A DNA stretch of 64,000 nt from Kordia periserrulae (lineage in GTDB: Bacteria > Bacteroidota > Bacteroidia > Flavobacteriales > Flavobacteriaceae), in contig NZ_QBKT01000001.1 of NCBI RefSeq assembly GCF_003054265.1, positions 186,001-250,000 of the forward strand, given 5' to 3'. Every line of letters starts with the position of its first letter. The stretch's first letter is position 1. Positions 1 to 64,000 of this stretch are shown piece by piece. The notes below the pieces were generated by a model, which saw only the letters and a program-made list of their open reading frames with translations, did not search any database and was not told the origin of the DNA. Both the position numbers and the translations under genes were made by a program.

Positions 1-1447
1 CGAATATGCCAATGACAGTCTGACGGATTTGATTGCGAATATTTATTTGCAACCACGAAAGAAGTTCTCTTTAGGTTTTGATATTGACATTACGCATTCC
101 AACATTCAGGATTACGGTTTTTCGTTTAGTACGTCGTTGATTAGCAGAAATGTTTTTCGCGGTGCAGAAACGCTCGAAATTGCTGCTAGAGGAACTTTAG
201 GAGCATCGAGAGATGTGGCCGATTCGGAAGACCAATTCTTTAATATTGCGGAGATTGGCGTCGATTTTAGATTGAATTTCCCGCGATTTTTCTTTCCGTT
301 CAATACTGACAAAATTATTCCGAAATACATGTTGCCAACCACTGTTTTATCGCTCGGAACGAGCAATCAGCAGAATATTGGACTCGACAGACAAACCTTT
401 ACAGGATTTATTCGCTACAACTGGCAACCTACCAAAAAGAACACGTTTAACTTGGAATTGTTCAATCTGCAATTCATCCGAAACCTGAATACGAGCAATT
501 ATTTTAACGTATACACCAGTTCGTACGACCGATTAAACTCCGTGGCGCAAAGCTCCAATTATATTGATAATGACGAATCGCTCAATATCGCTTCTGGACA
601 AACCGACCAGTTTATCGAAGACGTAATTTCTAACAACTTTGAAGTCACGCCAAGCGAGCTTTCTACCGTTTTGAGTGTGAATCAGCGAAAATTTCGATTG
701 ACGCAAGACAACTTGATTGCAGCTTCAAAAATCAACTTTCTCCATAACAGCAAAGAAAACATTGCCGACAATACGTTCTTTCAGTTTAGAACCGAATTGG
801 AATTGGCGGGTAACTTTTTATCTGCGATTGCAGGCGTGGCGAATTTGGAAAAAGATAGCAGAGGAAAATACGAGCTTTTTGGAGTTCCGTTTACGCAATA
901 CATCAAAACGGAATTTGACTATATCAAACACTGGGAACTCTCACGAAAAGAAGATGTGTTGGCATTTCGCACCTTTTTCGGAATTGCAATTCCGTATGGA
1001 AACTCTGAAAACATTCCGTTTGCTCGAAGTTATTTTGGCGGTGGTTCTAATGACAATCGCGCGTGGGCAGCGTATCAGTTAGGTCCTGGACGTTCGGCGA
1101 GTCTACTCGATTTCAACGAAGCCAATTTAAAACTTACCACCAATTTGGAATATCGTTTTGATTTGTTCGGAAGCTTTAAAGGCGCGCTTTTCGCGGATGC
1201 TGGAAATATTTGGAATGTATTTGATGATATAGAAGACGAAGACCAAAAATTCAACGGATTTGATTCGCTTCGCGACATTGCCTTAGGAACAGGTTTCGGT
1301 TTGCGCTACGACTTTAGCTTCTTCGTGTTGCGTTTTGATATTGGTTTCAAAACCTACGATCCTGCCTATCCGATTGGCAATCGTTGGTTTAATGATTACA
1401 ATTTTGGAAACGCGGTCTATAATATTGGGATTAATTATCCTTTCTAA
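1..1447 (+). CDS. Omp85-family outer-membrane barrel (BamA/TamA type), C-terminal part
   Basis: The frame is open to the left edge, so the start lies outside the window and about 480 residues are visible. They are rich in alternating polar/aromatic strands and end in NIGINYPF, with the terminal Phe typical of the beta-signal of Omp85 barrels. A GGSNDNRAW segment (about 1036-1068) sits where the conserved loop-6 motif of BamA/TamA proteins lies; Bacteroidota members carry this variant form. The family inserts or exports proteins at the outer membrane. The ending suits the TamA-like lipoprotein TamL found in this phylum, but the N-terminal POTRA part needed to decide is missing. The gene is followed directly by a heptad repeat array that begins at the base after the stop codon. 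Confidence 0.85.
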   Translation, partial: EYANDSLTDLIANIYLQPRKKFSLGFDIDITHSNIQDYGFSFSTSLISRNVFRGAETLEIAARGTLGASRDVADSEDQFFNIAEIGVDFRLNFPRFFFPFNTDKIIPKYMLPTTVLSLGTSNQQNIGLDRQTFTGFIRYNWQPTKKNTFNLELFNLQFIRNLNTSNYFNVYTSSYDRLNSVAQSSNYIDNDESLNIASGQTDQFIEDVISNNFEVTPSELSTVLSVNQRKFRLTQDNLIAASKINFLHNSKENIADNTFFQFRTELELAGNFLSAIAGVANLEKDSRGKYELFGVPFTQYIKTEFDYIKHWELSRKEDVLAFRTFFGIAIPYGNSENIPFARSYFGGGSNDNRAWAAYQLGPGRSASLLDFNEANLKLTTNLEYRFDLFGSFKGALFADAGNIWNVFDDIEDEDQKFNGFDSLRDIALGTGFGLRYDFSFFVLRFDIGFKTYDPAYPIGNRWFNDYNFGNAVYNIGINYPF

Positions 1448-1538
1448 TTGGGTTTTGGGTGTTGGGTTTTGGGTGTTAGGTTTTTGGTGTTGGGTTGCTG
1501 GTTGCTGGTTGCTGGTTGCTGGTTGCTGGTTGCTGATG
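1448..1538. repeat. Degenerate heptad array (13 units of 7 bp)
   Basis: Starting at the base after the stop codon, the sequence reads as 13 in-phase 7-bp units such as ttgggtt, ttgggtg, tttggtg and then five gctggtt copies. The unit drifts gradually while the 7-bp register is kept. No coding or hairpin role is visible. Confidence 0.9.
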
Positions 1539-1588
1539 AAAATACTTTTTAATTTTATATTTTGAGTTTTACATTTTAAATTTCGTTA
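1537..1588 (+). repeat. 52-bp direct repeat, copy 1
   Basis: AT-rich block between two heptad arrays. It recurs at 1714-1765 with a single base difference (a tatat/tacat change), so the array plus its flank has been duplicated locally. Confidence 0.9.
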
Positions 1589-1716
1589 TTCGTTATTCGT
1601 TATTCGTTATTCGTTATTCGCTAATTTTTCACTCTTAACTATTCACTCATAACTTTTAACTTGATTACTGATTACTGATTACTGGTTGCTGGTTGCTGGT
1701 TGCTGGTTGCTGGTGA
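1584..1716. repeat. Degenerate heptad array (19 units of 7 bp)
   Basis: Five exact cgttatt units are followed, in the same register, by degenerate units (tcttaac, tattcac, tcataac), then ctgatta and ctggttg units. Three different heptamers share one 133-bp phase-locked array. Confidence 0.9.
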
Positions 1717-1765
1717 AAATACTTTTTAATTTTACATTTTGAGTTTTACATTTTAAATTTCGTTA
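1714..1765 (+). repeat. 52-bp direct repeat, copy 2
   Basis: Second copy of the block at 1537-1588, one mismatch. It again directly follows a ggttgct-type heptad run. Confidence 0.9.
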
Positions 1766-1778
1766 AAAGGCAAGTGAT

Positions 1779-1803
1779 TCTCGATAGAAAATTTGTATCG
1801 AGA
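1779..1803. repeat. TCTCGATA inverted repeat
   Basis: Eight-bp arms tctcgata / tatcgaga enclose a 9-nt centre. The same TCGATAC-type end occurs at 21800-21947, 32184 and 32918, always between genes, so this looks like a member or remnant of a dispersed element. Confidence 0.65.
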
Positions 1804-1809
1804 TGTACT

Positions 1810-1863
1810 TTCAAGTTCCATATCAATTTCAAATTCAACTTCAAGTTCAAATTCCAACAACAC
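1810..1863. repeat. Degenerate hexad array (9 units of 6 bp)
   Basis: Nine in-phase 6-bp units of the ttcaag/ttcaaa/ttcaac type, next to the TCTCGATA inverted repeat. A similar hexad run lies inside the related element at 21872-21907. Confidence 0.8.
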
Positions 1864-1932
1864 TAAAACGTTTGCGCCCACAAACAACTAAAAATGAACG
1901 CAGAACTGCATAAAAACTCACTACAATTTTAT

Positions 1933-1940
1933 TACATTTG
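1933..1940 (+). promoter_or_regulatory. Candidate -7 box of fbaA
   Basis: TACATTTG fits the Bacteroidota -7 consensus TAnnTTTG and lies 26 bp before the fbaA start codon. No good TTTG -33 element was found upstream. Confidence 0.5.
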
Positions 1941-1966
1941 TAATCCAAACAAAAAAACCAAAGACG

Positions 1967-3034
1967 ATGAGTCATAATATCAAACCAGGAGTTGCTACTG
2001 GAGACGAAGTACAAGAAATATTTAAACTAGCCAAAGAAAAAGGCTTTGCGTTACCAGCCGTAAACGTAGTAGGTTCAAATTCTATCAACGGAGTGCTAGA
2101 AACTGCTGCAGAGCTGAACTCTCCTGTTATCATACAATTTTCAAACGGAGGTGCACAATTCAACGCTGGAAAAGGATTGAGCAACGAAAATCAAAAAGCA
2201 GCCATTGCAGGCTCCATTGCTGGCGCAAAACACGTGCATGAAATGGCAGAAGCGTACGGCGTTCCAGTCATTTTACACACAGACCATTGTGCTAAGAAAT
2301 TATTGCCTTGGATTGATGGATTGTTGGATGCCAGCGAAAAGCATTTTGCAGAAACTGGAAAACCATTATACAGTTCACACATGATTGACCTTTCAGAAGA
2401 ACCGTTGGAAGAAAACATCGAAATCTGTAAAGAATACTTGGCGCGCATGAGCAAAATGGGCATGACGTTGGAAATTGAGTTGGGAATTACAGGTGGTGAA
2501 GAAGATGGTGTAGACAACAGCGATGTGGACGATTCTAAATTATACACGCAACCAGAAGAAGTAGCCTATGCATACGAAGAGTTGATGAAAGTAAGTCCTA
2601 GATTTACCATTGCAGCAGCTTTTGGAAACGTTCACGGTGTATACAAGCCTGGAAATGTAAAGTTGACACCAAAAATCTTGAAAAATTCACAAGAATATAT
2701 TTCTCAAAAATACAATGTAGGTCACAATCATATTGACTTTGTATTTCACGGCGGATCAGGTTCTACCTTAGAAGAAATCAGAGAAGCTATTGGCTATGGT
2801 GTGATTAAAATGAACATTGATACCGACTTGCAATTTGCCTTCATGTCTGGAATTCGCGATTATATGTTAAATAAAAAGGATTATTTAATGACACAAATTG
2901 GAAATCCTGATGGTGACGACATTCCAAACAAAAAAGATTACGATCCAAGAAAATGGTTGCGCGAAGGTGAATTGACCTTTAAAACACGTTTAAAGCAAGC
3001 ATTTGAAGATTTAAATAACGTAAATACGTTGTAA
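1967..3034 (+). CDS. fbaA: Class II fructose-bisphosphate aldolase
   Basis: A 355-residue protein of the usual length for the long class II aldolases. It catalyses reversible cleavage of fructose 1,6-bisphosphate to dihydroxyacetone phosphate and glyceraldehyde 3-phosphate in the cytoplasm. Visible signatures: HTDHCAKK with the catalytic Asp and first zinc His (about residue 107), an acidic E-rich second signature region around EIELGITGGEEDG, the zinc His of GNVHGVYKPG, and the phosphate-binding HGGSGS near residue 263, followed by NIDTDLQ. It is monocistronic: a TACATTTG box lies upstream and a strong hairpin lies downstream after a dispersed repeat. Nothing is odd about the gene itself. Confidence 0.97.
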   Translation: MSHNIKPGVATGDEVQEIFKLAKEKGFALPAVNVVGSNSINGVLETAAELNSPVIIQFSNGGAQFNAGKGLSNENQKAAIAGSIAGAKHVHEMAEAYGVPVILHTDHCAKKLLPWIDGLLDASEKHFAETGKPLYSSHMIDLSEEPLEENIEICKEYLARMSKMGMTLEIELGITGGEEDGVDNSDVDDSKLYTQPEEVAYAYEELMKVSPRFTIAAAFGNVHGVYKPGNVKLTPKILKNSQEYISQKYNVGHNHIDFVFHGGSGSTLEEIREAIGYGVIKMNIDTDLQFAFMSGIRDYMLNKKDYLMTQIGNPDGDDIPNKKDYDPRKWLREGELTFKTRLKQAFEDLNNVNTL

Positions 3035-3104
3035 TATAATTTGGGCGTTTCCCTCCAATCGAGTTGGAGGTCGGGCTTTCGTAACTCGCTTTTCACAAAC
3101 TGTC

Positions 3105-3124
3105 ATTCCTGCGTAGGCAGGAAT
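3105..3124. repeat. Dispersed palindromic repeat (attcctgc...gcaggaat), copy 1
   Basis: Eight-bp arms with a 4-nt loop, flanked by actgtc and ccattt. The same flanks and arms occur at 32371-32413 with a longer centre, which shows a dispersed intergenic family. Confidence 0.7.
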
Positions 3125-3204
3125 CCATTTTGCGAAAGAGCTCAAACAATTTACTCAATCCCTAACGCGAAACTTCCCACGAAAGTGAAAAACTTCAAAA
3201 CAGA

Positions 3205-3246
3205 AACCTCGTTAACATTGTAAAACAAACTGTTAACGAGGTTTTT
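3205..3246 (+). terminator. Rho-independent terminator after fbaA
   Basis: A perfect 13-bp stem (3205-3217 with 3231-3243), a 13-nt loop and a T-run. Confidence 0.85.
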
Positions 3247-3288
3247 TACATATAAATCAAATACAATCTTTAGTTAGTCAAATCAAAT

Positions 3289-3320
3289 TTTGAGTTTCAA
3301 CAATAAAAACAGTAATTTTG
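3289..3320 (+). promoter_or_regulatory. Promoter of accD
   Basis: TTTG at 3289-3292, a 20-bp spacer, then TAATTTTG at 3313-3320. This is a close match to the Bacteroidota primary-sigma consensus. Confidence 0.7.
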
Positions 3321-3412
3321 TCCACTAACTAAAAATGAAAACTAACTATTGATTGTACGATACAGATTGCTGTAAACAGTCTAACATTGTAAATCGTAAT
3401 TCACAAATCATT

Positions 3413-4270
3413 ATGGCTTGGTTTAAAAGAAAAGAAAAAGGTATCCAAACCTCCACAGAGGAAAAAAGAGATACACCGAAAGGACTTTGGTACAAATCGC
3501 CCACAGGAAAAATTGTAGATTCGGAAGAATTGGCAAAAAACTTTTATGTAAGTCCTGAAGATGGATACCACGTTCGCATTGGAAGTAAAGAATATTTTGA
3601 AATATTATTCGACGAAGGAAAATTCAAAGAACTCGATAAAAACTTATCCTCTAAAGATCCACTAAAATTCGAAGACAGTAAAAAATACACGGATCGATTG
3701 AAAGACGCTAAAGAAAAAACAGGCTTAAAAGACGCTGTTCGTTCTGCCGTTGGAAAATCGAAAGGAAAAGAGTTGGTTATTGCGTGTATGGACTTCAAAT
3801 TTATTGGCGGTTCTATGGGAAGTGTTGTAGGAGAAAAAATTGCACGTGCGGCAGATTACTCCCTTAAAAACAACATTCCATTCATGATTATCTCCAAATC
3901 TGGTGGCGCTCGTATGATGGAAGCAGCCTTATCATTGATGCAATTGGCAAAAACTTCGGCAAAATTAGCACAGTTGGCAGATGCTGGAATTCCGTATATT
4001 TCATTATGTACCGATCCAACAACGGGTGGAACTACTGCTTCATTTGCAATGTTAGGAGATATCAATATTGCAGAACCTGGTGCTTTAATCGGTTTTGCAG
4101 GACCACGTGTAGTTCGTGATACGACAGGAAAAGATTTGCCAGAAGGTTTCCAAACCTCTGAATTCCTCTTAGAACACGGATTCTTAGATTTTATCTCTCA
4201 CCGAAAAGAATTGAAAAACAAAATCAACTTATATATTGACTTGATTCAAAATCAGCCAATACGAGCGTAG
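3413..4270 (+). CDS. accD: Acetyl-CoA carboxylase carboxyltransferase subunit beta, zinc finger degenerate
   Basis: A 285-residue carboxyltransferase beta subunit. With AccA it transfers the carboxyl group from biotin carboxyl carrier protein to acetyl-CoA, giving malonyl-CoA for fatty acid synthesis. The start at [10 protein letters not shown] is chosen because it matches the usual N-terminus of the family; the frame extends 20 codons upstream without homology-like sequence. The crotonase-type core is intact ([37 protein letters not shown]). The N-terminal domain normally holds a four-Cys zinc ribbon. Here the four Cys positions are Ser29, Gly32, Ser47 and Asp50, while the surrounding sequence ([18 protein letters not shown]) still aligns. 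So the fold is kept without metal ligands. I believe this is common in flavobacteria. A terminator follows. Confidence 0.96.
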
Positions 4271-4290
4271 TTTTGTTTTAAAAATAGTAT

Positions 4291-4322
4291 AAAAAAAGGC
4301 TTCCCGACGTGGAAGCCTTTTT
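4291..4322 (+). terminator. Terminator after accD
   Basis: Stem aaaaggcttcc / ggaagcctttt (4294-4304 with 4311-4321), 6-nt loop and T-run. The A-rich 5' side lets it also serve the convergent lipoprotein gene. Confidence 0.85.
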
Positions 4323-4346
4323 CATATACCTAAAACCAAATATTTG

Positions 4347-5174
4347 CTAATCTAAAAAAATGGTTACGGTGTTTCCATTTGGACCTGTCCACGTAGCTTC
4401 GCCATCACAATCTCCGTCGCCGTACGCTAAGATTCCTGTGTTTTCATTTCGAGACAATTCCACCACACCACTTACAATAAAAGCACAAACCGCTTCTCTA
4501 CGTAATGGTGTTGTTATAGTTGCTGAATGTGTATTTCCTAAAGGTCCTGTAGTAGTACCATTTCCTGTAATCGAAAATACATTGTCTGTCCAAGTGCCTG
4601 TATTTACACCTTCAATCCATTCGCGAGCACGTGTTGCTTGGCGAGTATAGGTTGCGCCATTTGGCCAGGTAATTTGCATGTCAATTGCTGCGGTCGATTG
4701 TGGATTTCCATTTTCATTCGACAATACACGTGTTACACTTCGGGTGCCATCAACCAATACGCCATTGCGTGTAAAATTGTTAAATGTAACTTGAATGACT
4801 CTACTTGCCAATTCTGCGTTTACATCTTGACTCATCATGATGATTCCGCTAACGATATTTCCATTTGGCAATTGGCAACCATCACCAAAATCGAGTGTAA
4901 GCTGACTAAATCCGCCGCTAACTTCTGTAGAAATTGTTACACACGACGGTAAAAAAGAAGGAGCTGATTCGAATTCTTGTGAAGCATCATCGACAATCAA
5001 TCCGATATCATCTGAAATTAGGTCAATTTCTGCACTGCGTTGTGCCAATTCGTCGTTTATAGCGACTTCATCTTCGGCAGTAACTGTTTCGTTCTCGTTT
5101 TGACAAGCTGTTAGTAAAAAAAGACTCATCAATACCAATAAAATTCCTCGTTGCTTTTTGAATGTAGTTTTCAT
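4347..5174 (-). CDS. Putative lipoprotein, unknown function
   Basis: A 275-residue protein with a lipoprotein signal: positively charged start, hydrophobic run and LLTAC lipobox, with the acylated Cys at residue 24. An acidic linker rich in Glu and Asp follows, then a Cys/Gly-rich beta-type domain (CVTISTEV, DFGDGCQLPNG, DGDCDGEATW). The pattern, including six Cys in the mature part, suggests a secreted beta-sandwich with disulfides. I do not recognise a family with a known role; similar lipoproteins with a DFGDGC motif occur in flavobacteria. It is convergent with accD and divergent from rpsO, so it is transcribed alone. Confidence 0.8.
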   Translation of the reverse strand: MKTTFKKQRGILLVLMSLFLLTACQNENETVTAEDEVAINDELAQRSAEIDLISDDIGLIVDDASQEFESAPSFLPSCVTISTEVSGGFSQLTLDFGDGCQLPNGNIVSGIIMMSQDVNAELASRVIQVTFNNFTRNGVLVDGTRSVTRVLSNENGNPQSTAAIDMQITWPNGATYTRQATRAREWIEGVNTGTWTDNVFSITGNGTTTGPLGNTHSATITTPLRREAVCAFIVSGVVELSRNENTGILAYGDGDCDGEATWTGPNGNTVTIFLD

Positions 5175-5471
5175 CTTTCTGTTTTTTTAAGTTTTTAATG
5201 TTTTGTGATGGAAAATGTTTGTATTCAAATAGTTCGGCGCCAACCTATCATAAATGTATTTTGTGATTAACATTTTTTAACATTTCATGTCTGTAAGACT
5301 AAACTGAAATACAAAGGTTTAATTAGCGTTAAAAAAGATGTATGGCATTCAAAAATTCGCAGCACAACAATCTTTCTATTTTTCTACTTTAGATTCTAAA
5401 AAATAATAGTATATTTGCGGCTTGATACGATACACGTATCTATACATAAAAATTATTAAAATAATATTGGC
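5175..5471. other. Divergent intergenic region lipoprotein / rpsO
   Basis: 297 bp of AT-rich DNA between two divergent starts. Apart from the rpsO -7 box near its right end I see no gene, repeat or strong hairpin. Confidence 0.5.
5388..5417 (+). promoter_or_regulatory. Promoter of rpsO
   Basis: TATATTTG at 5410-5417 matches the -7 consensus. A weaker TTTA at 5388-5391 sits 18 bp upstream as the -33 element. Confidence 0.55.
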
Positions 5472-5741
5472 ATGTACTTAACTAAAGAAGTTAAAGAAGA
5501 AATCTTCGCAAAGCACGGATCGTCTGCACAAGACACAGGTTCGTCAGAAGGTCAAATCGCGTTATTTACGCACAGAATTAATCACTTAACGGAGCACTTA
5601 AAAAGAAATCGTAAAGATTATAACACAGAGCGTTCTCTAGTAAAATTGGTAGGTAAAAGAAGAAGCTTACTAGATTACCTAAAAAAGAAAGATATCAACA
5701 GATATCGTGCAATCGTAAAAGAATTAGGATTAAGAAAATAA
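5472..5741 (+). CDS. rpsO: Ribosomal protein S15
   Basis: 89 residues, the standard S15 length. S15 binds 16S rRNA at the three-way junction of helices 20-22 and organises the 30S platform. The family signature is visible in full: GSSEGQIALFTHRINHLTEHLKRN (split here as GSSEGQIALFTHRI and NHLTEHLKRN), then the basic KLVGKRRSLLDYLKKKD and the C-terminal RYRAIVKELGLRK. It has its own promoter and is followed by a terminator, then pnp in the same direction. The rpsO-pnp order is conserved in many bacteria; here the terminator and a 166-bp gap suggest at least partly separate transcription. Confidence 0.98.
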   Translation: MYLTKEVKEEIFAKHGSSAQDTGSSEGQIALFTHRINHLTEHLKRNRKDYNTERSLVKLVGKRRSLLDYLKKKDINRYRAIVKELGLRK

Positions 5742-5745
5742 AAAC

Positions 5746-5772
5746 AAAAAGAGGCTTCGTGCCTCTTTTTTT
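5746..5772 (+). terminator. Terminator after rpsO
   Basis: Stem gaggc / gcctc with loop ttcgt, an A-run before and a T-run after. Confidence 0.85.
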
Positions 5773-5790
5773 AATTATATAAACACATAT

Positions 5791-5808
5791 TTCTTTCTGT
5801 AGAAAGAA
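5791..5808 (+). other. Small hairpin in the pnp leader
   Basis: Stem ttctttc / gaaagaa with a tgta loop, 100 bp before the pnp start. In enterobacteria a leader hairpin cut by RNase III drives PNPase autoregulation. Whether this shorter hairpin has any such role is only an idea. Confidence 0.35.
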
Positions 5809-5907
5809 GTTATAAAAAGCTATAATTACTGGTTTTTCATTGGGTCAACACAACAACTACACACAACAACACAACGACCTTTGTTTAATTAGAATTAAAG
5901 AAAATTT

Positions 5908-8085
5908 ATGATTCCAAAAGTTTTTAAAGAGGTCATTGACCTTGGTGACGGAAGAGAAATCTCTCTCGAAACCGGAAAATTAGCGAAGCAAGCACATGGT
6001 AGCGTTGTGGTACAATCAGGAAAATGTATGCTATTATGCACGGTTGTTTCTAACTATCACCAGTCTGATGTTGACTTTTTACCTTTAACGGTAGATTACC
6101 GTGAAAAATTTGCTGCAGCAGGTCGTTATCCTGGTGGATTCTTCAAAAGAGAAGCTAGACCAAGCGACGGAGAAGTGTTAACCATGCGTTTGGTGGATCG
6201 TGTATTGCGTCCGTTATTTCCAAAAGATTATCACGCAGAAACACAAGTAATGATTCAATTAATGTCGCACGATCCAGATGTAATGCCAGATGCCATGGCA
6301 GGTTTGGCAGCGTCAGCGGCAATTCAGTTGTCTGACATTCCGTTTGAAACAGCAATTTCAGAAGTACGTGTAGGGCGAATTAATGGTGAATTTATCATCA
6401 ACCCAACCTTATCACAATTGAAAGAATCAGATATTGATATGGTGATTGGTGCTTCTGCAGATTCTGTAATGATGGTAGAAGGTGAAATGAAAGAGATTTC
6501 AGAAGAAGAAATGACCGAGGCTATCAAGGCCGCTCATGAAGCTATCAAAAAACAATGTGAAGCGCAGTTGCGATTGGCAGAAGCTTTCGGTAAAAAAGAA
6601 ACCCGTGAATACGAACCAGAAGTTGAAGATGAAGAGTTAGCTGCGAAGATTCATGATATGGTGTATGACAAAACATACGCTATTGCAAAAGCAGGTTCTT
6701 CAAAGCACGAGCGCGGACAAGCGTTGAGCGATTTAAAAGAAGAAGTATTTGAATCGTTTACCGAAGAAGAGCAAGAAGCATTAGGAAAACTCATCCACAA
6801 ATACGTTGCAAAAGCTCAAAAAGCAGCTATTCGCAACTTAACTTTAGATGAAGGATTGCGTTTGGATGGTCGTAAAACAACAGACATCCGACCAATTTGG
6901 TGCGAAGTAGATTATTTACCATCTACACACGGTTCTGCAATTTTTACACGTGGAGAAACACAAGCGTTGGCTACTGTAACACTAGGAACTTCTAGAGAAG
7001 CCAATGTGGTAGACATGCCATCATTTGAAGGTGAAGAGCGTTTCTACTTACACTACAACTTCCCTCCTTTTTCAACAGGAGAAGCACGCCCAATTCGTGG
7101 AACATCGCGTCGTGAAGTTGGACACGGAAACTTAGCGCAACGCGCATTAAAAGGAATGATTCCTGAAGATTGTCCATACACAGTACGTGTGGTTTCTGAA
7201 GTATTAGAATCAAACGGTTCGTCTTCTATGGCAACAGTTTGTTCAGGAACAATGGCATTGATGGATGCTGGTGTGCAAATGATTAAGCCTGTTTCAGGAA
7301 TTGCGATGGGATTAATTTCGGATGCAGAAACTGGAAAATACGCTGTATTGTCTGATATTTTAGGTGATGAAGATCACTTAGGAGATATGGACTTTAAAGT
7401 AACAGGAACGGCTGACGGAATTACAGCATGTCAAATGGATATTAAAGTAAAAGGATTGTCGTATGAAATTCTTGTAAAAGCTTTAAAACAAGCACGTGAC
7501 GGACGTCTACACATTTTAGGAAAACTGACGGATACGATTGCAACTCCAAACGAGAATGTAAAACCGCATGCACCAAAAATGATTACCAGAACGATTCCTG
7601 GAGAATATATTGGAGCATTGATTGGTCCTGGTGGAAAAGTAATTCAAGAGTTACAAAAAGAAACCAATACAACTATCGTAATTAACGAAGATCCTGAAAC
7701 GGAAGAAGGAATTGTAGAAATTCTAGGAACCGACCAAGAAGGAATTGATGCGGTATTGGCAAAAATTAGTGCCATTACATTCAAACCTGAAAAAGGAAGT
7801 GTTTACGAAGTAAAAGTAGTAAAAATGCTCGATTTCGGAGCGGTGGTAGAATACCTAGAAGCACCAGGAAACGAAGTATTGCTACACATTTCTGAATTGG
7901 CTTGGGAACGCACTAACAATGTAAGTGACGTGGTAAAAATGGGTGATATCATCGATGTGAAATATTTTGGAGTAGATCCAAAAACACGCAAAGAAAAAGT
8001 ATCGCGTAAAGCCTTATTACCAAGACCTCCAAGAGAAGAGCATAAACCACGCGAAGACCGTAAACCAAGAGAAGATAGAAAGTAA
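5908..8085 (+). CDS. pnp: Polyribonucleotide nucleotidyltransferase (PNPase)
   Basis: A 725-residue enzyme of typical length. It degrades RNA from the 3' end using phosphate, releasing nucleoside diphosphates, and works in the cytoplasm as a trimer. Domains in order: first RNase PH fold (about 1-145, with [14 protein letters not shown]), all-helical linker (to about 310), second RNase PH fold (about 310-550, with [19 protein letters not shown] and the catalytic-site [15 protein letters not shown]), KH domain ([17 protein letters not shown], about 563), and S1 domain (about 630-700, [10 protein letters not shown]). The tail ends in a short charged repeat, HKPRED / RKPRED / RK, possibly a flexible RNA-binding or partner-binding extension. 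A strong terminator follows. Confidence 0.98.
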
Positions 8086-8106
8086 TCTTTTTTGAAATAT
8101 ATGTAT

Positions 8107-8137
8107 AAACGCCTCAACTTTTATTGAGGCGTTTTTT
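8107..8137 (+). terminator. Terminator after pnp
   Basis: An 11-bp stem aaacgcctcaa / ttgaggcgttt, a 6-nt loop and a T-run. It may also serve the convergent gene at 8158. Confidence 0.85.
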
Positions 8138-8157
8138 GATTATGATTGCTATCAGGG

Positions 8158-8520
8158 TTAAATGGATACTAATGCTAAAGCAACGATTCCTACCAACAAT
8201 CCTAAGGCTCCAATTCCTGCCCCAAATACAGTTCCAATTGTTGAAAGTGTAGGGTTTTTTAATTGTATGCGTACAATTTCAGATTGATCAATCTGCAAAG
8301 TGTCTTTCCAAACAATCCCATAATACGTTTCTCCCGATTTTATTACTTTTTTATACTTTTTTTTAACTCCGGATTGCAAGTGTACTTTGACTTTTCGTTC
8401 ACTCGCTACAGCTTCGTCTAAAGTTGCTGACGCATTTCTGTAGATAGTACAACTTTGTATGCAAAAGAAAAATGCCATCATCATTATTATTAGTTTATTT
8501 GTGATTTGAATACATTTCAT
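8158..8520 (-). CDS. Small putative lipoprotein with C-terminal membrane segment
   Basis: A 120-residue protein. It has a signal peptide ending in a lipobox-like FCIQSC (Cys 24), a basic middle part (SERKVKVHLQSGVKKKYKKV), a beta-like segment (ETYYGIVWKDTLQIDQSEIVRIQLKNP), and a Gly/Ala/Leu-rich hydrophobic C-terminus of about 27 residues starting at STIGTVFGAGIGALG. The middle resembles short bacteroidal proteins that handle configuration of the envelope, but I do not recognise a named family. The 29-bp gap to the upstream gene at 8550 suggests one transcript with that barrel protein. Confidence 0.75.
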   Translation of the reverse strand: MKCIQITNKLIIMMMAFFFCIQSCTIYRNASATLDEAVASERKVKVHLQSGVKKKYKKVIKSGETYYGIVWKDTLQIDQSEIVRIQLKNPTLSTIGTVFGAGIGALGLLVGIVALALVSI

Positions 8521-8549
8521 AATTTCTGTTTTTTTAGATTATTTTATAT

Positions 8550-9056
8550 TTAAAAGTCCAATTGAAACGCTAAGCCCAAACTCATAATCGTATGCAAACT
8601 ATTTATACTTAAACGTATTTGCGGACCAATTGAAAAATTATTACTCACCATAACTTTAAGTTTTGACGTTATCGGAACGCCCACTGTAGCATTTCTATCA
8701 TGACCACGAATAGTAAAATTTGGAGTTTTAAAATAGAAATATGACAACCCAATAAAAATATCTGTTTGCAACCAGTCGGCGAGTTCAAATTCTTTTCCCC
8801 AAGACAAACTCACTTCTGAAAAAGAATCATTAAGATCTGACAATATGACTATCTCTGACCCAAATTGCCCAGAAAGTAGAAATACATTTTCTTTAAATCT
8901 AAAGCTTATATCTCCGCTTATAACAAGACCGCCCGTTTTTGCACTTCGATAAACAGAAAGAGGATTTAAAGAAATAAAATTGAATCCAAAATCCTTTTTT
9001 TCTTGTCCACTACATAATAATGGCAATACTAATAAGATGACAATACATTTTTTCAT
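8550..9056 (-). CDS. Putative small outer-membrane beta-barrel protein
   Basis: A 168-residue protein with a cleavable signal peptide (MKKCIVILLVLPLLCSGQ). The mature part is made of alternating amphipathic strands (NVFLLSGQFGSEIVILSD, TDIFIGLSYFYFKTP, SIGPQIRLSINS) and ends in AFQLDF, a terminal aromatic as in outer-membrane barrels. The size suits an 8-stranded barrel. No enzymatic motif is visible and I do not recognise a named family. It lies just upstream of a small lipoprotein-like gene on the same strand, so the two may be made together. Confidence 0.75.
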   Translation of the reverse strand: MKKCIVILLVLPLLCSGQEKKDFGFNFISLNPLSVYRSAKTGGLVISGDISFRFKENVFLLSGQFGSEIVILSDLNDSFSEVSLSWGKEFELADWLQTDIFIGLSYFYFKTPNFTIRGHDRNATVGVPITSKLKVMVSNNFSIGPQIRLSINSLHTIMSLGLAFQLDF

Positions 9057-9374
9057 AATGATCTAATTTTAAGATTAATATGAAACGAATCTACTATTGA
9101 AGTGTGGCTTTAGCATCCGAATTGTTGATTTGCAGTAGTATTCGGATATTTTTTCCAGTTTGTTTTTAAGAACAAATCACCAAAGACATAGCGATTTCAT
9201 CAAATCTAAATTGATAAAAACACTAGAAAACACAATAGCTTAGCGTTACTTTAAAAGAAAATAACTTTGGAATCTTTTTAGAGAAAGTGTGGCAGAAATA
9301 ATTTCCTTAAGAAGCACTTTTACTGGTGTCCGAAATCTTCATTTGAATGAAAATTTGAGATAAATTATAGAATA
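9057..9374. other. Intergenic region upstream of the barrel gene
   Basis: 318 bp of AT-rich sequence between two minus-strand genes. It must hold the promoter of the 8550-9056 gene and the end of the AraC transcript. I see no gene, no clear TAnnTTTG box and no strong hairpin. Confidence 0.4.
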
Positions 9375-10490
9375 TCAATGTGTTTTTCGATATTCGGAAG
9401 GTGTGAGATTTGTGAATTTTTTGAAGGCTGTGTAAAAAGTTGAACGTGAATTAAATCCACATTCTAGTCCGATAGCGACAATGGTATAATTGTCAAAATC
9501 ATTATCTTTTAATAACACTTTTGCTTGATGCACGCGCAACGAATTGATATAATCTGAGAAGTTATATTCGCTACAACTATTGATCAATTTTGACAAATGT
9601 CCGCCACTAATATTGAGTTCATCAGACAATTGCTCCAAACTCAATTTAGCATCTAAAAATCGTTGTTCTGTGAGAATATAATTGGCAATGGTTTCAAACT
9701 CTCGTTGGTGTTTTTCAGATAAATCCGTTTTAGTTTCTGAAATTATTTTTTTAGTCGTTTCCGGTTTTAATTCTGCTAATTTTCCACGCAATAGGATTCG
9801 GTCGTGTAATAAGGTATAACGTGAAGTTCCTTGGTATCCAATCCAATACAACAACACAGAAGTTGCCAATCGTAACGGATAATACGCACGTGCATCGCTA
9901 AAATACGTATTCAACACAATTGCCAATACCCAGAACAAAAGGACAAATCCGCCCAAAATCAAAAAGATTTTCAGCCATTTGATGTCGTCATAATTCGCGA
10001 TAAAATCTAGCAATTTGCTCTTTTCAAAGACAATTCGGACACATTTATAAAAAAGAAAAATCGAAAACGCAGCATTGACCATTTCTTCTACAGAAGTGTA
10101 CAGGTTGATAGCGGAAACATCATTTTCAGAAGCCGTTACAATAAAAATACTTCGCACTATCAATTCCAACACAAATAAAATAATGGCGACATTTAAAAAG
10201 CTACGGACTTGTTCCTGAATTTTTAAATAATGAATCAAAAACATGTAAAACATGGGCATAATCAACATATACCAAGGCACTAAAAATTGCCGTAAAAAGA
10301 AAAAATCGAACCGGAAATCTTTGGCAATCAACCATGCTTGCAGATTGTTGAGCGAGAGAAAGAAAACGGTCAGATTTAAAAAGATAATGACACTATCAAC
10401 CTTCTTTTTAGAAAACAACGTAAAACCATTAAAGATAAATCCTTGTACAGCTCCAGCAATTAGTAAAAAGTTAAAAAAGTTGGCGTCCAT
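9375..10490 (-). CDS. Membrane-anchored AraC-family transcriptional regulator
   Basis: 371 residues. The first about 225 residues contain about seven hydrophobic segments (starting FNFLLIAGAVQGFIFNGF), followed by a cytoplasmic C-terminal AraC/XylS DNA-binding domain with two helix-turn-helix motifs: LSLEQLSDELNISGGHLSKLI (split LSLEQLSDELNIS / GGHLSKLI) and the typical second signature VAIGLECGFNSRSTFYTAFKKF, ending TPSEYRK. This architecture is common in flavobacteria, where a 7-TM sensor part is thought to pass a membrane signal to the HTH. The target is unknown. It is the next gene downstream of the GtrA gene on the same strand but 146 bp away and with its own candidate -7 box (10526-10533), so it is probably a separate unit. 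Confidence 0.9.
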   Translation of the reverse strand: MDANFFNFLLIAGAVQGFIFNGFTLFSKKKVDSVIIFLNLTVFFLSLNNLQAWLIAKDFRFDFFFLRQFLVPWYMLIMPMFYMFLIHYLKIQEQVRSFLNVAIILFVLELIVRSIFIVTASENDVSAINLYTSVEEMVNAAFSIFLFYKCVRIVFEKSKLLDFIANYDDIKWLKIFLILGGFVLLFWVLAIVLNTYFSDARAYYPLRLATSVLLYWIGYQGTSRYTLLHDRILLRGKLAELKPETTKKIISETKTDLSEKHQREFETIANYILTEQRFLDAKLSLEQLSDELNISGGHLSKLINSCSEYNFSDYINSLRVHQAKVLLKDNDFDNYTIVAIGLECGFNSRSTFYTAFKKFTNLTPSEYRKTH

Positions 10491-10525
10491 TCATTTTTCT
10501 TTGTGTGAAAGTAGGAAACTCAAAT

Positions 10526-10533
10526 CAAACTTA
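10526..10533 (-). promoter_or_regulatory. Candidate -7 box of the AraC-type gene
   Basis: Reads TAAGTTTG on the minus strand, 36 bp before the start codon. No matching -33 element was found at the right distance. Confidence 0.4.
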
Positions 10534-10636
10534 AAATTTTTTCGTATGTTATTTGAAGTGAATTATAGGTTATTTTTTGACAAACTCTATTCTGTAGTGA
10601 CGCAATAGCGATTTTGTTACCTACTTTTACACACAA

Positions 10637-11038
10637 TTATGTTGAAGAAACGCTTCTTTTAAAAACGTATGTTTTCAAAAAAATCAAACTTATCAACGCA
10701 GTCGATAGCAAACAAATTCCCCAAACCCATCGGTGATGAAACTGCAATACTTCCACCAAAAACAAATGCAATACAGTACTAAAAATCAATGCGCCAACAT
10801 CCACCACAAAGGCTTTGTACAAACTTTTAACATACGAACCTTTATGTGAAAACGTGAATTTTCTGTGCAATGCATGTTGGCGCACAATACCAATCACAAA
10901 AGCTGCAATCCAACTCAGCGTAGCTTTCGGCGAAAACGGATTGACATAGTACATAACTTCATAAGTCAAAAATCCTAAAATCACACCGATTCCTGCAATA
11001 ATTAACATTCGAAATGTTTCAGATTGTTGGTTGTTCAT
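10637..11038 (-). CDS. GtrA-family membrane protein
   Basis: 133 residues with four hydrophobic segments (about 12-30, 40-55, 80-98, 105-122) and the GtrA-type pattern GVILGFLTYEVMYY near the N-terminus and KTYVFKR near the C-terminus. GtrA proteins are small inner-membrane proteins implicated in moving polyprenyl-phosphate-linked sugars across the membrane. It is the last gene of the minus-strand operon with the HMG-CoA reductase fusion, CarS-like and CDP-alcohol transferase genes, separated from the latter by 70 bp made largely of an octad repeat array. Its place suggests flipping or presenting a lipid-linked product, which is inference. Confidence 0.85.
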   Translation of the reverse strand: MNNQQSETFRMLIIAGIGVILGFLTYEVMYYVNPFSPKATLSWIAAFVIGIVRQHALHRKFTFSHKGSYVKSLYKAFVVDVGALIFSTVLHLFLVEVLQFHHRWVWGICLLSTALISLIFLKTYVFKRSVSST

Positions 11039-11043
11039 GAATT

Positions 11044-11107
11044 AAAAGATTGAAAAATTGAAAGATTAAAGAACTAAAAGACTCACCAACTCAAAAACTC
11101 AATACTC
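11044..11107. repeat. Degenerate octad array (8 units of 8 bp)
   Basis: Eight in-phase 8-bp units such as aaaagatt, gaaaaatt, gaaagatt, aaagaact, aaaagact, caccaact and caaaaact fill the gap between the CDP-alcohol transferase and GtrA genes. Confidence 0.8.
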
Positions 11108-11108
11108 A

Positions 11109-11675
11109 CTACTTCCAAAGAACCCAATACAAACCTTTCGCGTCTGTTTTCATTTCGTTTGAAATCAGCAAAATGATCAATTCTTCTACATGTGAAATGT
11201 ATCCTAAAATCATAGCGATGTAAAATAAAGTTTCGTTGTAACTCCACGCAAACAGCACAAAAATGAAGAAACCTTGTACGTAACCGCCAATTTTTGTAGT
11301 GTATAAATGTAAGGTCGGATATTGCTTGAACTTGAGAAACGACACCAACAATCCTAAAAAGAAGAAACCGATAAATACCCAAAGCATCCAAATGGACTGT
11401 GACATTTCTTGAAGTTTAAACATAAAAATTCCCAAAAAAGCCGCGATAAAGGTTCCGTTGTCGGCGAGTGAATCGAGTTTTGCGCCAAAGTTGGTTTGCA
11501 GATTGAAACTTCGCGCAATCAAACCATCTAAAATATCTGTGACGAGATTTACACATAAAAATATGGCAAACAAATTCGCTTCTTCAGTGTAAATAAACCA
11601 AAGAATCAACGGAAACGTGAGCAATCTGTAAAAACTTAAAAAGTTAGGAACGTTGTAAATGTTTTCTTTTTGCAT
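11109..11675 (-). CDS. CDP-alcohol phosphatidyltransferase family enzyme
   Basis: 188 residues with several membrane segments. The family signature D-x2-D-G-x2-A-R-x8-G-x3-D-x3-D is complete: DILDGLIAR, then GAKLDSLAD 8 residues later (about residues 47-71). These enzymes displace CMP from a CDP-alcohol with a second alcohol, as in phospholipid head-group transfer. The substrate cannot be read from the motif. The start codon follows the stop of the CarS-like gene by one base, so the two are translationally coupled. Next to a CTP-transferase-like protein, the natural reading is that this enzyme uses the CDP-activated lipid or alcohol made by that neighbour. Confidence 0.92.
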   Translation of the reverse strand: MQKENIYNVPNFLSFYRLLTFPLILWFIYTEEANLFAIFLCVNLVTDILDGLIARSFNLQTNFGAKLDSLADNGTFIAAFLGIFMFKLQEMSQSIWMLWVFIGFFFLGLLVSFLKFKQYPTLHLYTTKIGGYVQGFFIFVLFAWSYNETLFYIAMILGYISHVEELIILLISNEMKTDAKGLYWVLWK

Positions 11676-11676
11676 G

Positions 11677-12192
11677 TTAAAATGATTTTTTAAGGTGTAA
11701 TTGAACTAAGAAATAACTCATACTGATATGTAAACTGCTTGAAATCGCAAACAACAAAAGTGCGTTGGGAAACGTGATAAATCCCAAAAGGAAATACACC
11801 AAATTCACGCCGAAAGCAGAATCTGTTTTATCAAGAAGCATAAAAAACAATGCGTGTGTTTCAGATTTTTCACCAGCTTCAATTCCTAGTTTGCGTTTCA
11901 TATACGAATTCGGCAACTCAAACAACATATAGGAAACACCCAACACAAAACCGAGCCAAAATGCATGTGTTAAGTGAAATGAAAAAAGTAAATTCATTAA
12001 AAACAACAACAATCCATTTACGACAGAAACTACCAGAAATCCGCGCCAGGTTTTGTTGTTGCCAAATAATTTTGTTGAAATCGGACGCTTTACATTTGAA
12101 AAAATAGCTGTCTTAATAATGATCATGTGCAACACATTTGATATGAGCAACGGCAACAAAACGATGGCAATATGCTGTGAAAAACTATACAT
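11677..12192 (-). CDS. CDP-archaeol synthase-like (CarS/DUF46) membrane protein
   Basis: 171 residues from the chosen start MYSFSQHIAIVL, whose ATG lies inside the last codons of the fusion gene (8-base overlap). A longer frame exists upstream but runs back through the fusion gene. Five hydrophobic segments are visible. Motifs resemble the CarS/DUF46 family, related to CdsA: LFGNNKTWRGF (about residues 43-53), a PNSYMKRKLGIEAG segment and DKTDSAFG near residue 120. CarS activates an unsaturated archaetidic acid with CTP in archaea; bacterial relatives have unknown substrates. Here it is coupled to an HMG-CoA reductase/kinase fusion and a CDP-alcohol transferase, which supports a lipid-activation role. 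The exact substrate is not shown by the sequence. Confidence 0.8.
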   Translation of the reverse strand: MYSFSQHIAIVLLPLLISNVLHMIIIKTAIFSNVKRPISTKLFGNNKTWRGFLVVSVVNGLLLFLMNLLFSFHLTHAFWLGFVLGVSYMLFELPNSYMKRKLGIEAGEKSETHALFFMLLDKTDSAFGVNLVYFLLGFITFPNALLLFAISSSLHISMSYFLVQLHLKKSF

Positions 12193-14494
12193 CTTCCTCC
12201 AAAAATTTGAGCATTTGTAATGCCGTTTGCAACACACGTTTTGAAAAATCATACGCAATCAAAATGCTAGAAACTTCGTAAAAGGAAAGTCGCGTGATGA
12301 TGTACACTTTCAACGAATATTGGCTCGCTTGCAACCATTCGTGCCACGTTGCTCCGTTATACAATTCAAAATGTTCTTTTAGATATTCGTAAAAAGTTGC
12401 TTTGTTAAAATTTTCAGGCAATACAAAACTCAAAAACTCCACAATATCGCGCTGTGGAAAATCGACAACCGCCAATTCCCAATCGTAAATGGCAGGTGTT
12501 CCATTCTTCCGAATCGCAATGTTTCTCGGGTTGCAATCGTTGTGAATAATCGTTTTTGCTATCGAAATTTCATTGGCTTGTGTTTCCAAATTGTCTATTT
12601 CATTCAGTAAATTTTTCAACGCAAACCGATTTTCTGCTGTAGCACATTCCGCAATCAACAATTGCATCATTTTTGTATACAATTCGGCAGCGTTCCAAGG
12701 TTGAAAAGCTTCAATATGTGTAAAATCTTTCACAGAAACTTCTTGGTGAAACTGCGTCATCGCTTTAATCACTGAAGAAATATGTGGTTTTTTCCAATGC
12801 GTTGGATGATTTTCCGCATTCATCAATTGCATCTTTTCGGCAGGCAAAAACTCTTGAATCAGCATAAAAATCTCGCGTTTCAAATTGACGTGTTTTCCAA
12901 AATATTTCGGCATGCATTCAAAACCGTTTTTGTGCAAATACGTGTAAATTTCAATTTCTTTCAGATGACAATTGTGATATTCCAACTGTGGCTTGAAACG
13001 TTTCAGCAAATCCGACAATTTCGGATCAATGGAAGCTGCGATTGTGTGCAAGCCTTTCATCACTTCATCGTCCAACGGTTTGGATTTTATGAGTACATCT
13101 TTGATTTTTTGCTGTCCATTTTTAGTCGTGTATGCAATTTGAAACGGCAAAAACCCAATAATTTTTTTATTGACTTTAGAAGCGATATTCGTCAAAATTC
13201 CATTCTCCAGCAACGCATGTGTTTTCGGCTGAATATCTTGAATCTGCTTGTCTTCAAAAAAACCATTCAAACTCGATTGCACAAAATTTGGCGTCAATTC
13301 AGACAGCAACAACCACGAAACAGGTTTATTTCTTCCTAATTTTTCATGTGCTTTCGCGAATTCACCACTAACAATTGCCGCATAGGTTGAAATTTCCAAA
13401 CCTAAGGCAAAACCAGCAATCAATTTGGCAAAACGCATCACTTTTCCACTTCCGCGACACTTCATAATTTCCAGTGCTTGCGCTTGTCGCGGCAAGGAAG
13501 TTCCACCACCAACCGTACCAATGACTACATTTGGAAGCGTCAACTGAACATGTAAACCGTTCTCTTTTTTTGACAAATGCAATTGTCCAACACTCGATTC
13601 ATGAATCGAAGCCAAATCTTGTCCAGTTGCTACAAAAATAGCGGCAATCGCATTCGCTACGTTGATGTTATAGCCAATCATGCCATCTTTTTCTGCTAAT
13701 TTTTTTGACGGATAAAAAAACTGTAATAACTTTTCAGAAGTCGTTCGCAATACTTTTTGAATGATTTCTTCTGAAAGAGTACATTCAGCCACCACATGAA
13801 TTCCTCTTCCCGACTCCATATTATAGCGAGACACTTTTTTATCGCACGCGCCGTTGCCTTCAATCACAAAATCTACAGGCTTGATATTTGTTTCTTTAAA
13901 AAACGCTTCTACTAAGTGCAACATAGCATGCCACGTACAGGTCGTCGTCATATTTTGTCCCGATGCATCGCCAGTTTCATAAGTGAATTTTGTGTGAATG
14001 ATGTGTTCTTGTTGGATATTTTCTATCTGAATTAATGTAGCATGATTGGAATGCGATTCCGCAACTTTTTTGATAGCTTGAAATGTGTTTATAACAAATT
14101 GCTTGAAAATACTCGCTTCTTCTTCATTCGTAAAAATAAACATCGGCGCACGCGTCATTTTTTGCCATTTTACTTCCGCAGAAAAACCATTGCTCTTGCT
14201 GATAACTTTTGCTCCACGATTCATGCTGGCAACCAACGCACCTTCCAACGTTCCTGCGGGTGCGTACACCAATTCCTGTGTTCCGTTATCGTTAAAAAGT
14301 AGTGGACCAACAATTCCGAGTGGAATTTCAGTGCTTCCAATATAGGATTCTATATTTCCGCGAATATCATGAAACTCCAATTTCGATTGTGATATCTCAT
14401 TAATTTTGATGTTTTGCTGTGTTAAAAAGTCCAAACGCAAGTTGGTCGCTGTGTTTGTAACCAATCCTCTTCCTGGAATAATCGGTATTTCCAT
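12185..14494 (-). CDS. HMG-CoA reductase fused to an APH/choline-kinase-like domain
   Basis: 769 residues, two enzymes in one chain. Residues 1 to about 430 are an HMG-CoA reductase (mevalonate from HMG-CoA): NIESYIGSTEIPLGIVGPL, TLEGALVASMNRG (Glu84), GDASGQNM in the nucleotide-binding part, CDKK (Lys219/220), GQDLASIHES (Asp293), GTVGGGTSLPRQ and AKAHEKLGRN (His383). So the catalytic Glu, Lys, Asp and His all seem present, in class I/archaeal-like form. Residues about 440-769 are a protein-kinase-like small-molecule kinase: VLIKSKP as N-lobe lysine strand, HNDCNPRN (Asp653, Asn658) as catalytic loop and IYDWE (Asp671) as metal-binding motif. This is the pattern of aminoglycoside phosphotransferase/choline kinase enzymes. 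Natural substrates of the kinase are unknown. It is first in an operon with CarS-like, CDP-alcohol transferase and GtrA genes. Confidence 0.9.
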   Translation of the reverse strand: MEIPIIPGRGLVTNTATNLRLDFLTQQNIKINEISQSKLEFHDIRGNIESYIGSTEIPLGIVGPLLFNDNGTQELVYAPAGTLEGALVASMNRGAKVISKSNGFSAEVKWQKMTRAPMFIFTNEEEASIFKQFVINTFQAIKKVAESHSNHATLIQIENIQQEHIIHTKFTYETGDASGQNMTTTCTWHAMLHLVEAFFKETNIKPVDFVIEGNGACDKKVSRYNMESGRGIHVVAECTLSEEIIQKVLRTTSEKLLQFFYPSKKLAEKDGMIGYNINVANAIAAIFVATGQDLASIHESSVGQLHLSKKENGLHVQLTLPNVVIGTVGGGTSLPRQAQALEIMKCRGSGKVMRFAKLIAGFALGLEISTYAAIVSGEFAKAHEKLGRNKPVSWLLLSELTPNFVQSSLNGFFEDKQIQDIQPKTHALLENGILTNIASKVNKKIIGFLPFQIAYTTKNGQQKIKDVLIKSKPLDDEVMKGLHTIAASIDPKLSDLLKRFKPQLEYHNCHLKEIEIYTYLHKNGFECMPKYFGKHVNLKREIFMLIQEFLPAEKMQLMNAENHPTHWKKPHISSVIKAMTQFHQEVSVKDFTHIEAFQPWNAAELYTKMMQLLIAECATAENRFALKNLLNEIDNLETQANEISIAKTIIHNDCNPRNIAIRKNGTPAIYDWELAVVDFPQRDIVEFLSFVLPENFNKATFYEYLKEHFELYNGATWHEWLQASQYSLKVYIITRLSFYEVSSILIAYDFSKRVLQTALQMLKFLEEDV

Positions 14495-14517
14495 AGTTTC
14501 TGAGTTTTTCTTAGCTC

Positions 14518-14525
14518 CAAAATTA
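14518..14525 (-). promoter_or_regulatory. Candidate -7 box of the HMG-CoA reductase operon
   Basis: TAATTTTG on the minus strand, 23 bp before the start codon of the fusion gene. The -33 element is not clear. Confidence 0.45.
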
Positions 14526-14626
14526 TTGTTATAATCACATTTACACTTACGTAAAACTCAAACACTTAATTTATTTTTTGTGATTTTCGCAAAATATGAT
14601 TGTAAAATCATTCACAAGCATATACG

Positions 14627-14658
14627 TTTGTCACTCCGAAGGGAAACTCGTAATTTTG
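14627..14658 (+). promoter_or_regulatory. Promoter of queE
   Basis: TTTG at 14627-14630, a 20-bp spacer and TAATTTTG at 14651-14658, a full match to the Bacteroidota consensus. It lies 23 bp before the chosen start. Confidence 0.7.
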
Positions 14659-14681
14659 CAGCCTATTTTATACATTGTATC

Positions 14682-15443
14682 ATGGTCAAATTGAAAATTG
14701 CGAATTTGGACGGAAAGCCTGAAATTTTCCACTCCATTCAAGGAGAAGGAAAAAACATGGGCCAACCAAGTGTGTTTATTAGAACATCGCTTTGCAATTT
14801 GCATTGTATTTGGTGCGATACCGATTATACGTGGAATTGGGAAAAGACGCGATTTACACATGTAAAAGATGCCGATCCTACATACACAAAGTATAAAATG
14901 GACGACATGATTATTTCGCTTACGCTGGAAGAAATCTATGCGGAAGTTGCGAAAACAGGTTGTAAAAATATTGTATTGACTGGCGGCGAACCGATGATGC
15001 AACTCCAAGGAATTTCTGCCTTGATGGAATATTTCAATACAAAAGCAGACGATTATTTTTTTGAGATTGAAACCAACGGAACCTTATTACCCGATGCTAC
15101 CTTTGAAGCGTTAATTGATCAATATAATGTGTCGCCCAAATTAGAAAATTCCAATAATCCGAAGAAATTACGCGAAAAACCTGAAGTCTATCAATATTTT
15201 GCGACGAATGAAAAGGCTGTTTTTAAGTTTGTGATTGCGTCAGAGAACGATCTCACGGAAGTGTTAACGATTTGCAAGAACTATCAAATTCCGAACGAAA
15301 AAGTGTATTTAATGCCCGAAGGAACGAATCCAGAAGCATTAAAACAGAAGCAACAATGGCTAATAGAAGTTTGCAAAAAATACCAATTTCACTACACCGA
15401 TCGCTTGCACGTACATATTTACGGCGACAAAAGAGGTGTTTAA
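14682..15443 (+). CDS. queE: 7-carboxy-7-deazaguanine synthase (radical SAM)
   Basis: 253 residues. QueE is a radical-SAM enzyme that contracts 6-carboxy-tetrahydropterin to 7-carboxy-7-deazaguanine in queuosine (tRNA modification) biosynthesis. Visible: IFHSIQGEG near the N-terminus, SLCNLHCIWCDTDY as the iron-sulfur motif (Cys-x3-Cys-x2-Cys), and VLTGGEPMMQ as the SAM-binding GGE motif. The start at MVKLKIANLDG is preferred over one 34 codons upstream, because the promoter (14627-14658) lies between the two and the upstream codons have no family-like sequence. No other queuosine genes are in the window. Confidence 0.94.
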   Translation: MVKLKIANLDGKPEIFHSIQGEGKNMGQPSVFIRTSLCNLHCIWCDTDYTWNWEKTRFTHVKDADPTYTKYKMDDMIISLTLEEIYAEVAKTGCKNIVLTGGEPMMQLQGISALMEYFNTKADDYFFEIETNGTLLPDATFEALIDQYNVSPKLENSNNPKKLREKPEVYQYFATNEKAVFKFVIASENDLTEVLTICKNYQIPNEKVYLMPEGTNPEALKQKQQWLIEVCKKYQFHYTDRLHVHIYGDKRGV

Positions 15444-15577
15444 TTATTTGTTTTTTAAGCAATTACAGGAAAACTTAAACTTTATTTTAAATAATTCTTA
15501 TGTTTCTGTAACATTTTTGTCATTTCATACGTATAACTAATTGCGTAAGCACAAGATTAAAATCCCAAGCATATTAC

Positions 15578-16441
15578 ATGAGACAACTTAAAATTACCAA
15601 GCAGGTTACCAACAGGGAAACCGCGTCATTAGACAAATATCTTCAAGAAATCGGTAAAGTTGACCTTATTACAGCAGACGAAGAAGTAGAATTAGCACAG
15701 AGGATTAAGGCTGGCGATCAAATAGCGCTAGAAAAATTGACAAAGGCTAACCTTCGTTTCGTAGTATCGGTTGCAAAACAATATCAAAATCAAGGATTGA
15801 CACTTCCTGATTTGATTAATGAAGGGAATTTGGGACTTATCAAAGCCGCGCAGCGTTTTGACGAAACGCGTGGTTTTAAATTTATTTCGTATGCCGTATG
15901 GTGGATTCGTCAATCTATCTTACAAGCATTAGCTGAACAATCGCGTATTGTTCGTTTACCTTTGAACAAAATTGGTTCAATTAACAAGATTAATAAAACT
16001 TTTGCGTATCTTGAGCAAAGTCATGAAAGAGTACCTTCTGCAGAAGAAATTGCAAAGGAATTGGACATGACCGTGAATGATGTGAAAGAGTCTATGAAAA
16101 ACTCTGGACGCCACGTATCTATGGATGCGCCGTTGGTTGAAGGAGAAGATTCAAACTTATATGACGTATTGAATTCTGGTGAATCGCCAAATCCTGATAA
16201 AGAACTCTTACATGAGTCTTTAAAAACAGAGATTGAGCGTGCGCTAGAAACGTTGACACCAAGAGAAGCAGACGTAATTCGTTTGTATTTCGGATTAGGA
16301 AACCAACATCCAATGACCTTGGAAGAGATTGGTGAAACCTTCGATTTAACGCGCGAGCGTGTACGTCAAATTAAGGAAAAAGCGATCCGTCGCTTGAAGC
16401 ACACTTCACGTAGTAAAATATTAAAGACATATTTAGGATAA
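15578..16441 (+). CDS. rpoD: Primary sigma factor of RNA polymerase
   Basis: 287 residues, matching the short primary sigma of Bacteroidota, which lacks the N-terminal region 1.1 of proteobacterial sigma-70. Region 1.2 ([15 protein letters not shown]), region 2 ([49 protein letters not shown]), region 3 (about 160-200) and region 4 ([43 protein letters not shown]) are all present. It recognises the TTTG / TAnnTTTG promoters seen across this window. A compact hairpin follows the gene. Nothing is unusual. Confidence 0.97.
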
Positions 16442-16509
16442 AAGTTCCTATAAACCGTACAGCAGTTTAGTTTTTATAACATAACTGTTCGTTTTTTGAT
16501 TGATGAATG

Positions 16510-16540
16510 ACGCTCTCGCATTGCGAGAGCGTTTATTTTA
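16510..16540 (+). terminator. Hairpin/terminator after rpoD
   Basis: Near-perfect palindrome acgctctcgca / tgcgagagcgt followed by a T-rich tract. The TTG of the rpe promoter lies in its centre, so terminator and promoter overlap. Confidence 0.7.
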
Positions 16541-16551
16541 TACTACTTTTG
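16521..16551 (+). promoter_or_regulatory. Promoter of rpe
   Basis: TTG at 16521-16523 (inside the rpoD hairpin), a 20-bp spacer, TACTTTTG at 16544-16551; the start codon is 26 bp further on. Confidence 0.6.
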
Positions 16552-16577
16552 TCAACAAATAACAACACACTACAATT

Positions 16578-17237
16578 ATGTCTACAAAACGAATTGCGCC
16601 ATCTATTCTGGCGGCTGATTTTGCCAATTTACAACGCGATATTGAAATGGTAAACCAAAGTGAAGCCGATTGGTTTCATATTGATATTATGGACGGCGTT
16701 TTTGTGCCGAATATTTCTTTTGGAATGCCCGTTTTAAAAGCGATTAGCCAACACGCTACCAAAACGATTGATGTCCACTTAATGATTGTGGATCCTGATC
16801 GGTATATTCAAACGTTTGCCGATTTGGGCGCCAATGTGTTAACAGTTCACTATGAGGCTTGTACACATTTACACAGAACGTTACAAGCCATAAAAGCAGC
16901 TGGAATGAAAGCTGGCGTTGCGTTGAATCCACATACCAATGTGAGTCTGTTAGAAGATGTAATTCAAGATATTGATTTGGTGTGTTTGATGAGTGTAAAT
17001 CCTGGCTTTGGTGGACAATCGTTTATCGAAAACACATACGATAAGGTCAAAAAATTGAAAGCATTAATTACCGAAAAAGGAGCTGCTACAGAAATCGAAA
17101 TTGACGGTGGCGTGAATGATAAAAATGCCAAAGCGTTGGTTGATGCTGGCGCAGATGTGTTGGTTGCAGGAAGTTTTGTATTTCGTTCTGAAAATCCGAT
17201 AAAAACAATTCAAAATTTAAAGACAATCGTTTCTTGA
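16578..17237 (+). CDS. rpe: Ribulose-phosphate 3-epimerase
   Basis: 219 residues, the usual length. The enzyme interconverts ribulose 5-phosphate and xylulose 5-phosphate in the pentose phosphate pathway. The TIM-barrel signatures are present: APSILAADFANL, WFHIDIMDGVFVPNISFG (metal-binding His and Asp), DVHLMIVDPDRYI, CLMSVNPGFGGQSFI and EIDGGVNDKNA, with the phosphate-binding GSFVFRS near the C-terminus. It is monocistronic, with its own promoter and terminator. Confidence 0.97.
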   Translation: MSTKRIAPSILAADFANLQRDIEMVNQSEADWFHIDIMDGVFVPNISFGMPVLKAISQHATKTIDVHLMIVDPDRYIQTFADLGANVLTVHYEACTHLHRTLQAIKAAGMKAGVALNPHTNVSLLEDVIQDIDLVCLMSVNPGFGGQSFIENTYDKVKKLKALITEKGAATEIEIDGGVNDKNAKALVDAGADVLVAGSFVFRSENPIKTIQNLKTIVS

Positions 17238-17659
17238 GATAGATTTAAGAACCATATTTTAACAAAAAAGTCATCCTTAGGATGGCTTTTTTTTGTGACC
17301 TATCGAGTGCAAATCGCGTCAAAAAAATCCTTTTTAATTTAAAATTTCTACGTTTTTTTCAGAAAAATACACTTTTCTAAAAGACTTTTTACGGACAAGA
17401 AACAGCTTTTTTAGTGTCAATTCCGTGAATTGACCACCCTTTTTTCGATTTTTTCACAAAAACAAAATAAGCTACTAATAATCAGCATTTTATATTGATT
17501 TTTATTGTACTGTTTTCCGTGAATATAGACTCTGAATTCGGGAAAACGGGCAAAATGCTGTTGTCTTTTGTTTATAACAATTGTACTTTTACCTACACCT
17601 ATTTGATAAAAATCCCTAAAAGCCGACACGAAAATGTTAACTCTAAAAAATTGTATTGA
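17238..17659. other. Intergenic region rpe / LytS-type kinase
   Basis: 422 bp. It holds the rpe terminator at its left end, then AT-rich DNA with T-runs. No convincing gene or clear promoter box could be found; a possible minus-strand frame of 70 codons has no supporting features. Confidence 0.5.
17264..17294 (+). terminator. Terminator after rpe
   Basis: Stem agtcatcc / ggatggct with a tta loop, flanked by an A-run and a T-run. Confidence 0.85.
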
Positions 17660-18316
17660 ATGTCATCAAATGAACTATCGTTACGCTACGATCTTTTAAA
17701 CTCCCAAATGAACCCGCATTTTATTAATAATGCAATCCAAAGTATCTGTAATGCTATGACCAAAGGAAATGTGAATCAGTCAATCAACTGGCTCAATAGA
17801 CTCTCACATTTGTACCGACTCGTTCAAAAATCTACAAAATCGAAACTCATTGATTTGCAGGACGAGATTGAAATTTCAAAATTATATATTGAATTGCAAC
17901 GCGATCTTTTTGACAAAGGTTTTTCATATAGTATTCTAATTGACGAAGCCTTAAAAGAAGATTTAGAATATACCAAAGTGCCACCATTAATTTTTCAACC
18001 ACTCATTGAAAATGCTATTTTACACGGCTTGAAAGACATGAAACGAAACGGAAAAGGAACTTTGAAAATTTCCATCAAGCTAGAAAAAGAAATGTTATAC
18101 GTGTGTATCACAGACAACGGTAATGGCATTACCAAAACAAAAAAAGAACTAAACGAAAGCTCAGGTATTTCCTTAGAAAATATCAACGAGCGTTTAAAAA
18201 TCATCAATGGCACTACGAGCGAGAAAAAGCTTCTCGACGTACGAACCTTACGCTGCGATGCTGGAATTATTTCAGGTACACAAAGCTGCTTGCGAGTTCC
18301 ATTAATTCAAATTTAA
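17660..18316 (+). CDS. LytS/YehU-type histidine kinase core without sensor domain
   Basis: 218 residues. It contains only the kinase core: the phospho-acceptor region SQMNPHFINNAIQSICNA (His about residue 20; the usual motif is NPHFLFN) and an HATPase domain with PPLIFQPLIENAILHG (N box), ITDNGNGI (G1 box) and GISLENINERL (G2 box). Usual members have N-terminal membrane or Tpr sensor segments and sit beside a LytTR response regulator. Both are missing here, so it would receive its signal from another protein or is a reduced remnant. Its stop codon overlaps the stop of the convergent peptidase gene, leaving no room for a terminator between them. Confidence 0.85.
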   Translation: MSSNELSLRYDLLNSQMNPHFINNAIQSICNAMTKGNVNQSINWLNRLSHLYRLVQKSTKSKLIDLQDEIEISKLYIELQRDLFDKGFSYSILIDEALKEDLEYTKVPPLIFQPLIENAILHGLKDMKRNGKGTLKISIKLEKEMLYVCITDNGNGITKTKKELNESSGISLENINERLKIINGTTSEKKLLDVRTLRCDAGIISGTQSCLRVPLIQI

Positions 18317-19116
18317 AAATCAGCTACATTCATATTCAACATGCGCTTTACATTATTGTACATGTGAGGTAGTTTGGCACGAAATTCTTCAGGAGTTTCA
18401 AAGAAATGCTCAATCAACACAGATAAAAATTCATACTGATTCTCAAAAGCATACTCGCGTAAATAATTTACTTTTATCAAGCGCTTTTGAGCATCTTTAT
18501 CTGTAAGTGCTGCCAGCAATCGTTTGTAATTTCGCAAAAATTGTCGCGCCGTATAGGTACGTTCTGTCAAAAAACTAAAATGCAACGCGTGTGTCAATTC
18601 GTGAATCCCGAGATTTAGATTGTCATCTTCAATTTTGATACCTTCTTCAAAATCTTCCCATGAAAATACCAAGGTTTTGTATTTCGGATTGGCTTCTCCT
18701 TTGTGTAATTGCTGTGTAATATTGGAGAAATAATGCTGTGGATAGACTAAAATCGTTTCAAATCGCGAAAGCAAATACCGACGAAATCCAAACGTAATCA
18801 TCACTGCTGTAGCCGAAATTAATAATTGCATGCGTTCTGTAACTCGTAAATCTTCGCGTCCTACAAAGGTGTGAGAACGTATAAAACGCAATACTCTATG
18901 CTCAAAAACACGCTTTTCTTTCACCGTTAATTTGTTGTAAAAAGGTACTTCATTTGCAACAATACTTCGCTGTCGCTTTGTAAACGCATCTGAAAACAAC
19001 ACAAAGTGATGCAAATTGGTATTTTTGTATAAAAAAGCTTTCAGATAATCTAATGGCAATGCAGATAATTTAAAGAATACGCGTAGAAAATTACGTTGGT
19101 ATAAGTTATACTTCAA
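18313..19116 (-). CDS. MtfA-type zinc peptidase (family M90)
   Basis: 267 residues. The metal-binding motif HELTHALH (His172, Glu173, His176) lies in NLGIHELTHALHFSF, and a downstream acidic helix (YEFLSVLIEHFFETPEEF) can give the third zinc ligand. This matches the MtfA peptidase family. In Escherichia coli MtfA acts on the glucose-repressor Mlc pathway; in Bacteroidota the partner is unknown. A long N-terminal region with two hydrophobic stretches (around residues 12-30 and 97-110) may dock to the membrane. It is convergent with the LytS-type gene (4-base overlap) and divergent from the arylsulfotransferase-like gene. Confidence 0.88.
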   Translation of the reverse strand: MKYNLYQRNFLRVFFKLSALPLDYLKAFLYKNTNLHHFVLFSDAFTKRQRSIVANEVPFYNKLTVKEKRVFEHRVLRFIRSHTFVGREDLRVTERMQLLISATAVMITFGFRRYLLSRFETILVYPQHYFSNITQQLHKGEANPKYKTLVFSWEDFEEGIKIEDDNLNLGIHELTHALHFSFLTERTYTARQFLRNYKRLLAALTDKDAQKRLIKVNYLREYAFENQYEFLSVLIEHFFETPEEFRAKLPHMYNNVKRMLNMNVADF

Positions 19117-19251
19117 TTTGCATGCTAAAATAGAAATTCTAGATTGATAAAAAATAACTTAGAACTAAATTTAAGATGATTTGAATCGTTATTTGTAAAA
19201 AAATAATTCAAAAACGTATAAAATTGAAAGAAAATGACGAAACTTATCCGT

Positions 19252-19286
19252 TTTGATACTGAACTTATGAGAGAATTATATATTTT
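19252..19286 (+). promoter_or_regulatory. Possible promoter of the arylsulfotransferase-like gene
   Basis: TATATTTT at 19279-19286 resembles the -7 box, with TTTG at 19252-19255 upstream. The 23-bp spacer is longer than usual. Confidence 0.35.
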
Positions 19287-19305
19287 TAGCCTACTAATTT
19301 AAGCT

Positions 19306-20622
19306 ATGATGAAACAATTATATAAAGTAAGGTATGCTGTATGTGCATTGTTGTTTGCCTTTGCAAGTTGCGCTGAAGATGATTCTGTAATTATTACGCC
19401 TGAAGGTGGAGAAAATCCAAACCCAAATCCCGATCCTGTAGTGTTGGCTCCCGAAGTGGAAGTATATGACGCTGATAAAGTACACAATAACATCACATTA
19501 GTAGCAAATGTTGCTAGTGAAACTGCTTTTTTACTAAACAAAACAGGACAAAAAGTACATGAATTCACTTTTGACGCACCTTTGGGAAATGACTTAGAAA
19601 TACTACCAAATGGAAAACTATTAGGCATTTTTAAAGATCCAAACGCTCAAATTACCTTTGGAGGCTACGGCGGAACCGTTAAAATTATGAGTATCAATGG
19701 AAACGTGGAATGGGAATACACGTTAAGTAACCAAAATTTTGTGTTGCATCATGATGTGGAAATGCTACCCAATGGAAATGTTTTATTATTGGTTTGGGAA
19801 CGTATTCCAGAAGCAGACGCTGCTTTACAAGGTTCTGCAAATCCTGGCGATATTTATCCAGAAACATTAATGGAAATAAATCCTGACACTAATTCTATTG
19901 TATGGCAATGGAGAAGTTTTGATCACATCGTTCAAGATGACGATTCATCGTTACCAAATTATGGCATTGTAAGTCAAAATCCACACAAAATCAACATCAA
20001 TTACAACCCAATTGCCAATGGCGACATTATGCACGCCAACGGTTTTGATTATGATACAGCCAAAGATGTAATCTATTTGAGTGTAAATTTTTTTAGCGAA
20101 GTTTGGGTAATTGACCACAGTACAACAACTGCCGAAGCTGCTACAGGTTCTGGCGGAAATTATGGAAAAGGCGGCGATTTGATTTATCGTTTTGGAAATC
20201 CGCGTGCCTATGACAATATGATGGGAGAAGTTCGTGGCGACAGAAATCACTATCCAAACTTATTAGAAGATGGTGTACAAGGAGAAGGAAATATGTTATT
20301 GTATGTAAACGGATTTGCAGAAGGTGTTTCTACCGTGTACGAACTAGAAATGCCAACAACATTTTCGTTACTTCCTGATACAGACAACGAACCAAATGTG
20401 GTATGGTTTTATAAAAATGATGCCATATTTTCCAGTAAAGTTTCTGGAGCAGAACGCTTAGACAACGGAAACACCTTAATCTGTGAAGGTGATTTTGGCT
20501 TTTGGGAAGTCACACCAGAAAAGGAATTGGTTTGGAAATACAATGGCGGCGAAGGCTCGTTCTTTTGGAGAGCATACGATTACGAAGTGGACGATCCTGT
20601 ATTGGCAAGTTTCGGATTGTAA
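19306..20622 (+). CDS. Arylsulfotransferase (ASST)-like lipoprotein
   Basis: 438 residues (an ATG one codon later is equally possible). A lipoprotein signal ends in FAFASC (Cys about 22), followed by a short Pro/Asn linker. The rest is built of repeated beta-propeller blades with the family's pattern: NDLEILPNGKLLGIF, LHHDVEMLPNGNVLLLVWERI, IMHANGFDYDTAKDVIYLSVN, ERLDNGNTLICEGDFGFWEVT. This is the arrangement of aryl-sulfate sulfotransferases, which move sulfate between phenolic esters. The His in HHDVEM and in HANGFD are candidates for the active site. It is transcribed alone, between a divergent promoter region and a strong terminator. Substrate unknown. Confidence 0.85.
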   Translation: MMKQLYKVRYAVCALLFAFASCAEDDSVIITPEGGENPNPNPDPVVLAPEVEVYDADKVHNNITLVANVASETAFLLNKTGQKVHEFTFDAPLGNDLEILPNGKLLGIFKDPNAQITFGGYGGTVKIMSINGNVEWEYTLSNQNFVLHHDVEMLPNGNVLLLVWERIPEADAALQGSANPGDIYPETLMEINPDTNSIVWQWRSFDHIVQDDDSSLPNYGIVSQNPHKININYNPIANGDIMHANGFDYDTAKDVIYLSVNFFSEVWVIDHSTTTAEAATGSGGNYGKGGDLIYRFGNPRAYDNMMGEVRGDRNHYPNLLEDGVQGEGNMLLYVNGFAEGVSTVYELEMPTTFSLLPDTDNEPNVVWFYKNDAIFSSKVSGAERLDNGNTLICEGDFGFWEVTPEKELVWKYNGGEGSFFWRAYDYEVDDPVLASFGL

Positions 20623-20647
20623 AAGTCAATATTTATAATAATTTAAG

Positions 20648-20684
20648 AGAAGCTGAATAATATATTATTCAGCTTCTTTTTTTG
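20648..20684 (+). terminator. Terminator after the ASST-like gene
   Basis: A 13-bp stem agaagctgaataa / ttattcagcttct with a 4-nt loop and a long T-run. Confidence 0.9.
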
Positions 20685-20772
20685 CTTTTTTTTCAAAAAA
20701 CACAGGTGTTTTTGTAACAAATCAACTGCTTTTGATACTTATTTGGCGAAGCCAACTCAAAAACAATTCGCC

Positions 20773-21786
20773 ATGCAAATACTGTACAACTTTCACCAAC
20801 GTTTTGCTAAATTCCTAATTCCAATTGCGCTTTTTACAGCAACCTATTTTTTAATAAAATCCCCATATTTTTTAGAAAATTCCAATACACTTTCCTTTGC
20901 TGTTTCTGCGGATTTATTACTAACGATTCCTATCATCTATTTTTTATTGATTCGAAAAACAAGTATTCCAAAAACCACCGTAGTTCCTGTCATGCTGATT
21001 GGTTTAGCGATTGGGTTTTCAACGCTTCCAGCAACAAATCAAGAATATTTACAATTGTTTAAAACATGGTGTTTACCTGTGATTGAAATCGGTGTCGCAT
21101 CATTCATCATTTACAAAGTCCGAAAAGCAATTCTCTTTCACAAACAGCAAAAAACTTCGGTAGACTTTTTTACTGCATTGAAAAAAACCTGCGCAGCAAT
21201 ACTACCAAAACCAGTAGTGATTCCGTTTGCCACCGAAATTGCGGTCTTTTACTATGGATTTATCTATTGGAAACGAAGAAAATTAGCCGAAAACGAATTC
21301 AGCTATCACAAAGAAAGTAGCTATTTAGCCTTATTTTTTGGGTTGATATTAATTGTGGCGATTGAAATTGTTCCAATTCATATTTTATTAGCAAAATGGA
21401 GTGAACTTGCCGCGTGGATTCTCACAGGACTCAGTATATATTCTGGAATACAAATATTCGGCTATGCAAAATCACTCATGAAACGCCCAATTGCGATTGA
21501 AAATAATCGTTTACTATTGCGATACGGCATCATGCAAGAAGCAGAAATTCCATTATCAGATATCAAACAAATCACACTTACAAGTAAAGAATTTGACAAA
21601 GAAGAAAATAGTGCACGACTTTCCATCGTAGGAGAATTGGAAGGTCATAACGTACTTATTGAAACCAATAACGAACATCAGTTGCGCGGTTTATTCGGCA
21701 AGAAAAAAGCATTTACAAAAATTGCGTTGTTTGTGGATACGCCAGCAAAGCTGAAATCGTTTATTGAAAATTCTTTACAAGATTAG
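20773..21786 (+). CDS. Polytopic membrane protein, unknown function
   Basis: 337 residues from MQILYNFHQRF; a TTG ten codons upstream is possible but less likely. At least six hydrophobic segments are visible (for example FLIPIALFTATYFLI, LLLTIPIIYFLLI, TVVPVMLIGLAIGF, YLALFFGLILIVAIEI, AAWILTGLSIYSGI). The C-terminal about 95 residues are soluble and look like a small beta-domain (ENNRLLLRYGIMQEAEIPL, RLSIVGELEGHNVLIET) of the kind that follows membrane anchors in PH-like domains. I do not recognise the family. No partner gene is nearby; a TIR-bounded repeat element follows. Confidence 0.75.
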   Translation: MQILYNFHQRFAKFLIPIALFTATYFLIKSPYFLENSNTLSFAVSADLLLTIPIIYFLLIRKTSIPKTTVVPVMLIGLAIGFSTLPATNQEYLQLFKTWCLPVIEIGVASFIIYKVRKAILFHKQQKTSVDFFTALKKTCAAILPKPVVIPFATEIAVFYYGFIYWKRRKLAENEFSYHKESSYLALFFGLILIVAIEIVPIHILLAKWSELAAWILTGLSIYSGIQIFGYAKSLMKRPIAIENNRLLLRYGIMQEAEIPLSDIKQITLTSKEFDKEENSARLSIVGELEGHNVLIETNNEHQLRGLFGKKKAFTKIALFVDTPAKLKSFIENSLQD

Positions 21787-21799
21787 ATATTTCATCAAA

Positions 21800-21947
21800 G
21801 TACTTCTCGATACAAATTCGCTTCATTTCGACAAGCTCAATGAGCTGCAAATTTACTCGAAGTGACGGTTTTTGAAATTGAAGCTGAACTCGAAATTGAA
21901 ATCGAAACAAATCGTTACTTCTAGTGAAATTTAGTATCGAGAAGTGC
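21800..21947. mobile_element. MITE-like element with terminal inverted repeats
   Basis: Ends gtacttctcgatac (21800-21813) and gtatcgagaagtgc (21934-21947) are inverted repeats matching at 13 of 14 positions. The 148-bp unit has no gene; it contains an actcgaagtgacgg block and a hexad array. Related ends and the actcgatgtgacg core occur at 32184-32226 and 32918-32962. No target-site duplication was identified. Confidence 0.55.
21872..21907. repeat. Degenerate hexad array (6 units of 6 bp)
   Basis: Units ttgaaa, ttgaag, ctgaac, tcgaaa, ttgaaa and tcgaaa lie in register inside the MITE-like element. They resemble the hexads at 1810-1863 read from the other strand. Confidence 0.75.
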
Positions 21948-22000
21948 TTTGAAAACCAACATTTACTTTTCAAAAAAATTCAACATTCAACATTAAAAAT

Positions 22001-22414
22001 TTAATCCTCAACTACTTCCCACATCTTGTCAGCATTCAAACGAAACGTTTCCACATAATCAAAATTACATTGACTCGGCGCAATAATGGATAAAAATGGT
22101 TGCTGATGCTTGTCGCGATACAAATGGTAAATTTCACCGACAATTGGTTCAAAGTTGAATTTTGCATTGTAAATCAGGTTGTTATATTCAAACTTTTCCA
22201 TCAACGCGTCGTATTCTGCTTTGAGTTCGTCATACCGCGCTTTGACTTGTTTGTTGACTTTATCAATGTTTACATTTTTCCAGGTAATGGTATCTGGCGT
22301 TTCAATTCGTGGTGCGCCTACGTTAGTAGCATACGGTTTTAGCGCCGCATTATAGCTATTGCTTTCTTCATCAAAAACTACATTATCAGGTCTTTTATCT
22401 TCCTTCTCTTGCAT
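22001..22414 (-). CDS. DUF2452 domain protein
   Basis: 137 residues, soluble. Features that match DUF2452 proteins: an N-terminal PDNVVFDEESNSYNAALKPYATNVGAP segment (seen as PDNVVFDEES and YATNVGAP), a charged helical middle (KQVKARYDELKAEYDALMEKF) and a C-terminal part with VGEIYHLYRDKHQQPFLSII. The function of the family is unknown. It lies 18 bp downstream of the FeS photolyase gene on the same strand, so it is probably the last gene of the photolyase operon. A link to light or DNA repair is inference from position. Confidence 0.85.
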   Translation of the reverse strand: MQEKEDKRPDNVVFDEESNSYNAALKPYATNVGAPRIETPDTITWKNVNIDKVNKQVKARYDELKAEYDALMEKFEYNNLIYNAKFNFEPIVGEIYHLYRDKHQQPFLSIIAPSQCNFDYVETFRLNADKMWEVVED

Positions 22415-22432
22415 AACTTTACTTCTTCTTTT

Positions 22433-23968
22433 TTAATACTTATCTGGATTTGCAATCACGTCTTGCGCTCTTTTTTTCAACGCTTCTAATTTATCTTTAT
22501 CCATTTTATTTAGCAAACTCATCATCATATTCATACGTTGGTTATCTTCAAAATGCGCACGTTTTTCGTCTAAAAAATTCCAATACAACGAATTAAATGG
22601 ACAGGCATCTTCGGTTTCTTTTTTAGAAATTTTATACGTGCAATCTTTACAATAATTACTCATTTTATTGATATAGCTTCCGCTAGAAACGTACGGTTTT
22701 GTGGCTACCAATCCGCCATCAGCAAATTGACTCATCCCACGCGTGTTCGTAATTTCAACCCACTCAATCGCGTCAATATAAATACCTAAATACCATTTAT
22801 CAACCTCATCAGGATGCATTTGCGTGAGCAGCGCAAAGTTTCCTGTAATCATCAAGCGTTGAATGTGATGCGCATACGCGTGATTCAAGCTTTGAGAAAT
22901 GGCATGTTTCAAACAATTCATTTTTGTGTTTCCTGTCCAGAAAAAATCAGGAAGCTTGTTCGAATTGTCTAATTTGTTCAAAGTTCTATAATTTGGCATT
23001 TCTTTCCAATACATTCCGCGCATATATTCACGCCAACCCAAAATTTGTCGCACAAAACCTTCTACTTGCGAAATATCAATGTCGTCTTTATGATGGCGCC
23101 AATACGAAATGACGGTTTCAATCACTTCTTTTGGATGCAGCATTTTAGAATTCATTGCAAATGACAAGCGACTGTGAAATAAGAAATGTTCATCCGTGTG
23201 CATCGCATCTTGATAATCGCCAAAATACTGTAATAAATTCTTGCAGAAATAATTCAACACATCCAAACATGCATCGCGATTCGTTGGCCAATGAAAGTTG
23301 TCAACATCTATGTTTCCTATGGTTTCCACGTCTGCCTTTTGAATCATTTCATAGATTTCTTCTACAGAGTTTTCTAGCTGTTTTTCAGTGGGAATTTCAG
23401 GTTCGCCTTTCCACTTTTTACGATTGCTTTGGTCAAAATTCCATTTGCCACCTTCAGGATCTTTCTCATTCAGCATCATAATGTCATACTTTTTGCGCAT
23501 ATCGCGGTAAAAATATTCCATGACCATCTGCTTTTTCCCTTCGTAAAAGTCTGTAAAATCAGTTCGCGAGGTTAAAAAATGTTCGGTGTCGTATGCTTCT
23601 GTTTCAATATCAATTTCATCACAAAAATTCGTTAACTGCTCGTCCAAACGATATTCGTCGGGCAATTGATATTCAAACTTTTCAATGTCGTGTTCGTCAA
23701 TCAATTGTTTCAAATTCTCCACCAAATCCTGTAGATTCTTCTCGTCATCTAACGTATAATAAACAACTTCATGACCTTCATTTTCAAGCCAATCCGCAAA
23801 CGAGCGCATGCTTTTAAAAAACGCTACTACTTTTTGTATGTGATGTTTTACATAATCCGTTTCCTGACGCATTTCCGCCATAAAATAGACAACTTCGTCA
23901 TTTGTGTCTTCATACCAAGAATGCTGCTGATTGAGCTGATCGCCCAAAATAAGTCGTAGTGTTTTCAT
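22433..23968 (-). CDS. FeS-type (6-4) photolyase / prokaryotic cryptochrome
   Basis: 511 residues of the PhrB/FeS-BCP family, which repairs (6-4) photoproducts with light using FAD and a [4Fe-4S] cluster. N-terminal photolyase-related domain: LRLILGDQLNQQHSW. The cluster ligands appear as Cys352 (KMNCLKH) and Cys440, Cys443, Cys456 (NYCKDCTYK...DACPFN). Their mutual spacing equals that known for Agrobacterium PhrB (350, 438, 441, 454). The flavin/substrate region includes LGWREYMRGMYW, AYAHHIQRLMITGNFALL and the family-typical YIDAIEWVEITNTRGMSQFADGG (as IDAIEWVE and NTRGMSQFADGG). It lies 6 bp after cry-DASH, so both photolyases are co-transcribed. Confidence 0.95.
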   Translation of the reverse strand: MKTLRLILGDQLNQQHSWYEDTNDEVVYFMAEMRQETDYVKHHIQKVVAFFKSMRSFADWLENEGHEVVYYTLDDEKNLQDLVENLKQLIDEHDIEKFEYQLPDEYRLDEQLTNFCDEIDIETEAYDTEHFLTSRTDFTDFYEGKKQMVMEYFYRDMRKKYDIMMLNEKDPEGGKWNFDQSNRKKWKGEPEIPTEKQLENSVEEIYEMIQKADVETIGNIDVDNFHWPTNRDACLDVLNYFCKNLLQYFGDYQDAMHTDEHFLFHSRLSFAMNSKMLHPKEVIETVISYWRHHKDDIDISQVEGFVRQILGWREYMRGMYWKEMPNYRTLNKLDNSNKLPDFFWTGNTKMNCLKHAISQSLNHAYAHHIQRLMITGNFALLTQMHPDEVDKWYLGIYIDAIEWVEITNTRGMSQFADGGLVATKPYVSSGSYINKMSNYCKDCTYKISKKETEDACPFNSLYWNFLDEKRAHFEDNQRMNMMMSLLNKMDKDKLEALKKRAQDVIANPDKY

Positions 23969-23974
23969 ATATTT

Positions 23975-25273
23975 TTAAAATAATCTTGGTTGTAGCCAAA
24001 GATTTTGAAATTTGTTGTTGGCATCGTAGCGTTCGGCTTGCAATCGCACATTAAACGTTCGGTTGCGAGGATCGTTTCCAACGCCCGAAACATATTGCCA
24101 ATTTCCGTAATTGCTATGCACATCGTAATCGAGTAACATAGATTCAAAATACGCCGCGCCAATTCGCCAATCCAATTGCAAGGTTTTGGCAAAATACGAA
24201 CCCACATTTTGTCGCCCGCGATTGCTCATCCAGCCTGTATGTTTGAGTTCGAGCATATTTGCATTGACAAAAGGTTCGGAAGTTTCGCCGTCAATCCATT
24301 GTTGAATTTGTTTTTGGTCATCATTCCACTCGTACGATTTTTGTAGAATTCCTTCCAGTTGAAACAAATGATTTCCGTGTTTTAGGGAAACATACTTAAA
24401 AAAGTCGCGCCAAATCAATTCAAAAATCATCCAATACGTTGATTGATTCTTCTCAATTTCAGATTCGTATTTTTTAACTTCATGATATATTTTTCGTGGC
24501 GACAAACTACCATTTGCCAACCACGCAGAAAATTTAGAACTGTAATCTTTCCCTACCAATCCGTTGCGTGTTTTTTTGTAATAGGACAACTTTTTGGTAT
24601 TCCACGCATATTCTTCTAAGCGTTGTAATCCAGCTGTTTCGCCACCTTTAAAAGGAAATGCTGTGCGCGAATCACGTTCAAAATGCTCCAATCCTAAGTC
24701 GTGTAATGTTGGGGCTTTCGTCAGATGCGCCACGCGATTTTTCTCTGGCATTTTGGAAACGGTTTCCATCGGACGAACACTTGCGTATTTTTCACATTTT
24801 TTTCGAAAGACCGTAAATACTTTCGGAATCTGGTCAATTGACATCGGAATGTCTTCTGGGTGAAACAAAAATTGGTCGTAACTTTCTATCCAATTCACAT
24901 GCTCAGGAAGTGTATTTTGTACTTTTTTAGCGACAGAAACTTCTTTGGCAGTCCATTCTTTTTGCGAATAAACCGAAGTCACATTGTGAATCGAAATATA
25001 TTCTGCAATTATTTTTTCAGGATAATCCACATGTACAAACAACGGAATATTCAATTCGTTGAGTTGATTTTGCAAATCTGCAACGGTTTCTATCAAAAAT
25101 TGGGCGCGGTACTTTCCTGTTTTCACAAATCCGAAACGGTCTTTTTCAAACTGTCGCGGATCAAAACAATACACCGCCATGACAAAATTATTTTCTTTTG
25201 CCGCTTTTACCAACGAAATTTGATCATGCACACGCAAATCATTTCGAAGCCAAACCAATCCTATTTTAGTCAT
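23975..25273 (-). CDS. DASH-type cryptochrome / photolyase
   Basis: 432 residues starting at [17 protein letters not shown]. This start is preferred because its ATG overlaps the end of the DUF2256 gene (atgactaa, 8 bases), typical of coupled genes, and the family starts this way. The antenna-binding Rossmann-like half is followed by the FAD-binding helical half with [89 protein letters not shown] (seen in pieces) and a DPRNRTFN C-terminal motif. DASH proteins repair cyclobutane dimers, mainly in single-stranded DNA. It is the second gene of the photolyase operon. Confidence 0.95.
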
Positions 25274-25409
25274 TTTTTGTGTTTTTATTTCTGCGACAGC
25301 GCTCACTACAATATTGTACTTCATCCCACACACGCTCCCATTTTTTGCGCCATGTAAACGGTCGTTCGCAAACTTTGCAGATTTTTGTAGGAAGGTGTGT
25401 TTTCTTCAT
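25266..25409 (-). CDS. DUF2256 zinc-ribbon-like small protein
   Basis: 47 residues starting at [14 protein letters not shown]; further upstream start codons exist but do not fit the family. It has two Cys pairs, CKVC and CSERC, separated by a conserved Trp/Arg-rich stretch ([18 protein letters not shown]), a likely zinc-binding knuckle. DUF2256 genes are often found next to photolyase/cryptochrome genes, as here, where the gene overlaps cry-DASH by 8 bases. Its function is unknown. Confidence 0.9.
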
Positions 25410-25426
25410 TTGAGTGCTTTGTTTAA

Positions 25427-25434
25427 CAAATATA
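25427..25434 (-). promoter_or_regulatory. Candidate -7 box of the photolyase operon
   Basis: TATATTTG on the minus strand, 17 bp before the DUF2256 start; a second similar box (TATTTTTG) lies at 25448-25455. No clear -33 element. Confidence 0.4.
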
Positions 25435-25496
25435 CAAAATGATGAAACAAAAATAGTTTTCTGACTCAAAATTGTATCTTTAAGCGCTAATTTGAA

Positions 25497-26294
25497 ATGA
25501 TTATGAATATTAAATACATGCTTGGCGCGATGATTTCCATTCCGCTGTTGCCGATACTTTATTTCCAGGGAAAGAAAATCGAGCGTACCATTCCGAAATT
25601 ACCTGAAGCTACCGATGTTGAAGGAATGTCTGCTGTAGAAAATACGCAATCATTTCAAATAGTAGCTATTGGCGAAAGCACCATTGCTGGTGTTGGCGCC
25701 AATTCACACGCCACAGGATTTATAGGAACCTTGGCAAACGAATTGTCTGCACAAATTCCGGCAACGATTTCATGGAAAGTCTATGCAAAAAGTGGGTATA
25801 CTGCCAAATGTGTCACGCAAAAAATCATTCCAACAATTGAAGATCAAAACGTAGATATCATCGTGATTGGTTTGGGTGGAAATGACAGTTTTGCACTGCG
25901 TACGCCCAAACGCTGGAAAAAAGACATCAACGATTTGATTATTAATATTCGCTCAAAATACCCAAAAACACCTATTGTTTTTACCAATATGCCACCGATT
26001 AAAGAATTTACCGCTTTTACGGGAACGTTCAAATTTGTGATTGGTAATTTGGTGTTGCATTTGGGTAAAGAGCTCGAAAAAATTGTGAAACACCATGAAA
26101 ATGTCTATTTCAATGCACGAAATTTAGAATACGACGATTTGATAAACCGCATGAATTTAGACGCTGCACCTGAAGATTTTTTCAGCGACGGCGTGCATCC
26201 ATCGGAATTGGCATATCAAGTTTGGGCAAAAGACATGGCAGAGTTTATGGTGGAAAATGTAAATTTCAAAAGAAAAAGCATTCTTGCTAGCTGA
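25497..26294 (+). CDS. SGNH/GDSL-family hydrolase, membrane-anchored
   Basis: 265 residues (a second ATG two codons later is equally likely). An N-terminal hydrophobic segment ([17 protein letters not shown]) probably anchors it in the membrane. The hydrolase blocks are visible: [13 protein letters not shown] (nucleophile Ser in the GDS-like block I), IVIGLGGND (block III, GxND), and [14 protein letters not shown] (block V, DxxH, catalytic Asp and His). These enzymes cleave acyl esters of varied lipids or sugars. The substrate is not evident. It is divergent from the photolyase operon. Confidence 0.9.
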
Positions 26295-26356
26295 AATTTA
26301 CAGCGCATTGCACTACTTAATTTACAAAGTTTTGCTACTTTAGAAACCTCAATTTT

Positions 26357-27007
26357 ATGAAACTTTATGTTATGAATTTTAGATATATTTTCCTTTCTCT
26401 TATGGCTGCAATTTGTGTGATTTCTTGTGCAGATAACAACAAAAAAGAAAATAACGCAACAACTACAGAACAATCTAAAAATACGGAAAATACTGCTGAG
26501 AGTGTTGTCTTGGTACAATCGTTTGTGGACGCTCGTAATAGTTACAACAAGGAAAAATTAGCCGCAATGACACCGAAAAATTATCAAGAATCATTTGATA
26601 ATAAAGTTGTAGAAGTAAAAAGTCAAGATGATTTTTTAGCACAAATCGGTTGGGCAAAAGTCATGGATTCTAAAACCACCATTGAAAAAGTAATTTCAAA
26701 AAATGATGCTGCTGTGGTTGTTATTGAAACCAATAGTAATTATATCAATACGGCATTGGAATTAAAACCGCGAAAATTTAAAACAAAATATTACTTAAAA
26801 GACGGTAAAATTGTAAGACAAAGTTTTGGCTATCCACCAAATGAAAAAATAGATGTAAAAGCTAATAATGTTATATACGGAAATTTTGAACGATACTGCA
26901 AAGTGAGAAATATTCCAGTTTCGTGGGAACCAACAAAAGAAGATGGGGAAATTCTACGAAAAGCATTGGAAGCGTATGCAAATCGCGAAAGAGAGCCAAA
27001 ACAGTAA
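26357..27007 (+). CDS. Putative lipoprotein, unknown function
   Basis: 216 residues (211 if it starts at the next ATG, MNFRYIF, which gives a cleaner signal peptide). The lipobox CVISC (Cys 24) is followed by an Asn/Lys/Thr-rich linker. The mature domain has an NTF2-like outline: an N-terminal helix (SVVLVQSFVDARNSYNKEKLAAM), alternating strands (IEKVISKNDAAVVVIETNSNY) and a positively charged strand (KFKTKYYLKDGKIVRQSFGYP). Such folds often bind small molecules, but the function here cannot be read. It stands alone between the SGNH hydrolase and sulfatase genes. Confidence 0.75.
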   Translation: MKLYVMNFRYIFLSLMAAICVISCADNNKKENNATTTEQSKNTENTAESVVLVQSFVDARNSYNKEKLAAMTPKNYQESFDNKVVEVKSQDDFLAQIGWAKVMDSKTTIEKVISKNDAAVVVIETNSNYINTALELKPRKFKTKYYLKDGKIVRQSFGYPPNEKIDVKANNVIYGNFERYCKVRNIPVSWEPTKEDGEILRKALEAYANREREPKQ

Positions 27008-27106
27008 GTCAACTACTTTGAAATAATCTCTTCAAAAAAGGAATTACGTAGTTTCACGCTATTTTTTTTGAATAAATACTCCTATTTTCATGGAAAACTT
27101 TACTCC

Positions 27107-28627
27107 ATGAATATTTCAAATTTACCAGAAAAGCCAGACATGATCTTAATCATCACTGATCAAGAACGTGCTACTCAAAATTTCCCTCCAAATTGGGAAA
27201 GTGAAAACTTAAAAACCATGACATTTTTAAAAGATCATGGTTTTACGTTTAACAAAGCATTTTGCAACTCGTGCATGTGTTCGCCAAGTAGAACCACTCT
27301 GTTTACAGGTGTATATCCTGCACAACACGGAGTCACACAAACGCTCACTTTTGGCGGTCGTTATTCGGATGCAGAAACACAATTAGACCCAAAAATATAC
27401 AACATGGCACGTATGCTTTCGGGTGAAGGTTATGATGTGCAATACAGAGGAAAATGGCATTTGAGCAAAGGCGAAACCGAAGAAGGTTTGACCGCTTCCG
27501 AAATTGCACTTACAGGTTTTAGAGGTTGGATTGCTCCTGATGCTGGTGAAGACGTAAAACCGCAAAACTTTGGCGGCGGCTTTGCCAATCATGACGAAAT
27601 GTACATACAACAAGGCATTGATTTTTTACGAAAAGTGAGAACCGAACGCGAAAACGGTCACAAACGTGTGCCATTTTTGTTGGTGTTATCATTAGTAAAT
27701 CCGCATGATGTATTGGCATATCCAAATGGTACTGACTTTGGATATACCGAAAGTGACTGGTCTGGCAGAAGTGTCGGCTTGCCATATTCAGTCAATGAAG
27801 ATTTATTAAAAAACAAAAAACCGATGGCACAATTTCAAATTGTAAAATCGGCAAACATATTACTTGGCGCATTACCAACAGATGAAGAAAAACTAAACTA
27901 TATCAACTTTTATGCGCATACACTCACCAAAATAGATCATCAAATTGGTGAGTTTATAGATGAGTTGTATCGCGTAAGTGATGCAGGAAATAGTATGGCA
28001 GACGAAGCCTTAGTGATTCGTATTTCAGATCATGGTGAAATGGGCTTAGCACACGGCGGCATGCGACAAAAAGCATTCAATGTGTACGAAGAAACACTCA
28101 ATGTTCCGATGGTATTTTCAAATCCGATTCTTTTTCCAAGTGAAGACGAAAACGGAAATCCAATTGCACAACGCAGTTCGAATGAATTGGCTTCTTTAAT
28201 TGATATCATGCCCACTATGGCTGCGATTGCTAATGTGGCAAATCCGTCAAAAGCATTGCAAGGCAACAACTTATTGCCAATCATCACGGATGGAAAGGGC
28301 GTTCAAGATGAAATTTTATTTACGTTTGATGATACCAAAGCAAGTTCAGCAGATTACCCGTCTGCCGTTTTGGCTACCAATCGTATTCGTTGTATTCGTA
28401 CCAAAGAGTGGAAATTTGCATACTATTTTCACGCCTTAGGAAGTTATCCTACGGTATACGAATTATATCGCTTGACAGATAATGAGGATAACGAAATGGA
28501 AAATTTAGCGTACAATCCTGAATACAAAGACATCAGAGACGAATTGGCTAAAAAATTACACGAAGCCGAAGAACGACTCTTACGACGCAAAGCGGTTACA
28601 GACGGACCTATTGCGTTGAACAGATAA
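27107..28627 (+). CDS. Type I sulfatase (alkaline phosphatase superfamily)
   Basis: 506 residues from MNISNLPEKPD; an upstream TTG start 13 codons earlier is possible. The formylglycine signature is CSPSRTTLFTG, with Cys58 in the CxPSR motif that a formylglycine-generating enzyme must oxidise. Other family points: the metal Asp in IIITDQER (residue 18), GKWHLSKG, LSLVNPHDVLAYP and RISDHGEMGLAHGG (metal-binding Asp and His). It acts on sulfate esters; the best general resemblance is to choline-sulfatase-like or aryl sulfatases. No N-terminal signal peptide is visible, which suggests a cytoplasmic enzyme and fits the absence of a nearby maturation gene. Confidence 0.92.
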   Translation: MNISNLPEKPDMILIITDQERATQNFPPNWESENLKTMTFLKDHGFTFNKAFCNSCMCSPSRTTLFTGVYPAQHGVTQTLTFGGRYSDAETQLDPKIYNMARMLSGEGYDVQYRGKWHLSKGETEEGLTASEIALTGFRGWIAPDAGEDVKPQNFGGGFANHDEMYIQQGIDFLRKVRTERENGHKRVPFLLVLSLVNPHDVLAYPNGTDFGYTESDWSGRSVGLPYSVNEDLLKNKKPMAQFQIVKSANILLGALPTDEEKLNYINFYAHTLTKIDHQIGEFIDELYRVSDAGNSMADEALVIRISDHGEMGLAHGGMRQKAFNVYEETLNVPMVFSNPILFPSEDENGNPIAQRSSNELASLIDIMPTMAAIANVANPSKALQGNNLLPIITDGKGVQDEILFTFDDTKASSADYPSAVLATNRIRCIRTKEWKFAYYFHALGSYPTVYELYRLTDNEDNEMENLAYNPEYKDIRDELAKKLHEAEERLLRRKAVTDGPIALNR

Positions 28628-28661
28628 GATATTGTTACTTTTGTAAAAACACGAGTTCTAA

Positions 28662-29066
28662 ATGTCGAAAAAAAGTTTCTTTTTGTATAGTGTAGCTATA
28701 ATATTTCTTTTTAGTTGTGAACAGAAACAGCAATTTAGTTCCCAATGGAATTATGAAAAAATAAAAGGCTATGGAAAAACAAACGTACATACGTATATAT
28801 TTTGTGGTCCTGTAGCTGAAAAGTTGACACAATATTATAAAGTAGGAACTTGGACTTTCTATTCTCCACAAAATATAAAAATTGCCGAAGGTGTTTTTGA
28901 TGCAGAATTATCCGAAATTAACAATCACGGTGGTTGCTCGTTCAATGTATATACAAATACTATGAATCCTAAAAAATGGAAGTTTTGGGATAGTAATGGT
29001 ACGCCAATACCAACTAACAAAAGAGATTTGAATTATTTATTAAAATACGAAATTAATAATAATTAA
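28662..29066 (+). CDS. Small putative lipoprotein
   Basis: 134 residues. A signal peptide with lipobox FLFSC (Cys about 19) is followed by a short linker and a beta-rich domain containing YYKVGTWTFYSPQNIKIAEGVF, which resembles one MORN-type/YwqK repeat (seen here as YKVGTWTFYS and IAEGVF), and WKFWDSNGTPI. No function can be assigned. It lies 34 bp after the sulfatase gene on the same strand, so it may be co-transcribed with it. Confidence 0.7.
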   Translation: MSKKSFFLYSVAIIFLFSCEQKQQFSSQWNYEKIKGYGKTNVHTYIFCGPVAEKLTQYYKVGTWTFYSPQNIKIAEGVFDAELSEINNHGGCSFNVYTNTMNPKKWKFWDSNGTPIPTNKRDLNYLLKYEINNN

Positions 29067-29225
29067 AATGAAATAGTCAACTACTTAGGGGCAAGCTCAT
29101 GAAGCACACAGCAGAAACAATTAAAATATTTCGACGAAAGCTTCGGAGCATTATACATCTCGATTATAGAGTGAAGAATATTATAAGTATCTTTCGAGAA
29201 AGAAACATCTCTCAACCTAAAAGCC

Positions 29226-30179
29226 ATGAAACGACTCCTTTCAGAAATTTTTCAAATCAGTATTGGAATTTTATTGGCGAGTATTGGACTCAAAATGTTT
29301 CTGTTGCCCAACGGTTTTTTAGATGGCGGCGTTACGGGAATTGCCATTTTGTTAGGAGAGCTTTTTGGATTGAATGTTTCCGTTTTACTACTGATTGTCA
29401 GTATTCCGTTTTTAATCTTAGCGTGGTTTACATTGACGAAACGCATCTTTATAAAATCGCTCATTTCCATTATCGGATTGGCTATTTTTATTCAGGTTGA
29501 AAATTTTTCTGTCGTTACCGAAGATAAACTACTCATCGCTATTTTTGGTGGATTATCGCTTGGCGCAGGAATTGGCATCACAATAAAAAACGGCGCTGTG
29601 TTAGATGGTTCTGAAATTTTAGGAATTTTCATCAACGACCGTTTAGGCATCAGTATTGGTAGTGTGATTTTGGGGTTTAATGCCATTCTATTCAGTTTAA
29701 CCGCGATACTCCTTTCGGTAGAAATTGCCATGTATTCTATTTTAACCTTTCTAGTCACCGCAAAAATTATTGACCTAGTCATTGAAGGGTTTGAAGATTT
29801 TGTCGGATTAATGATTGTCTCCGAAAATTACATCGAAATTGAAGAAGAACTCATCAAAGTCGTCGGTACAGGAATGACCTTGTACAAATCGGCGCGTGGT
29901 TATGGAAAACGCGGAACACAAACCGAAAAAGACATCATTCACACCGTCATCAACCGAATTGATATTCGCCGAACGTACAATTTAATCGAAAAAATTGATC
30001 CGAATGCGTTTATTATTGAATTTGACGTCAATCGAATTAAGGGCGGAATTTTAACCAAATATCTGACTGCAGACGGACTTAAAAAGTTATCGCCTGCATT
30101 GTATACAACGGACGACGACGAAAATGACAACAATGCTAAAAACGGTCAAGAGAAAACATCAAAAACTGTAAAAAAGTAG
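29226..30179 (+). CDS. YitT-family membrane protein (DUF161 and DUF2179)
   Basis: 317 residues. Five to six membrane segments fill residues 5-190 (ISIGILLASIGLKMFLLP with the LLPNGFLDGGVTGIA signature, LLLIVSIPFLILAWF, LSLGAGIGITIKNGAVLDGSEILG). The C-terminal cytoplasmic DUF2179 domain (about 205-290) shows TGMTLYKSARGYGKRG and DPNAFIIEFDVNRIKGG. The role of the family is unknown. The gene ends 54 bp before the helicase gene. Confidence 0.9.
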   Translation: MKRLLSEIFQISIGILLASIGLKMFLLPNGFLDGGVTGIAILLGELFGLNVSVLLLIVSIPFLILAWFTLTKRIFIKSLISIIGLAIFIQVENFSVVTEDKLLIAIFGGLSLGAGIGITIKNGAVLDGSEILGIFINDRLGISIGSVILGFNAILFSLTAILLSVEIAMYSILTFLVTAKIIDLVIEGFEDFVGLMIVSENYIEIEEELIKVVGTGMTLYKSARGYGKRGTQTEKDIIHTVINRIDIRRTYNLIEKIDPNAFIIEFDVNRIKGGILTKYLTADGLKKLSPALYTTDDDENDNNAKNGQEKTSKTVKK

Positions 30180-30233
30180 CTTTCCGCAGGCTAAACACAT
30201 GAAATACACTACATTTGCGCAAAATAAACGCTT

Positions 30234-31583
30234 ATGGCAACTTTTCAGGATTTTGACTTAACCAAACAATTACACTACGCCATTGAAGACTTGGGTTTTA
30301 CAACACCAACGCCTATTCAAGAACAATCGTTTTCGGTCATTCGTTCTGGGAAAGATGTGGTGGGAATTGCGCAAACAGGAACGGGAAAAACCTTTGCCTA
30401 CATGTTGCCACTACTGCGCGATTTAAAGTTTTCAAAGCAAGACACTCCACGAATTTTAGTGCTAGTTCCTACACGCGAATTGGTGATTCAAGTGGTGGAA
30501 CAAATTGAACTATTTGCCAAATATATCAACGTTCGAATTGTCGGTGTGTACGGTGGCGTGAATATGAATACGCAGGCACAAAGCTTGCAACAAGGCGCTG
30601 ATATTGTGGTGGCTACGCCAGGACGTTTGTACGATTTGGTATTGAGTCGAGCTCTACAATTGAAGGCCATTAAAAAGTTGGTCATTGACGAAGTAGATGT
30701 CATGTTGGATTTAGGATTTCGCTATCAAATCACGAATATTTTTGAATTGCTTCCTGAACAACGTCAAAACATCATGTTTTCGGCCACCATGACTGACGAT
30801 GTAAACGTATTGATTGAAGATTTTTTCGTTGCACCACATACCATTTCGATTGCTGTGAGCGGAACGCCGTTGGACAATATTTCACAAACTTGTTACGCCG
30901 TTCCAAATTTTTACACGAAAGCTAACTTGTTGACTCATTTGTTGAAAGATGCTGAAACCTACAGTAAAGTCCTAGTTTTTATCACCAACAAACGCTTGGC
31001 TGACCGATTGTTTGAATCATTACAACGTGATTTTGGAGAAGATGTTGCCGTCATTCATTCCAACAAAACTCAAAACTACCGTATTCGTTCTATTGAAAAT
31101 TTCAATGCAGGCGAAAACCGCATTTTAGTTGCAACCGATGTCATGGCGCGTGGATTGGATTTGGATATGATTACGCATGTATTCAACTTTAACACGCCCA
31201 ACTATCCTGAAAATTACATGCATCGTATCGGTCGTGCCGGAAGAGCGAAAGCCAAAGGAAACGCCATTTTATTCTTCACCGAAAAAGAAAAAGAATACAA
31301 AGAAGCCATTGAAACTTTGATGAATTATGAGATTCCGCAACTAGAAATTCCAGCAGAAGTCGTGATTTCAACCGAATTGGCTCCAGAAGAACAAACGCAC
31401 ATTAGCGAACACAACAATCCATCCAAAACGGAAGGCTTGGAAGCGGGTTTTCACGAAAAGAAAGAAAAAAACAAGAAAACTAACCAAGGTGGTTCGTATC
31501 GAAGAGAAATCGCGAAAAAATACAAAAAACCGAAAACAAGAGGTGATAAAAATTACAACCGTCGGAATAAGAAACGTAAATAA
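30234..31583 (+). CDS. DEAD-box-type RNA helicase with DEVD motif II
   Basis: 449 residues. RNA-remodelling ATPase with all helicase motifs: Q (GFTTPTPIQEQ), I (AQTGTGKT, Lys52), Ia (PTRELVIQ), Ib (TPGRL), II (DEVD at 152-155), III (SAT), V (VATDVMARGLD) and VI (HRIGRAGR). Motif II has Val in place of Ala, while both acidic catalytic residues remain. The C-terminal about 60 residues are Lys/Arg-rich (KKEKNKKTNQGG, KKYKKPKTRG, NRRNKKRK), a likely unstructured RNA-binding tail. A role in ribosome assembly or cold adaptation is usual for this class but not shown here. Confidence 0.93.
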   Translation: MATFQDFDLTKQLHYAIEDLGFTTPTPIQEQSFSVIRSGKDVVGIAQTGTGKTFAYMLPLLRDLKFSKQDTPRILVLVPTRELVIQVVEQIELFAKYINVRIVGVYGGVNMNTQAQSLQQGADIVVATPGRLYDLVLSRALQLKAIKKLVIDEVDVMLDLGFRYQITNIFELLPEQRQNIMFSATMTDDVNVLIEDFFVAPHTISIAVSGTPLDNISQTCYAVPNFYTKANLLTHLLKDAETYSKVLVFITNKRLADRLFESLQRDFGEDVAVIHSNKTQNYRIRSIENFNAGENRILVATDVMARGLDLDMITHVFNFNTPNYPENYMHRIGRAGRAKAKGNAILFFTEKEKEYKEAIETLMNYEIPQLEIPAEVVISTELAPEEQTHISEHNNPSKTEGLEAGFHEKKEKNKKTNQGGSYRREIAKKYKKPKTRGDKNYNRRNKKRK

Positions 31584-31679
31584 TGTACCGATGTAGCAAT
31601 TTTTTAATATAACAATGGTTTTTAATCAGTTAACTTGTTAATATATCTATTAAAAAATGTACTAAGCTTATGATTACTG

Positions 31680-31719
31680 TGTTAATTTTCAAATTGACAG
31701 GTTTTCAAATTAATAGATT
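31680..31719. repeat. Degenerate octad array (5 units of 8 bp)
   Basis: Units tgttaatt, ttcaaatt, gacaggtt, ttcaaatt and aatagatt share an 8-bp register ending in TT. It lies just upstream of the first LprI-like gene. Confidence 0.65.
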
Positions 31720-31744
31720 CATTAACAATCAACATCTTAAAATC

Positions 31745-32161
31745 ATGAAAAAAATCTTTTCCCTTCTAGTAGTCCTAATGACCAATTTTTGTTTTAGTCA
31801 AACAACCGCAGATACGATTGACCAAGAAAATCGAAGATGTCTTCAAGAGTCTACACCCGGAACATTGGAAAGCGTTGAGTGCGATAGAGCTGCGTCGGCT
31901 TCTTGGAAAGAATTACTAGAACAAACGCTAGTTCAGCTCAGAGATCATCCAGAGATTATAGCAGAAGATGCATTATTTGATTCACAAACGCATTGGGTAA
32001 GATATCAAGAAGCAGATTTAGAATTTTATACAGCGTTCTACCACCAACAATACGAAGGCGACACCATGACTCAAACCGTGATTGCAAATCATGAAAAACA
32101 ACAATTCCGCAAACGCACGATGTACTTATTGGAGTTTTTGGAAATATTGAATGAACAATAA
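31745..32161 (+). CDS. LprI/DUF1311-like secreted protein, copy 1
   Basis: 138 residues from MKKIFSLLVVLM, chosen because the signal peptide (cleaved after CFSQ) starts there; upstream codons overlap an octad repeat. The mature part fits the DUF1311/LprI pattern: CLQES...VECDRAASASWKELL, then LFDSQTHWVRYQEADLEFY, and a C-terminal ANHEKQQFRKRTMYLLEFL. LprI relatives include lysozyme inhibitors; the role here is unknown. It is paralogous to the next gene, with equal length (138) and the same motifs in order, and both are followed by related repeat sequence. Confidence 0.85.
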   Translation: MKKIFSLLVVLMTNFCFSQTTADTIDQENRRCLQESTPGTLESVECDRAASASWKELLEQTLVQLRDHPEIIAEDALFDSQTHWVRYQEADLEFYTAFYHQQYEGDTMTQTVIANHEKQQFRKRTMYLLEFLEILNEQ

Positions 32162-32183
32162 TAATACATTTTTTCAAAGCATC

Positions 32184-32226
32184 TCTGGATACAATTTTCT
32201 ATCGAAAATCACTCAATGTGACGCTT
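32184..32226. repeat. TCGATAC-type repeat, copy downstream of LprI-like 1
   Basis: Sequence ctggatacaattttctatcg, then actcaatgtgacgcttc. Nearly the same block follows the second LprI-like gene at 32918-32962. Confidence 0.75.
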
Positions 32227-32243
32227 CGTTTACTGTGCTAATA

Positions 32244-32283
32244 TGATGATTTGAAAATGTGATGCTTTGAAAATTTGGCAATT
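32244..32283. repeat. Degenerate octad array (5 units of 8 bp)
   Basis: Units tgatgatt, tgaaaatg, tgatgctt, tgaaaatt and tggcaatt in register. Confidence 0.75.
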
Positions 32284-32370
32284 TTCTTTTTTATGCCTTG
32301 CGGCTTTTTTTGCTTACGCAAAAATTGTTTTTATTCTTTGGTTGTTACTTATCAAAACGGCAAAACTGTC

Positions 32371-32413
32371 ATTCCTGCGACTTGTACTGAGCCTGCCGAA
32401 GTAAGGCAGGAAT
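32371..32413. repeat. Dispersed palindromic repeat, copy 2
   Basis: Arms attcctgc / gcaggaat with the same outer flanks (actgtc, ccattt) as copy 1 at 3105-3124, but with a 27-nt centre. Confidence 0.7.
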
Positions 32414-32479
32414 CCATTTAAAAACTTCAAAAAACAAAAGACAAACAACGAACACCAAAAAAAACCGTATCTTTTCTTT

Positions 32480-32896
32480 ATGAAAAAACTTGTTCTTCTT
32501 CTCGCGCTCATTACAATACAGTTTGGTTTTAGTCAAGAAACTGCAGAAGCTATTGATAAAGAAAACCGAAAATGTCTCGAAAATGCCATGCCAACAACAT
32601 TAGGCAGCGTAAAATGTGAAAAAGAAGCCACAGCTTCTTGGCAAAAACTCATGGATGAAACCTTACAACAACTAAAAAAACATCCTAAAACAGCATCCGT
32701 AAATTTACTGTTCGATTCGCAAACACATTGGTTGAAATTTCAAAAGGCAGACTTAGCATTTTATGCAGCGTTTTACCACAAACAATACGAAGGCGGCACC
32801 ATGACCATGGCAGCAGTAGCAACGCATGAAAAACAACAATTCCGCAAACGCACCTTGTATTTACTAGAGTTTTTGGAAGTATTGAATGAAGAATAA
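32480..32896 (+). CDS. LprI/DUF1311-like secreted protein, copy 2
   Basis: 138 residues with signal peptide MKKLVLLLALITIQFGFSQ. Mature part parallels copy 1: CLENAMPTTLGSVKCEKEATASWQKL, LFDSQTHWLKFQKADLAFYAAFYH, YEGGTMTMAAVATHEKQQFRKRTLYLLEFL (compared in pieces). Two Cys are conserved between copies, so a disulfide is likely. The tandem position and the shared 3' repeat block show a local duplication that included the downstream element. Function unknown. Confidence 0.85.
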   Translation: MKKLVLLLALITIQFGFSQETAEAIDKENRKCLENAMPTTLGSVKCEKEATASWQKLMDETLQQLKKHPKTASVNLLFDSQTHWLKFQKADLAFYAAFYHKQYEGGTMTMAAVATHEKQQFRKRTLYLLEFLEVLNEE

Positions 32897-32917
32897 TCAC
32901 GTTAATTTCAAAGCACA

Positions 32918-32962
32918 TCTCGATACAATTTTCTATCGGAAATCACTCGATGTGACGCTTCT
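32918..32962. repeat. TCGATAC-type repeat, copy downstream of LprI-like 2
   Basis: Sequence tctcgatacaattttctatc followed by actcgatgtgacgcttc, nearly identical to 32184-32226. Confidence 0.75.
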
Positions 32963-32970
32963 TTGTAATG

Positions 32971-33002
32971 TGTTAATTTGATGATTTGAAAATGTATCAA
33001 TG
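32971..33002. repeat. Degenerate octad array (4 units of 8 bp)
   Basis: Units tgttaatt, tgatgatt, tgaaaatg and tatcaatg, matching in order the array that follows the first LprI-like gene. Confidence 0.7.
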
Positions 33003-33187
33003 TTTTTTTGTTATTATGATTTACGCTTTTAATCTTTAAATTCAATTTTCTATAACTTCCGTTCAAGTAGCGATTAAAAAAAGAAAAATTGAGCAAGCAA
33101 TTCAAAAAAATCTAATCATCTAAAGGCAAAGCCGTCTAAAAAGTCTAACAATCCAAGTAAGTGCAAAGCACGACAACAAAAATTTTC

Positions 33188-33243
33188 AAATTGACACATT
33201 TTCAAATTTACACATTGGCACATTCACACATTGGTACATTAAA
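33188..33243. repeat. Degenerate octad array (7 units of 8 bp)
   Basis: Units acattttc, aaatttac, acattggc, acattcac and acattggt in register; reverse complements of the tgaaaatg-type units seen just upstream. Confidence 0.8.
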
Positions 33244-33285
33244 AATTCCGTAGTTTCCATCACTTGCTTTTATTTGTAGCATTTA

Positions 33286-33304
33286 TTACCTATGTTTGTA
33301 GTAA
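33286..33304 (+). promoter_or_regulatory. -7 box and candidate operator of the LexA-like gene
   Basis: TATGTTTG at 33291-33298 matches the -7 consensus and is centred in a TTAC-N11-GTAA dyad (33286-33304). A repressor bound there would block its own promoter. Operator role is inferred. Confidence 0.4.
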
Positions 33305-33327
33305 CGTAGATTATAAACCCAAACGTT

Positions 33328-34095
33328 ATGCGGAATATTCAAAAGAACATCAAGCATTTGCGCACACTGAAAGGCTTTTCACAAGAACGTTTTGCCGAAG
33401 ATTTAGGCTGGTCACGCTCCATGGTTGGCTCGTATGAAGAAGGTCGTTCGGAACCGCCTATTGATCGCTTAATCGATTTATCAAACTATTTCAAATTACC
33501 GATTGACATTTTAGTCAAAAACGATTTGACACAAGCCAAAGACACTTCGTTTATGCAGCTAGGAAATCAGCGATTGCTCTTCCCGATTACGGTCAACGAA
33601 GACGATGAAGAATTGATTGAAATCATTCCCACACAAGCTTCAGCAGGATATTTGGCTGGTTATGCCGATCCGGAATATATTGAGCAATTGGAAAAAATTA
33701 AGCTGCCTTTTCTGCCTACAGGAACACACAGAGCGTTCCCGATTAAGGGCGATTCTATGTTGCCTGTGAAAGATGGTTCGTACATTGTAGCAAAGTTTGT
33801 GGAGGATATTAATGATATCAAAGACGGTCGCACCTATGTCGTTTTGACGAAAAATGACGGTTTGGTGTACAAGCGTGTTTCACAACATTTTACGGGACAA
33901 GGTTTGCTGTTGAGCAGTGATAACAAAGCGTACGAACCGTTTATTGTGGCGAATGAAGATGTGTTGGAACTTTGGGAATTTACCTGCTGTATCAATACGC
34001 AAGAATATGATAAAAAGGAGTTGAAACTCAGCAGTATTATGGCGATGTTTCGCGAATTGCAAGTCGAATTGGAAGCGGTAAAACGAATGTCGTAA
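33328..34095 (+). CDS. XRE-HTH / S24 peptidase (LexA-like) repressor
   Basis: 255 residues. N-terminal XRE helix-turn-helix (IKHLRTLKGFSQERFAEDLGWSRSMVGSYEEGR in the region 7-40). C-terminal S24 peptidase domain from about 100: a possible self-cleavage site SAGYL (Ala106-Gly107), nucleophile Ser143 in KGDSMLP and general-base Lys182 in LVYKRV. The distances (36 and 39 residues) are close to those of LexA (A84-G85, S119, K156), so autocleavage is plausible. This is the design of damage-sensing repressors such as LexA and phage CI. It is followed after 2 bp by an exonuclease/GIY-YIG nuclease gene, so the two form an operon. Which regulon it controls is unknown. Confidence 0.9.
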   Translation: MRNIQKNIKHLRTLKGFSQERFAEDLGWSRSMVGSYEEGRSEPPIDRLIDLSNYFKLPIDILVKNDLTQAKDTSFMQLGNQRLLFPITVNEDDEELIEIIPTQASAGYLAGYADPEYIEQLEKIKLPFLPTGTHRAFPIKGDSMLPVKDGSYIVAKFVEDINDIKDGRTYVVLTKNDGLVYKRVSQHFTGQGLLLSSDNKAYEPFIVANEDVLELWEFTCCINTQEYDKKELKLSSIMAMFRELQVELEAVKRMS

Positions 34096-34097
34096 GT

Positions 34098-35474
34098 ATG
34101 CCAACAAATCAAATCTATACCATTATCGACGTTGAAACGACGGGACGCACCAACAAAATCACAGAGATTTCTATTTTTCGTTTGGACGGAAATGAAATTG
34201 TGGATGAATTTACTTCGTTGGTCAATCCGAATGCGTTTATTCCTGCGCATATTACCGCATTGACAGGCATTGACAACGAAATGGTCGCCGATGCGCCGAC
34301 ATTTTCAGAAATCGCTCAAAATGTGTTGCGAATTACGAAAGACAGTATTTTTGTGGCGCACAATGTTAATTTTGACTACAACGTTATTCGCAATGAATTT
34401 AAAGAATTGGAGATAGACTTTCGTCGGAAGAAACTCTGTTCGGTGCGCTTGTCGCGAAAACTCATCCCAGGATTGCCGTCGTACAGTTTGGGAAAATTGT
34501 GTAAATCGCTCAACATTCATATTTCTGACCGACACAGAGCGCGCGGCGATGCTGCTGCGACGGTTGTGTTATTTCAACTTTTATTGTCAAAAGAAACTGC
34601 CGAAGAAACCTTTCAACAGTTTTTAAAGAAGGAATCCAAAGAAGCAACCTTGCCGCCGCATTTGCCCAGCGAAATTTTTGATGAATTGCCCAACAAACCT
34701 GGCATTTACTATTTTAAAAACAAGCGTGGAAAAGTTATTTATGTGGGAAAGGCAAAAAACATTCAAAAACGCGTGTTGGGACATTTCTATAACAAATCCA
34801 AAAAAGAACTTGATTTGTGCAGAGAAACTGCCGATATCGACTACGAATTATCGGGAAGCGAATTGATTGCTTTATTGATGGAAGATGCAGCTATTAAGCA
34901 CTATTATCCGCGTTATAATGTGGCTTCCAAGCGCATGCCGAAACGTTTTGCCATTTTTGAATATGCCGATCGTCGCGGCGTGCGACATTTGGCGATAAAT
35001 GATGCGAAAATCATTCAAAATCCATTGTTGGTTTTCTACAATATTCGCGATTGCAGAACCTATTTGGAACGACTTTGCGTGCAATTTGAGTTGTGTCCAA
35101 AATACTGTCATTTGCAGGAAAACGTCCAAGAATGTTCACATTTTATGATTCAATCCTGTAAAGGCATTTGCAAAAATGAAGAAGCGATTGAACACTACAA
35201 CGAGCGCGTACAACAAGCCATTGATTACAGCAAAGAATCGTCGCAAAATTTGGTCATCAAGCAAAAAGGCAGAAACACCCATGAAGAAGCTTTTGTCTTG
35301 GTCAAAAATGGTTTGTATCTTGGATATGGTTTTATTGATAACGAAATACAAATCACGCATACTGACGAATTGGAACATCATCTTATCAAGCAAAAAGATA
35401 ATGTGGATGTGCAACGAATTTTACGGAAAGTGTTGTTGGATGCGAATGTTCGGCGTGGGTTGGTTTTTGGGTGA
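34098..35474 (+). CDS. DEDDh exonuclease fused to a UvrC-like GIY-YIG nuclease domain
   Basis: 458 residues. Residues 1-165: DnaQ-type 3'-5' exonuclease with IIDVETTG (Asp11, Glu13), AHNVNFDYNVI (Asp93) and HRARGDAAAT (His146, Asp151), so all catalytic residues are present. Residues 200-290: GIY-YIG endonuclease core with PGIYYFKNKRGKVIYVGKAKNIQKR (in pieces PGIYYFKN, IYVGKAKN, Arg225) and LIALLMEDAAIKHYYPRYN (Glu262), as in UvrC/Cho. Residues 290-458 resemble the part following the nuclease in Cho-type proteins. This fusion is also known in some other bacteria, where it is thought to act in excision repair. Position behind a LexA-like repressor suggests damage-induced expression. Confidence 0.92.
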   Translation: MPTNQIYTIIDVETTGRTNKITEISIFRLDGNEIVDEFTSLVNPNAFIPAHITALTGIDNEMVADAPTFSEIAQNVLRITKDSIFVAHNVNFDYNVIRNEFKELEIDFRRKKLCSVRLSRKLIPGLPSYSLGKLCKSLNIHISDRHRARGDAAATVVLFQLLLSKETAEETFQQFLKKESKEATLPPHLPSEIFDELPNKPGIYYFKNKRGKVIYVGKAKNIQKRVLGHFYNKSKKELDLCRETADIDYELSGSELIALLMEDAAIKHYYPRYNVASKRMPKRFAIFEYADRRGVRHLAINDAKIIQNPLLVFYNIRDCRTYLERLCVQFELCPKYCHLQENVQECSHFMIQSCKGICKNEEAIEHYNERVQQAIDYSKESSQNLVIKQKGRNTHEEAFVLVKNGLYLGYGFIDNEIQITHTDELEHHLIKQKDNVDVQRILRKVLLDANVRRGLVFG

Positions 35475-35493
35475 TGTTTTTGATTTTTTATTT

Positions 35494-35640
35494 ATGGATG
35501 ATTTGACAAAACGAATACGAGAGCAGCAGAAACAAATTGACTTGATTCAATCAAAACTGGAAAAAGCGGAACAAAATGGTTTTACAAAAGATAGTCAGCA
35601 AGATATTTTGGCACAATCGAAGTCTTTGCTTAATGGTTAA
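35494..35640 (+). CDS. 48-residue predicted coiled-coil protein
   Basis: A short frame starting 19 bp after the nuclease gene, so likely in the same transcript. The sequence is strongly charged with heptad-like hydrophobic spacing: DDLTKRIREQQKQIDLIQSK, then LEKAEQNG, ending LAQSKSLLNG. A short coiled coil is predicted by eye. No known family recognised; the small size means it could be a chance frame, but the codon choice and operon place support a gene. Confidence 0.5.
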   Translation: MDDLTKRIREQQKQIDLIQSKLEKAEQNGFTKDSQQDILAQSKSLLNG

Positions 35641-35862
35641 TTATTAAAGTGTTTTATTATATCAAAAAAAATATCGTTTGCGCGTTTAAGTTTTTATACT
35701 ATTTATTTTAGAGTTTTTGCTAATATGGTTGATTGATATTAACTATTTAATTCAACTAAAAATTTGAATTAGAAGAAAAATCTTATATTTATATATGATT
35801 ATTGAATAATAGGAGATTTTGAGGAAGTTCCGTGTTATGAATACATTAATAACAAAGCAATA
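35641..35862. other. AT-rich gap before the DUF2971 gene
   Basis: 222 bp, very AT-rich, with no clear promoter box and no terminator for the upstream operon. It marks the left edge of a segment that is visibly poorer in G and C than its neighbours. Confidence 0.4.
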
Positions 35863-36711
35863 ATGAATAGAATTGACGACATATTTAATTCAGATGAAAT
35901 CATATATCATTACACGAAAACCCAAACTGCTTATGAATATATCCTTCACACAAAAAAGCTGAAATTATCTGAACGAAAAACATCGAATGACCCAATAGAA
36001 AATATTCAAAATAGAGTAATTGCATTAAGTTCTTATGGTTATGAAGATACTCCAGTAGCAAACGCTGAAGATGCTGATTATGTTAAAAAATTTATTTTAA
36101 ATAAAATAAAAAATTCTCGACAATTATGTTTTTGCAAAAACAATGATAATCCTGAGTTAAAAAAGCACTTAATTTTACCTTCTGAATATTATGGATTTCT
36201 TAAACCTCGCATGTGGGATCAATATGGAGATAAATATAAAGGTGTTTGTTTAGTTTTTGATAAAAGCGAACTTAAATCAAATAATCAACATATATTTTCT
36301 AAAGATGTTAAATATATTAACTATGAAGAGTTCTTCAGGAAGATTACAAATATTGACCTTAATCAGCTTTACGCTATAGGAGTAGATGAATACTGTAATC
36401 AGTATTTAAAAAGAATAATAAATTTTAGTTTTTTAAAACATAAAGATTATTCTGGAGAAAACGAATTCCGTTTCCTCTCTTTTTCAAATGAAGATAATTA
36501 TTTGAATATAGGAAATAGTTTAAAGGCAATAGTAGTCTCTCGAAAAGAGCTTTCTGAGTTTGCTAATAAATGGTTTATTAAATACACTAGGGATAATAAT
36601 ATACAGCTATTCTATATTGATTGGGATTATGATGGGTTTCGTCTAATTTCTAAAAAAGATTTTGATAATCAAGTTAAAGAATTAGCTAAATTAACTACAG
36701 AAACGGAATAA
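35863..36711 (+). CDS. DUF2971 domain protein
   Basis: 282 residues. N-terminal IIYHYTKTQTAYEYILHTKKLKLSERKTSNDP fits the opening of DUF2971 proteins (seen in pieces IIYHYTKTQ and LKLSERKTSNDP), followed by RQLCFCKNNDNPELKK and MWDQYGDKYKGVCLVFDKS, then GENEFRFLSF. The function of the domain is unknown; members are scattered between strains and often next to mobile DNA. The codons are strongly A/T-biased compared with neighbours (many ata, tta, aat), which suggests recent acquisition. No integrase, transposase or toxin partner was seen. Confidence 0.85.
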   Translation: MNRIDDIFNSDEIIYHYTKTQTAYEYILHTKKLKLSERKTSNDPIENIQNRVIALSSYGYEDTPVANAEDADYVKKFILNKIKNSRQLCFCKNNDNPELKKHLILPSEYYGFLKPRMWDQYGDKYKGVCLVFDKSELKSNNQHIFSKDVKYINYEEFFRKITNIDLNQLYAIGVDEYCNQYLKRIINFSFLKHKDYSGENEFRFLSFSNEDNYLNIGNSLKAIVVSRKELSEFANKWFIKYTRDNNIQLFYIDWDYDGFRLISKKDFDNQVKELAKLTTETE

Positions 36712-36844
36712 ATATTAAACTTATCGCTAACAAAGGTAGTCACTATTGAACCCAAGATTAAAAAATAATACGTCATTAGCACTTTTTGAGTAAATTTTCT
36801 TTTTGAGTTTTCCTATAAAATCTTAAAATTAAAAAAACATATAA

Positions 36845-37306
36845 ATGAATTTAAACTCCATTTGTCAACAACTCCTTCAATTTAAAGTTGAAGCTACTAC
36901 GGAAGACTTTGAAATAAACCTCTTTTTCGATAAGGTTGGTGAAGAAATTCACGAATTAGGAACGTTGAATAATACCCAAAAAGAACAACTTATTACAACA
37001 CTTTTTCAGTGCATTGCCAATCAGCATCCTGAAATGGAAGCAAATTTTTCTTTTATTCACTTGATTGAAAATATTGATGCACCAGATTTTAAGATTTACG
37101 AAGCTGAATTGCTAAAGTTTACTAAAGCACATGGAACCATCACATCTGTTTTATTATTAAACAGACATATAAATTCGTTAGATAAAACTAAACAAACTGA
37201 ATCTTTAGATATTCTGAAAGCGATTGCTGAAAACAAAAATTACTCTGAGCATGTGCGACAGGAAGCATTGAATTATTACAATTATCAAAAGAAGAAACTT
37301 CTATAA
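36845..37306 (+). CDS. Helical protein of unknown function
   Basis: 153 residues, soluble and mostly alpha-helical by composition: ICQQLLQFKVEATTEDFEIN, HELGTLNNTQKEQLITTLFQ, VLLLNRHINSLDKTKQTESLD, ILKAIAENKNYSEHVRQEAL. The helix pairs suggest an Armadillo/HEAT-like or TPR-like fold. I do not recognise a family. It is AT-rich like the DUF2971 gene before it and is followed by a strong bidirectional terminator shared with the convergent acs gene. Confidence 0.7.
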   Translation: MNLNSICQQLLQFKVEATTEDFEINLFFDKVGEEIHELGTLNNTQKEQLITTLFQCIANQHPEMEANFSFIHLIENIDAPDFKIYEAELLKFTKAHGTITSVLLLNRHINSLDKTKQTESLDILKAIAENKNYSEHVRQEALNYYNYQKKKLL

Positions 37307-37307
37307 A

Positions 37308-37334
37308 AAATCCCGCCATTTAGCGGGATTTCTC
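37308..37334. terminator. Bidirectional terminator
   Basis: Stem aaatcccgc / gcgggattt (37308-37316 with 37323-37331), 6-nt loop, between convergent genes (36845-37306 and acs). Confidence 0.8.
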
Positions 37335-37353
37335 ATCTATAAAATTGCTGTCA

Positions 37354-39261
37354 CTACAACGCATTATCCATAATATCCTGCACAACCTCAGGATTTAACA
37401 ACGTACTCGTATCTCCTAAATTACTAGTATCTTTTCCTGCAATTTTTCGTAAAATACGACGCATGATTTTTCCTGAACGTGTTTTAGGTAAGCCGTTGGT
37501 GAATTGTATTTTGTCCAACTTCGCTATCGGTCCAATTTGCTCCGTAATGATTTGGTTGATTTCCTTACGAAGATTGTTTTGGTTTCTGCTTTCGCCCGTT
37601 TCTTTTAATGTCACATAGCCATACAACGCATTTCCTTTGATATCGTGAGGAAAACCGACAATCGCCGATTCCGCCACCGCAGGATGTTCGTTGATGGCAT
37701 CTTCAATCGGAGCCGTTCCTAAATTATGTCCCGAAACAATGATGACATCGTCTACTCTACCCGTAATTCGGTAATACCCAACTTCATCACGCAACGCACC
37801 ATCACCTGTAAAATATTTGTTCTCGTAGGCTGAAAAATACGTGTCTTTGTATCGCTGGTGATTTCCCCAAATGGTTCGTGCCATACTTGGCCAAGGAAAT
37901 TTGATACACAGTCGTCCGTCTACTTGATTTCCTTTTATTTCGTTGCCGTTTTCGTCCATCAACGCAGGTTGAATTCCAATAAAAGGCAAGGTTGCGTAGG
38001 TTGGTTTGGTTGGTGTTGCGTATGGAATTGGCGTAATCATGATGCCGCCCGTTTCGGTTTGCCACCACGTATCTACAATCGGAGCTTTTCGCTTTCCAAC
38101 ATTATCATCATACCAATGCCACGCTTCTTCGTTGATTGGTTCTCCAACGGTTCCCAATACTTTTAATGACGACAAATCGTGCTTTTCTAAATGTTCTACA
38201 CCTTCTTTTGCCAAGGCGCGAATGGCCGTTGGTGCCGTATAAAATTGATTAACCTTATGTTTTTCTACAATTTCCCAAAAACGTCCAAAATCTGGATAAC
38301 TTGGCACGCCTTCAAACATTACAGTGGTCGCACCATTACACAACGGACCGTATACAATGTAACTATGTCCTGTAATCCAACCGATATCAGCAGTACACCA
38401 ATACACATCTTGTTCACGATATTGGAATACATTTTTAAAGGTATACGCGCTGTACACCATATATCCTGCGGTAGAATGTACCATTCCTTTGGGTTTTCCT
38501 GTAGAACCTGAAGTATACAAAATAAACAACGGATCTTCTGCGTCCATGACTTCTGGAACACAATCGTGATACGCTTCGTCAAGCAAGGGTTGCAACCAAT
38601 GGTCGCGTCCTGTTTCCATGTGAATGTCTGTGTTGATTCTTTTTGCGACTAATACCGTTTCTACACATTCACATTCTTTCAAGGCTTCGTCTACAATGCC
38701 TTTTAAATCGATGGTTTTAGCACCGCGATACGAGCCGTCACTCGTAATGACCATTTTACATGTGGCATCATTGATTCTAGTCGCTAATGCGGAAGATGAA
38801 AATCCTGCAAAAACTACAGAATGTATCGCTCCAATGCGCGCACAGGCTAATACAGAAATTGCCAATTCAGGAATCATCGGTAAATAGATACACACACGAT
38901 CGCCTTTTTGGATGCCTTGCTCTTTCAATACATTCGCAAAACGGCATACTTTGTCGTGCAAATCGCGATAACTAATATGTTGCGCTTCTTCTTCTGGATT
39001 ATTCGGTTCAAAAATAATGGCGGTTTTATCGCCACGAATGTGCAAATGACGATCAATACAGTTTTCGGTGATATTGAGTTGCGCTCCTTCAAACCATTTC
39101 ACTTCCGGTTTGGTAAAATCCCAACTCAGTACATTGTCCCACTTTTTACGCCACATAAAATGCTCTTCGGCGATTTCTTCCCAAAAAATTTCAGGATTTC
39201 GAACAGATTTTCGATATACTTGATAGTATTCTTCTAAATGTTTGATATGATAATTACTCAT
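37354..39261 (-). CDS. acs: Acetyl-CoA synthetase (AMP-forming)
   Basis: 635 residues. Makes acetyl-CoA from acetate, ATP and CoA via acetyl-AMP. Adenylation motif YTSGSTGKPKGM (P-loop A3), WWQTETGG, the YFTGDGALRD hinge region and the conserved lysine near the end (KTRSGKIMRR, Lys598), which is acetylated in other bacteria to switch the enzyme off. It is the last gene of the acetate cluster, 14 bp after prpE, so both are one transcript. The bidirectional terminator at 37308 ends it. Confidence 0.96.
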   Translation of the reverse strand: MSNYHIKHLEEYYQVYRKSVRNPEIFWEEIAEEHFMWRKKWDNVLSWDFTKPEVKWFEGAQLNITENCIDRHLHIRGDKTAIIFEPNNPEEEAQHISYRDLHDKVCRFANVLKEQGIQKGDRVCIYLPMIPELAISVLACARIGAIHSVVFAGFSSSALATRINDATCKMVITSDGSYRGAKTIDLKGIVDEALKECECVETVLVAKRINTDIHMETGRDHWLQPLLDEAYHDCVPEVMDAEDPLFILYTSGSTGKPKGMVHSTAGYMVYSAYTFKNVFQYREQDVYWCTADIGWITGHSYIVYGPLCNGATTVMFEGVPSYPDFGRFWEIVEKHKVNQFYTAPTAIRALAKEGVEHLEKHDLSSLKVLGTVGEPINEEAWHWYDDNVGKRKAPIVDTWWQTETGGIMITPIPYATPTKPTYATLPFIGIQPALMDENGNEIKGNQVDGRLCIKFPWPSMARTIWGNHQRYKDTYFSAYENKYFTGDGALRDEVGYYRITGRVDDVIIVSGHNLGTAPIEDAINEHPAVAESAIVGFPHDIKGNALYGYVTLKETGESRNQNNLRKEINQIITEQIGPIAKLDKIQFTNGLPKTRSGKIMRRILRKIAGKDTSNLGDTSTLLNPEVVQDIMDNAL

Positions 39262-39275
39262 GGTTGTTTAATTTT

Positions 39276-41171
39276 TTATTTGTGAATGCCAATACGATGA
39301 TTTTTGTAAATGGCTTGAATTTCGTTAATAATATTGGTATCGTCAATGGTTGATGGAATTTTGTATTCGTTTTCATCTGCAATATTCCGTAGTAATTTAC
39401 GGAGAATTTTTCCACTTCGCGTTTTTGGCAAACGTTGCACTACCAACACATCTTTAAATGATGCCACAGCTCCGATTTCATGACGTACATTTTGAACGAT
39501 TTCGTTTTGAATGAAATTTTCTGCTAACTGTTCTCCAGATTTTAATACAATCAATCCCAACGGTTTTTGCCCTTTGATGTCGCAGTGCACGCCGAAAACA
39601 GCACATTCAGCCACAGCTTTATGCGAAGCTACGATTTCTTCCATTTCTGCGGTAGACAAACGATGTCCCGCCACGTTAATAATATCATCTACGCGACCTG
39701 TGATAAATACATAACCATCTTCATCTTTATATCCGCCATCACCAGAAAAATAATAACCTGGAAAGCGTTCTAAGTATCCTTTTTGGAAGCGTTCTGGATT
39801 TCCCCACAGATTTTGCAAAGTTCCTGGTGGCAATGGCAATTTGGCAACAACATAGCCTTCTGTATTGGCTGGAACCTGTTCGCCCGCTTCATTTACAATT
39901 TGAATGTCATATCCGCACACGGGAAAACTTGCCGAACCTGCTTTTACGTGTTGCAATCCTACACCGACCATATTGGCTAACATTGGCCAGCCGCTTTCGG
40001 TTTGCCACCAATGATCAATAACGGGAACGTTTAATTTTTCCTTTGTCCAATTTAATGTCGCAACATCACAACGTTCGCCTGCTAAGAACTGATATTTTAG
40101 ACACGACATGTCAAACTGCTTCAATAATTTCCCGTCTGGATCTTCTTTTTTAATTGCTCGAATGGCTGTTGGCGCGGTAAACATCACTTTTACCTTGTGT
40201 TCACTAATGACACGCCAAAAAGTAGAAGCATCAGGTGTTTTGATAGGTTTTCCTTCAAAGAGAATCGTCGTATTGCGATGTAGCAACGGAGCGTACACAA
40301 TATAGCTGTGTCCCACTACCCAACCGACATCACTGGCAGCCCAATAGGTATCGCCTTCTTCTACGCCATATACATATTTCATAGAAAATTTGAGCGCCGT
40401 TGCATAACCGCCTGTATCGCGAATGATTCCTTTCGGAGTTCCTGTGGTTCCTGATGTATATAAAATGTAAGATGGATGTGTCGCTTCTAGCGGAATGGCT
40501 TCTACTGGCAACGCACTTTCGACAAAAGAAGTATAGTCGATATCGTATGTTTTTTGTGGAATTTCTACGCCCAATTTTCTATCAAAAACAATGACATTTT
40601 TTGGTTTGTGAATCGCTTTTTCAATCGCTTCATCTACAAAAGGTTTGTACGGAATGATACGATTGATTTCTATTCCGTTTGATGCTGTGATGATTGCTTT
40701 TGGCTTGCAGTCGTCAATGCGAATTGCCAGTTCGTGCGGTGCAAATCCACCAAAAACTACCGAATGAATGACGCCAATGCGTACACATGCTAACATCGCA
40801 TAGATGGCTTGCGGAATCATCGGCATGTAGATGATACAGGTATCGCCTTTTTGCAGTCCTAATTGTTGCAACGCGCCTGCTAATTTGGCAACTTCGACAT
40901 GCAATTCATGAAAAGTGATGTGTTGTTTTTTTTCGGTGACTGGAGAGTCGTAAATGATGGCATTTTGCGTTCCAAAACCATCGTTGATGTGTTTGTCAAT
41001 GCATAGATAACTCAAGTTGAGTTTGCCATCTTCAAACCATTGATAATAGTCGTTTTTATCTTTGGAAAGAATGGTTTTTGGCGGCGTATGCCAATCTAAA
41101 TTTTGTGCTTGTTCTTGCCAAAAAACTGCTGGTTTTTCTATGCTTTTTTGATAGAATTCTTGATAGTTCAT
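39276..41171 (-). CDS. prpE: Propionyl-CoA synthetase (PrpE-type)
   Basis: 631 residues from MNYQEFYQKS, whose ATG overlaps the previous gene's stop as atga; a longer frame runs upstream through that gene. Adenylate-forming enzyme with YTSGTTGTPKGI and KTRSGKILRKLL. Features typical of PrpE rather than Acs: IKTPDASTFWRVISEHKVKV, APTAIRAIKKEDPDGK, and the C-terminal EYKIPSTIDD. It activates propionate (and probably acetate). Paired with acs, the cell can activate both C2 and C3 acids brought in by the same cluster. Confidence 0.92.
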   Translation of the reverse strand: MNYQEFYQKSIEKPAVFWQEQAQNLDWHTPPKTILSKDKNDYYQWFEDGKLNLSYLCIDKHINDGFGTQNAIIYDSPVTEKKQHITFHELHVEVAKLAGALQQLGLQKGDTCIIYMPMIPQAIYAMLACVRIGVIHSVVFGGFAPHELAIRIDDCKPKAIITASNGIEINRIIPYKPFVDEAIEKAIHKPKNVIVFDRKLGVEIPQKTYDIDYTSFVESALPVEAIPLEATHPSYILYTSGTTGTPKGIIRDTGGYATALKFSMKYVYGVEEGDTYWAASDVGWVVGHSYIVYAPLLHRNTTILFEGKPIKTPDASTFWRVISEHKVKVMFTAPTAIRAIKKEDPDGKLLKQFDMSCLKYQFLAGERCDVATLNWTKEKLNVPVIDHWWQTESGWPMLANMVGVGLQHVKAGSASFPVCGYDIQIVNEAGEQVPANTEGYVVAKLPLPPGTLQNLWGNPERFQKGYLERFPGYYFSGDGGYKDEDGYVFITGRVDDIINVAGHRLSTAEMEEIVASHKAVAECAVFGVHCDIKGQKPLGLIVLKSGEQLAENFIQNEIVQNVRHEIGAVASFKDVLVVQRLPKTRSGKILRKLLRNIADENEYKIPSTIDDTNIINEIQAIYKNHRIGIHK

Positions 41172-41392
41172 GACTTTGATTTTTTGGGATTGAAGAGTCC
41201 GAACCAATTCGGATTTAATACTTTAAGCTTTATCAAAGCCCAAATAATCAGCACAAAGCAAGCACCCATGACTAAAGAATTCACGGTACTAATAGCAGCT
41301 TCGCTTTCAAACTTAAATCGAAGAAAAAGCGTCACGACAACATACAAACTGATGATAATATCTGACGCTAAAGGATTGATACGTAATTTCAT
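41168..41392 (-). CDS. Small two-helix membrane protein upstream of prpE
   Basis: 74 residues with two hydrophobic segments (DIIISLYVVVTLFLRF and SLVMGACFVLIIWALI) and a basic C-terminus ending NPKKSKS. The stop codon overlaps the prpE start (atga), a coupling signal that supports a real gene. It lies between the receiver protein and prpE in the acetate cluster. No family recognised; it may be a membrane partner of the system. Confidence 0.65.
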   Translation of the reverse strand: MKLRINPLASDIIISLYVVVTLFLRFKFESEAAISTVNSLVMGACFVLIIWALIKLKVLNPNWFGLFNPKKSKS

Positions 41393-41451
41393 GTCTTCAA
41401 AATTTTAATTAAATATTGTTTGTTTGCACACAAAACCAACATTTACTAAGA

Positions 41452-41470
41452 CTTAGAAGACTTCTAAGTT
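41452..41470. other. Palindrome at the end of the receiver gene
   Basis: acttagaag / cttctaagt inverted repeat with a 1-nt centre, spanning the receiver gene's stop codon. Too tight a loop for a classical terminator and no T-run; possibly a protein or mRNA-processing site. Confidence 0.4.
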
Positions 41471-41829
41471 ACCAATTCCAGAATTTCTGAAATTATTTTT
41501 TTTACTGAAAAAGGTTTTGTTACATATTTATCCGCTCCAAGTTGCAACCCTTTTTCAATGTCTGAAGCTTTATTTTTTGCAGTTAGAAACACTACTTTCG
41601 TGTGTTGCAAACTGTCGTTATCTCTAATTTTTGTCAACGTTTGATATCCATCTACATTTGGCATCATAATGTCTAGCAATACCACATCTGGAATTTGATG
41701 TTGTAAAATTTCCAAAGCTTCACTTCCATCTCTGGCGATAAATACTTCAAAATGTTGCTTTTTAAAAGCATATTCCAACGACATTACGATGTTAGGTTCA
41801 TCGTCAACAATTAAAATTTTCTTCTTCAT
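41464..41829 (-). CDS. Stand-alone receiver-domain response regulator
   Basis: 121 residues, a CheY-like receiver without output domain. Phospho-acceptor Asp53 in VVLLDIMMPN, acidic pocket Asp9/Asp10 in IVDDEPN, switch Thr in FLTAKN and Lys in VTKPFS. It follows the transporter-kinase gene by 18 bp, so the two form a pair. In the CrbS/CrbR system of Proteobacteria the partner is a LuxR-type DNA-binding regulator; here the output domain is missing, so the signal must pass to another protein. Confidence 0.92.
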   Translation of the reverse strand: MKKKILIVDDEPNIVMSLEYAFKKQHFEVFIARDGSEALEILQHQIPDVVLLDIMMPNVDGYQTLTKIRDNDSLQHTKVVFLTAKNKASDIEKGLQLGADKYVTKPFSVKKIISEILELVT

Positions 41830-41847
41830 ATTTTTACTGAAACCAAT

Positions 41848-44541
41848 TTAGTCAAAAGGTAGCGTAAAAACAAGTGTTGCGCCGTTTTTTATTCCTTTTT
41901 TTGCCCAAATTTTTCCACCGTGTTTTTCTACAATTTGTTTCGTAATGGCTAATCCCAATCCACTCCCTTGCGGTTTGATGGTATTTTGATGTTTTGATTG
42001 GTAAAATTTATCAAAAATATAGTCGTGATCTTCCGCAGGAATTCCTTTGCCATTGTCTTTTACCATAACCTCAACTTCACCATTCCCGAGCGTTGCATCA
42101 ATCACTACTTTTCCTTCTTTTTCTGGACAAAATTTAAGCGCGTTTGACAACAAATTTGTCAATACTTGCAATATGCGATCTTCATCATATTTGAGCGTGA
42201 TGGCATGTACGGTTTTGTTATTGATTTTGATATTTTTTTTGGAAGCAATGTGTTCAATACTGCTCACAGCTTTTTCAATGGTTTTTTGCAAGTCGTTTGC
42301 TTGTATTTCTAGGTGTAAACGACCTGTTTCTAGTTTTTCAAAATCTAAAATATTATTAATCAATCGCGCCAAACGGTCAGAATCTTGCAGAATGTTTTTT
42401 AGAAATTGATTTTTCATATCTTTTGGCATATCATCGTCATCGTCCATCAACAATTCGGTTGCTGCTCTGATTCCCGTAATTGGTGTTTTTAATTCGTGCG
42501 CTACTGTGTCTAAAAATTCATCTTTTTGTTTGTCTTTTGTGATGAGTTCTTCATTCGCATCTTTTAATTGAGAGGAAAGCTGTGATAGTTCTTCTGATTT
42601 TTCGCGTAATATTTTGTTGTTAACGATATTTTCTTTGGATTCTTCTAAAATTTTCAACACTTCCACCAAACTGATTTGCTCTTCCTTAACCACACTTGCA
42701 ATGAGTATTTTAGCAGAAGCACCACCAATACTTCCGGTTAGGAGTTTTTCTGAAAAATTGATCAATCGTGCGTCCGCGAGTTGCGTATTGGGCGATAGAT
42801 TGTATTTAGTAAAAAAGATTTTTAAAGCGCGTGTTGCCCGTTTTTCTCCCAAGAAACGAACCAACACATTTTTAATATCTGCCACATAGGCTTCCCCTTT
42901 CCAAACCAACGCACTGTCTTGCAGCGTTGAAAAGTTACGACTGTCTACAAACATTTCCGCATAGTTCCGTTCGCGATAGTTTCCTTTTGAGGTTAACGAA
43001 AAAGTCAAATAACACAATATATTACAACTCATACTCCAAAAGAAGGCATGTGCTGGCGGACTTAAAAAATCGATTCCGAAAAGTGCGTAGGGTTTTGTCC
43101 ATTCCATGCCGTTGATTCCGTGTTGAATAAAATCGTCTGTTCCTGTGTAGGCTTGTAGTATGAATGGTAGAATTAAGGTATAAACAGCGATTAGTGTTCC
43201 TGCAATAATTCCAATGATTGCTGCTTTTGAGGCACCACGATTCCAAAATAAGCCAATAAAAAATGACGGAGCGAGTTGCGAAATGATGACAAATGAAATC
43301 AATCCGATAGAATACAGCGATAATTCTTTTGAGAAGGAAATGTAAAAGAAATACGCACCAATGATGATGAAAAAGATAGAAATTCTACGAATGTTTTTAA
43401 TGTATTTGGAATTTCGCTCTGTTTGATTTTTGATGAATTTGTCTAAGAAACCATACGGAATCACCAAGTTGTTACTCACCATCGTTGATAGTGCCAATGT
43501 AGACACAATCACCATAGAAATGACGGCTGAGAATCCTCCTAAAAACACCAAAGTTGCTAGGAACGAATTGCCATTTTCTAGCGGAAGTAATAAGGTGTAG
43601 TATTCTGCATTTTGGGTGTCGCCAAACGTTAGTTTTCCCGCCCAAGCGATAAAAATCACAAAGAAATTAAATAGCAATAAGTACAAAGGAAATAACCAGA
43701 TTGCTTTTTTTAAGTGTTTTTCGCGTGTGTTTTCTATGACGGACACTTGAAATTGTCTTGGTAGTAAAAAAATTGCGATGAACGCGAGTGCAATCATGAA
43801 AAACCAATCAAAACCATTTTCTACACTTCCTAAAGTGACGAGGTCTTTAAAGTTTTCCATACTTGCCGACATCTGATTGTAAATGTCCGTCGTTCCATCA
43901 AACAAATAGAAAGTGATGTAGACACCAACTATCAAGAAGAACACCAATTTGATGACAGATTCAAACGCTACCGACATGACAATTCCTTTGTGTTTTTCCG
44001 ACGCATCGGTATTTTGTGTACCAAAAAAAGTAGCGAAAATTGCCAATAGCAATGCCACATAAAACGTAGAATCGTCAAAAACAGAAGTCGATACGTAACT
44101 GGTTTCATCCGCCATAATTTCAAAAGTTTCTGAAACCGCTTTGAGCTGCAACGAAATGTATGGCAGCGTTCCCATTAAACAGACAATAGTCACCAACGCA
44201 CCTAAAAACCGGTTGTTTCCATAGCGAAGTGAAATGAAATCAGCAATGGACGATATTTTATGTTGTTTGGAGATACGAATGATTTTCCGCAGTACAACAA
44301 TCCACAACGGCGCTGCAATGACTGGTCCGAGATATATTGGCAAGAAATTGATTCCTGAGTTGGCTGCAATTCCGATACTTCCGTAATACGTCCACGCCGA
44401 ACAATATACTGCCAATGAAAGTGTGTATACGTACGGATTGTTTACCCATTTGCTTTGCCGTCTTTTTTCCGCCAAAAACGCCATGTAAAAAAGTACCGCT
44501 AAGTAACTTATGATGATAAAAACAAGTGTGTAATTATTCAT
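41848..44541 (-). CDS. Sodium/solute symporter-histidine kinase fusion (CrbS/CbrA-like)
   Basis: 897 residues. N-terminal half (about 1-560): SSS-family transporter with about 13 membrane segments (for example VYTLSLAVYCSAWTYYGSIG). Then a linker helix and a histidine kinase core: AHELKTPITGI (His682), DNGKGIPAEDHDYIFDKFY and GSGLGLAITKQIVEKHGG. CrbS and CbrA proteins have this architecture; CrbS controls acetyl-CoA synthetase in Vibrio and Pseudomonas. Its place between an acetate-type symporter and prpE/acs supports sensing of acetate or propionate. The start overlaps a small membrane protein gene by 8 bases. Confidence 0.93.
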   Translation of the reverse strand: MNNYTLVFIIISYLAVLFYMAFLAEKRRQSKWVNNPYVYTLSLAVYCSAWTYYGSIGIAANSGINFLPIYLGPVIAAPLWIVVLRKIIRISKQHKISSIADFISLRYGNNRFLGALVTIVCLMGTLPYISLQLKAVSETFEIMADETSYVSTSVFDDSTFYVALLLAIFATFFGTQNTDASEKHKGIVMSVAFESVIKLVFFLIVGVYITFYLFDGTTDIYNQMSASMENFKDLVTLGSVENGFDWFFMIALAFIAIFLLPRQFQVSVIENTREKHLKKAIWLFPLYLLLFNFFVIFIAWAGKLTFGDTQNAEYYTLLLPLENGNSFLATLVFLGGFSAVISMVIVSTLALSTMVSNNLVIPYGFLDKFIKNQTERNSKYIKNIRRISIFFIIIGAYFFYISFSKELSLYSIGLISFVIISQLAPSFFIGLFWNRGASKAAIIGIIAGTLIAVYTLILPFILQAYTGTDDFIQHGINGMEWTKPYALFGIDFLSPPAHAFFWSMSCNILCYLTFSLTSKGNYRERNYAEMFVDSRNFSTLQDSALVWKGEAYVADIKNVLVRFLGEKRATRALKIFFTKYNLSPNTQLADARLINFSEKLLTGSIGGASAKILIASVVKEEQISLVEVLKILEESKENIVNNKILREKSEELSQLSSQLKDANEELITKDKQKDEFLDTVAHELKTPITGIRAATELLMDDDDDMPKDMKNQFLKNILQDSDRLARLINNILDFEKLETGRLHLEIQANDLQKTIEKAVSSIEHIASKKNIKINNKTVHAITLKYDEDRILQVLTNLLSNALKFCPEKEGKVVIDATLGNGEVEVMVKDNGKGIPAEDHDYIFDKFYQSKHQNTIKPQGSGLGLAITKQIVEKHGGKIWAKKGIKNGATLVFTLPFD

Positions 44542-44728
44542 AGTGACGTTTTAAGACGATATAGGAAATAATGACAGACAACAACCAAACCGAAAAGATG
44601 GAAAAGTAAAATGTGGGAATTCCCCAAAAAGCACCTTCTAAATTAAATATCAACACAAAAGGTACATTGAATACCAAAAACAACGCAATAGCGAGGACAA
44701 TTAATTTTTGTTCGTGTCGTTTTTTCAT
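44534..44728 (-). CDS. Small two-helix membrane protein upstream of the transporter-kinase
   Basis: 64 residues, two hydrophobic segments (LIVLAIALFLVFNVPFVLIF and YFSIFSVWLLSVIISYIVL) and basic ends. It overlaps the transporter-kinase gene by 8 bases. It may be a small subunit of the sensory SSS half, in the way DUF4212 serves the transporting SSS at 44823-46616; this parallel is inference. Family not recognised. Confidence 0.7.
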   Translation of the reverse strand: MKKRHEQKLIVLAIALFLVFNVPFVLIFNLEGAFWGIPTFYFSIFSVWLLSVIISYIVLKRHYE

Positions 44729-44758
44729 TTGGCTGGTTTGTATTTTTAAAAATAAGAA

Positions 44759-44792
44759 AAAATCAACACTACAAAAATGCAGTGCTGATTTT
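44759..44792 (-). terminator. Terminator between the symporter and sensor units
   Basis: On the minus strand aaaatcagcactgca pairs with tgtagtgttgatttt (with G-U pairs), followed by T. It separates the porin/DUF4212/symporter transcript from the sensor/prpE/acs transcript. Confidence 0.6.
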
Positions 44793-44822
44793 GAACTAAC
44801 GCAATATAGTTATAAAAGAATT

Positions 44823-46616
44823 TTAATGCGCTGAAGCTTCTCCGGCTCCAGATGGAATTCTGATATTTTCTACCAATTCTTGCACCTCTTTTGGTGGTGC
44901 TGGTGTTAATCGGGAAACGACTACTGAAACGACTACGTTTACAATCATGGCAATAGTTCCGAAACCTTCTGGCGATGTTCCAAACCACCATTCGCTTTTT
45001 GGCAACGGATCCATTACGCCGATGAGTCCCGTTTTGTAGCGAATCATGTAATAAAGCATCAGTAAGATTCCAACTACCATTCCAGCAACGGCACCTTCTT
45101 TGTTCATTCGCTTGTCAAATATTCCCAAAATAATTGCTGGGAAGAAGGACGCTGCGGCGAGTCCGAATGCTAGGGCGACGACGGCGGCAACAAATCCTGG
45201 AGGATAAATTCCGAAGAGTCCTGCCACTACTACCGCAATTACGATAGAGATTCTTGCCCATTTTAATTCACCTTTGTCAGAGATATTTGGATTGATTTGT
45301 TTTTTGATTAAATCGTGAGAGATGGATGTTGAGATTACCAATAATAATCCTGCAGCTGTTGATAATGCAGCTGCCAATCCACCTGCGGCAACTAGAGCGA
45401 TTACCCAGTTTGGCAGATTTGCAATTTCAGGATTTGCCAATACCATGATATCCCTGTCTACATATAATTCGTTTGCTTCCGCTGCTTTCATATTTGATAC
45501 TAAACGTTCTCCATGCGCTCCTCTTAGATTTTCTCCATTCGCATCTTTTAGGAAGTTCGGTTTTCCATTCAATGCATCTCCTGCAACATACTGAATTTTT
45601 CCATCACCATTTTTATCTGCCCATGCGATTAATCCCGTGTTTTCCCAGTTTTTAAACCATGCTGGAATTTCTTGGTATTCTTTTTCGCTTACCGTTTCAA
45701 TTAAGTTTGTTCTAGAGAATACAGCAATTGCTGGTGCTGTGGTGTATAAAATTGCGATGAATAATAAAGCTAAACCGGCAGATTTACGTGCATCTTTTAC
45801 TTTTGGAACGGTAAAGAAACGTACGATTACGTGTGGTAATCCTGCGGTTCCTACCATTAAGGCTAAGGTAATTGCAAATACATCCCACGTTGATTTGGTT
45901 CCGCTTGTGTACTCGTTAAATCCGAGTTTTGTGTGTAATTGATCCAAATGATCGAGTAATGGAATCCCTTCTGCCACTTCGCCTCCCATTCCGATTTGTG
46001 GAATGATGTTTCCTGTCATTTGCATTGAAATGAAGAACGCTGGTACCATAAAGGCAAAGATTAAGACACAGTATTGTGCTACTTGCGTATAGGTGATTCC
46101 TTTCATTCCTCCTAAAAAGGCAAAGGTTAATACGACTGCCATTCCGATGACAACTCCGAGATTGATATCTACTTGTAAAAATTGTGAAAATACAATTCCC
46201 ACACCACGCATTTGTCCTGCTACATAGGTAAATGACACAATTAATGCACAGATAACCGCTACTGTTCTAGCGATATTTGAGTAGTATCTGTCACCAATAA
46301 AATCGGGTACGGTAAATTTTCCGAATTTCCGCAAATACGGCGCTAATAGTAAAGCTAGTAATACATATCCGCCTGTCCATCCCATTAAAAATACAGAACC
46401 GTCATATCCCATAAAAGAGATGATTCCTGCCATTCCGATAAACGAAGCGGCACTCATCCAGTCGGCTGCGGTTGCCATTCCGTTGGCTAGTGGAGAAACG
46501 CCTCCGCCAGCTACGTAAAATTCTTTTGTTGAGCCTGCTCTTGCCCAAATTGCTATTCCAAAATAGAGGGCAAAAGTTACCCCTACTAAGATCCAAGTCC
46601 ACGTTTGTACACTCAT
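44823..46616 (-). CDS. Cation/acetate symporter (SSS family, VC_2705 type)
   Basis: 597 residues, about 13 membrane segments. Opens with WTWILVGVTFALYFGIAIWAR and has the ActP-like GGVSPLANGMATAADWMSAASFIGMAG, DFIGDRYYS and QMRGVGIVFSQFLQV segments. A long soluble insert around residues 310-380 (ADKNGDGKIQYVAGDALNGKPN) contains an EF-hand-like DKNGDGK. Paired with the DUF4212 small subunit gene 30 bp upstream, a known combination for this subfamily. Sodium-driven uptake of acetate or related acids across the inner membrane is the likely role. Confidence 0.94.
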   Translation of the reverse strand: MSVQTWTWILVGVTFALYFGIAIWARAGSTKEFYVAGGGVSPLANGMATAADWMSAASFIGMAGIISFMGYDGSVFLMGWTGGYVLLALLLAPYLRKFGKFTVPDFIGDRYYSNIARTVAVICALIVSFTYVAGQMRGVGIVFSQFLQVDINLGVVIGMAVVLTFAFLGGMKGITYTQVAQYCVLIFAFMVPAFFISMQMTGNIIPQIGMGGEVAEGIPLLDHLDQLHTKLGFNEYTSGTKSTWDVFAITLALMVGTAGLPHVIVRFFTVPKVKDARKSAGLALLFIAILYTTAPAIAVFSRTNLIETVSEKEYQEIPAWFKNWENTGLIAWADKNGDGKIQYVAGDALNGKPNFLKDANGENLRGAHGERLVSNMKAAEANELYVDRDIMVLANPEIANLPNWVIALVAAGGLAAALSTAAGLLLVISTSISHDLIKKQINPNISDKGELKWARISIVIAVVVAGLFGIYPPGFVAAVVALAFGLAAASFFPAIILGIFDKRMNKEGAVAGMVVGILLMLYYMIRYKTGLIGVMDPLPKSEWWFGTSPEGFGTIAMIVNVVVSVVVSRLTPAPPKEVQELVENIRIPSGAGEASAH

Positions 46617-46646
46617 GTTTTTTTGTTTTAAAAAGGTTAGTTAGGG

Positions 46647-46907
46647 TTACTCGTCGAAACCGTATTTTTTGTCTAATTTGTTCATTAATCGCACGTACAC
46701 GAAGATGAGAATTACGAATACGTAAATAGAGCCTTGCTGTGCAAACCAGAAACCTAGTTTGAATCCGCCAAGTCTAAATTGATTGAGTTCTTCTCGGAAT
46801 AGAATCCCACAGCCGTAGGAAACTACAAACCATATTGATAGTAGGATGAGAAGATATCTTAGATTTTCTTTCCAGTACGCTTTTGCGCGTTTTTTTTGAT
46901 CGCTCAT
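46647..46907 (-). CDS. DUF4212 small subunit of the SSS symporter
   Basis: 86 residues, two membrane segments (RYLLILLSIWFVVSYGCGILF and GFWFAQQGSIYVFVILIFVYV). The motifs YWKENLR at the start and FPxxG-like FKLGFWFAQQGSIYVF pattern fit DUF4212, annotated as a small subunit of sodium/solute symporters. It lies directly upstream of the symporter gene and 13 bp after the porin gene, giving the order porin-DUF4212-symporter. Confidence 0.92.
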   Translation of the reverse strand: MSDQKKRAKAYWKENLRYLLILLSIWFVVSYGCGILFREELNQFRLGGFKLGFWFAQQGSIYVFVILIFVYVRLMNKLDKKYGFDE

Positions 46908-46920
46908 ATTGGTTGGTTTT

Positions 46921-48165
46921 TTATAGGTAAATCATTGCTTGAAGCGTGAGTGTTCCCACCGCATCTGCATTTCCGTATTTTGTATTGAAATATTCTAGTG
47001 TTAGTTTTGAATGATGTCCACTGAGATAGGTGTTAACTCCTATTCCGAAGGAAGTGGCATTGTCGTCAATCGCGTCTATTTGTCTGCTGTCAAATTGAAT
47101 ATACGGTTGAAATTTTGTCGATTTTTCTGTTGGAAGTACGTAGCCAACGTGTCCGTGAAGTAAGGAGCCCGTTTCATAGGTTCTACCCAATGTGTAGTTT
47201 CTTCCGTAATCGCTGAATTGTGCTAGTGCATACGCTGTAATGGCACCGCCTTTTCCGCCCATTGGCGCATCGTAAAAAGCATCTACGGCAAAGATAGATA
47301 CATCTTCTCCTGCCAGTTCTCCTGCAGAATTTGCAATGACTGATCCTTTTGGGTGAAAGAAGAATCCCGCTCCTACATTAAAGACTTTTTTTCCGCCTAA
47401 GTATGTTCCTACTTTGTATGGCAAGAAGTTCGATTCTTGATCTAAAAAGTTGTAATCAAAATATCCTGAATAGGTTCTGCCTGCGTCTTTTGAGCCTAAT
47501 AAGCGTCTTCCAGCATACACCGCCGCTCCGTCAGGTGTTGGCGTTGCTGCTTCTTGCAGATTATTAGTGACTGCATCATTGATGGAAACACGGTATTGTA
47601 ATTTTCCGAATTTCCCTTTGAGATACACTCCCATGTGGCGTGCAAATTGATCGGACAATCCAATGGTTGCCCACGCTTGTCGCTGATTATCGAGCGTCAT
47701 CATGTTGAGCGTACTTTGGTTGTTTGCTCTGGAGATTCCATTCCAATAGTGCAATCCGCCACCGATGGCATGATTGTCTGTAATGGTAAATTGTCCCCAA
47801 ACATCGTGAAAGAAGAGTTGCGAACTGTCGCCTTTTCCTGTTGGAGAAAGGTTATCGCCATTTAAACTGTTGAGTCCAAAATGTGTGAGGATTAAAAAAC
47901 GTTTGTTAAGCTGTGCGTACATGAGGACACGCGCTCTACGCAGACTAAAATTGAGATCGCTTTGTTCGTTTCCGTTCGCGTCTAATGGCCTGTCGGAATT
48001 GTGTTGTGCCCAAATTTGTGCCCATGAGATGATTCGAAAGTATTTTGAACCATCTTCGTTGAGTTTTACTTTCATTCCGCCTTGATAATCTGGCGCGCCT
48101 TGGGCGTTTGAGTTTTGGAACGATAGTATAAACAATCCGACTAATAAAAGGGTTAATTTTCTCAT
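46921..48165 (-). CDS. Outer-membrane porin (phosphate-selective porin O/P-like)
   Basis: 414 residues with a signal peptide (cleaved near NAQGAP). The mature chain is a string of amphipathic strands (KYFRIISWAQIWAQHN, NFSLRRARVLMYAQLNKRF, TYSGYFDYNFLDQE, KVFNVGAGFFFHPKG), the pattern of a 16-stranded porin, and ends LTLQAMIYL. As the first gene of the unit with DUF4212 and symporter, it should let small acids through the outer membrane. The substrate specificity is inferred only from context. Confidence 0.88.
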   Translation of the reverse strand: MRKLTLLLVGLFILSFQNSNAQGAPDYQGGMKVKLNEDGSKYFRIISWAQIWAQHNSDRPLDANGNEQSDLNFSLRRARVLMYAQLNKRFLILTHFGLNSLNGDNLSPTGKGDSSQLFFHDVWGQFTITDNHAIGGGLHYWNGISRANNQSTLNMMTLDNQRQAWATIGLSDQFARHMGVYLKGKFGKLQYRVSINDAVTNNLQEAATPTPDGAAVYAGRRLLGSKDAGRTYSGYFDYNFLDQESNFLPYKVGTYLGGKKVFNVGAGFFFHPKGSVIANSAGELAGEDVSIFAVDAFYDAPMGGKGGAITAYALAQFSDYGRNYTLGRTYETGSLLHGHVGYVLPTEKSTKFQPYIQFDSRQIDAIDDNATSFGIGVNTYLSGHHSKLTLEYFNTKYGNADAVGTLTLQAMIYL

Positions 48166-48261
48166 TGTGATTAAGGTTAGTTTTGCTATGATACTGGTTT
48201 TGTGTGCAATGCTAAACTCTAAAAAACAGCGAGATAAATAAAAATTAGTATATTTTTTTGT

Positions 48262-48275
48262 TAATTTACTATATT
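48262..48275 (-). promoter_or_regulatory. Candidate operator, porin side
   Basis: AATATAGTAAATTA on the minus strand, 97 bp before the porin start. It matches AATATAGTAATTTA at 48712-48725 (plus strand, upstream of the zinc-ribbon/HTH gene) at 13 of 14 positions. Confidence 0.4.
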
Positions 48276-48693
48276 AATCTTTGAAACGCTCCCATTTTAT
48301 CAGCATAAACTTATCTCCTAGTTCTGTTACAATAACTCCTGCTCCTTTGATGTTTTCTGAATTTTTAAAATAGTTTCCTAGCTCCGTAGCGTTTAAGATT
48401 TTGTAAGTAGGATGGTAATCAGAATTGTACGGTCGTTTGATGTTGTATTTTTTCACCCAATTCATGATACTAACATGCGAGATTCCTAAAATGCGTTCAA
48501 TTTCACGATAGGTCAATCCTTCTAAATACAATTGCAGCGACTTGTTTACATAATAATCATCAATCTTCTTCCCTATTTTGTTTACAGAGAAAAAGTAGTT
48601 GCATTTTTTACATTTATATCGTTGGCGATTGTTGACAATTCCACTCTTAATGTATTGCTCTGAACTGCAGTTGGGACACGATTGAATCTTCAT
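48274..48693 (-). CDS. IS1-like zinc-ribbon/HTH protein, probably a domesticated regulator
   Basis: 139 residues from MKIQSCPNCSSEQ. An InsA-like zinc ribbon (CPNC, 17 residues on CKKCNYFF) is followed by a helix-turn-helix (LEGLTYREIERILGISHVSIMNWVKKY). No DDE catalytic domain follows; the last about 45 residues (LNATELGNYFKNSENIKGAG, VIVTELGDKFMLIKW) look like a small beta domain of another kind. So it keeps the DNA-binding half of an IS1 transposase with a new C-terminus. It lies upstream of the porin and shares a 14-bp motif between its own and the porin's upstream region, suggesting it regulates the acetate cluster. Confidence 0.75.
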   Translation of the reverse strand: MKIQSCPNCSSEQYIKSGIVNNRQRYKCKKCNYFFSVNKIGKKIDDYYVNKSLQLYLEGLTYREIERILGISHVSIMNWVKKYNIKRPYNSDYHPTYKILNATELGNYFKNSENIKGAGVIVTELGDKFMLIKWERFKD

Positions 48694-48699
48694 ATATAC

Positions 48700-48728
48700 T
48701 AATTTAGCATAAATATAGTAATTTAGCA
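48700..48728. repeat. Direct repeat TAATTTAGCA upstream of the zinc-ribbon/HTH gene
   Basis: Copies at 48700-48709 and 48719-48728, 19 bp apart, about two helical turns. The second copy overlaps the candidate operator at 48712-48725. Possible binding site for the gene's own product. Confidence 0.45.
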
Positions 48729-48829
48729 ATAATTATTTTTAAAACTATAGTATATATAATCTACTTATTGGCTTGATTTTTGAGATAATTCATCAAAAAC
48801 ATATTTTTAAACGACTTAAAATTTGATAT

Positions 48830-49231
48830 ATGAGAATAATTTTTGTTTTAGTGTTTGCGTTGGGTATTGGAAATGTAACAGCTCAAGAAAAAAATGTTTT
48901 TGATAGAGATACTATAGCTCCATCTGACGAGGAATATTTGAAATATTCTTGCGAAAGCGGCAAAAAACAAGCAGCATTAGATTTTAAGAATGGAGAGTAC
49001 AATTGCTTTTCATATGGATTGATGAGAAAGGAAGACTTCGATTTTGAACGATTTTATTCTGCGTATTTACACAAAAAATATAAAATTGTCAATAGAAATA
49101 TGGGCTGTGTTGTGACAGATTATGACATGTGTTATTCTGACATCATGACTAAACTTGTAAAAGAAAAATTTGGCAAAGATATCTTCAAAAAATCTAGAGA
49201 AGAAGCTAAGAAAGTTTATAAGAAGAAATAA
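48830..49231 (+). CDS. Small secreted protein, unknown function
   Basis: 133 residues. Signal peptide MRIIFVLVFALGIGNVTAQ, then a mature part with four Cys (KYSCESGKKQ, YNCFSYG, MGCVVTDYDMCYSD), probably two disulfides, and a basic C-terminus (KKSREEAKKVYKKK). FNGEYNCFSYG-like wording is seen in other flavobacterial proteins but no function is known to me. It stands alone, divergent from the acetate cluster. Confidence 0.7.
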   Translation: MRIIFVLVFALGIGNVTAQEKNVFDRDTIAPSDEEYLKYSCESGKKQAALDFKNGEYNCFSYGLMRKEDFDFERFYSAYLHKKYKIVNRNMGCVVTDYDMCYSDIMTKLVKEKFGKDIFKKSREEAKKVYKKK

Positions 49232-49375
49232 TTTTACAATTCATTTTTAAGCTGTGTTTTCTATGAAGTGATTGAAACTATTTAAAAAGATAGTGACACA
49301 ATTAGTTCTGTGCTATCTCACTAAAATGTATTTGATTTGAGTATTTTTGTTAACCAAAAGCACAATCACACACTT

Positions 49376-50074
49376 ATGAAAAAAACACTCCTTTTTCTCA
49401 CACTTTTTCTGGCTTACACAAATATTAGTACTGCACAATCTCCCGATGAAGATCAACTCGGTGCTTGGTTTATGTACTTTTACAGTGCCGATTTTAAAGA
49501 TTCAAATTGGGGAATTCAAGGTGATTTTCAATATCGTGATTGGCGTGGATTGGGTGATAGAGAGCAGTTGTTGCTACGTTCAGGAGTTACCTACACACCG
49601 AAAGATGCTGGCGTAAAATTTACCTTTGGATTCGCTAATATAACTACTGGACAATTTGGTAATGACATTGACAATCCTGTGTCTGAAAATCGTATCTATC
49701 AAGAAGCGTTATTTTCCAATACGCTTTTACAGAGAGTTTTATTGACACATCGTATTCGCTATGAGCAACGCTGGGTTGAAAACCAAGATTTTAGAACACG
49801 GTATCGCTATAATTTATTCGTAAATGTTCCTTTCAATAATACAAAACTGATTAAAAACACCTACTATTTTGCGTTTTACAACGAGATTTTTCTCAACGGG
49901 CAACGCGCTATCGGAAATGGAAGAAGTGTACAGTTTTTTGATAGAAATCGTACGTATTTAGGATTGGGATATGCCATTACAAACAACCTGAGATGTCAAC
50001 TCGGTTGGATGGAGCAAACTACTACAAACTGGCAGAAAGGTCAATTACAATTTAGCATTCATCATTCGCTTTAG
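49376..50074 (+). CDS. DUF2490 outer-membrane beta-barrel protein
   Basis: 232 residues from MKKTLLFLTLFLAYTNISTAQ (signal peptide). DUF2490 pattern: DEDQLGAWFMYFYSADFKDSNWGIQGDFQYRDW (pieces LGAWFMYFYS and GIQGDFQYRDW), LLLRSGVTYTP, RIRYEQRWV, FYNEIFLNGQ, NRTYLGLGYAI, and a C-terminal YNLRCQLG-like strand set ending LQFSIHHSL. This family forms small outer-membrane barrels of unknown role. It precedes the transglutaminase-like gene by 44 bp on the same strand. Confidence 0.88.
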   Translation: MKKTLLFLTLFLAYTNISTAQSPDEDQLGAWFMYFYSADFKDSNWGIQGDFQYRDWRGLGDREQLLLRSGVTYTPKDAGVKFTFGFANITTGQFGNDIDNPVSENRIYQEALFSNTLLQRVLLTHRIRYEQRWVENQDFRTRYRYNLFVNVPFNNTKLIKNTYYFAFYNEIFLNGQRAIGNGRSVQFFDRNRTYLGLGYAITNNLRCQLGWMEQTTTNWQKGQLQFSIHHSL

Positions 50075-50118
50075 AGAAATTGTAGAAAATTTAAACTAGA
50101 ATAACTATCTTGTAAATT

Positions 50119-50754
50119 ATGCAAGAATACCTACAATCAACCTTCTATTTTGACTATGAAAGTCCCGAAATTCAACAACTAATTTCAAACTTTCAGCATC
50201 TTTCAAAATTAGAAAAAATTACACAGCTATACATTCACGTTCGTGACCATTGGCGATACAATCCGTACACCATTGGACTCACTGCAAATCATTTTAAAGC
50301 AAGTTCCATTTACAACAAAAAACAAGCGCATTGTATTGACAAATCTATTCTTTACATTGCAGGATTGCGTGGTTTGGGAATTCCTGCGCGCTTGCGTTTG
50401 GCAAAAGTTTCCAATCATATTGCCGTAGAACGTTTGGAACAAAAATTAGGTTCTAACGAACTAGCGCCACATGGTTTGGTTGACGTGTATTCGGGTGGAA
50501 ATTGGGTAAAATGCTCGCCTGTTTTCAATAAAGAATTGTGTGAGATGTATAATATTGCCACTCTAGATTTTGACGGAAAAACCAATGCCATTCTCCAAGA
50601 ATACAACAGAGACCAAGTAAAATTTATGGAATATTTAGAAGATTACGGAAGTTTTGCCGATGTTCCACTCGATTTTATCAAAGAAACGTTTAAAAATCAC
50701 TATCCAGCATTATACGAACAATTCAAAGATTCAGAAGAAGCTAATATTGTTTAA
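50119..50754 (+). CDS. Transglutaminase-like domain protein
   Basis: 211 residues, no signal peptide. Transglutaminase-like core with KQAHCIDKSILYIAGLRGLGIPARL (Cys as nucleophile in AHCIDKS), the His in VSNHIAVERL and an Asp in GLVDVYSGGNWVKCSP. These give the Cys-His-Asp triad of the papain-like fold. The family cuts or modifies peptides; the substrate here is unknown. It lies upstream of the lanthipeptide precursor genes by 126 bp, with a separate promoter in between, so a link with peptide maturation is possible but unproven. Confidence 0.85.
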   Translation: MQEYLQSTFYFDYESPEIQQLISNFQHLSKLEKITQLYIHVRDHWRYNPYTIGLTANHFKASSIYNKKQAHCIDKSILYIAGLRGLGIPARLRLAKVSNHIAVERLEQKLGSNELAPHGLVDVYSGGNWVKCSPVFNKELCEMYNIATLDFDGKTNAILQEYNRDQVKFMEYLEDYGSFADVPLDFIKETFKNHYPALYEQFKDSEEANIV

Positions 50755-50784
50755 TTTCGATTACAACGCCATCAAGCAACTGAT

Positions 50785-50815
50785 TTTGAAATAACTGATA
50801 TTTATTATACATTTA
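50785..50815 (+). promoter_or_regulatory. Promoter of precursor gene 1
   Basis: TTTG at 50785-50788, a 19-bp spacer, TACATTTA at 50808-50815. The conserved leader begins about 7 bp after it. Confidence 0.6.
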
Positions 50816-50820
50816 TTTGA

Positions 50821-50857
50821 AACTTAGTTGCGGAAGCCGAAAAGCATATAGAGTAGG
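50821..50857 (+). promoter_or_regulatory. Conserved leader element, copy 1
   Basis: aacttagttgcgg, a 3-base variable loop, then ccgaaaagcatatagagtag. The second copy at 51226-51260 has the same order, with cgg / ccg pairing around a changed loop (aag versus tca). It would lie at the very start of the mRNA. Confidence 0.6.
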
Positions 50858-50880
50858 CAACACCAATTCACTTTATCATT

Positions 50881-51123
50881 ATGAAAAAATTAAAACTAAA
50901 CGAATCAAAACTAAAGCTTCACAAAGAAAAAATTACGAAGCTTAACGCGAAAGAAAATCTACAAATTAAAGGTGGTGCGACAGATTGGCCAGATACTGCA
51001 AAATACTGCGAGCCAATTCGTATTACACAAGGAGATTGTGACATTCCAACTATCGGTCACGATGACGGACCAAATTGTTTAAGTGCTACTGATTGGGGAT
51101 GGTGCTGGTGTCATGGAATTTAA
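50881..51123 (+). CDS. Lanthipeptide-like precursor peptide 1
   Basis: 80 residues. Leader MKKLKLNESKLKLHKEKITKLN...IKGG resembles Bacteroidota class I lanthipeptide leaders and ends in a Gly-Gly cleavage site at residues 31-32. The core has five Cys and several Thr/Ser: CEPIRITQGDCDIPTIGHD, then DGPNCLSATDWGWCWCHGI. The last about 34 residues are nearly identical to those of precursor 2. The gene has its own promoter, leader element and terminator. A LanC cyclase gene lies 480 bp downstream; no dehydratase is in the window. The mature structure cannot be predicted. Confidence 0.85.
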   Translation: MKKLKLNESKLKLHKEKITKLNAKENLQIKGGATDWPDTAKYCEPIRITQGDCDIPTIGHDDGPNCLSATDWGWCWCHGI

Positions 51124-51152
51124 TATATAATTCCAAAAGCATTCTATATAAC

Positions 51153-51191
51153 AGCATGGACGTTTTTACAAACGACCATGCTATTTTTTTT
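51153..51191 (+). terminator. Terminator after precursor gene 1
   Basis: Stem agcatggacgttt / aaacgaccatgct (one internal mismatch), TTAC loop, T-run. Confidence 0.9.
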
Positions 51192-51216
51192 GCTAAAAAA
51201 TTTTGTCATATATTTA
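51189..51216 (+). promoter_or_regulatory. Promoter of precursor gene 2
   Basis: TTTG at 51189-51192 (inside the terminator T-run), a 16-bp spacer, TATATTTA at 51209-51216. The spacer is short, so confidence is moderate. Confidence 0.4.
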
Positions 51217-51225
51217 ATAACGAAA

Positions 51226-51260
51226 ACTTAGTGCGGTCACCGAAAAGCATATAGAGTAGG
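51226..51260 (+). promoter_or_regulatory. Conserved leader element, copy 2
   Basis: aacttagtgcgg, tca, then ccgaaaagcatatagagtag, matching copy 1 at 50821-50857 except the loop and one indel. Confidence 0.6.
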
Positions 51261-51282
51261 TATTATTAACTTTCACAAAATC

Positions 51283-51525
51283 ATGAAAAAATTAAAAATT
51301 AACGAATCCAAACTGAAGTTGCACAAAGAGAAAATTTCTAAATTTAGTGACGACATGTACAATCAAGTTAAAGGTGGAGCTTCTGACGGACCAACTACCT
51401 GCCAAGTATGCCCTGTGGGTAAAATTACGGAAGGAGATTGTGATATTCCAACCATCGGTCATGATGATGGACCGTATTGTTTAAGTGCTACCGATTGGGG
51501 ATGGTGCTGGTGTCATGGAATTTAA
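51283..51525 (+). CDS. Lanthipeptide-like precursor peptide 2
   Basis: 80 residues, paralogue of precursor 1. The leader MKKLKINESKLKLHKEKISKF ends in VKGG at residue 32. The core has six Cys (TTCQVCPVG, EGDCDIPTIGHD, DGPYCLSATDWGWCWCHGI). The variable N-terminal core part differs from precursor 1, while ITxGDCDIPTIGHD and the W/C-rich end are conserved, with most DNA differences there being silent. This indicates purifying selection on the mature peptide. Own promoter, leader element and terminator (51556-51590). Confidence 0.85.
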   Translation: MKKLKINESKLKLHKEKISKFSDDMYNQVKGGASDGPTTCQVCPVGKITEGDCDIPTIGHDDGPYCLSATDWGWCWCHGI

Positions 51526-51555
51526 TATTCAGAAAATATATTTTTAATGTAAACA

Positions 51556-51590
51556 ATGGCGATTCGTAAAAGAATCGCCATATTTATTGT
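51556..51590 (+). terminator. Terminator after precursor gene 2
   Basis: Stem atggcgattc / gaatcgccat with a gtaaaa loop, then an AT-rich tail. It separates the precursors from lanC, although read-through could supply lanC. Confidence 0.75.
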
Positions 51591-51604
51591 TACTCTCAAT
51601 TATC

Positions 51605-52843
51605 ATGTCGTACAAAATTCATTCAAAAAATCCTCTTTACCAACCATCCAAGCAACTTTTAGAACAATTATTTCACATCACTTCAACTGCGAAACCGTCA
51701 GGTGATACCATATTATTTGATTTGGGAATTATTGTGTTTACGGCGATGTATCATCATCATTTTGGAAATGAACAAAGCAAAATTGCTCTCGAAGATCAAG
51801 TTGAAACTTTTGAAGAAGCACTCAATAACTATGCAGTTGACAATCCTGCAAAGCAAACTTTGGTCAGTGGTTATTTGTCCTTCGGATTGGTGTATCATTT
51901 TCTCAAGAAATATGCAAAAATGGAAGCATCGCCTTATTTTGAAGAAAACTTGGATGACATTGCTTTTGCAGCTTTGGAATTTCAGCTAGACATTGGCAAT
52001 TTGGATTTTTTATACGGAGCTACGGGAATTCTGCATTACATGCTTCGATATACAAAAGACAAAAATATAGTAAACAAAGCCATTTCACTATACCTTACAC
52101 ATTTACAAAAAACAAAACTCCATTTAAAAGGCGGCATTGCTTGGGAAGACTATTATTTTAGACATCGAGAAGATAAGATTGGTATCAATTTAGGACTTGC
52201 ACATGGTGTTCCAGGAATTTTAAAGGTCTTATTGTCTATTTACGCATACGCAGAACATGCACAACAAAAAGATGGTATTAAAAAAATCATTCAAGGCGTC
52301 GTTTCCTTTTTGAAAAATGTAGTGTTTAAACAACATGAAATTGCATATTCCTATTTTTACATTCCCGATGTAGAACAAGATAGTTCCACTGTCGACACAC
52401 GATTGGGTTGGTGTTATGGTGATTTGAGTAATGCATTGATTCTCTACCAAGCTGGAAAAATTATTGAAGATGATGCTATGATACAATTTGCCAATGAAAT
52501 TCTACAAAAAACATGCAAACGCAAATTACAAAGCAGTACTAAAATTAGAGACGCTGGACTTTGCCATGGAACTGTGGGTTTACAGCACATGTATCAAATA
52601 GCATACAACTACACACAAACAACAGATTTCCTTGATGCTTCTCAGCATTGGCTTCAAGAAACGTTTGAACAATGTAGTTCTTTTGTAAACGAAGGAGCGT
52701 ATAAAAAATTCAACCCTATTGAAAAAAAGTACGAAGTCGACAACGGCTTTTTAGAAGGTGCTGCAGGAATTGGACTGTCTTTAATCACGTTGCTAACAGG
52801 CGACAACAGCTGGAATGAATTGTTGCTTTTGAATGATGTGTGA
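51605..52843 (+). CDS. LanC-type lanthionine synthetase cyclase
   Basis: 412 residues from MSYKIHSKNPLYQ. LanC proteins form thioether rings by adding Cys to dehydrated Ser/Thr, using a zinc ion. The zinc ligands are visible: GWCYG (Cys270) and LCHG (Cys320, His321). The conserved GLAHGVPG (His200) and a matching FLYGATG (Asp134 just before) agree with the active-site set of NisC. So the cyclase looks intact. It has no dehydratase (LanB) beside it, which a class I lanthipeptide needs; the dehydratase must be elsewhere, or the peptides are processed in another way. A terminator follows at 52876. Confidence 0.92.
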   Translation: MSYKIHSKNPLYQPSKQLLEQLFHITSTAKPSGDTILFDLGIIVFTAMYHHHFGNEQSKIALEDQVETFEEALNNYAVDNPAKQTLVSGYLSFGLVYHFLKKYAKMEASPYFEENLDDIAFAALEFQLDIGNLDFLYGATGILHYMLRYTKDKNIVNKAISLYLTHLQKTKLHLKGGIAWEDYYFRHREDKIGINLGLAHGVPGILKVLLSIYAYAEHAQQKDGIKKIIQGVVSFLKNVVFKQHEIAYSYFYIPDVEQDSSTVDTRLGWCYGDLSNALILYQAGKIIEDDAMIQFANEILQKTCKRKLQSSTKIRDAGLCHGTVGLQHMYQIAYNYTQTTDFLDASQHWLQETFEQCSSFVNEGAYKKFNPIEKKYEVDNGFLEGAAGIGLSLITLLTGDNSWNELLLLNDV

Positions 52844-52875
52844 TGATATTCAAAGACGGGAGAGACATGATAAAT

Positions 52876-52907
52876 AAAAAAATCTACATAGATATGTAGA
52901 TTTTTTT
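52876..52907. terminator. Terminator after lanC
   Basis: Stem atctacata / tatgtagat flanked by an A-run and a T-run; can also act for tRNA-Arg on the minus strand. Confidence 0.7.
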
Positions 52908-52917
52908 GCTTGTGTAG

Positions 52918-52991
52918 TGACCCCGGCAGGATTCAAACCTGCAACCGCTGGAGCCGAAATCCAGTGCGCTATTCAGTTGCGCCACGAGGCC
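52918..52991 (-). tRNA. tRNA-Arg (anticodon TCG)
   Basis: 74 nt on the minus strand. Acceptor stem ggcctcg / cggggtc with A73, anticodon stem ctgga / tccag with loop tttcggc, so anticodon TCG (reads CGA). T arm gcagg tttgaat cctgc. No CCA is encoded. Confidence 0.93.
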
Positions 52992-52996
52992 ATTTT

Positions 52997-53049
52997 ATTC
53001 CCGAGAAATCGGGAATCCTTTTATTAAAAGTTCTGATTTCTCAGAACTT
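52997..53049. other. Two hairpins with GAAA tetraloops
   Basis: attcccga-gaaa-tcgggaat (52997-53016, plus sense) and aagttctga-tttc-tcagaactt (53028-53049, which reads as a GAAA loop on the minus strand). They lie between tRNA-Arg and the end of the YqeY gene; the second could end the YqeY transcript. Confidence 0.5.
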
Positions 53050-53057
53050 GTCTTTTC

Positions 53058-53507
53058 CTAATTCATCAACTTAGCCTTCACAATGGCGGAAATAGTTTTT
53101 CCATCCGCTTGTCCTGCCAATTCTTTGGAAACGATGCCCATCACTTTTCCCATGTCTTGCATTCCCGAAGCACCAATATTGTCAATGGTCATCACAACTA
53201 CTTTTTCTATTTCTTCCTCAGATAATTGTTCAGGTAAGAATTGCTCAATGATGGCAGCTTGTGCTAATTCAGGTTCCGCTAAATCTTCACGTCCTTGTTC
53301 GTTGAATATCGCTGCGCTGTCTTTGCGTTGCTTGACTAACTTTTGTAATAACTTAATTTCATCTGCTTCCGATAAATCGTCTCCTGCTCCACTTGTTTTG
53401 GCTAATAATAATTCCGATTTCACCGCTCGCAACGCTGCTAAAGCCGTTTGATCTTTTGCCTTCATCGCCGTTTTCATTGCCGTCATTATCTCTTGTTGTA
53501 ATCCCAT
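53058..53507 (-). CDS. GatB/YqeY domain protein
   Basis: 149 residues, the usual length of YqeY. Opening LQQEIMTAMKTAMKAKDQTALAALRAVKSELL, then EADEIKLLQKLVKQRKDSAAIFNEQGR, EQFLPEQLSEEEIE and DMGKVMGIVSKELAGQADGKTISAIVK. The domain is the tail module of the GatB amidotransferase and can bind tRNA-like molecules; the free-standing form has no established role. It follows ftsZ on the same strand at a 101-bp distance. Confidence 0.9.
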   Translation of the reverse strand: MGLQQEIMTAMKTAMKAKDQTALAALRAVKSELLLAKTSGAGDDLSEADEIKLLQKLVKQRKDSAAIFNEQGREDLAEPELAQAAIIEQFLPEQLSEEEIEKVVVMTIDNIGASGMQDMGKVMGIVSKELAGQADGKTISAIVKAKLMN

Positions 53508-53608
53508 GATTTCTTTTATTTTTTGAGAAGCGAAGATAAAAAATTAAACCCGAAAATAGAACAGCAATTTCCGGGTCTAAAAAACATATATAATAGTACT
53601 AAATCTAA

Positions 53609-55540
53609 TTAGTCAACGTTGTCGTGCAAAAAAGAATTATTACTTCTCAATTGCATATCATCATTGCTATCCGTTCCTAAACTGGTTCGGGAAGCATTGT
53701 TGCCAGTCGGTTTGTTTTCATCAAGTTCAATACCTGCACGCTTATATGCTGGTTGTTTTTCAATGTCGTCAATACGATTGGCAGTATTGTTGTTGAATTT
53801 ATAATTAAACTCTTTTAACTTTCGCTTTCGTTCGTCCGTTCTGCTTTTCAAACTCTCTTCTATCGTACTATTGAATGGATCAATTGCATCTTTAGCTGGA
53901 GTTTCTTCCATTGGACTTTCTACTATTTTCTTCTCAAAAACGATACCTTCTTCAGCTGCTTGAGGCGCCTTTTTTTCAGTAGCAGCATCTTCATCCATAT
54001 AATCGTCCAAACTATAACGCTTTACGCCTTTATCATTGACTTCCGTTACCGGAATTACCTCTACAGGATTGTTCACTTCCATAGATTTCACGTCGTCCGT
54101 CAAATCGAATTTCACCGTGTTTTCTTCCTGTGTTGCTTCTTCCGATGTTGCGTTTGCCAACGGCATGTCAAAAGTAAAAGAAATTTGGTTTTCATCCTCA
54201 ATTTTTGGTTGTGCTACCACAAATTCAGGGTCAGTTACCTCCATGTTTCTAATTTCATCTGTCAAATTGGTAATAATAAACTCCTCTTCCATCGAAGTTG
54301 CTTTTACTTCTTCGTACACCACAGCAATATTTTTGATCAGTTCCGTGGTCGGAATTAGATTCAATTCCGCAACATCATCAACCAAGGTATGACGAATCAC
54401 TTTTTCCGCTTTTGGCGTTTCCTCTTTTGGTTTTTGAGGAGTTTTTGGTGTAACTACTGAAGTTGATTTTGGTGTTAAATCTTGCACCGCTGGTTGTTCA
54501 TCTTCTAAGGTGTGAATAACTTTTTTAGATTCCGTATTCACGATTTCATCCTGCTGATCTACATCAAAACCTGTCGCAATAATCGTTACCGAAATTGCAT
54601 CTTCCAACGTTTCATCTTCTCCAACTCCCATGATGATATTGGCGCCGCCACCTGCTTCATTCTGAATGTGGTCGTTGATATCTCCAATTTCGTCAATGGT
54701 GATTTCTTCTGAACCAGAAACGATAAGCAACAGTACGTTTTTAGCTCCTGAAATTTTATTGTCATTTAATAATGGTGAATCCAAAGCTTTCATAATAGCT
54801 TCATTGGCTCTATTCGCCCCAGAAGCATTTGCCGATCCCATGATGGCAGTTCCACTATTTGATAACACAGTTTTCGCATCGCGCAAGTCAATATTTTGCG
54901 TGTAGTGATGCGTTATTACTTCTGCAATTCCTCTTGAAGCTGTTGATAATACTTCGTCTGCTTTTGAGAATCCTGCTTTGAAACCTAAGTTTCCATATAC
55001 TTCACGTAGTTTGTCATTGTTAATCACAATTAACGAATCTACATGCGCACGTAACTTTTCTACACCAATACGCGCTTGCGCATTACGCATTCTTCCTTCA
55101 AATTTAAAAGGAATGGTTACGATACCTACCGTCAATATATCTTTGTCCTTGGCTAATTTTGCAATGACTGGCGCTGCTCCTGTTCCTGTTCCACCGCCCA
55201 TTCCGGCAGTGATAAATACCATTTTGGTATTGGTATCGAGCATTAAACCGATATCTTCAATACTTTCCAAAGCCGCTTTTTCCCCAACTTCCGGATTGGC
55301 TCCTGCGCCAAGTCCTTCCGTAAGCGAAACCCCTAACTGAATTTTGTTAGGCACTGGACTGTTTTGTAAAGCCTGCGCATCTGTGTTACAAATGACAAAA
55401 TCTACGCCTTTTATTCCTTGATGGAACATGTGGTTGATGGCATTGCTTCCGCCACCACCTACACCGATCACTTTGATGACATTTGATTGATTTTTTGGTA
55501 AATCAAATGAAATGTTTCCGAATTCTGTGTTGCTACTCAT
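53609..55540 (-). CDS. ftsZ: Cell division protein FtsZ, long form
   Basis: 643 residues. Tubulin-like GTPase forming the division ring. GTPase domain (about 1-320): VIGVGGGGSNAINHM, the tubulin signature GGGTGTGAAPVIA, and the T7 loop with NIDLRDAK. The following about 300 residues are a low-complexity, acidic linker with Pro/Lys segments (TPKTPQKPKEETPKAEKV), well beyond the about 380-residue size of Escherichia coli FtsZ but usual in flavobacteria. The C-terminal end (DDMQLRSNNSFLHDNVD) should carry the partner-binding peptide. It is the last dcw gene here, 22 bp after ftsA. Confidence 0.97.
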   Translation of the reverse strand: MSSNTEFGNISFDLPKNQSNVIKVIGVGGGGSNAINHMFHQGIKGVDFVICNTDAQALQNSPVPNKIQLGVSLTEGLGAGANPEVGEKAALESIEDIGLMLDTNTKMVFITAGMGGGTGTGAAPVIAKLAKDKDILTVGIVTIPFKFEGRMRNAQARIGVEKLRAHVDSLIVINNDKLREVYGNLGFKAGFSKADEVLSTASRGIAEVITHHYTQNIDLRDAKTVLSNSGTAIMGSANASGANRANEAIMKALDSPLLNDNKISGAKNVLLLIVSGSEEITIDEIGDINDHIQNEAGGGANIIMGVGEDETLEDAISVTIIATGFDVDQQDEIVNTESKKVIHTLEDEQPAVQDLTPKSTSVVTPKTPQKPKEETPKAEKVIRHTLVDDVAELNLIPTTELIKNIAVVYEEVKATSMEEEFIITNLTDEIRNMEVTDPEFVVAQPKIEDENQISFTFDMPLANATSEEATQEENTVKFDLTDDVKSMEVNNPVEVIPVTEVNDKGVKRYSLDDYMDEDAATEKKAPQAAEEGIVFEKKIVESPMEETPAKDAIDPFNSTIEESLKSRTDERKRKLKEFNYKFNNNTANRIDDIEKQPAYKRAGIELDENKPTGNNASRTSLGTDSNDDMQLRSNNSFLHDNVD

Positions 55541-55562
55541 AATTCTTAAAACTGGTTTTTTA

Positions 55563-56918
55563 TTATTCTGCGTTATCTAAAAAATCTTTTAACTTATCGG
55601 CCCATTTTTCAAAAATCGACTTGCGTTCTTTTTTGGGTTCCGATGGTTTTGGGGCGCTATGTTCGGTTTGTGCTGAGTCATTGTCGATAGCATGTTCTGC
55701 TTCTGAGGTTGTTTCTGTAGGTGGTTCCACAACGTCTTCTTCAACGACTACTTTTGATTGGTTTTCAATGGCATTCATTACAAGTCCGACAGCCGTTGCG
55801 TACAACGGACTCGCCATGTCAGGATCAGAATCGCCCGCCAAATGTTCATTCGGGTAACCAATTCGTGTGTCCATGCCTGTAATGTATTCTACTAATTGCT
55901 TTAAGTGATTCAACTGACTTCCGCCACCTGTCAACACAATTCCTGCAATGAGTTTCTTTTTTTGTTCTTCATGTCCGTAATTCTTGATTTCTAAGTACGC
56001 CTGTTCTATGATTTCAACTACACGTGCATGAATGATTTTTGAGAGATTTTTTAAGGTAATCTCTTTTGGTTCTCTTCCTCGCAATCCTGGAATAGAGACA
56101 ATTTCGTTGTCTTTATTTTCCCCAGGCCACGCTGAACCAAATTTTATTTTGAGTAATTCCGCTTGTTTTTCAATGATAGAACACCCTTCTTTAATATCTT
56201 CCGTAATGACGTTTCCACCAAATGGAATGACTGCTGTATGGCGAATGATTCCGTCTTTGAAAATGGCTAAATCGGTAGTTCCACCTCCAATATCAATCAA
56301 CGCGACTCCTGCTTCTTTTTCTTCTTGACTTAATACCGCATTGGCTGAAGCTAAAGGCTCAAGCGTGATTCCTGCCAAGTCCAATCCGGAACTTTTGACA
56401 CAACGACCGATGTTTCGGATAGAAGATACTTGTCCGACCACTACATGAAAATTCGCTTCTAAGCGTCCGCCGTACATTCCAATCGGTTCTTTTATTTCGG
56501 CTTGTCCGTCTACTTTGTATTCTTGCGGAAGCACATGAATGATTTCTTCCCCAGGAAGCATCACTAGTTTATATACTTGATTGATTAACAAGTCAATATC
56601 AGCATCGTTGATGACTTCATCTGCGTTGGCACGCGTGATGTAATCGCTGTGTTGCAGACTGCGAATGTGTTGCCCTGCAATTCCCACCACCACTTCCGTA
56701 ATTTTAAAATCAGAATCGCTTTCTGCACCTTGCACAGCTTGTTGTATGGATTGAATGGTTTGTGTAATGTTATTTACGACACCACGATGCACACCAAGAC
56801 TCTTAGATTTTCCTACTCCAAGAATTTCGAGCTTTCCGTATTCATTTTTGCGCCCAATCATTGCCACAATTTTTGTGGTTCCTATGTCTAATCCTACTGC
56901 GATGTTGTTATTTTCCAT
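55563..56918 (-). CDS. ftsA: Cell division protein FtsA
   Basis: 451 residues, actin-like ATPase linking FtsZ to the membrane. Phosphate motifs VGLDIGTTKIVAMIG (start), LIDIGGGTTDLAIFKDG and GIVLTGGGSQLNHLKQL. The C-terminus ends in a short amphipathic helix (IFEKWADKLKDFLDN) that binds the membrane. An acidic linker (about 390-435) precedes it. Gap of 3 bp to ftsQ and 22 bp to ftsZ. Confidence 0.97.
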   Translation of the reverse strand: MENNNIAVGLDIGTTKIVAMIGRKNEYGKLEILGVGKSKSLGVHRGVVNNITQTIQSIQQAVQGAESDSDFKITEVVVGIAGQHIRSLQHSDYITRANADEVINDADIDLLINQVYKLVMLPGEEIIHVLPQEYKVDGQAEIKEPIGMYGGRLEANFHVVVGQVSSIRNIGRCVKSSGLDLAGITLEPLASANAVLSQEEKEAGVALIDIGGGTTDLAIFKDGIIRHTAVIPFGGNVITEDIKEGCSIIEKQAELLKIKFGSAWPGENKDNEIVSIPGLRGREPKEITLKNLSKIIHARVVEIIEQAYLEIKNYGHEEQKKKLIAGIVLTGGGSQLNHLKQLVEYITGMDTRIGYPNEHLAGDSDPDMASPLYATAVGLVMNAIENQSKVVVEEDVVEPPTETTSEAEHAIDNDSAQTEHSAPKPSEPKKERKSIFEKWADKLKDFLDNAE

Positions 56919-56921
56919 GAC

Positions 56922-57641
56922 TTATTTTTTGGTGCACACTACTTGATTGGTAAATTTTAAATCAACTTTTGCATAATTGTCCAGCGTTTGGTCTTTCATT
57001 GCTTTTTTGTAAAACGCTTTCAAATTATTCACCTTCTTCTCCATATTTTTTATGTTGCCAAACAGCACTACGAAATCATTCGTTCTTAGCTTCAGATTGA
57101 ATGTTTTGTTTTCGTTTTGAACAATGGCAATGACATTCTTTTTGAGAAAATCATCTTGTGCAATATAGGTTGCCAATGCGTACACATCATTCAGCTCTTT
57201 TTTGTCTACTTTCCCTTCCACAAATGGAACACGAGCAGCAGAAACTGTAGACAAAGGCATAGCTTTCCCTTCAGAATCGATGTAATAAGAGTTTTTTGTT
57301 GCGATACGTGCTATTGGTGTTCGCTGTTTTATTTTTGCACCAAGAGTACCATTTACAGACAGATACACTTCTGCATCCTGAATCATTTCATTTGCGCGCA
57401 AACGCTTCTCCAGAATATCCAAATCTAGTTGTTCTTTTCGTACGCTCGTAACCGTATCGTTATTTTGTATTAACAATTTATTAACCATCGCACGTGTGAT
57501 AAAAGCTTGTTCTCTGTCCAAAAATTTTATCTCAGGATTTTCAATGATACGCGCCGAATTTCTATTCGCCGAAAAGGCATATAGAAAGATTAATACTGCC
57601 GCAATAGCAATTCCTTTTATGAGATTCCAATTAATTTTCAA
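56922..57641 (-). CDS. ftsQ: Cell division protein FtsQ
   Basis: 239 residues. One N-terminal membrane segment (GIAIAAVLIFLYAFSAN), then a periplasmic POTRA-like part (FLDREQAFITRAMVNKLLIQ) and beta-rich domain (LGAKIKQRTPIARI, YYIDSEGKAMPL). It connects the early and late divisome. The start overlaps the end of murC by 11 bases. Confidence 0.9.
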   Translation of the reverse strand: MKINWNLIKGIAIAAVLIFLYAFSANRNSARIIENPEIKFLDREQAFITRAMVNKLLIQNNDTVTSVRKEQLDLDILEKRLRANEMIQDAEVYLSVNGTLGAKIKQRTPIARIATKNSYYIDSEGKAMPLSTVSAARVPFVEGKVDKKELNDVYALATYIAQDDFLKKNVIAIVQNENKTFNLKLRTNDFVVLFGNIKNMEKKVNNLKAFYKKAMKDQTLDNYAKVDLKFTNQVVCTKK

Positions 57642-58983
57642 CGGTTAATTTGTTTTTAATTTTTATCACTTCTTCTCCAATATCTCCAGCGCCTACAGTG
57701 AGCAATACATCAGTTGTTTTGCTAGAGATATAGTTGATTACAGCTTCTTTTGTAAGTAACTGTTTTTGGTCGTTGTTTATTTTATTGAGTAACCAACTTG
57801 CGTTGATTCCCGCAATAGGTTCTTCCCTTGCGGGATAGATTTCCAACAAAATGATTTCATCAAATTGTGACAGACTTTCCGCAAATTCATCTGCAAAATC
57901 TCTAGTTCTGCTGAATAAATGTGGCTGAAATATCGCTGTCACTTTTTTTTCAGGATACATTTCGCGTACTGCTTGATGCAAGGCATTGATTTCCGTTGGA
58001 TGATGCGCATAATCGTCTATAAACACAAAATCGTCTGTTTTTATTTGGTAGGAAAAACGACGTTTTACACCTTTAAAAGTTCCCAAAGCTTTGGCGAGGC
58101 GGTCGGTTGGGGATCCTATTGTTTCCGCCATCGCAAAAGCTACTAGACCGTTTAACAAGTTGTGTCGTCCCGGTAAATAAAATTGTACGTCTTCAATGAT
58201 TTTTGTCGGCGTTACAATATCAAACATATACGCACCATTTTGTATGCGTATGTTTTTTATGTGATAGTTGGATGTTTCTTTAAATCCATACGTAATTCCT
58301 TCTAAATTCAAATCTTCTTGCACAAAGAGTTTCCCGTTTGGTTTTATGCATTCCGTAAACGCTATAAACGATTCCTGCAAGGCTTCTTTTTCACCGTAAA
58401 TATCCAAATGATCAGCGTCCATCGATGTGATACAGGCAACATCTGGCGAAAGCTGTAAAAACGAACGGTCAAACTCGTCCGCTTCTACCACAGTGATTTT
58501 GTTTCCTTTTAGAATGAGGTTTGAGTTGTAATTTTCCGCAATTCCACCTAAAAAAGCCGTGACATTTACTTCAGAATCTGCTAATAAATGTCCTAAAATG
58601 CTAGATGTTGTGGTTTTTCCATGTGTTCCCGCAACGCCCAAGCAGAAGGTGTTTTTTGTGATTAAGCCTAAAATTTCTGCGCGTTTGTATATGTTGAATC
58701 CGTTGTTCCGGAAATGATTCAATTCTGTATGCGAACTTGGAATAGCAGGCGTATATACGATTATTGTGTTTTCTTTATTGAGAAATGCCGCTGGAATTTC
58801 AGCTACAGCATCTTTCGTTGAAACAGGAATTCCGAGTGCTTCTAAGGCATTTGTGATGTCTGTTTTTGTTTTGTCGTAACCTGCAACATTTTTGTCACTG
58901 AATTTAAAATAGCGCGCCAAAGCAGACATGCCGATGCCGCCAATACCTACAAAATAAACGTTATGTATGTTTTTTAAATTCAC
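57631..58983 (-). CDS. murC: UDP-N-acetylmuramate-L-alanine ligase
   Basis: 450 residues. Adds L-Ala to UDP-MurNAc, ATP-dependent, in the cytoplasm. N-terminal FVGIGGIGMSALA, ATP-binding GVAGTHGKTTTSSILGHLL, VVEADEFDRSFLQL, ITSMDADHLDIYG, and FIDDYAHHPTEINALHQA. All standard. Overlaps ftsQ by 11 bases; 4 bp after murG. Confidence 0.97.
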   Translation of the reverse strand: MNLKNIHNVYFVGIGGIGMSALARYFKFSDKNVAGYDKTKTDITNALEALGIPVSTKDAVAEIPAAFLNKENTIIVYTPAIPSSHTELNHFRNNGFNIYKRAEILGLITKNTFCLGVAGTHGKTTTSSILGHLLADSEVNVTAFLGGIAENYNSNLILKGNKITVVEADEFDRSFLQLSPDVACITSMDADHLDIYGEKEALQESFIAFTECIKPNGKLFVQEDLNLEGITYGFKETSNYHIKNIRIQNGAYMFDIVTPTKIIEDVQFYLPGRHNLLNGLVAFAMAETIGSPTDRLAKALGTFKGVKRRFSYQIKTDDFVFIDDYAHHPTEINALHQAVREMYPEKKVTAIFQPHLFSRTRDFADEFAESLSQFDEIILLEIYPAREEPIAGINASWLLNKINNDQKQLLTKEAVINYISSKTTDVLLTVGAGDIGEEVIKIKNKLTVEN

Positions 58984-58987
58984 TCTT

Positions 58988-60094
58988 TTACTTATTCAAT
59001 AATTTTTCTATTTCATTAACAATTCTTGCGGTCGCATCTGGTAATGCTAGTTTTTTGATGGCTGTTCCGTAATCTTGCTGCATTTTTTCAGAGTGTATCA
59101 ATTCTTTAAAACAGATTTCAAATTGCGCATCCAAGTCTTTTTCTCGAATGAGCATTCCGGCTTTTTGCTCTGTGATTGCCAGTGCATTTTTGGTTTGATG
59201 ATCTTCCGCAACATTGGGTGACGGAATGAAAATCACAGGTTTTCCAACGATGCATAATTCCGACACTGAACTCGCGCCCGCTCTTGAAATGATAACATCT
59301 GCAGCAGCATACGCCAAATCCATTTTATTGATGAATTTATGCACTTGTACTTGCGGTAATTCGTTGTGAACTTTGTACTGTTCGTAATAGAATTTTCCGC
59401 ATTGCCATATCAGTTGTACGTTTTGCTTTTTAAAGAAATCCAATTCCGCTTCAATGAGTTGATTGATTCTTCTTGCGCCTAAACTTCCACCTATAATTAG
59501 GACTGTTTTTACATCGCTTTTTAGCTTAAAAAAAGCTTGTGCTTCGACTCTTTTTCCATCTATTTCCAACAAATCTTGTCGTACAGGATTGCCTGTTTTG
59601 ATGATTTTTTCTTTGGGAAAATAGCGTTCCATGTGATCATACGCGACACATATTTTTTGCACTTGCTTCGCCAACCATTTGTTTGTTTTGCCTGCATAGG
59701 AGTTTTGCTCCTGTATCAACGCAGGTATTTTTTGTCCAGAAGCGACTTTGAGTAACGGTCCACTGGCAAATCCGCCTGTTCCAATGACTACATCTGGTTT
59801 GAATTTTTTGATAATTTTTCGAGATTTCAACAAACTACTCAATACTTTGAACGGAAACATCATGTTTTTGAGCGTGAGTTTTCGTTGCAATCCTGAAATC
59901 CACAATCCTTCGATGTTGTAACCCGCTTGCGGTACTTTTTCCATTTCCATTCGGTCTTGCGCGCCTACAAAGAGAAATTCTGCCGTTGGATATCGTTTTT
60001 TTAATTCGTTCGCAATCGCAATCGCTGGATAGATGTGTCCACCTGTTCCGCCACCTGATAGGATGATTTTATATGATTGCGTTTGTTTGCTCAT
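58988..60094 (-). CDS. murG: UDP-N-acetylglucosamine:lipid-I transferase
   Basis: 368 residues. Adds GlcNAc to lipid I to make lipid II on the inner face of the membrane. [18 protein letters not shown] at the start, [45 protein letters not shown]-like [16 protein letters not shown], and [24 protein letters not shown] with the GlcNAc-binding Glu. Upstream lies a heptad array (60098-60181). Confidence 0.96.
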
Positions 60095-60097
60095 TTT

Positions 60098-60181
60098 TTT
60101 GTTCTTTGTTCTTCGTTGTTTGTTTTTTGTTGTTTGTTTTTTTTCTATTCGTCAATTCGACTTGACTCTTGGCTCTTGGCT
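60098..60181. repeat. Degenerate heptad array between murG and ftsW
   Basis: Twelve in-phase 7-bp units, tttgttc, tttgttc, ttcgttg, tttgttt and so on, then cttgact, cttggct, cttggct. Further repeats (aaatcg-type) and a gctgaacttgattcagc palindrome (60228-60244) fill the rest of the 209-bp gap. Confidence 0.85.
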
Positions 60182-60303
60182 CTTTTTTGTCAATTTATTG
60201 ATTTGTTGATTTGATTTCTTTCGTCATGCTGAACTTGATTCAGCATCTCATACATATATGTTTAAATCATAAATCGTATATCGTCAATCAAAAATCGTAA
60301 ATC

Positions 60304-61527
60304 CTAAAGCGCTTCACTCAGCACATTTAACGGATTTTCTTCATTTTCTTTTTGTATTTCTTCTTTTTCTTGTTTTTCCAAGAGTTCTTCTCGTTTTTTG
60401 CTGACGCTTAATACGACTCCGATTGCCAAACAGGTCATCCAAATGGACGTTCCTCCACTACTGATTAATGGTAAGGTTTGTCCCGTGACAGGAAATAATT
60501 CTACCGCAACCGCCATGTTGATTAATGCTTGAAACACAATGGGCAATCCGACACCGATGGCTAGTAATTTTCCAAAAATGGTATCTGCCTTGTGCGCTAC
60601 AATCACAATTCGAAATAGCAATAGTAGGTACAGAAATAGCAGAAACAATCCACCCACCAAACCGTATTCTTCTACAATGATAGCATAGATAAAGTCTGAC
60701 GAACTTTGCGGTAACAACGTTTTCATTTTACTTTTTCCTGCACCAACACCTACAATTCCACCACTTGCAATGGCAATTTTAGAGCGGTCAATTTGGTAAT
60801 TTTCCTTTTTATTTTCTTTTTCATCTTCGTTCCAATAGTTTGATACACGACTTTCCCAGGTTTGTATTTTGACTTGAATTGGTCCTGGAATGGCTCTTCC
60901 CACCATGATAAATAATGCCAATCCGACAATTCCTGAACCGACAACCATTGCTAGGTATTTTATAGGATATCCTCCCAAAAAACACAACATTAACACCATG
61001 GAAAAGATGATTGCTGTGGTGGAAAAATTGGCTGGCAATATCAGTCCTACGACTAAAAATACAGGCAACCAAAGCGGCACCAATGTTTCTTTGAACGTGA
61101 TGGTTTTTTCTTTTATTTTGGAGAGATAGCGCGCTACATATATCATTAATACAACACTCGCCAAGGTAGAGGTCTGGAATTTTATTCCTACAAACGGAAT
61201 GCGCATCCAACGACTTGCATTGGCACCTCCAATAGTGGTTCCTTGTGCTAGCGTATACGCCAAAAATAACAACACAATAGGTAACATAATTAGCGATAAG
61301 CCTCTGAAATAACGATACGGCATGCGATGTACTGCGTAAATGATGACAAACCCTAAAAACAAGTGCGATCCGTGACGCACCAAAAATTTTAACGTTCCAC
61401 CATCTCCGTACAAGTATGCCAAGTTACTACTGGCACTGTATACAGGCAAAAACGAGAATAGCGCTAGCAAGGCAACTACTGCCCACAACGCTCGGTCTCC
61501 TTTTATGTTTTTAAAGATGGTGTTCAT
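60304..61527 (-). CDS. ftsW: Lipid II polymerase FtsW
   Basis: 407 residues, about ten membrane segments. SEDS-family glycosyltransferase acting at the divisome. Signatures: LGGANASRWMRI-like GGANASRWMRIPF, IASGGIVGVGAGKSKMKTLLPQSSSDFIYAIIVEEYG (pieces), PLISSGGTSIWMTCLAIGVVLS. The C-terminus is a charged tail (KREELLEKQEKEEIQKENEEN). Bounded on both sides by heptad arrays. Confidence 0.95.
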   Translation of the reverse strand: MNTIFKNIKGDRALWAVVALLALFSFLPVYSASSNLAYLYGDGGTLKFLVRHGSHLFLGFVIIYAVHRMPYRYFRGLSLIMLPIVLLFLAYTLAQGTTIGGANASRWMRIPFVGIKFQTSTLASVVLMIYVARYLSKIKEKTITFKETLVPLWLPVFLVVGLILPANFSTTAIIFSMVLMLCFLGGYPIKYLAMVVGSGIVGLALFIMVGRAIPGPIQVKIQTWESRVSNYWNEDEKENKKENYQIDRSKIAIASGGIVGVGAGKSKMKTLLPQSSSDFIYAIIVEEYGLVGGLFLLFLYLLLLFRIVIVAHKADTIFGKLLAIGVGLPIVFQALINMAVAVELFPVTGQTLPLISSGGTSIWMTCLAIGVVLSVSKKREELLEKQEKEEIQKENEENPLNVLSEAL

Positions 61528-61530
61528 TTT

Positions 61531-61614
61531 TTTGTTTTCTGTTCTTTGTTCTTCGTTTTTTGTTGATTTGTCTATTTTTCTTGACTCCTGACTCCTGACT
61601 CTAGAATCTAGAAT
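61531..61614. repeat. Degenerate heptad array between ftsW and murD
   Basis: Twelve in-phase 7-bp units: tttgttt, tctgttc, tttgttc, ttcgttt, then cttgact, cctgact, cctgact, ctagaat, ctagaat. Same two-part structure as the array at 60098. Confidence 0.88.
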
Positions 61615-61634
61615 CTTATATCATAATCTTAGCT

Positions 61635-62975
61635 TCAAAGTGCTCTTACGGCTGCTTTGAATTGCCTTCCGCGTTCTTCGTAGTTTTCGAATAAATCAAA
61701 ACTTGCACAGGCTGGCGACAGCAGTACATTATCTCCTTTTTCCGCGATTTTGTGGGCGATTTTGACAGCTTCACTCATGGAAGTCGTTTCCACCATTAAA
61801 TCCGTTACGCCGCCAAAAGCTTCAATGATTTTAGAGTTGTCTACTCCTAAACAAATGATTGCTTTTACTTTTTCGTGCACTAATGGCAATAATTCTGCGT
61901 AATCGTTTCCTTTGTCCACTCCACCAACTATCCAAACCGTTTGTGTGGTCATGCTTTCTAGCGCATAGTATGTGGCGTTGATGTTTGTCGCTTTGGAATC
62001 GTTGATGTATTGTACGTTTTGGATTTTTAATACTTTTTCCAAACGATGTTCTACACCTTGAAATCCTGACATACTTTCGCGTATGGTTTGTTTTCTAATG
62101 TTCAATAATTGTGCTACAGCAGATGCCGCCATGGCATTCTTTGTATTGTGTTGTCCTTCTAGTGCTAGCGAGTCCGTCGGCATAGTAATTGTCTTATTTT
62201 GTATCGTTAGTATTATGTTATTGCCTTCTATATAAGCGCCATTCTCTTGTTTGTTTTTGAGTGAGAATGGAATTAATGTTGATTTTACTTTGTATGTTTT
62301 TAATCCGTTGACAACAACTTCATCGTCGGCGTCGTAGATTAAGTAATCGTTTTCCGTTTGATTCATCGCAATTCTAAATTTTGCTGCGATGTAATTTTCA
62401 AATTTGTAATCGTATCTGTCTAAATGGTCAGGCGTAATGTTGGTAATGATGGCAATGTGCGGACGAAAATTCACGATGCCGTCTAGCTGGAAACTACTTA
62501 GCTCTAACACATATTCATCAAAGGATTCTTCTGCGACTTGTCGCGCAAAACTTTTCCCCATGTTTCCTGCTACTCCCACATTCAATCCGCCTTCTTTTAA
62601 CACGTGATGTGTTAACATCGTTGTGGTCGTTTTTCCGTTGCTTCCCGTGATTCCCACAATGGTTGCTTTGGTGAACTGCCCTGCAAATTCAATTTCCGAA
62701 ATCACTGGAATTCCTTTCTCACGAAGCGATTTTACCAACGAAACCGTATCTGGAATTCCTGGACTTTTCATCACTACATCTGCATTGAAAAGCTTTGCTT
62801 CCGTATGTTGCTGCTCTTCCCATTCAATTTCAAACTGATTCAGAACGTTTTTATAGTGCGTTTTGATGGCTGATTTGTCCGAAACAAATACGTCATATCC
62901 TTGCTGTTTCCCTAAGATTGCCGTTCCTACGCCACTTTCTCCCGCTCCTAATATGACCAATCGTTGTTGTTGCAC
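61635..62975 (-). CDS. murD: UDP-N-acetylmuramoyl-L-alanine-D-glutamate ligase
   Basis: 446 residues. Adds D-Glu to UDP-MurNAc-Ala. Starts with GTG (an in-frame stop lies a few codons upstream and no ATG is available). VILGAGESGVGTA, ATP-binding GITGSNGKTTTTMLTHHVL, NITPDHLDRYDYKFENYI, VIGGVDKGNDY-like WIVGGVDKGNDYAELL, and LLSPACASFDLFENYEERGRQF are all present. Upstream is a heptad array that also ends mraY. Confidence 0.96.
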   Translation of the reverse strand: MQQQRLVILGAGESGVGTAILGKQQGYDVFVSDKSAIKTHYKNVLNQFEIEWEEQQHTEAKLFNADVVMKSPGIPDTVSLVKSLREKGIPVISEIEFAGQFTKATIVGITGSNGKTTTTMLTHHVLKEGGLNVGVAGNMGKSFARQVAEESFDEYVLELSSFQLDGIVNFRPHIAIITNITPDHLDRYDYKFENYIAAKFRIAMNQTENDYLIYDADDEVVVNGLKTYKVKSTLIPFSLKNKQENGAYIEGNNIILTIQNKTITMPTDSLALEGQHNTKNAMAASAVAQLLNIRKQTIRESMSGFQGVEHRLEKVLKIQNVQYINDSKATNINATYYALESMTTQTVWIVGGVDKGNDYAELLPLVHEKVKAIICLGVDNSKIIEAFGGVTDLMVETTSMSEAVKIAHKIAEKGDNVLLSPACASFDLFENYEERGRQFKAAVRAL

Positions 62976-62981
62976 TTTTTG

Positions 62982-63072
62982 TTTGTTATTTGTGTTTTGT
63001 CATGACTCCTGATTCTTGGCTCCTGACTCTCTTTTTATCGATTTGTTGCTTCCTAAAACCCAACGCCCAAAA
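62982..63072. repeat. Degenerate heptad array between murD and mraY
   Basis: Thirteen in-phase 7-bp units from tttgtta, tttgtgt, tttgtca through tgactcc, tgattct, tggctcc, tgactct to cctaaaa, cccaacg and cccaaaa, covering the whole gap and ending at the base before the mraY stop codon. Confidence 0.85.
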
Positions 63073-63073
63073 C

Positions 63074-64000
63074 CTATCTCACCTTCAATGTTACAATCGT
63101 TAGAATTGCTAGTAAGATTCCGATAATCCAGAATCTGGTGACAATTTTACTTTCGTGATATCCTAATTTTTGATAGTGATGATGCAATGGTGACATTTTG
63201 AAAATTCTTCTTCCTTCTCCAAATTTCTTTTTGGTGTATTTGAAATAACTCACTTGCATGACTACCGATAGATTTTCCGCCAAGAAGATTCCACACAAAA
63301 TTGGAATGAGCCATTCCTTACGAATTGCTATCGCGATTACTGCAATGATTCCACCAATGGTTAAACTTCCTGTATCGCCCATAAATACTTGTGCTGGATA
63401 GGTGTTGTACCATAAAAATCCAATCAAGGCTCCGACAAAAGCGGCTATGTAAATGGTGATTTCTCCCGCGCGCGGAATGTACATGACATTGAGATATTCT
63501 GAGAAAATTAAGTTTCCAGATATCCATGCAAATATTCCTAATGTTAGTACGATGATGACCGAAGTTCCAGCGGCGAGTCCGTCAATTCCGTCGGTGAGAT
63601 TGGCTCCGTTTGAAACCGCCATAATGATGAAAATCACGATTGGAATAAACACCAACCACGCGTATTTTGCATAGTCTGGATTCATCCAAGTCACTAGTTT
63701 TGCATAATCGATTTCGTTGTTTTTTACAAACGGAATCGTGGTTTTCATGGAGCGTTTTTCTTCTCCAAATTTTTTCGTTGGCGTGGTATTACCTACCATT
63801 AATTCTTGCTGTTGCGCTGCAGGTAATTCTTCACGAATGGTTACATCTTGATGAAAGAATAAGGTTGCTCCTACGATGATTCCCAATCCTAATTGCCCTA
63901 AGATTTTGAATTTTCCTTTGAGTCCTTTTTTGTCGTTTTTAAACTTCTTGATGTAATCATCAATAAAACCAATAATTCCCATCCAAATGGTGGTCACAAT
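63074..64000 (-). CDS. mraY: Phospho-N-acetylmuramoyl-pentapeptide transferase, partial
   Basis: Open at the right edge of the window, so the N-terminal part is missing; about 308 residues are visible. Transfers the UDP-MurNAc-pentapeptide to undecaprenyl phosphate (lipid I). Visible: [12 protein letters not shown] with the active-site Asp pair, the family pattern [37 protein letters not shown] and the C-terminal [27 protein letters not shown] (pieces). About 8 membrane segments remain. It opens the dcw run mraY-murD-ftsW-murG-murC-ftsQ-ftsA-ftsZ. Confidence 0.95.

Follow-up and report, generated by a model that had tools for sequence, protein, structure and literature searches.

HMG-CoA reductases (HMGRs) bind their substrate between two subunits. 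In the human enzyme the HMG site listed in PMC7503714 comprises Ser684, Asp690, Lys691, Lys692 and Asp767, with Glu559, Lys735, Asn755, Leu853 and His866 from the other subunit. An HMGR homolog that reduces fatty acyl-CoA, and not HMG-CoA, was described in 2025 as FcrA (PMC11948995), with representatives in Natronomonas pharaonis and ‘Ca. Promineifilum breve’ (Pb-FcrA). As presented there, FcrA keeps the HMGR fold and the catalytic Glu, Lys, Asp and His, and occurs in genomes with no mevalonate HMGR or a separate one. Its hallmarks are an acidic residue for Ser684, a small residue for a salt-bridge Lys, and a bulky residue for Leu862. That Lys is printed as 795 in PMC11948995; we take it to be Lys735, which PMC7503714 places in the HMG site. 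In the main text of PMC11948995 the extra domains of FcrA are an alkyl carrier domain (Lad), at the N terminus, and an ACP; that text nowhere uses the terms kinase, phosphotransferase, fusion or CDP. The paper also reports that the alkyl chains produced by the assayed FcrA in E. coli were shorter than its in vitro range, and that 12 of 59 modelled putative FcrAs, mainly eukaryotic, may accept smaller molecules. Among the titles and abstracts listed by searches of the open-licence PMC literature, none deals with an HMGR-kinase or FcrA-kinase fusion.

Here we describe an HMGR-fold reductase fused to a kinase in a 64,000-nucleotide stretch of the Kordia periserrulae genome (hereafter the window). 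The chain has intact motifs in both halves, carries the FcrA pocket signature, stands apart from mevalonate HMGRs and has conserved gene neighbours. Judged from its sequence, this FcrA-kinase fusion most likely makes alkyl phosphates for a lipid.

The fusion gene, its operon and its relatives

The features of the locus are as follows:
12185..14494, minus strand: predicted FcrA-type (HMGR-fold) reductase fused to an APH/choline-kinase-fold domain, 769 aa (ORF, Pfam, alignment, AlphaFold2 model)
13331..14440, minus strand: HMG-CoA_red Pfam domain, fusion residues 19–388 (320 bits, cut-off 27)
12188..13327, minus strand: kinase half, fusion residues 390–769, with its own N-lobe (alignment, predicted model)
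11677..12192, minus strand: CarS-like CTP:lipid-phosphate cytidylyltransferase, 171 aa (Pfam CarS-like, 32.6 bits, cut-off 22)
11109..11675, minus strand: CDP-alcohol phosphotransferase, 188 aa (Pfam CDP-OH_P_transf, 89 bits, cut-off 22, and signature motif)
10637..11038, minus strand: GtrA/DPMS transmembrane protein, 133 aa (Pfam)
9375..10490, minus strand: AraC-type regulator, next downstream (Pfam)

The fusion is one unbroken ORF that begins with ATG and contains no internal stops. This bears out the initial annotation, which placed an HMGR-like and a kinase half on a single 769-residue chain with no frameshift or stop between them, and to which we add the strand. The residues and motifs that it named are all present in the translation: the catalytic E84, K219, D293 and H383 of the reductase half, together with K220, and in the kinase half the catalytic loop HNDCNPRN (residues 651–658) and IYDWE (669–673, with DWE at 671–673). 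The N-lobe of the kinase half also contains K470 and E513. The domain search that it proposed puts both HMG-CoA_red and APH (fusion residues 497–705, 50 bits against a cut-off of 23.2) above their Pfam cut-offs. In an alignment of 17 sequences, the window fusion plus 16 relatives of which two are partial, the invariant residues include K219, K220, D293, H383, K470, E513, H651, D653, N658, D671 and E673. The AlphaFold2 model of the whole fusion has a mean pLDDT of 83.1 and a pTM of 0.57, and the predicted model of the kinase half a pLDDT of 91.5 and a pTM of 0.91.

The genes that follow are tightly packed. The ATG of the CarS-like gene sits within the final 8 nt of the fusion gene (a 193-aa ORF with a TTG start, 11677..12258, is an over-long version of it), and the CDP-alcohol phosphotransferase starts 1 nt past the CarS-like stop. 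The translation of the latter contains D-x2-DG-x2-AR-x8-G-x3-D-x3-D, which we take to be the signature of CDP-alcohol phosphotransferases. The AraC-type regulator, whose link to the operon is putative, recurs in three (L035–L037) of the four Kordia loci retrieved, and none of the window's operon genes encodes an acyl-CoA ligase. By simple open-frame calls, a CarS-like gene follows the fusion in 13 of 19 loci and a CDP-alcohol phosphotransferase lies near it in 10; of the six loci that lack the CarS-like gene, two end less than 0.8 kb from the fusion. Two of the CarS-like relatives fall below the Pfam cut-off of 22 (18.4 and 18.8 bits). At several loci outside Kordia, divergent genes of one family lie upstream of the fusion (L038 7918–8889, L045 1231–2184, L004 4012–4980). 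They look helix-turn-helix-like by eye, with no Pfam match for the L038 copy at E 0.01, and possibly encode a regulator.

A scan of GTDB genomes recovered relatives of the fusion at 18 loci, with identities of 34–92%, some clipped by contig ends (L043 and L051) and one interrupted by N (L044). The closest is from a Kordia sp. (92%). Four loci are from Kordia and one each from Bizionia, Psychroserpens and another member of the Flavobacteriaceae (on a contig also present in genome G195). The others, all from metagenome-assembled genomes, are from Saprospiraceae, Chitinophagales, Bacteroidales (two), Flavobacteriales (three), Crocinitomicaceae, Myxococcales (two) and one unplaced bacterium. The fusion thus recurs in other Bacteroidota, where the initial annotation had proposed to look for it, and beyond them. 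Another copy, 32.7% identical over residues 6–764, lies on plasmid NZ_CP109493.1 of Streptomyces sp. NBC_01435; the plasmid survey covered 10 of 36 records, including 6 of 18 from Streptomyces. Given these relatives, the fusion is neither a chance event nor an assembly slip, and their host range makes its distribution patchy across at least three phyla. In a family-level sample of 299 genomes the fusion occurs in two, the window's genome counted, and one genome of the window's own genus in that sample has no match.

Two of these loci have features of their own. At L047 (8883–10076) a fusion-type reductase, 62% identical to the window's over residues 2–391, ends just past the reductase domain, and the remaining 0.7 kb of contig holds no kinase. 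On the Streptomyces plasmid (positions 860000–882000) the fusion is flanked on one side by a GH3-type ligase and on the other by a P-loop ORF, which we read as thymidylate-kinase-like and for which Pfam gives sub-cut-off AAA matches only. The same region encodes an APS kinase, together with a PAPS_reduct-domain protein and an EF-Tu-like GTPase, read as CysD/CysN-like. A thioesterase and a phosphopantetheinyl transferase are also encoded there, as are adenylation, carrier and ketosynthase domains; the region looks like an undescribed biosynthetic cluster.

The substrate pocket of the reductase half

The reductase halves were aligned with two sets of sequences: stand-alone relatives, taken from 29 further genomes in the phylum, and eight mevalonate enzymes, namely those of human, Arabidopsis and Methanothermococcus and five Streptomyces proteins flanked by annotated mevalonate-pathway genes. 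The catalytic Glu559, Lys691, Asp767 and His866 (human numbering) are retained in every row that covers them; among the fusion-type rows, K691, D767 and H866 are present in 19 of 19 and E559 in all 17 that reach it. Ser684 and Lys735 are both present in all eight mevalonate enzymes, and neither occurs in any of the 19 fusion-type or 29 stand-alone rows. Every fusion-type row has Glu or Asp at position 684 (E212 in the window). At position 735, 17 have Ser, as does the window, and Phe and Val occur once each; a Lys lies near this position in most Kordia-like rows and is unconserved across the wider clade. Position 862 is Leu in all eight mevalonate enzymes, Phe in all 19 fusion-type rows (F379 in the window), and Trp (21) or Phe (8) in the stand-alone rows. 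Because these replacements match the traits given for FcrA in PMC11948995, assignment of the reductase half as an FcrA-type fatty acyl-CoA reductase is well supported, its predicted activity being carried over from that relative. The replacements at 684 and 735 were noticed before the FcrA paper was found, and position 862 was tested afterwards.

One further position sets the fusions apart. N278 of the window fusion (13661–13663) corresponds to human His752; the 19 fusion-type rows all have Asn here, as does the Streptomyces fusion, and every other row compared has His.

The fusion shares its reductase fold and catalytic residues with class I HMGRs, such as those of human and Methanothermococcus (6hr7, 37% identity over the Foldseek alignment), but the residues that bind HMG are replaced. 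In our tree, a branch of 0.78 changes per column (100/99) separates the fusion/FcrA-like group from the mevalonate class I enzymes, here represented by three rows. The fusion-type rows form one clade (100/98) next to stand-alone clades of 8 and 21 rows; the stand-alone rows group together with weak support (84/64) and a long-branch warning from the tree tool. Such warnings apply to the tree more widely, which was built without L043, L051 and the paper's own FcrA sequences. The NCBIfam model TIGR00533 (cut-off 441.8) gives the window fusion 266.3 bits, and this cut-off is non-discriminating because a Streptomyces HMGR of a mevalonate operon also falls far below it, at just 291.4; we therefore dropped it as a test.

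In the clade of 21, all rows except L019 have a long N-terminal extension, which we infer to be a Lad domain. We searched 12 of the 31 genomes with an HMGR-like gene for the wax-ester enzyme WS/DGAT. It was found in all four tested genomes of the extended clade and in none of the eight others, the window's genome included; neither that genome nor G195 gave a match, and 14 control genomes were likewise empty. Given this distribution, the extended clade resembles the published wax-ester FcrAs, whereas the fusion serves something else, and we rejected wax esters as its product. Provided that N-terminal length and WS/DGAT, the two traits used, match the clades rightly, the assayed FcrA falls outside the fusion clade; its own clade has Trp at 862 where the fusion clade has Phe, and the fusion clade also has Asn for His at 752. 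From FcrA as presented in the main text of PMC11948995 the fusion differs further in carrying a C-terminal kinase, where FcrA has an N-terminal Lad or ACP domain, and in its CarS-like and CDP-alcohol phosphotransferase neighbours.

A candidate route to alkyl phosphates

The kinase half has an APH/choline-kinase fold with the catalytic loop and a Lys-Glu pair. It resembles kinases of this fold, such as the 25-hydroxysteroid kinase 9ft5 and LicA, over the whole domain and in the Lys-Glu pair, HNDxNPRN and DWE, but it shares just 8–14% identity with the 50 structural-match chains listed; the choline kinases among them (10–14%) are a match in fold only. A profile search against solved structures gave weak top matches (E 0.005 and worse), mostly protein kinases, and we abandoned an assignment to the homoserine, choline or APH subfamily by sequence. 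One of the weak matches, ACAD11 (8v3v), likewise has a kinase-like, APH-type domain and an acyl-CoA redox enzyme on one chain, but the redox enzyme is unrelated and the domain order differs.

Since the pocket matches that of an enzyme turning fatty acids into fatty alcohols, the fusion probably makes fatty-alcohol phosphates. We think it rather likely that it is a bifunctional enzyme taking long-chain acyl-CoA to alkyl phosphate and feeding a phospholipid through its neighbour genes. The N-terminal half would reduce long-chain acyl-CoA to fatty alcohol, as shown in print for its relative FcrA, and the kinase half would phosphorylate that alcohol with ATP. The initial annotation suggested that the kinase could act on mevalonate or another alcohol of that pathway. 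Our proposal retains the idea of a kinase that takes over the product of the reductase half, but the alcohol is a different one and the mevalonate setting finds no support. With the next genes, the first two translationally coupled to the fusion, a phospholipid may be built from the alkyl phosphate: with CTP, the CarS-like protein would convert it to CDP-alkyl, the CDP-alcohol phosphotransferase would pass the alkyl phosphate to a hydroxyl acceptor, and the GtrA protein, possibly a flippase or accessory of the operon, may carry the product across the membrane. Known CarS lipid pathways offer the same pair of genes for CTP activation and transfer, but here the substrate is probably no glyceride, and the CarS-like protein, which passes the Pfam cut-off, scores 47.8 bits against the cut-off of 148 for the NCBIfam CarS equivalog PRK04032.

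We know of no described bacterial fatty-alcohol kinase. If correct, the proposal predicts one, adds phosphorylated products to the wax esters of the FcrA family and points to a phospholipid of marine Bacteroidota that has yet to be described. Only tentatively would we go further and propose a new bacterial lipid pathway, in which fused enzyme, alkyl phosphate, CDP-alkyl and acceptor lead to a class of phospholipids that lack a diacylglycerol part. The same fused module would be reused with UbiA-like and dikinase-like partners in Saprospiraceae, Chitinophagales and Myxococcales and in the Streptomyces plasmid cluster. The UbiA-like and dikinase-like proteins of locus L041 had no match in the window's genome; this empty answer shows little. 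A UbiA-type ether lipid was set aside as the product.

Choline, homoserine and aminoglycoside kinases are the closest in fold to the kinase half, which favours a different division of labour. Here the reductase half would still yield a fatty alcohol, but the kinase would take either a glyceride or a small alcohol of the head-group type, such as choline, ethanolamine or an amino alcohol. The product of the operon would be an ether lipid, or else an ordinary phospholipid carrying a new head group, with the CarS-like protein working on phosphatidate or alkylglycerol phosphate. The CarS family is indeed named for a diether phosphatidic-acid substrate, and ether-lipid roles are suggested for some FcrAs in PMC11948995. 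We nonetheless consider this unlikely. An ordinary CdsA (204 bits) is encoded elsewhere in the window's genome, Pfam finds neither an alkyl-DHAP synthase nor a PlsC-like protein among the four operon genes, and 18 of 19 loci have a kinase sequence behind the reductase, an arrangement that suits sequential steps on one molecule.

Less probable still is that the reductase half takes a different acyl thioester as substrate, be it isoprenoid, short branched or carrier-bound, and that the fusion serves specialised metabolism as a general module for reduction and phosphorylation. The setting of the Streptomyces relative, near the GH3-type ligase, an adenylation-ketosynthase protein, thioesterase, phosphopantetheinyl transferase and APS kinase, speaks for it, as do the UbiA-like and dikinase-like genes beside stand-alone relatives, but the pocket carries the signature of a fatty acyl-CoA reductase.

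Pathway markers bear on the mevalonate reading. The 31 genomes with an HMGR-like gene are that of the window, G195 and all of the other 31 matches except G415 and G507. Twenty-six of them have a strong DXR match (MEP pathway), no match to diphosphomevalonate decarboxylase (MDD) and a single PF00368 gene. The other five, including the window's genome, have MDD and a second PF00368 gene, its class established for the window's genome; G322, counted among these mevalonate genomes, has MDD, two PF00368 genes and a weak DXR match (23.2 bits, cut-off 21.7). HMG-CoA synthase (PF08540) was dropped as a mevalonate marker because it matched one genome of 31 (G322) and missed the MDD-bearing genome of the window. 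The initial annotation had counted it against its own reading if this were the genome's sole HMGR and served only the ordinary mevalonate pathway; the window's genome has a separate, class II-type enzyme, which passes TIGR00532 (292 bits, cut-off 260) and adjoins a GYDIA-family GHMP kinase (NCBIfam, 420 bits against 225; the GHMP-kinase label failed in Pfam). The proposal of a complete HMGR serving the mevalonate pathway, fused to a mevalonate kinase, has the retained catalytic residues and the Pfam and NCBIfam family names in its favour, but we reject it as very improbable on the replaced pocket residues with their FcrA signature, the relatives in 26 genomes that are MEP-only by these markers, the second HMGR beside its kinase, and the lipid-type neighbour genes.

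Other HMGR-like genes

Bacterial genes labelled HMG-CoA reductase, this fusion included, need a pocket check before they are read as mevalonate enzymes. For example, HMGR homologs on Vibrio and Alteromonas plasmids (L070, L071 and L076) lack Ser684 and Lys735 (D/T, A/S and D/T, respectively) and have Phe or Trp at 862; two are annotated as hydroxymethylglutaryl-CoA reductase, and by sequence all three are probably FcrA-like and mis-named. A homolog of another kind, with a gap at the Ser684 site, lies on a Sinorhizobium meliloti plasmid (L074, 2860–4104), flanked by acyl-CoA carboxylase and biotin carboxylase genes.

Within the stand-alone clade of eight, UbiA-like and dikinase-like genes adjoin the FcrA-like gene at all five larger loci retrieved besides L056 (L052, L053, L054, L064 and L065), four of which also have an AMP-binding ligase. 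L053 and L065 add a DUF3419 gene, presumably of a BtaA-like family, and L053 has a weak GNAT match. This set may be a second lipid cluster.
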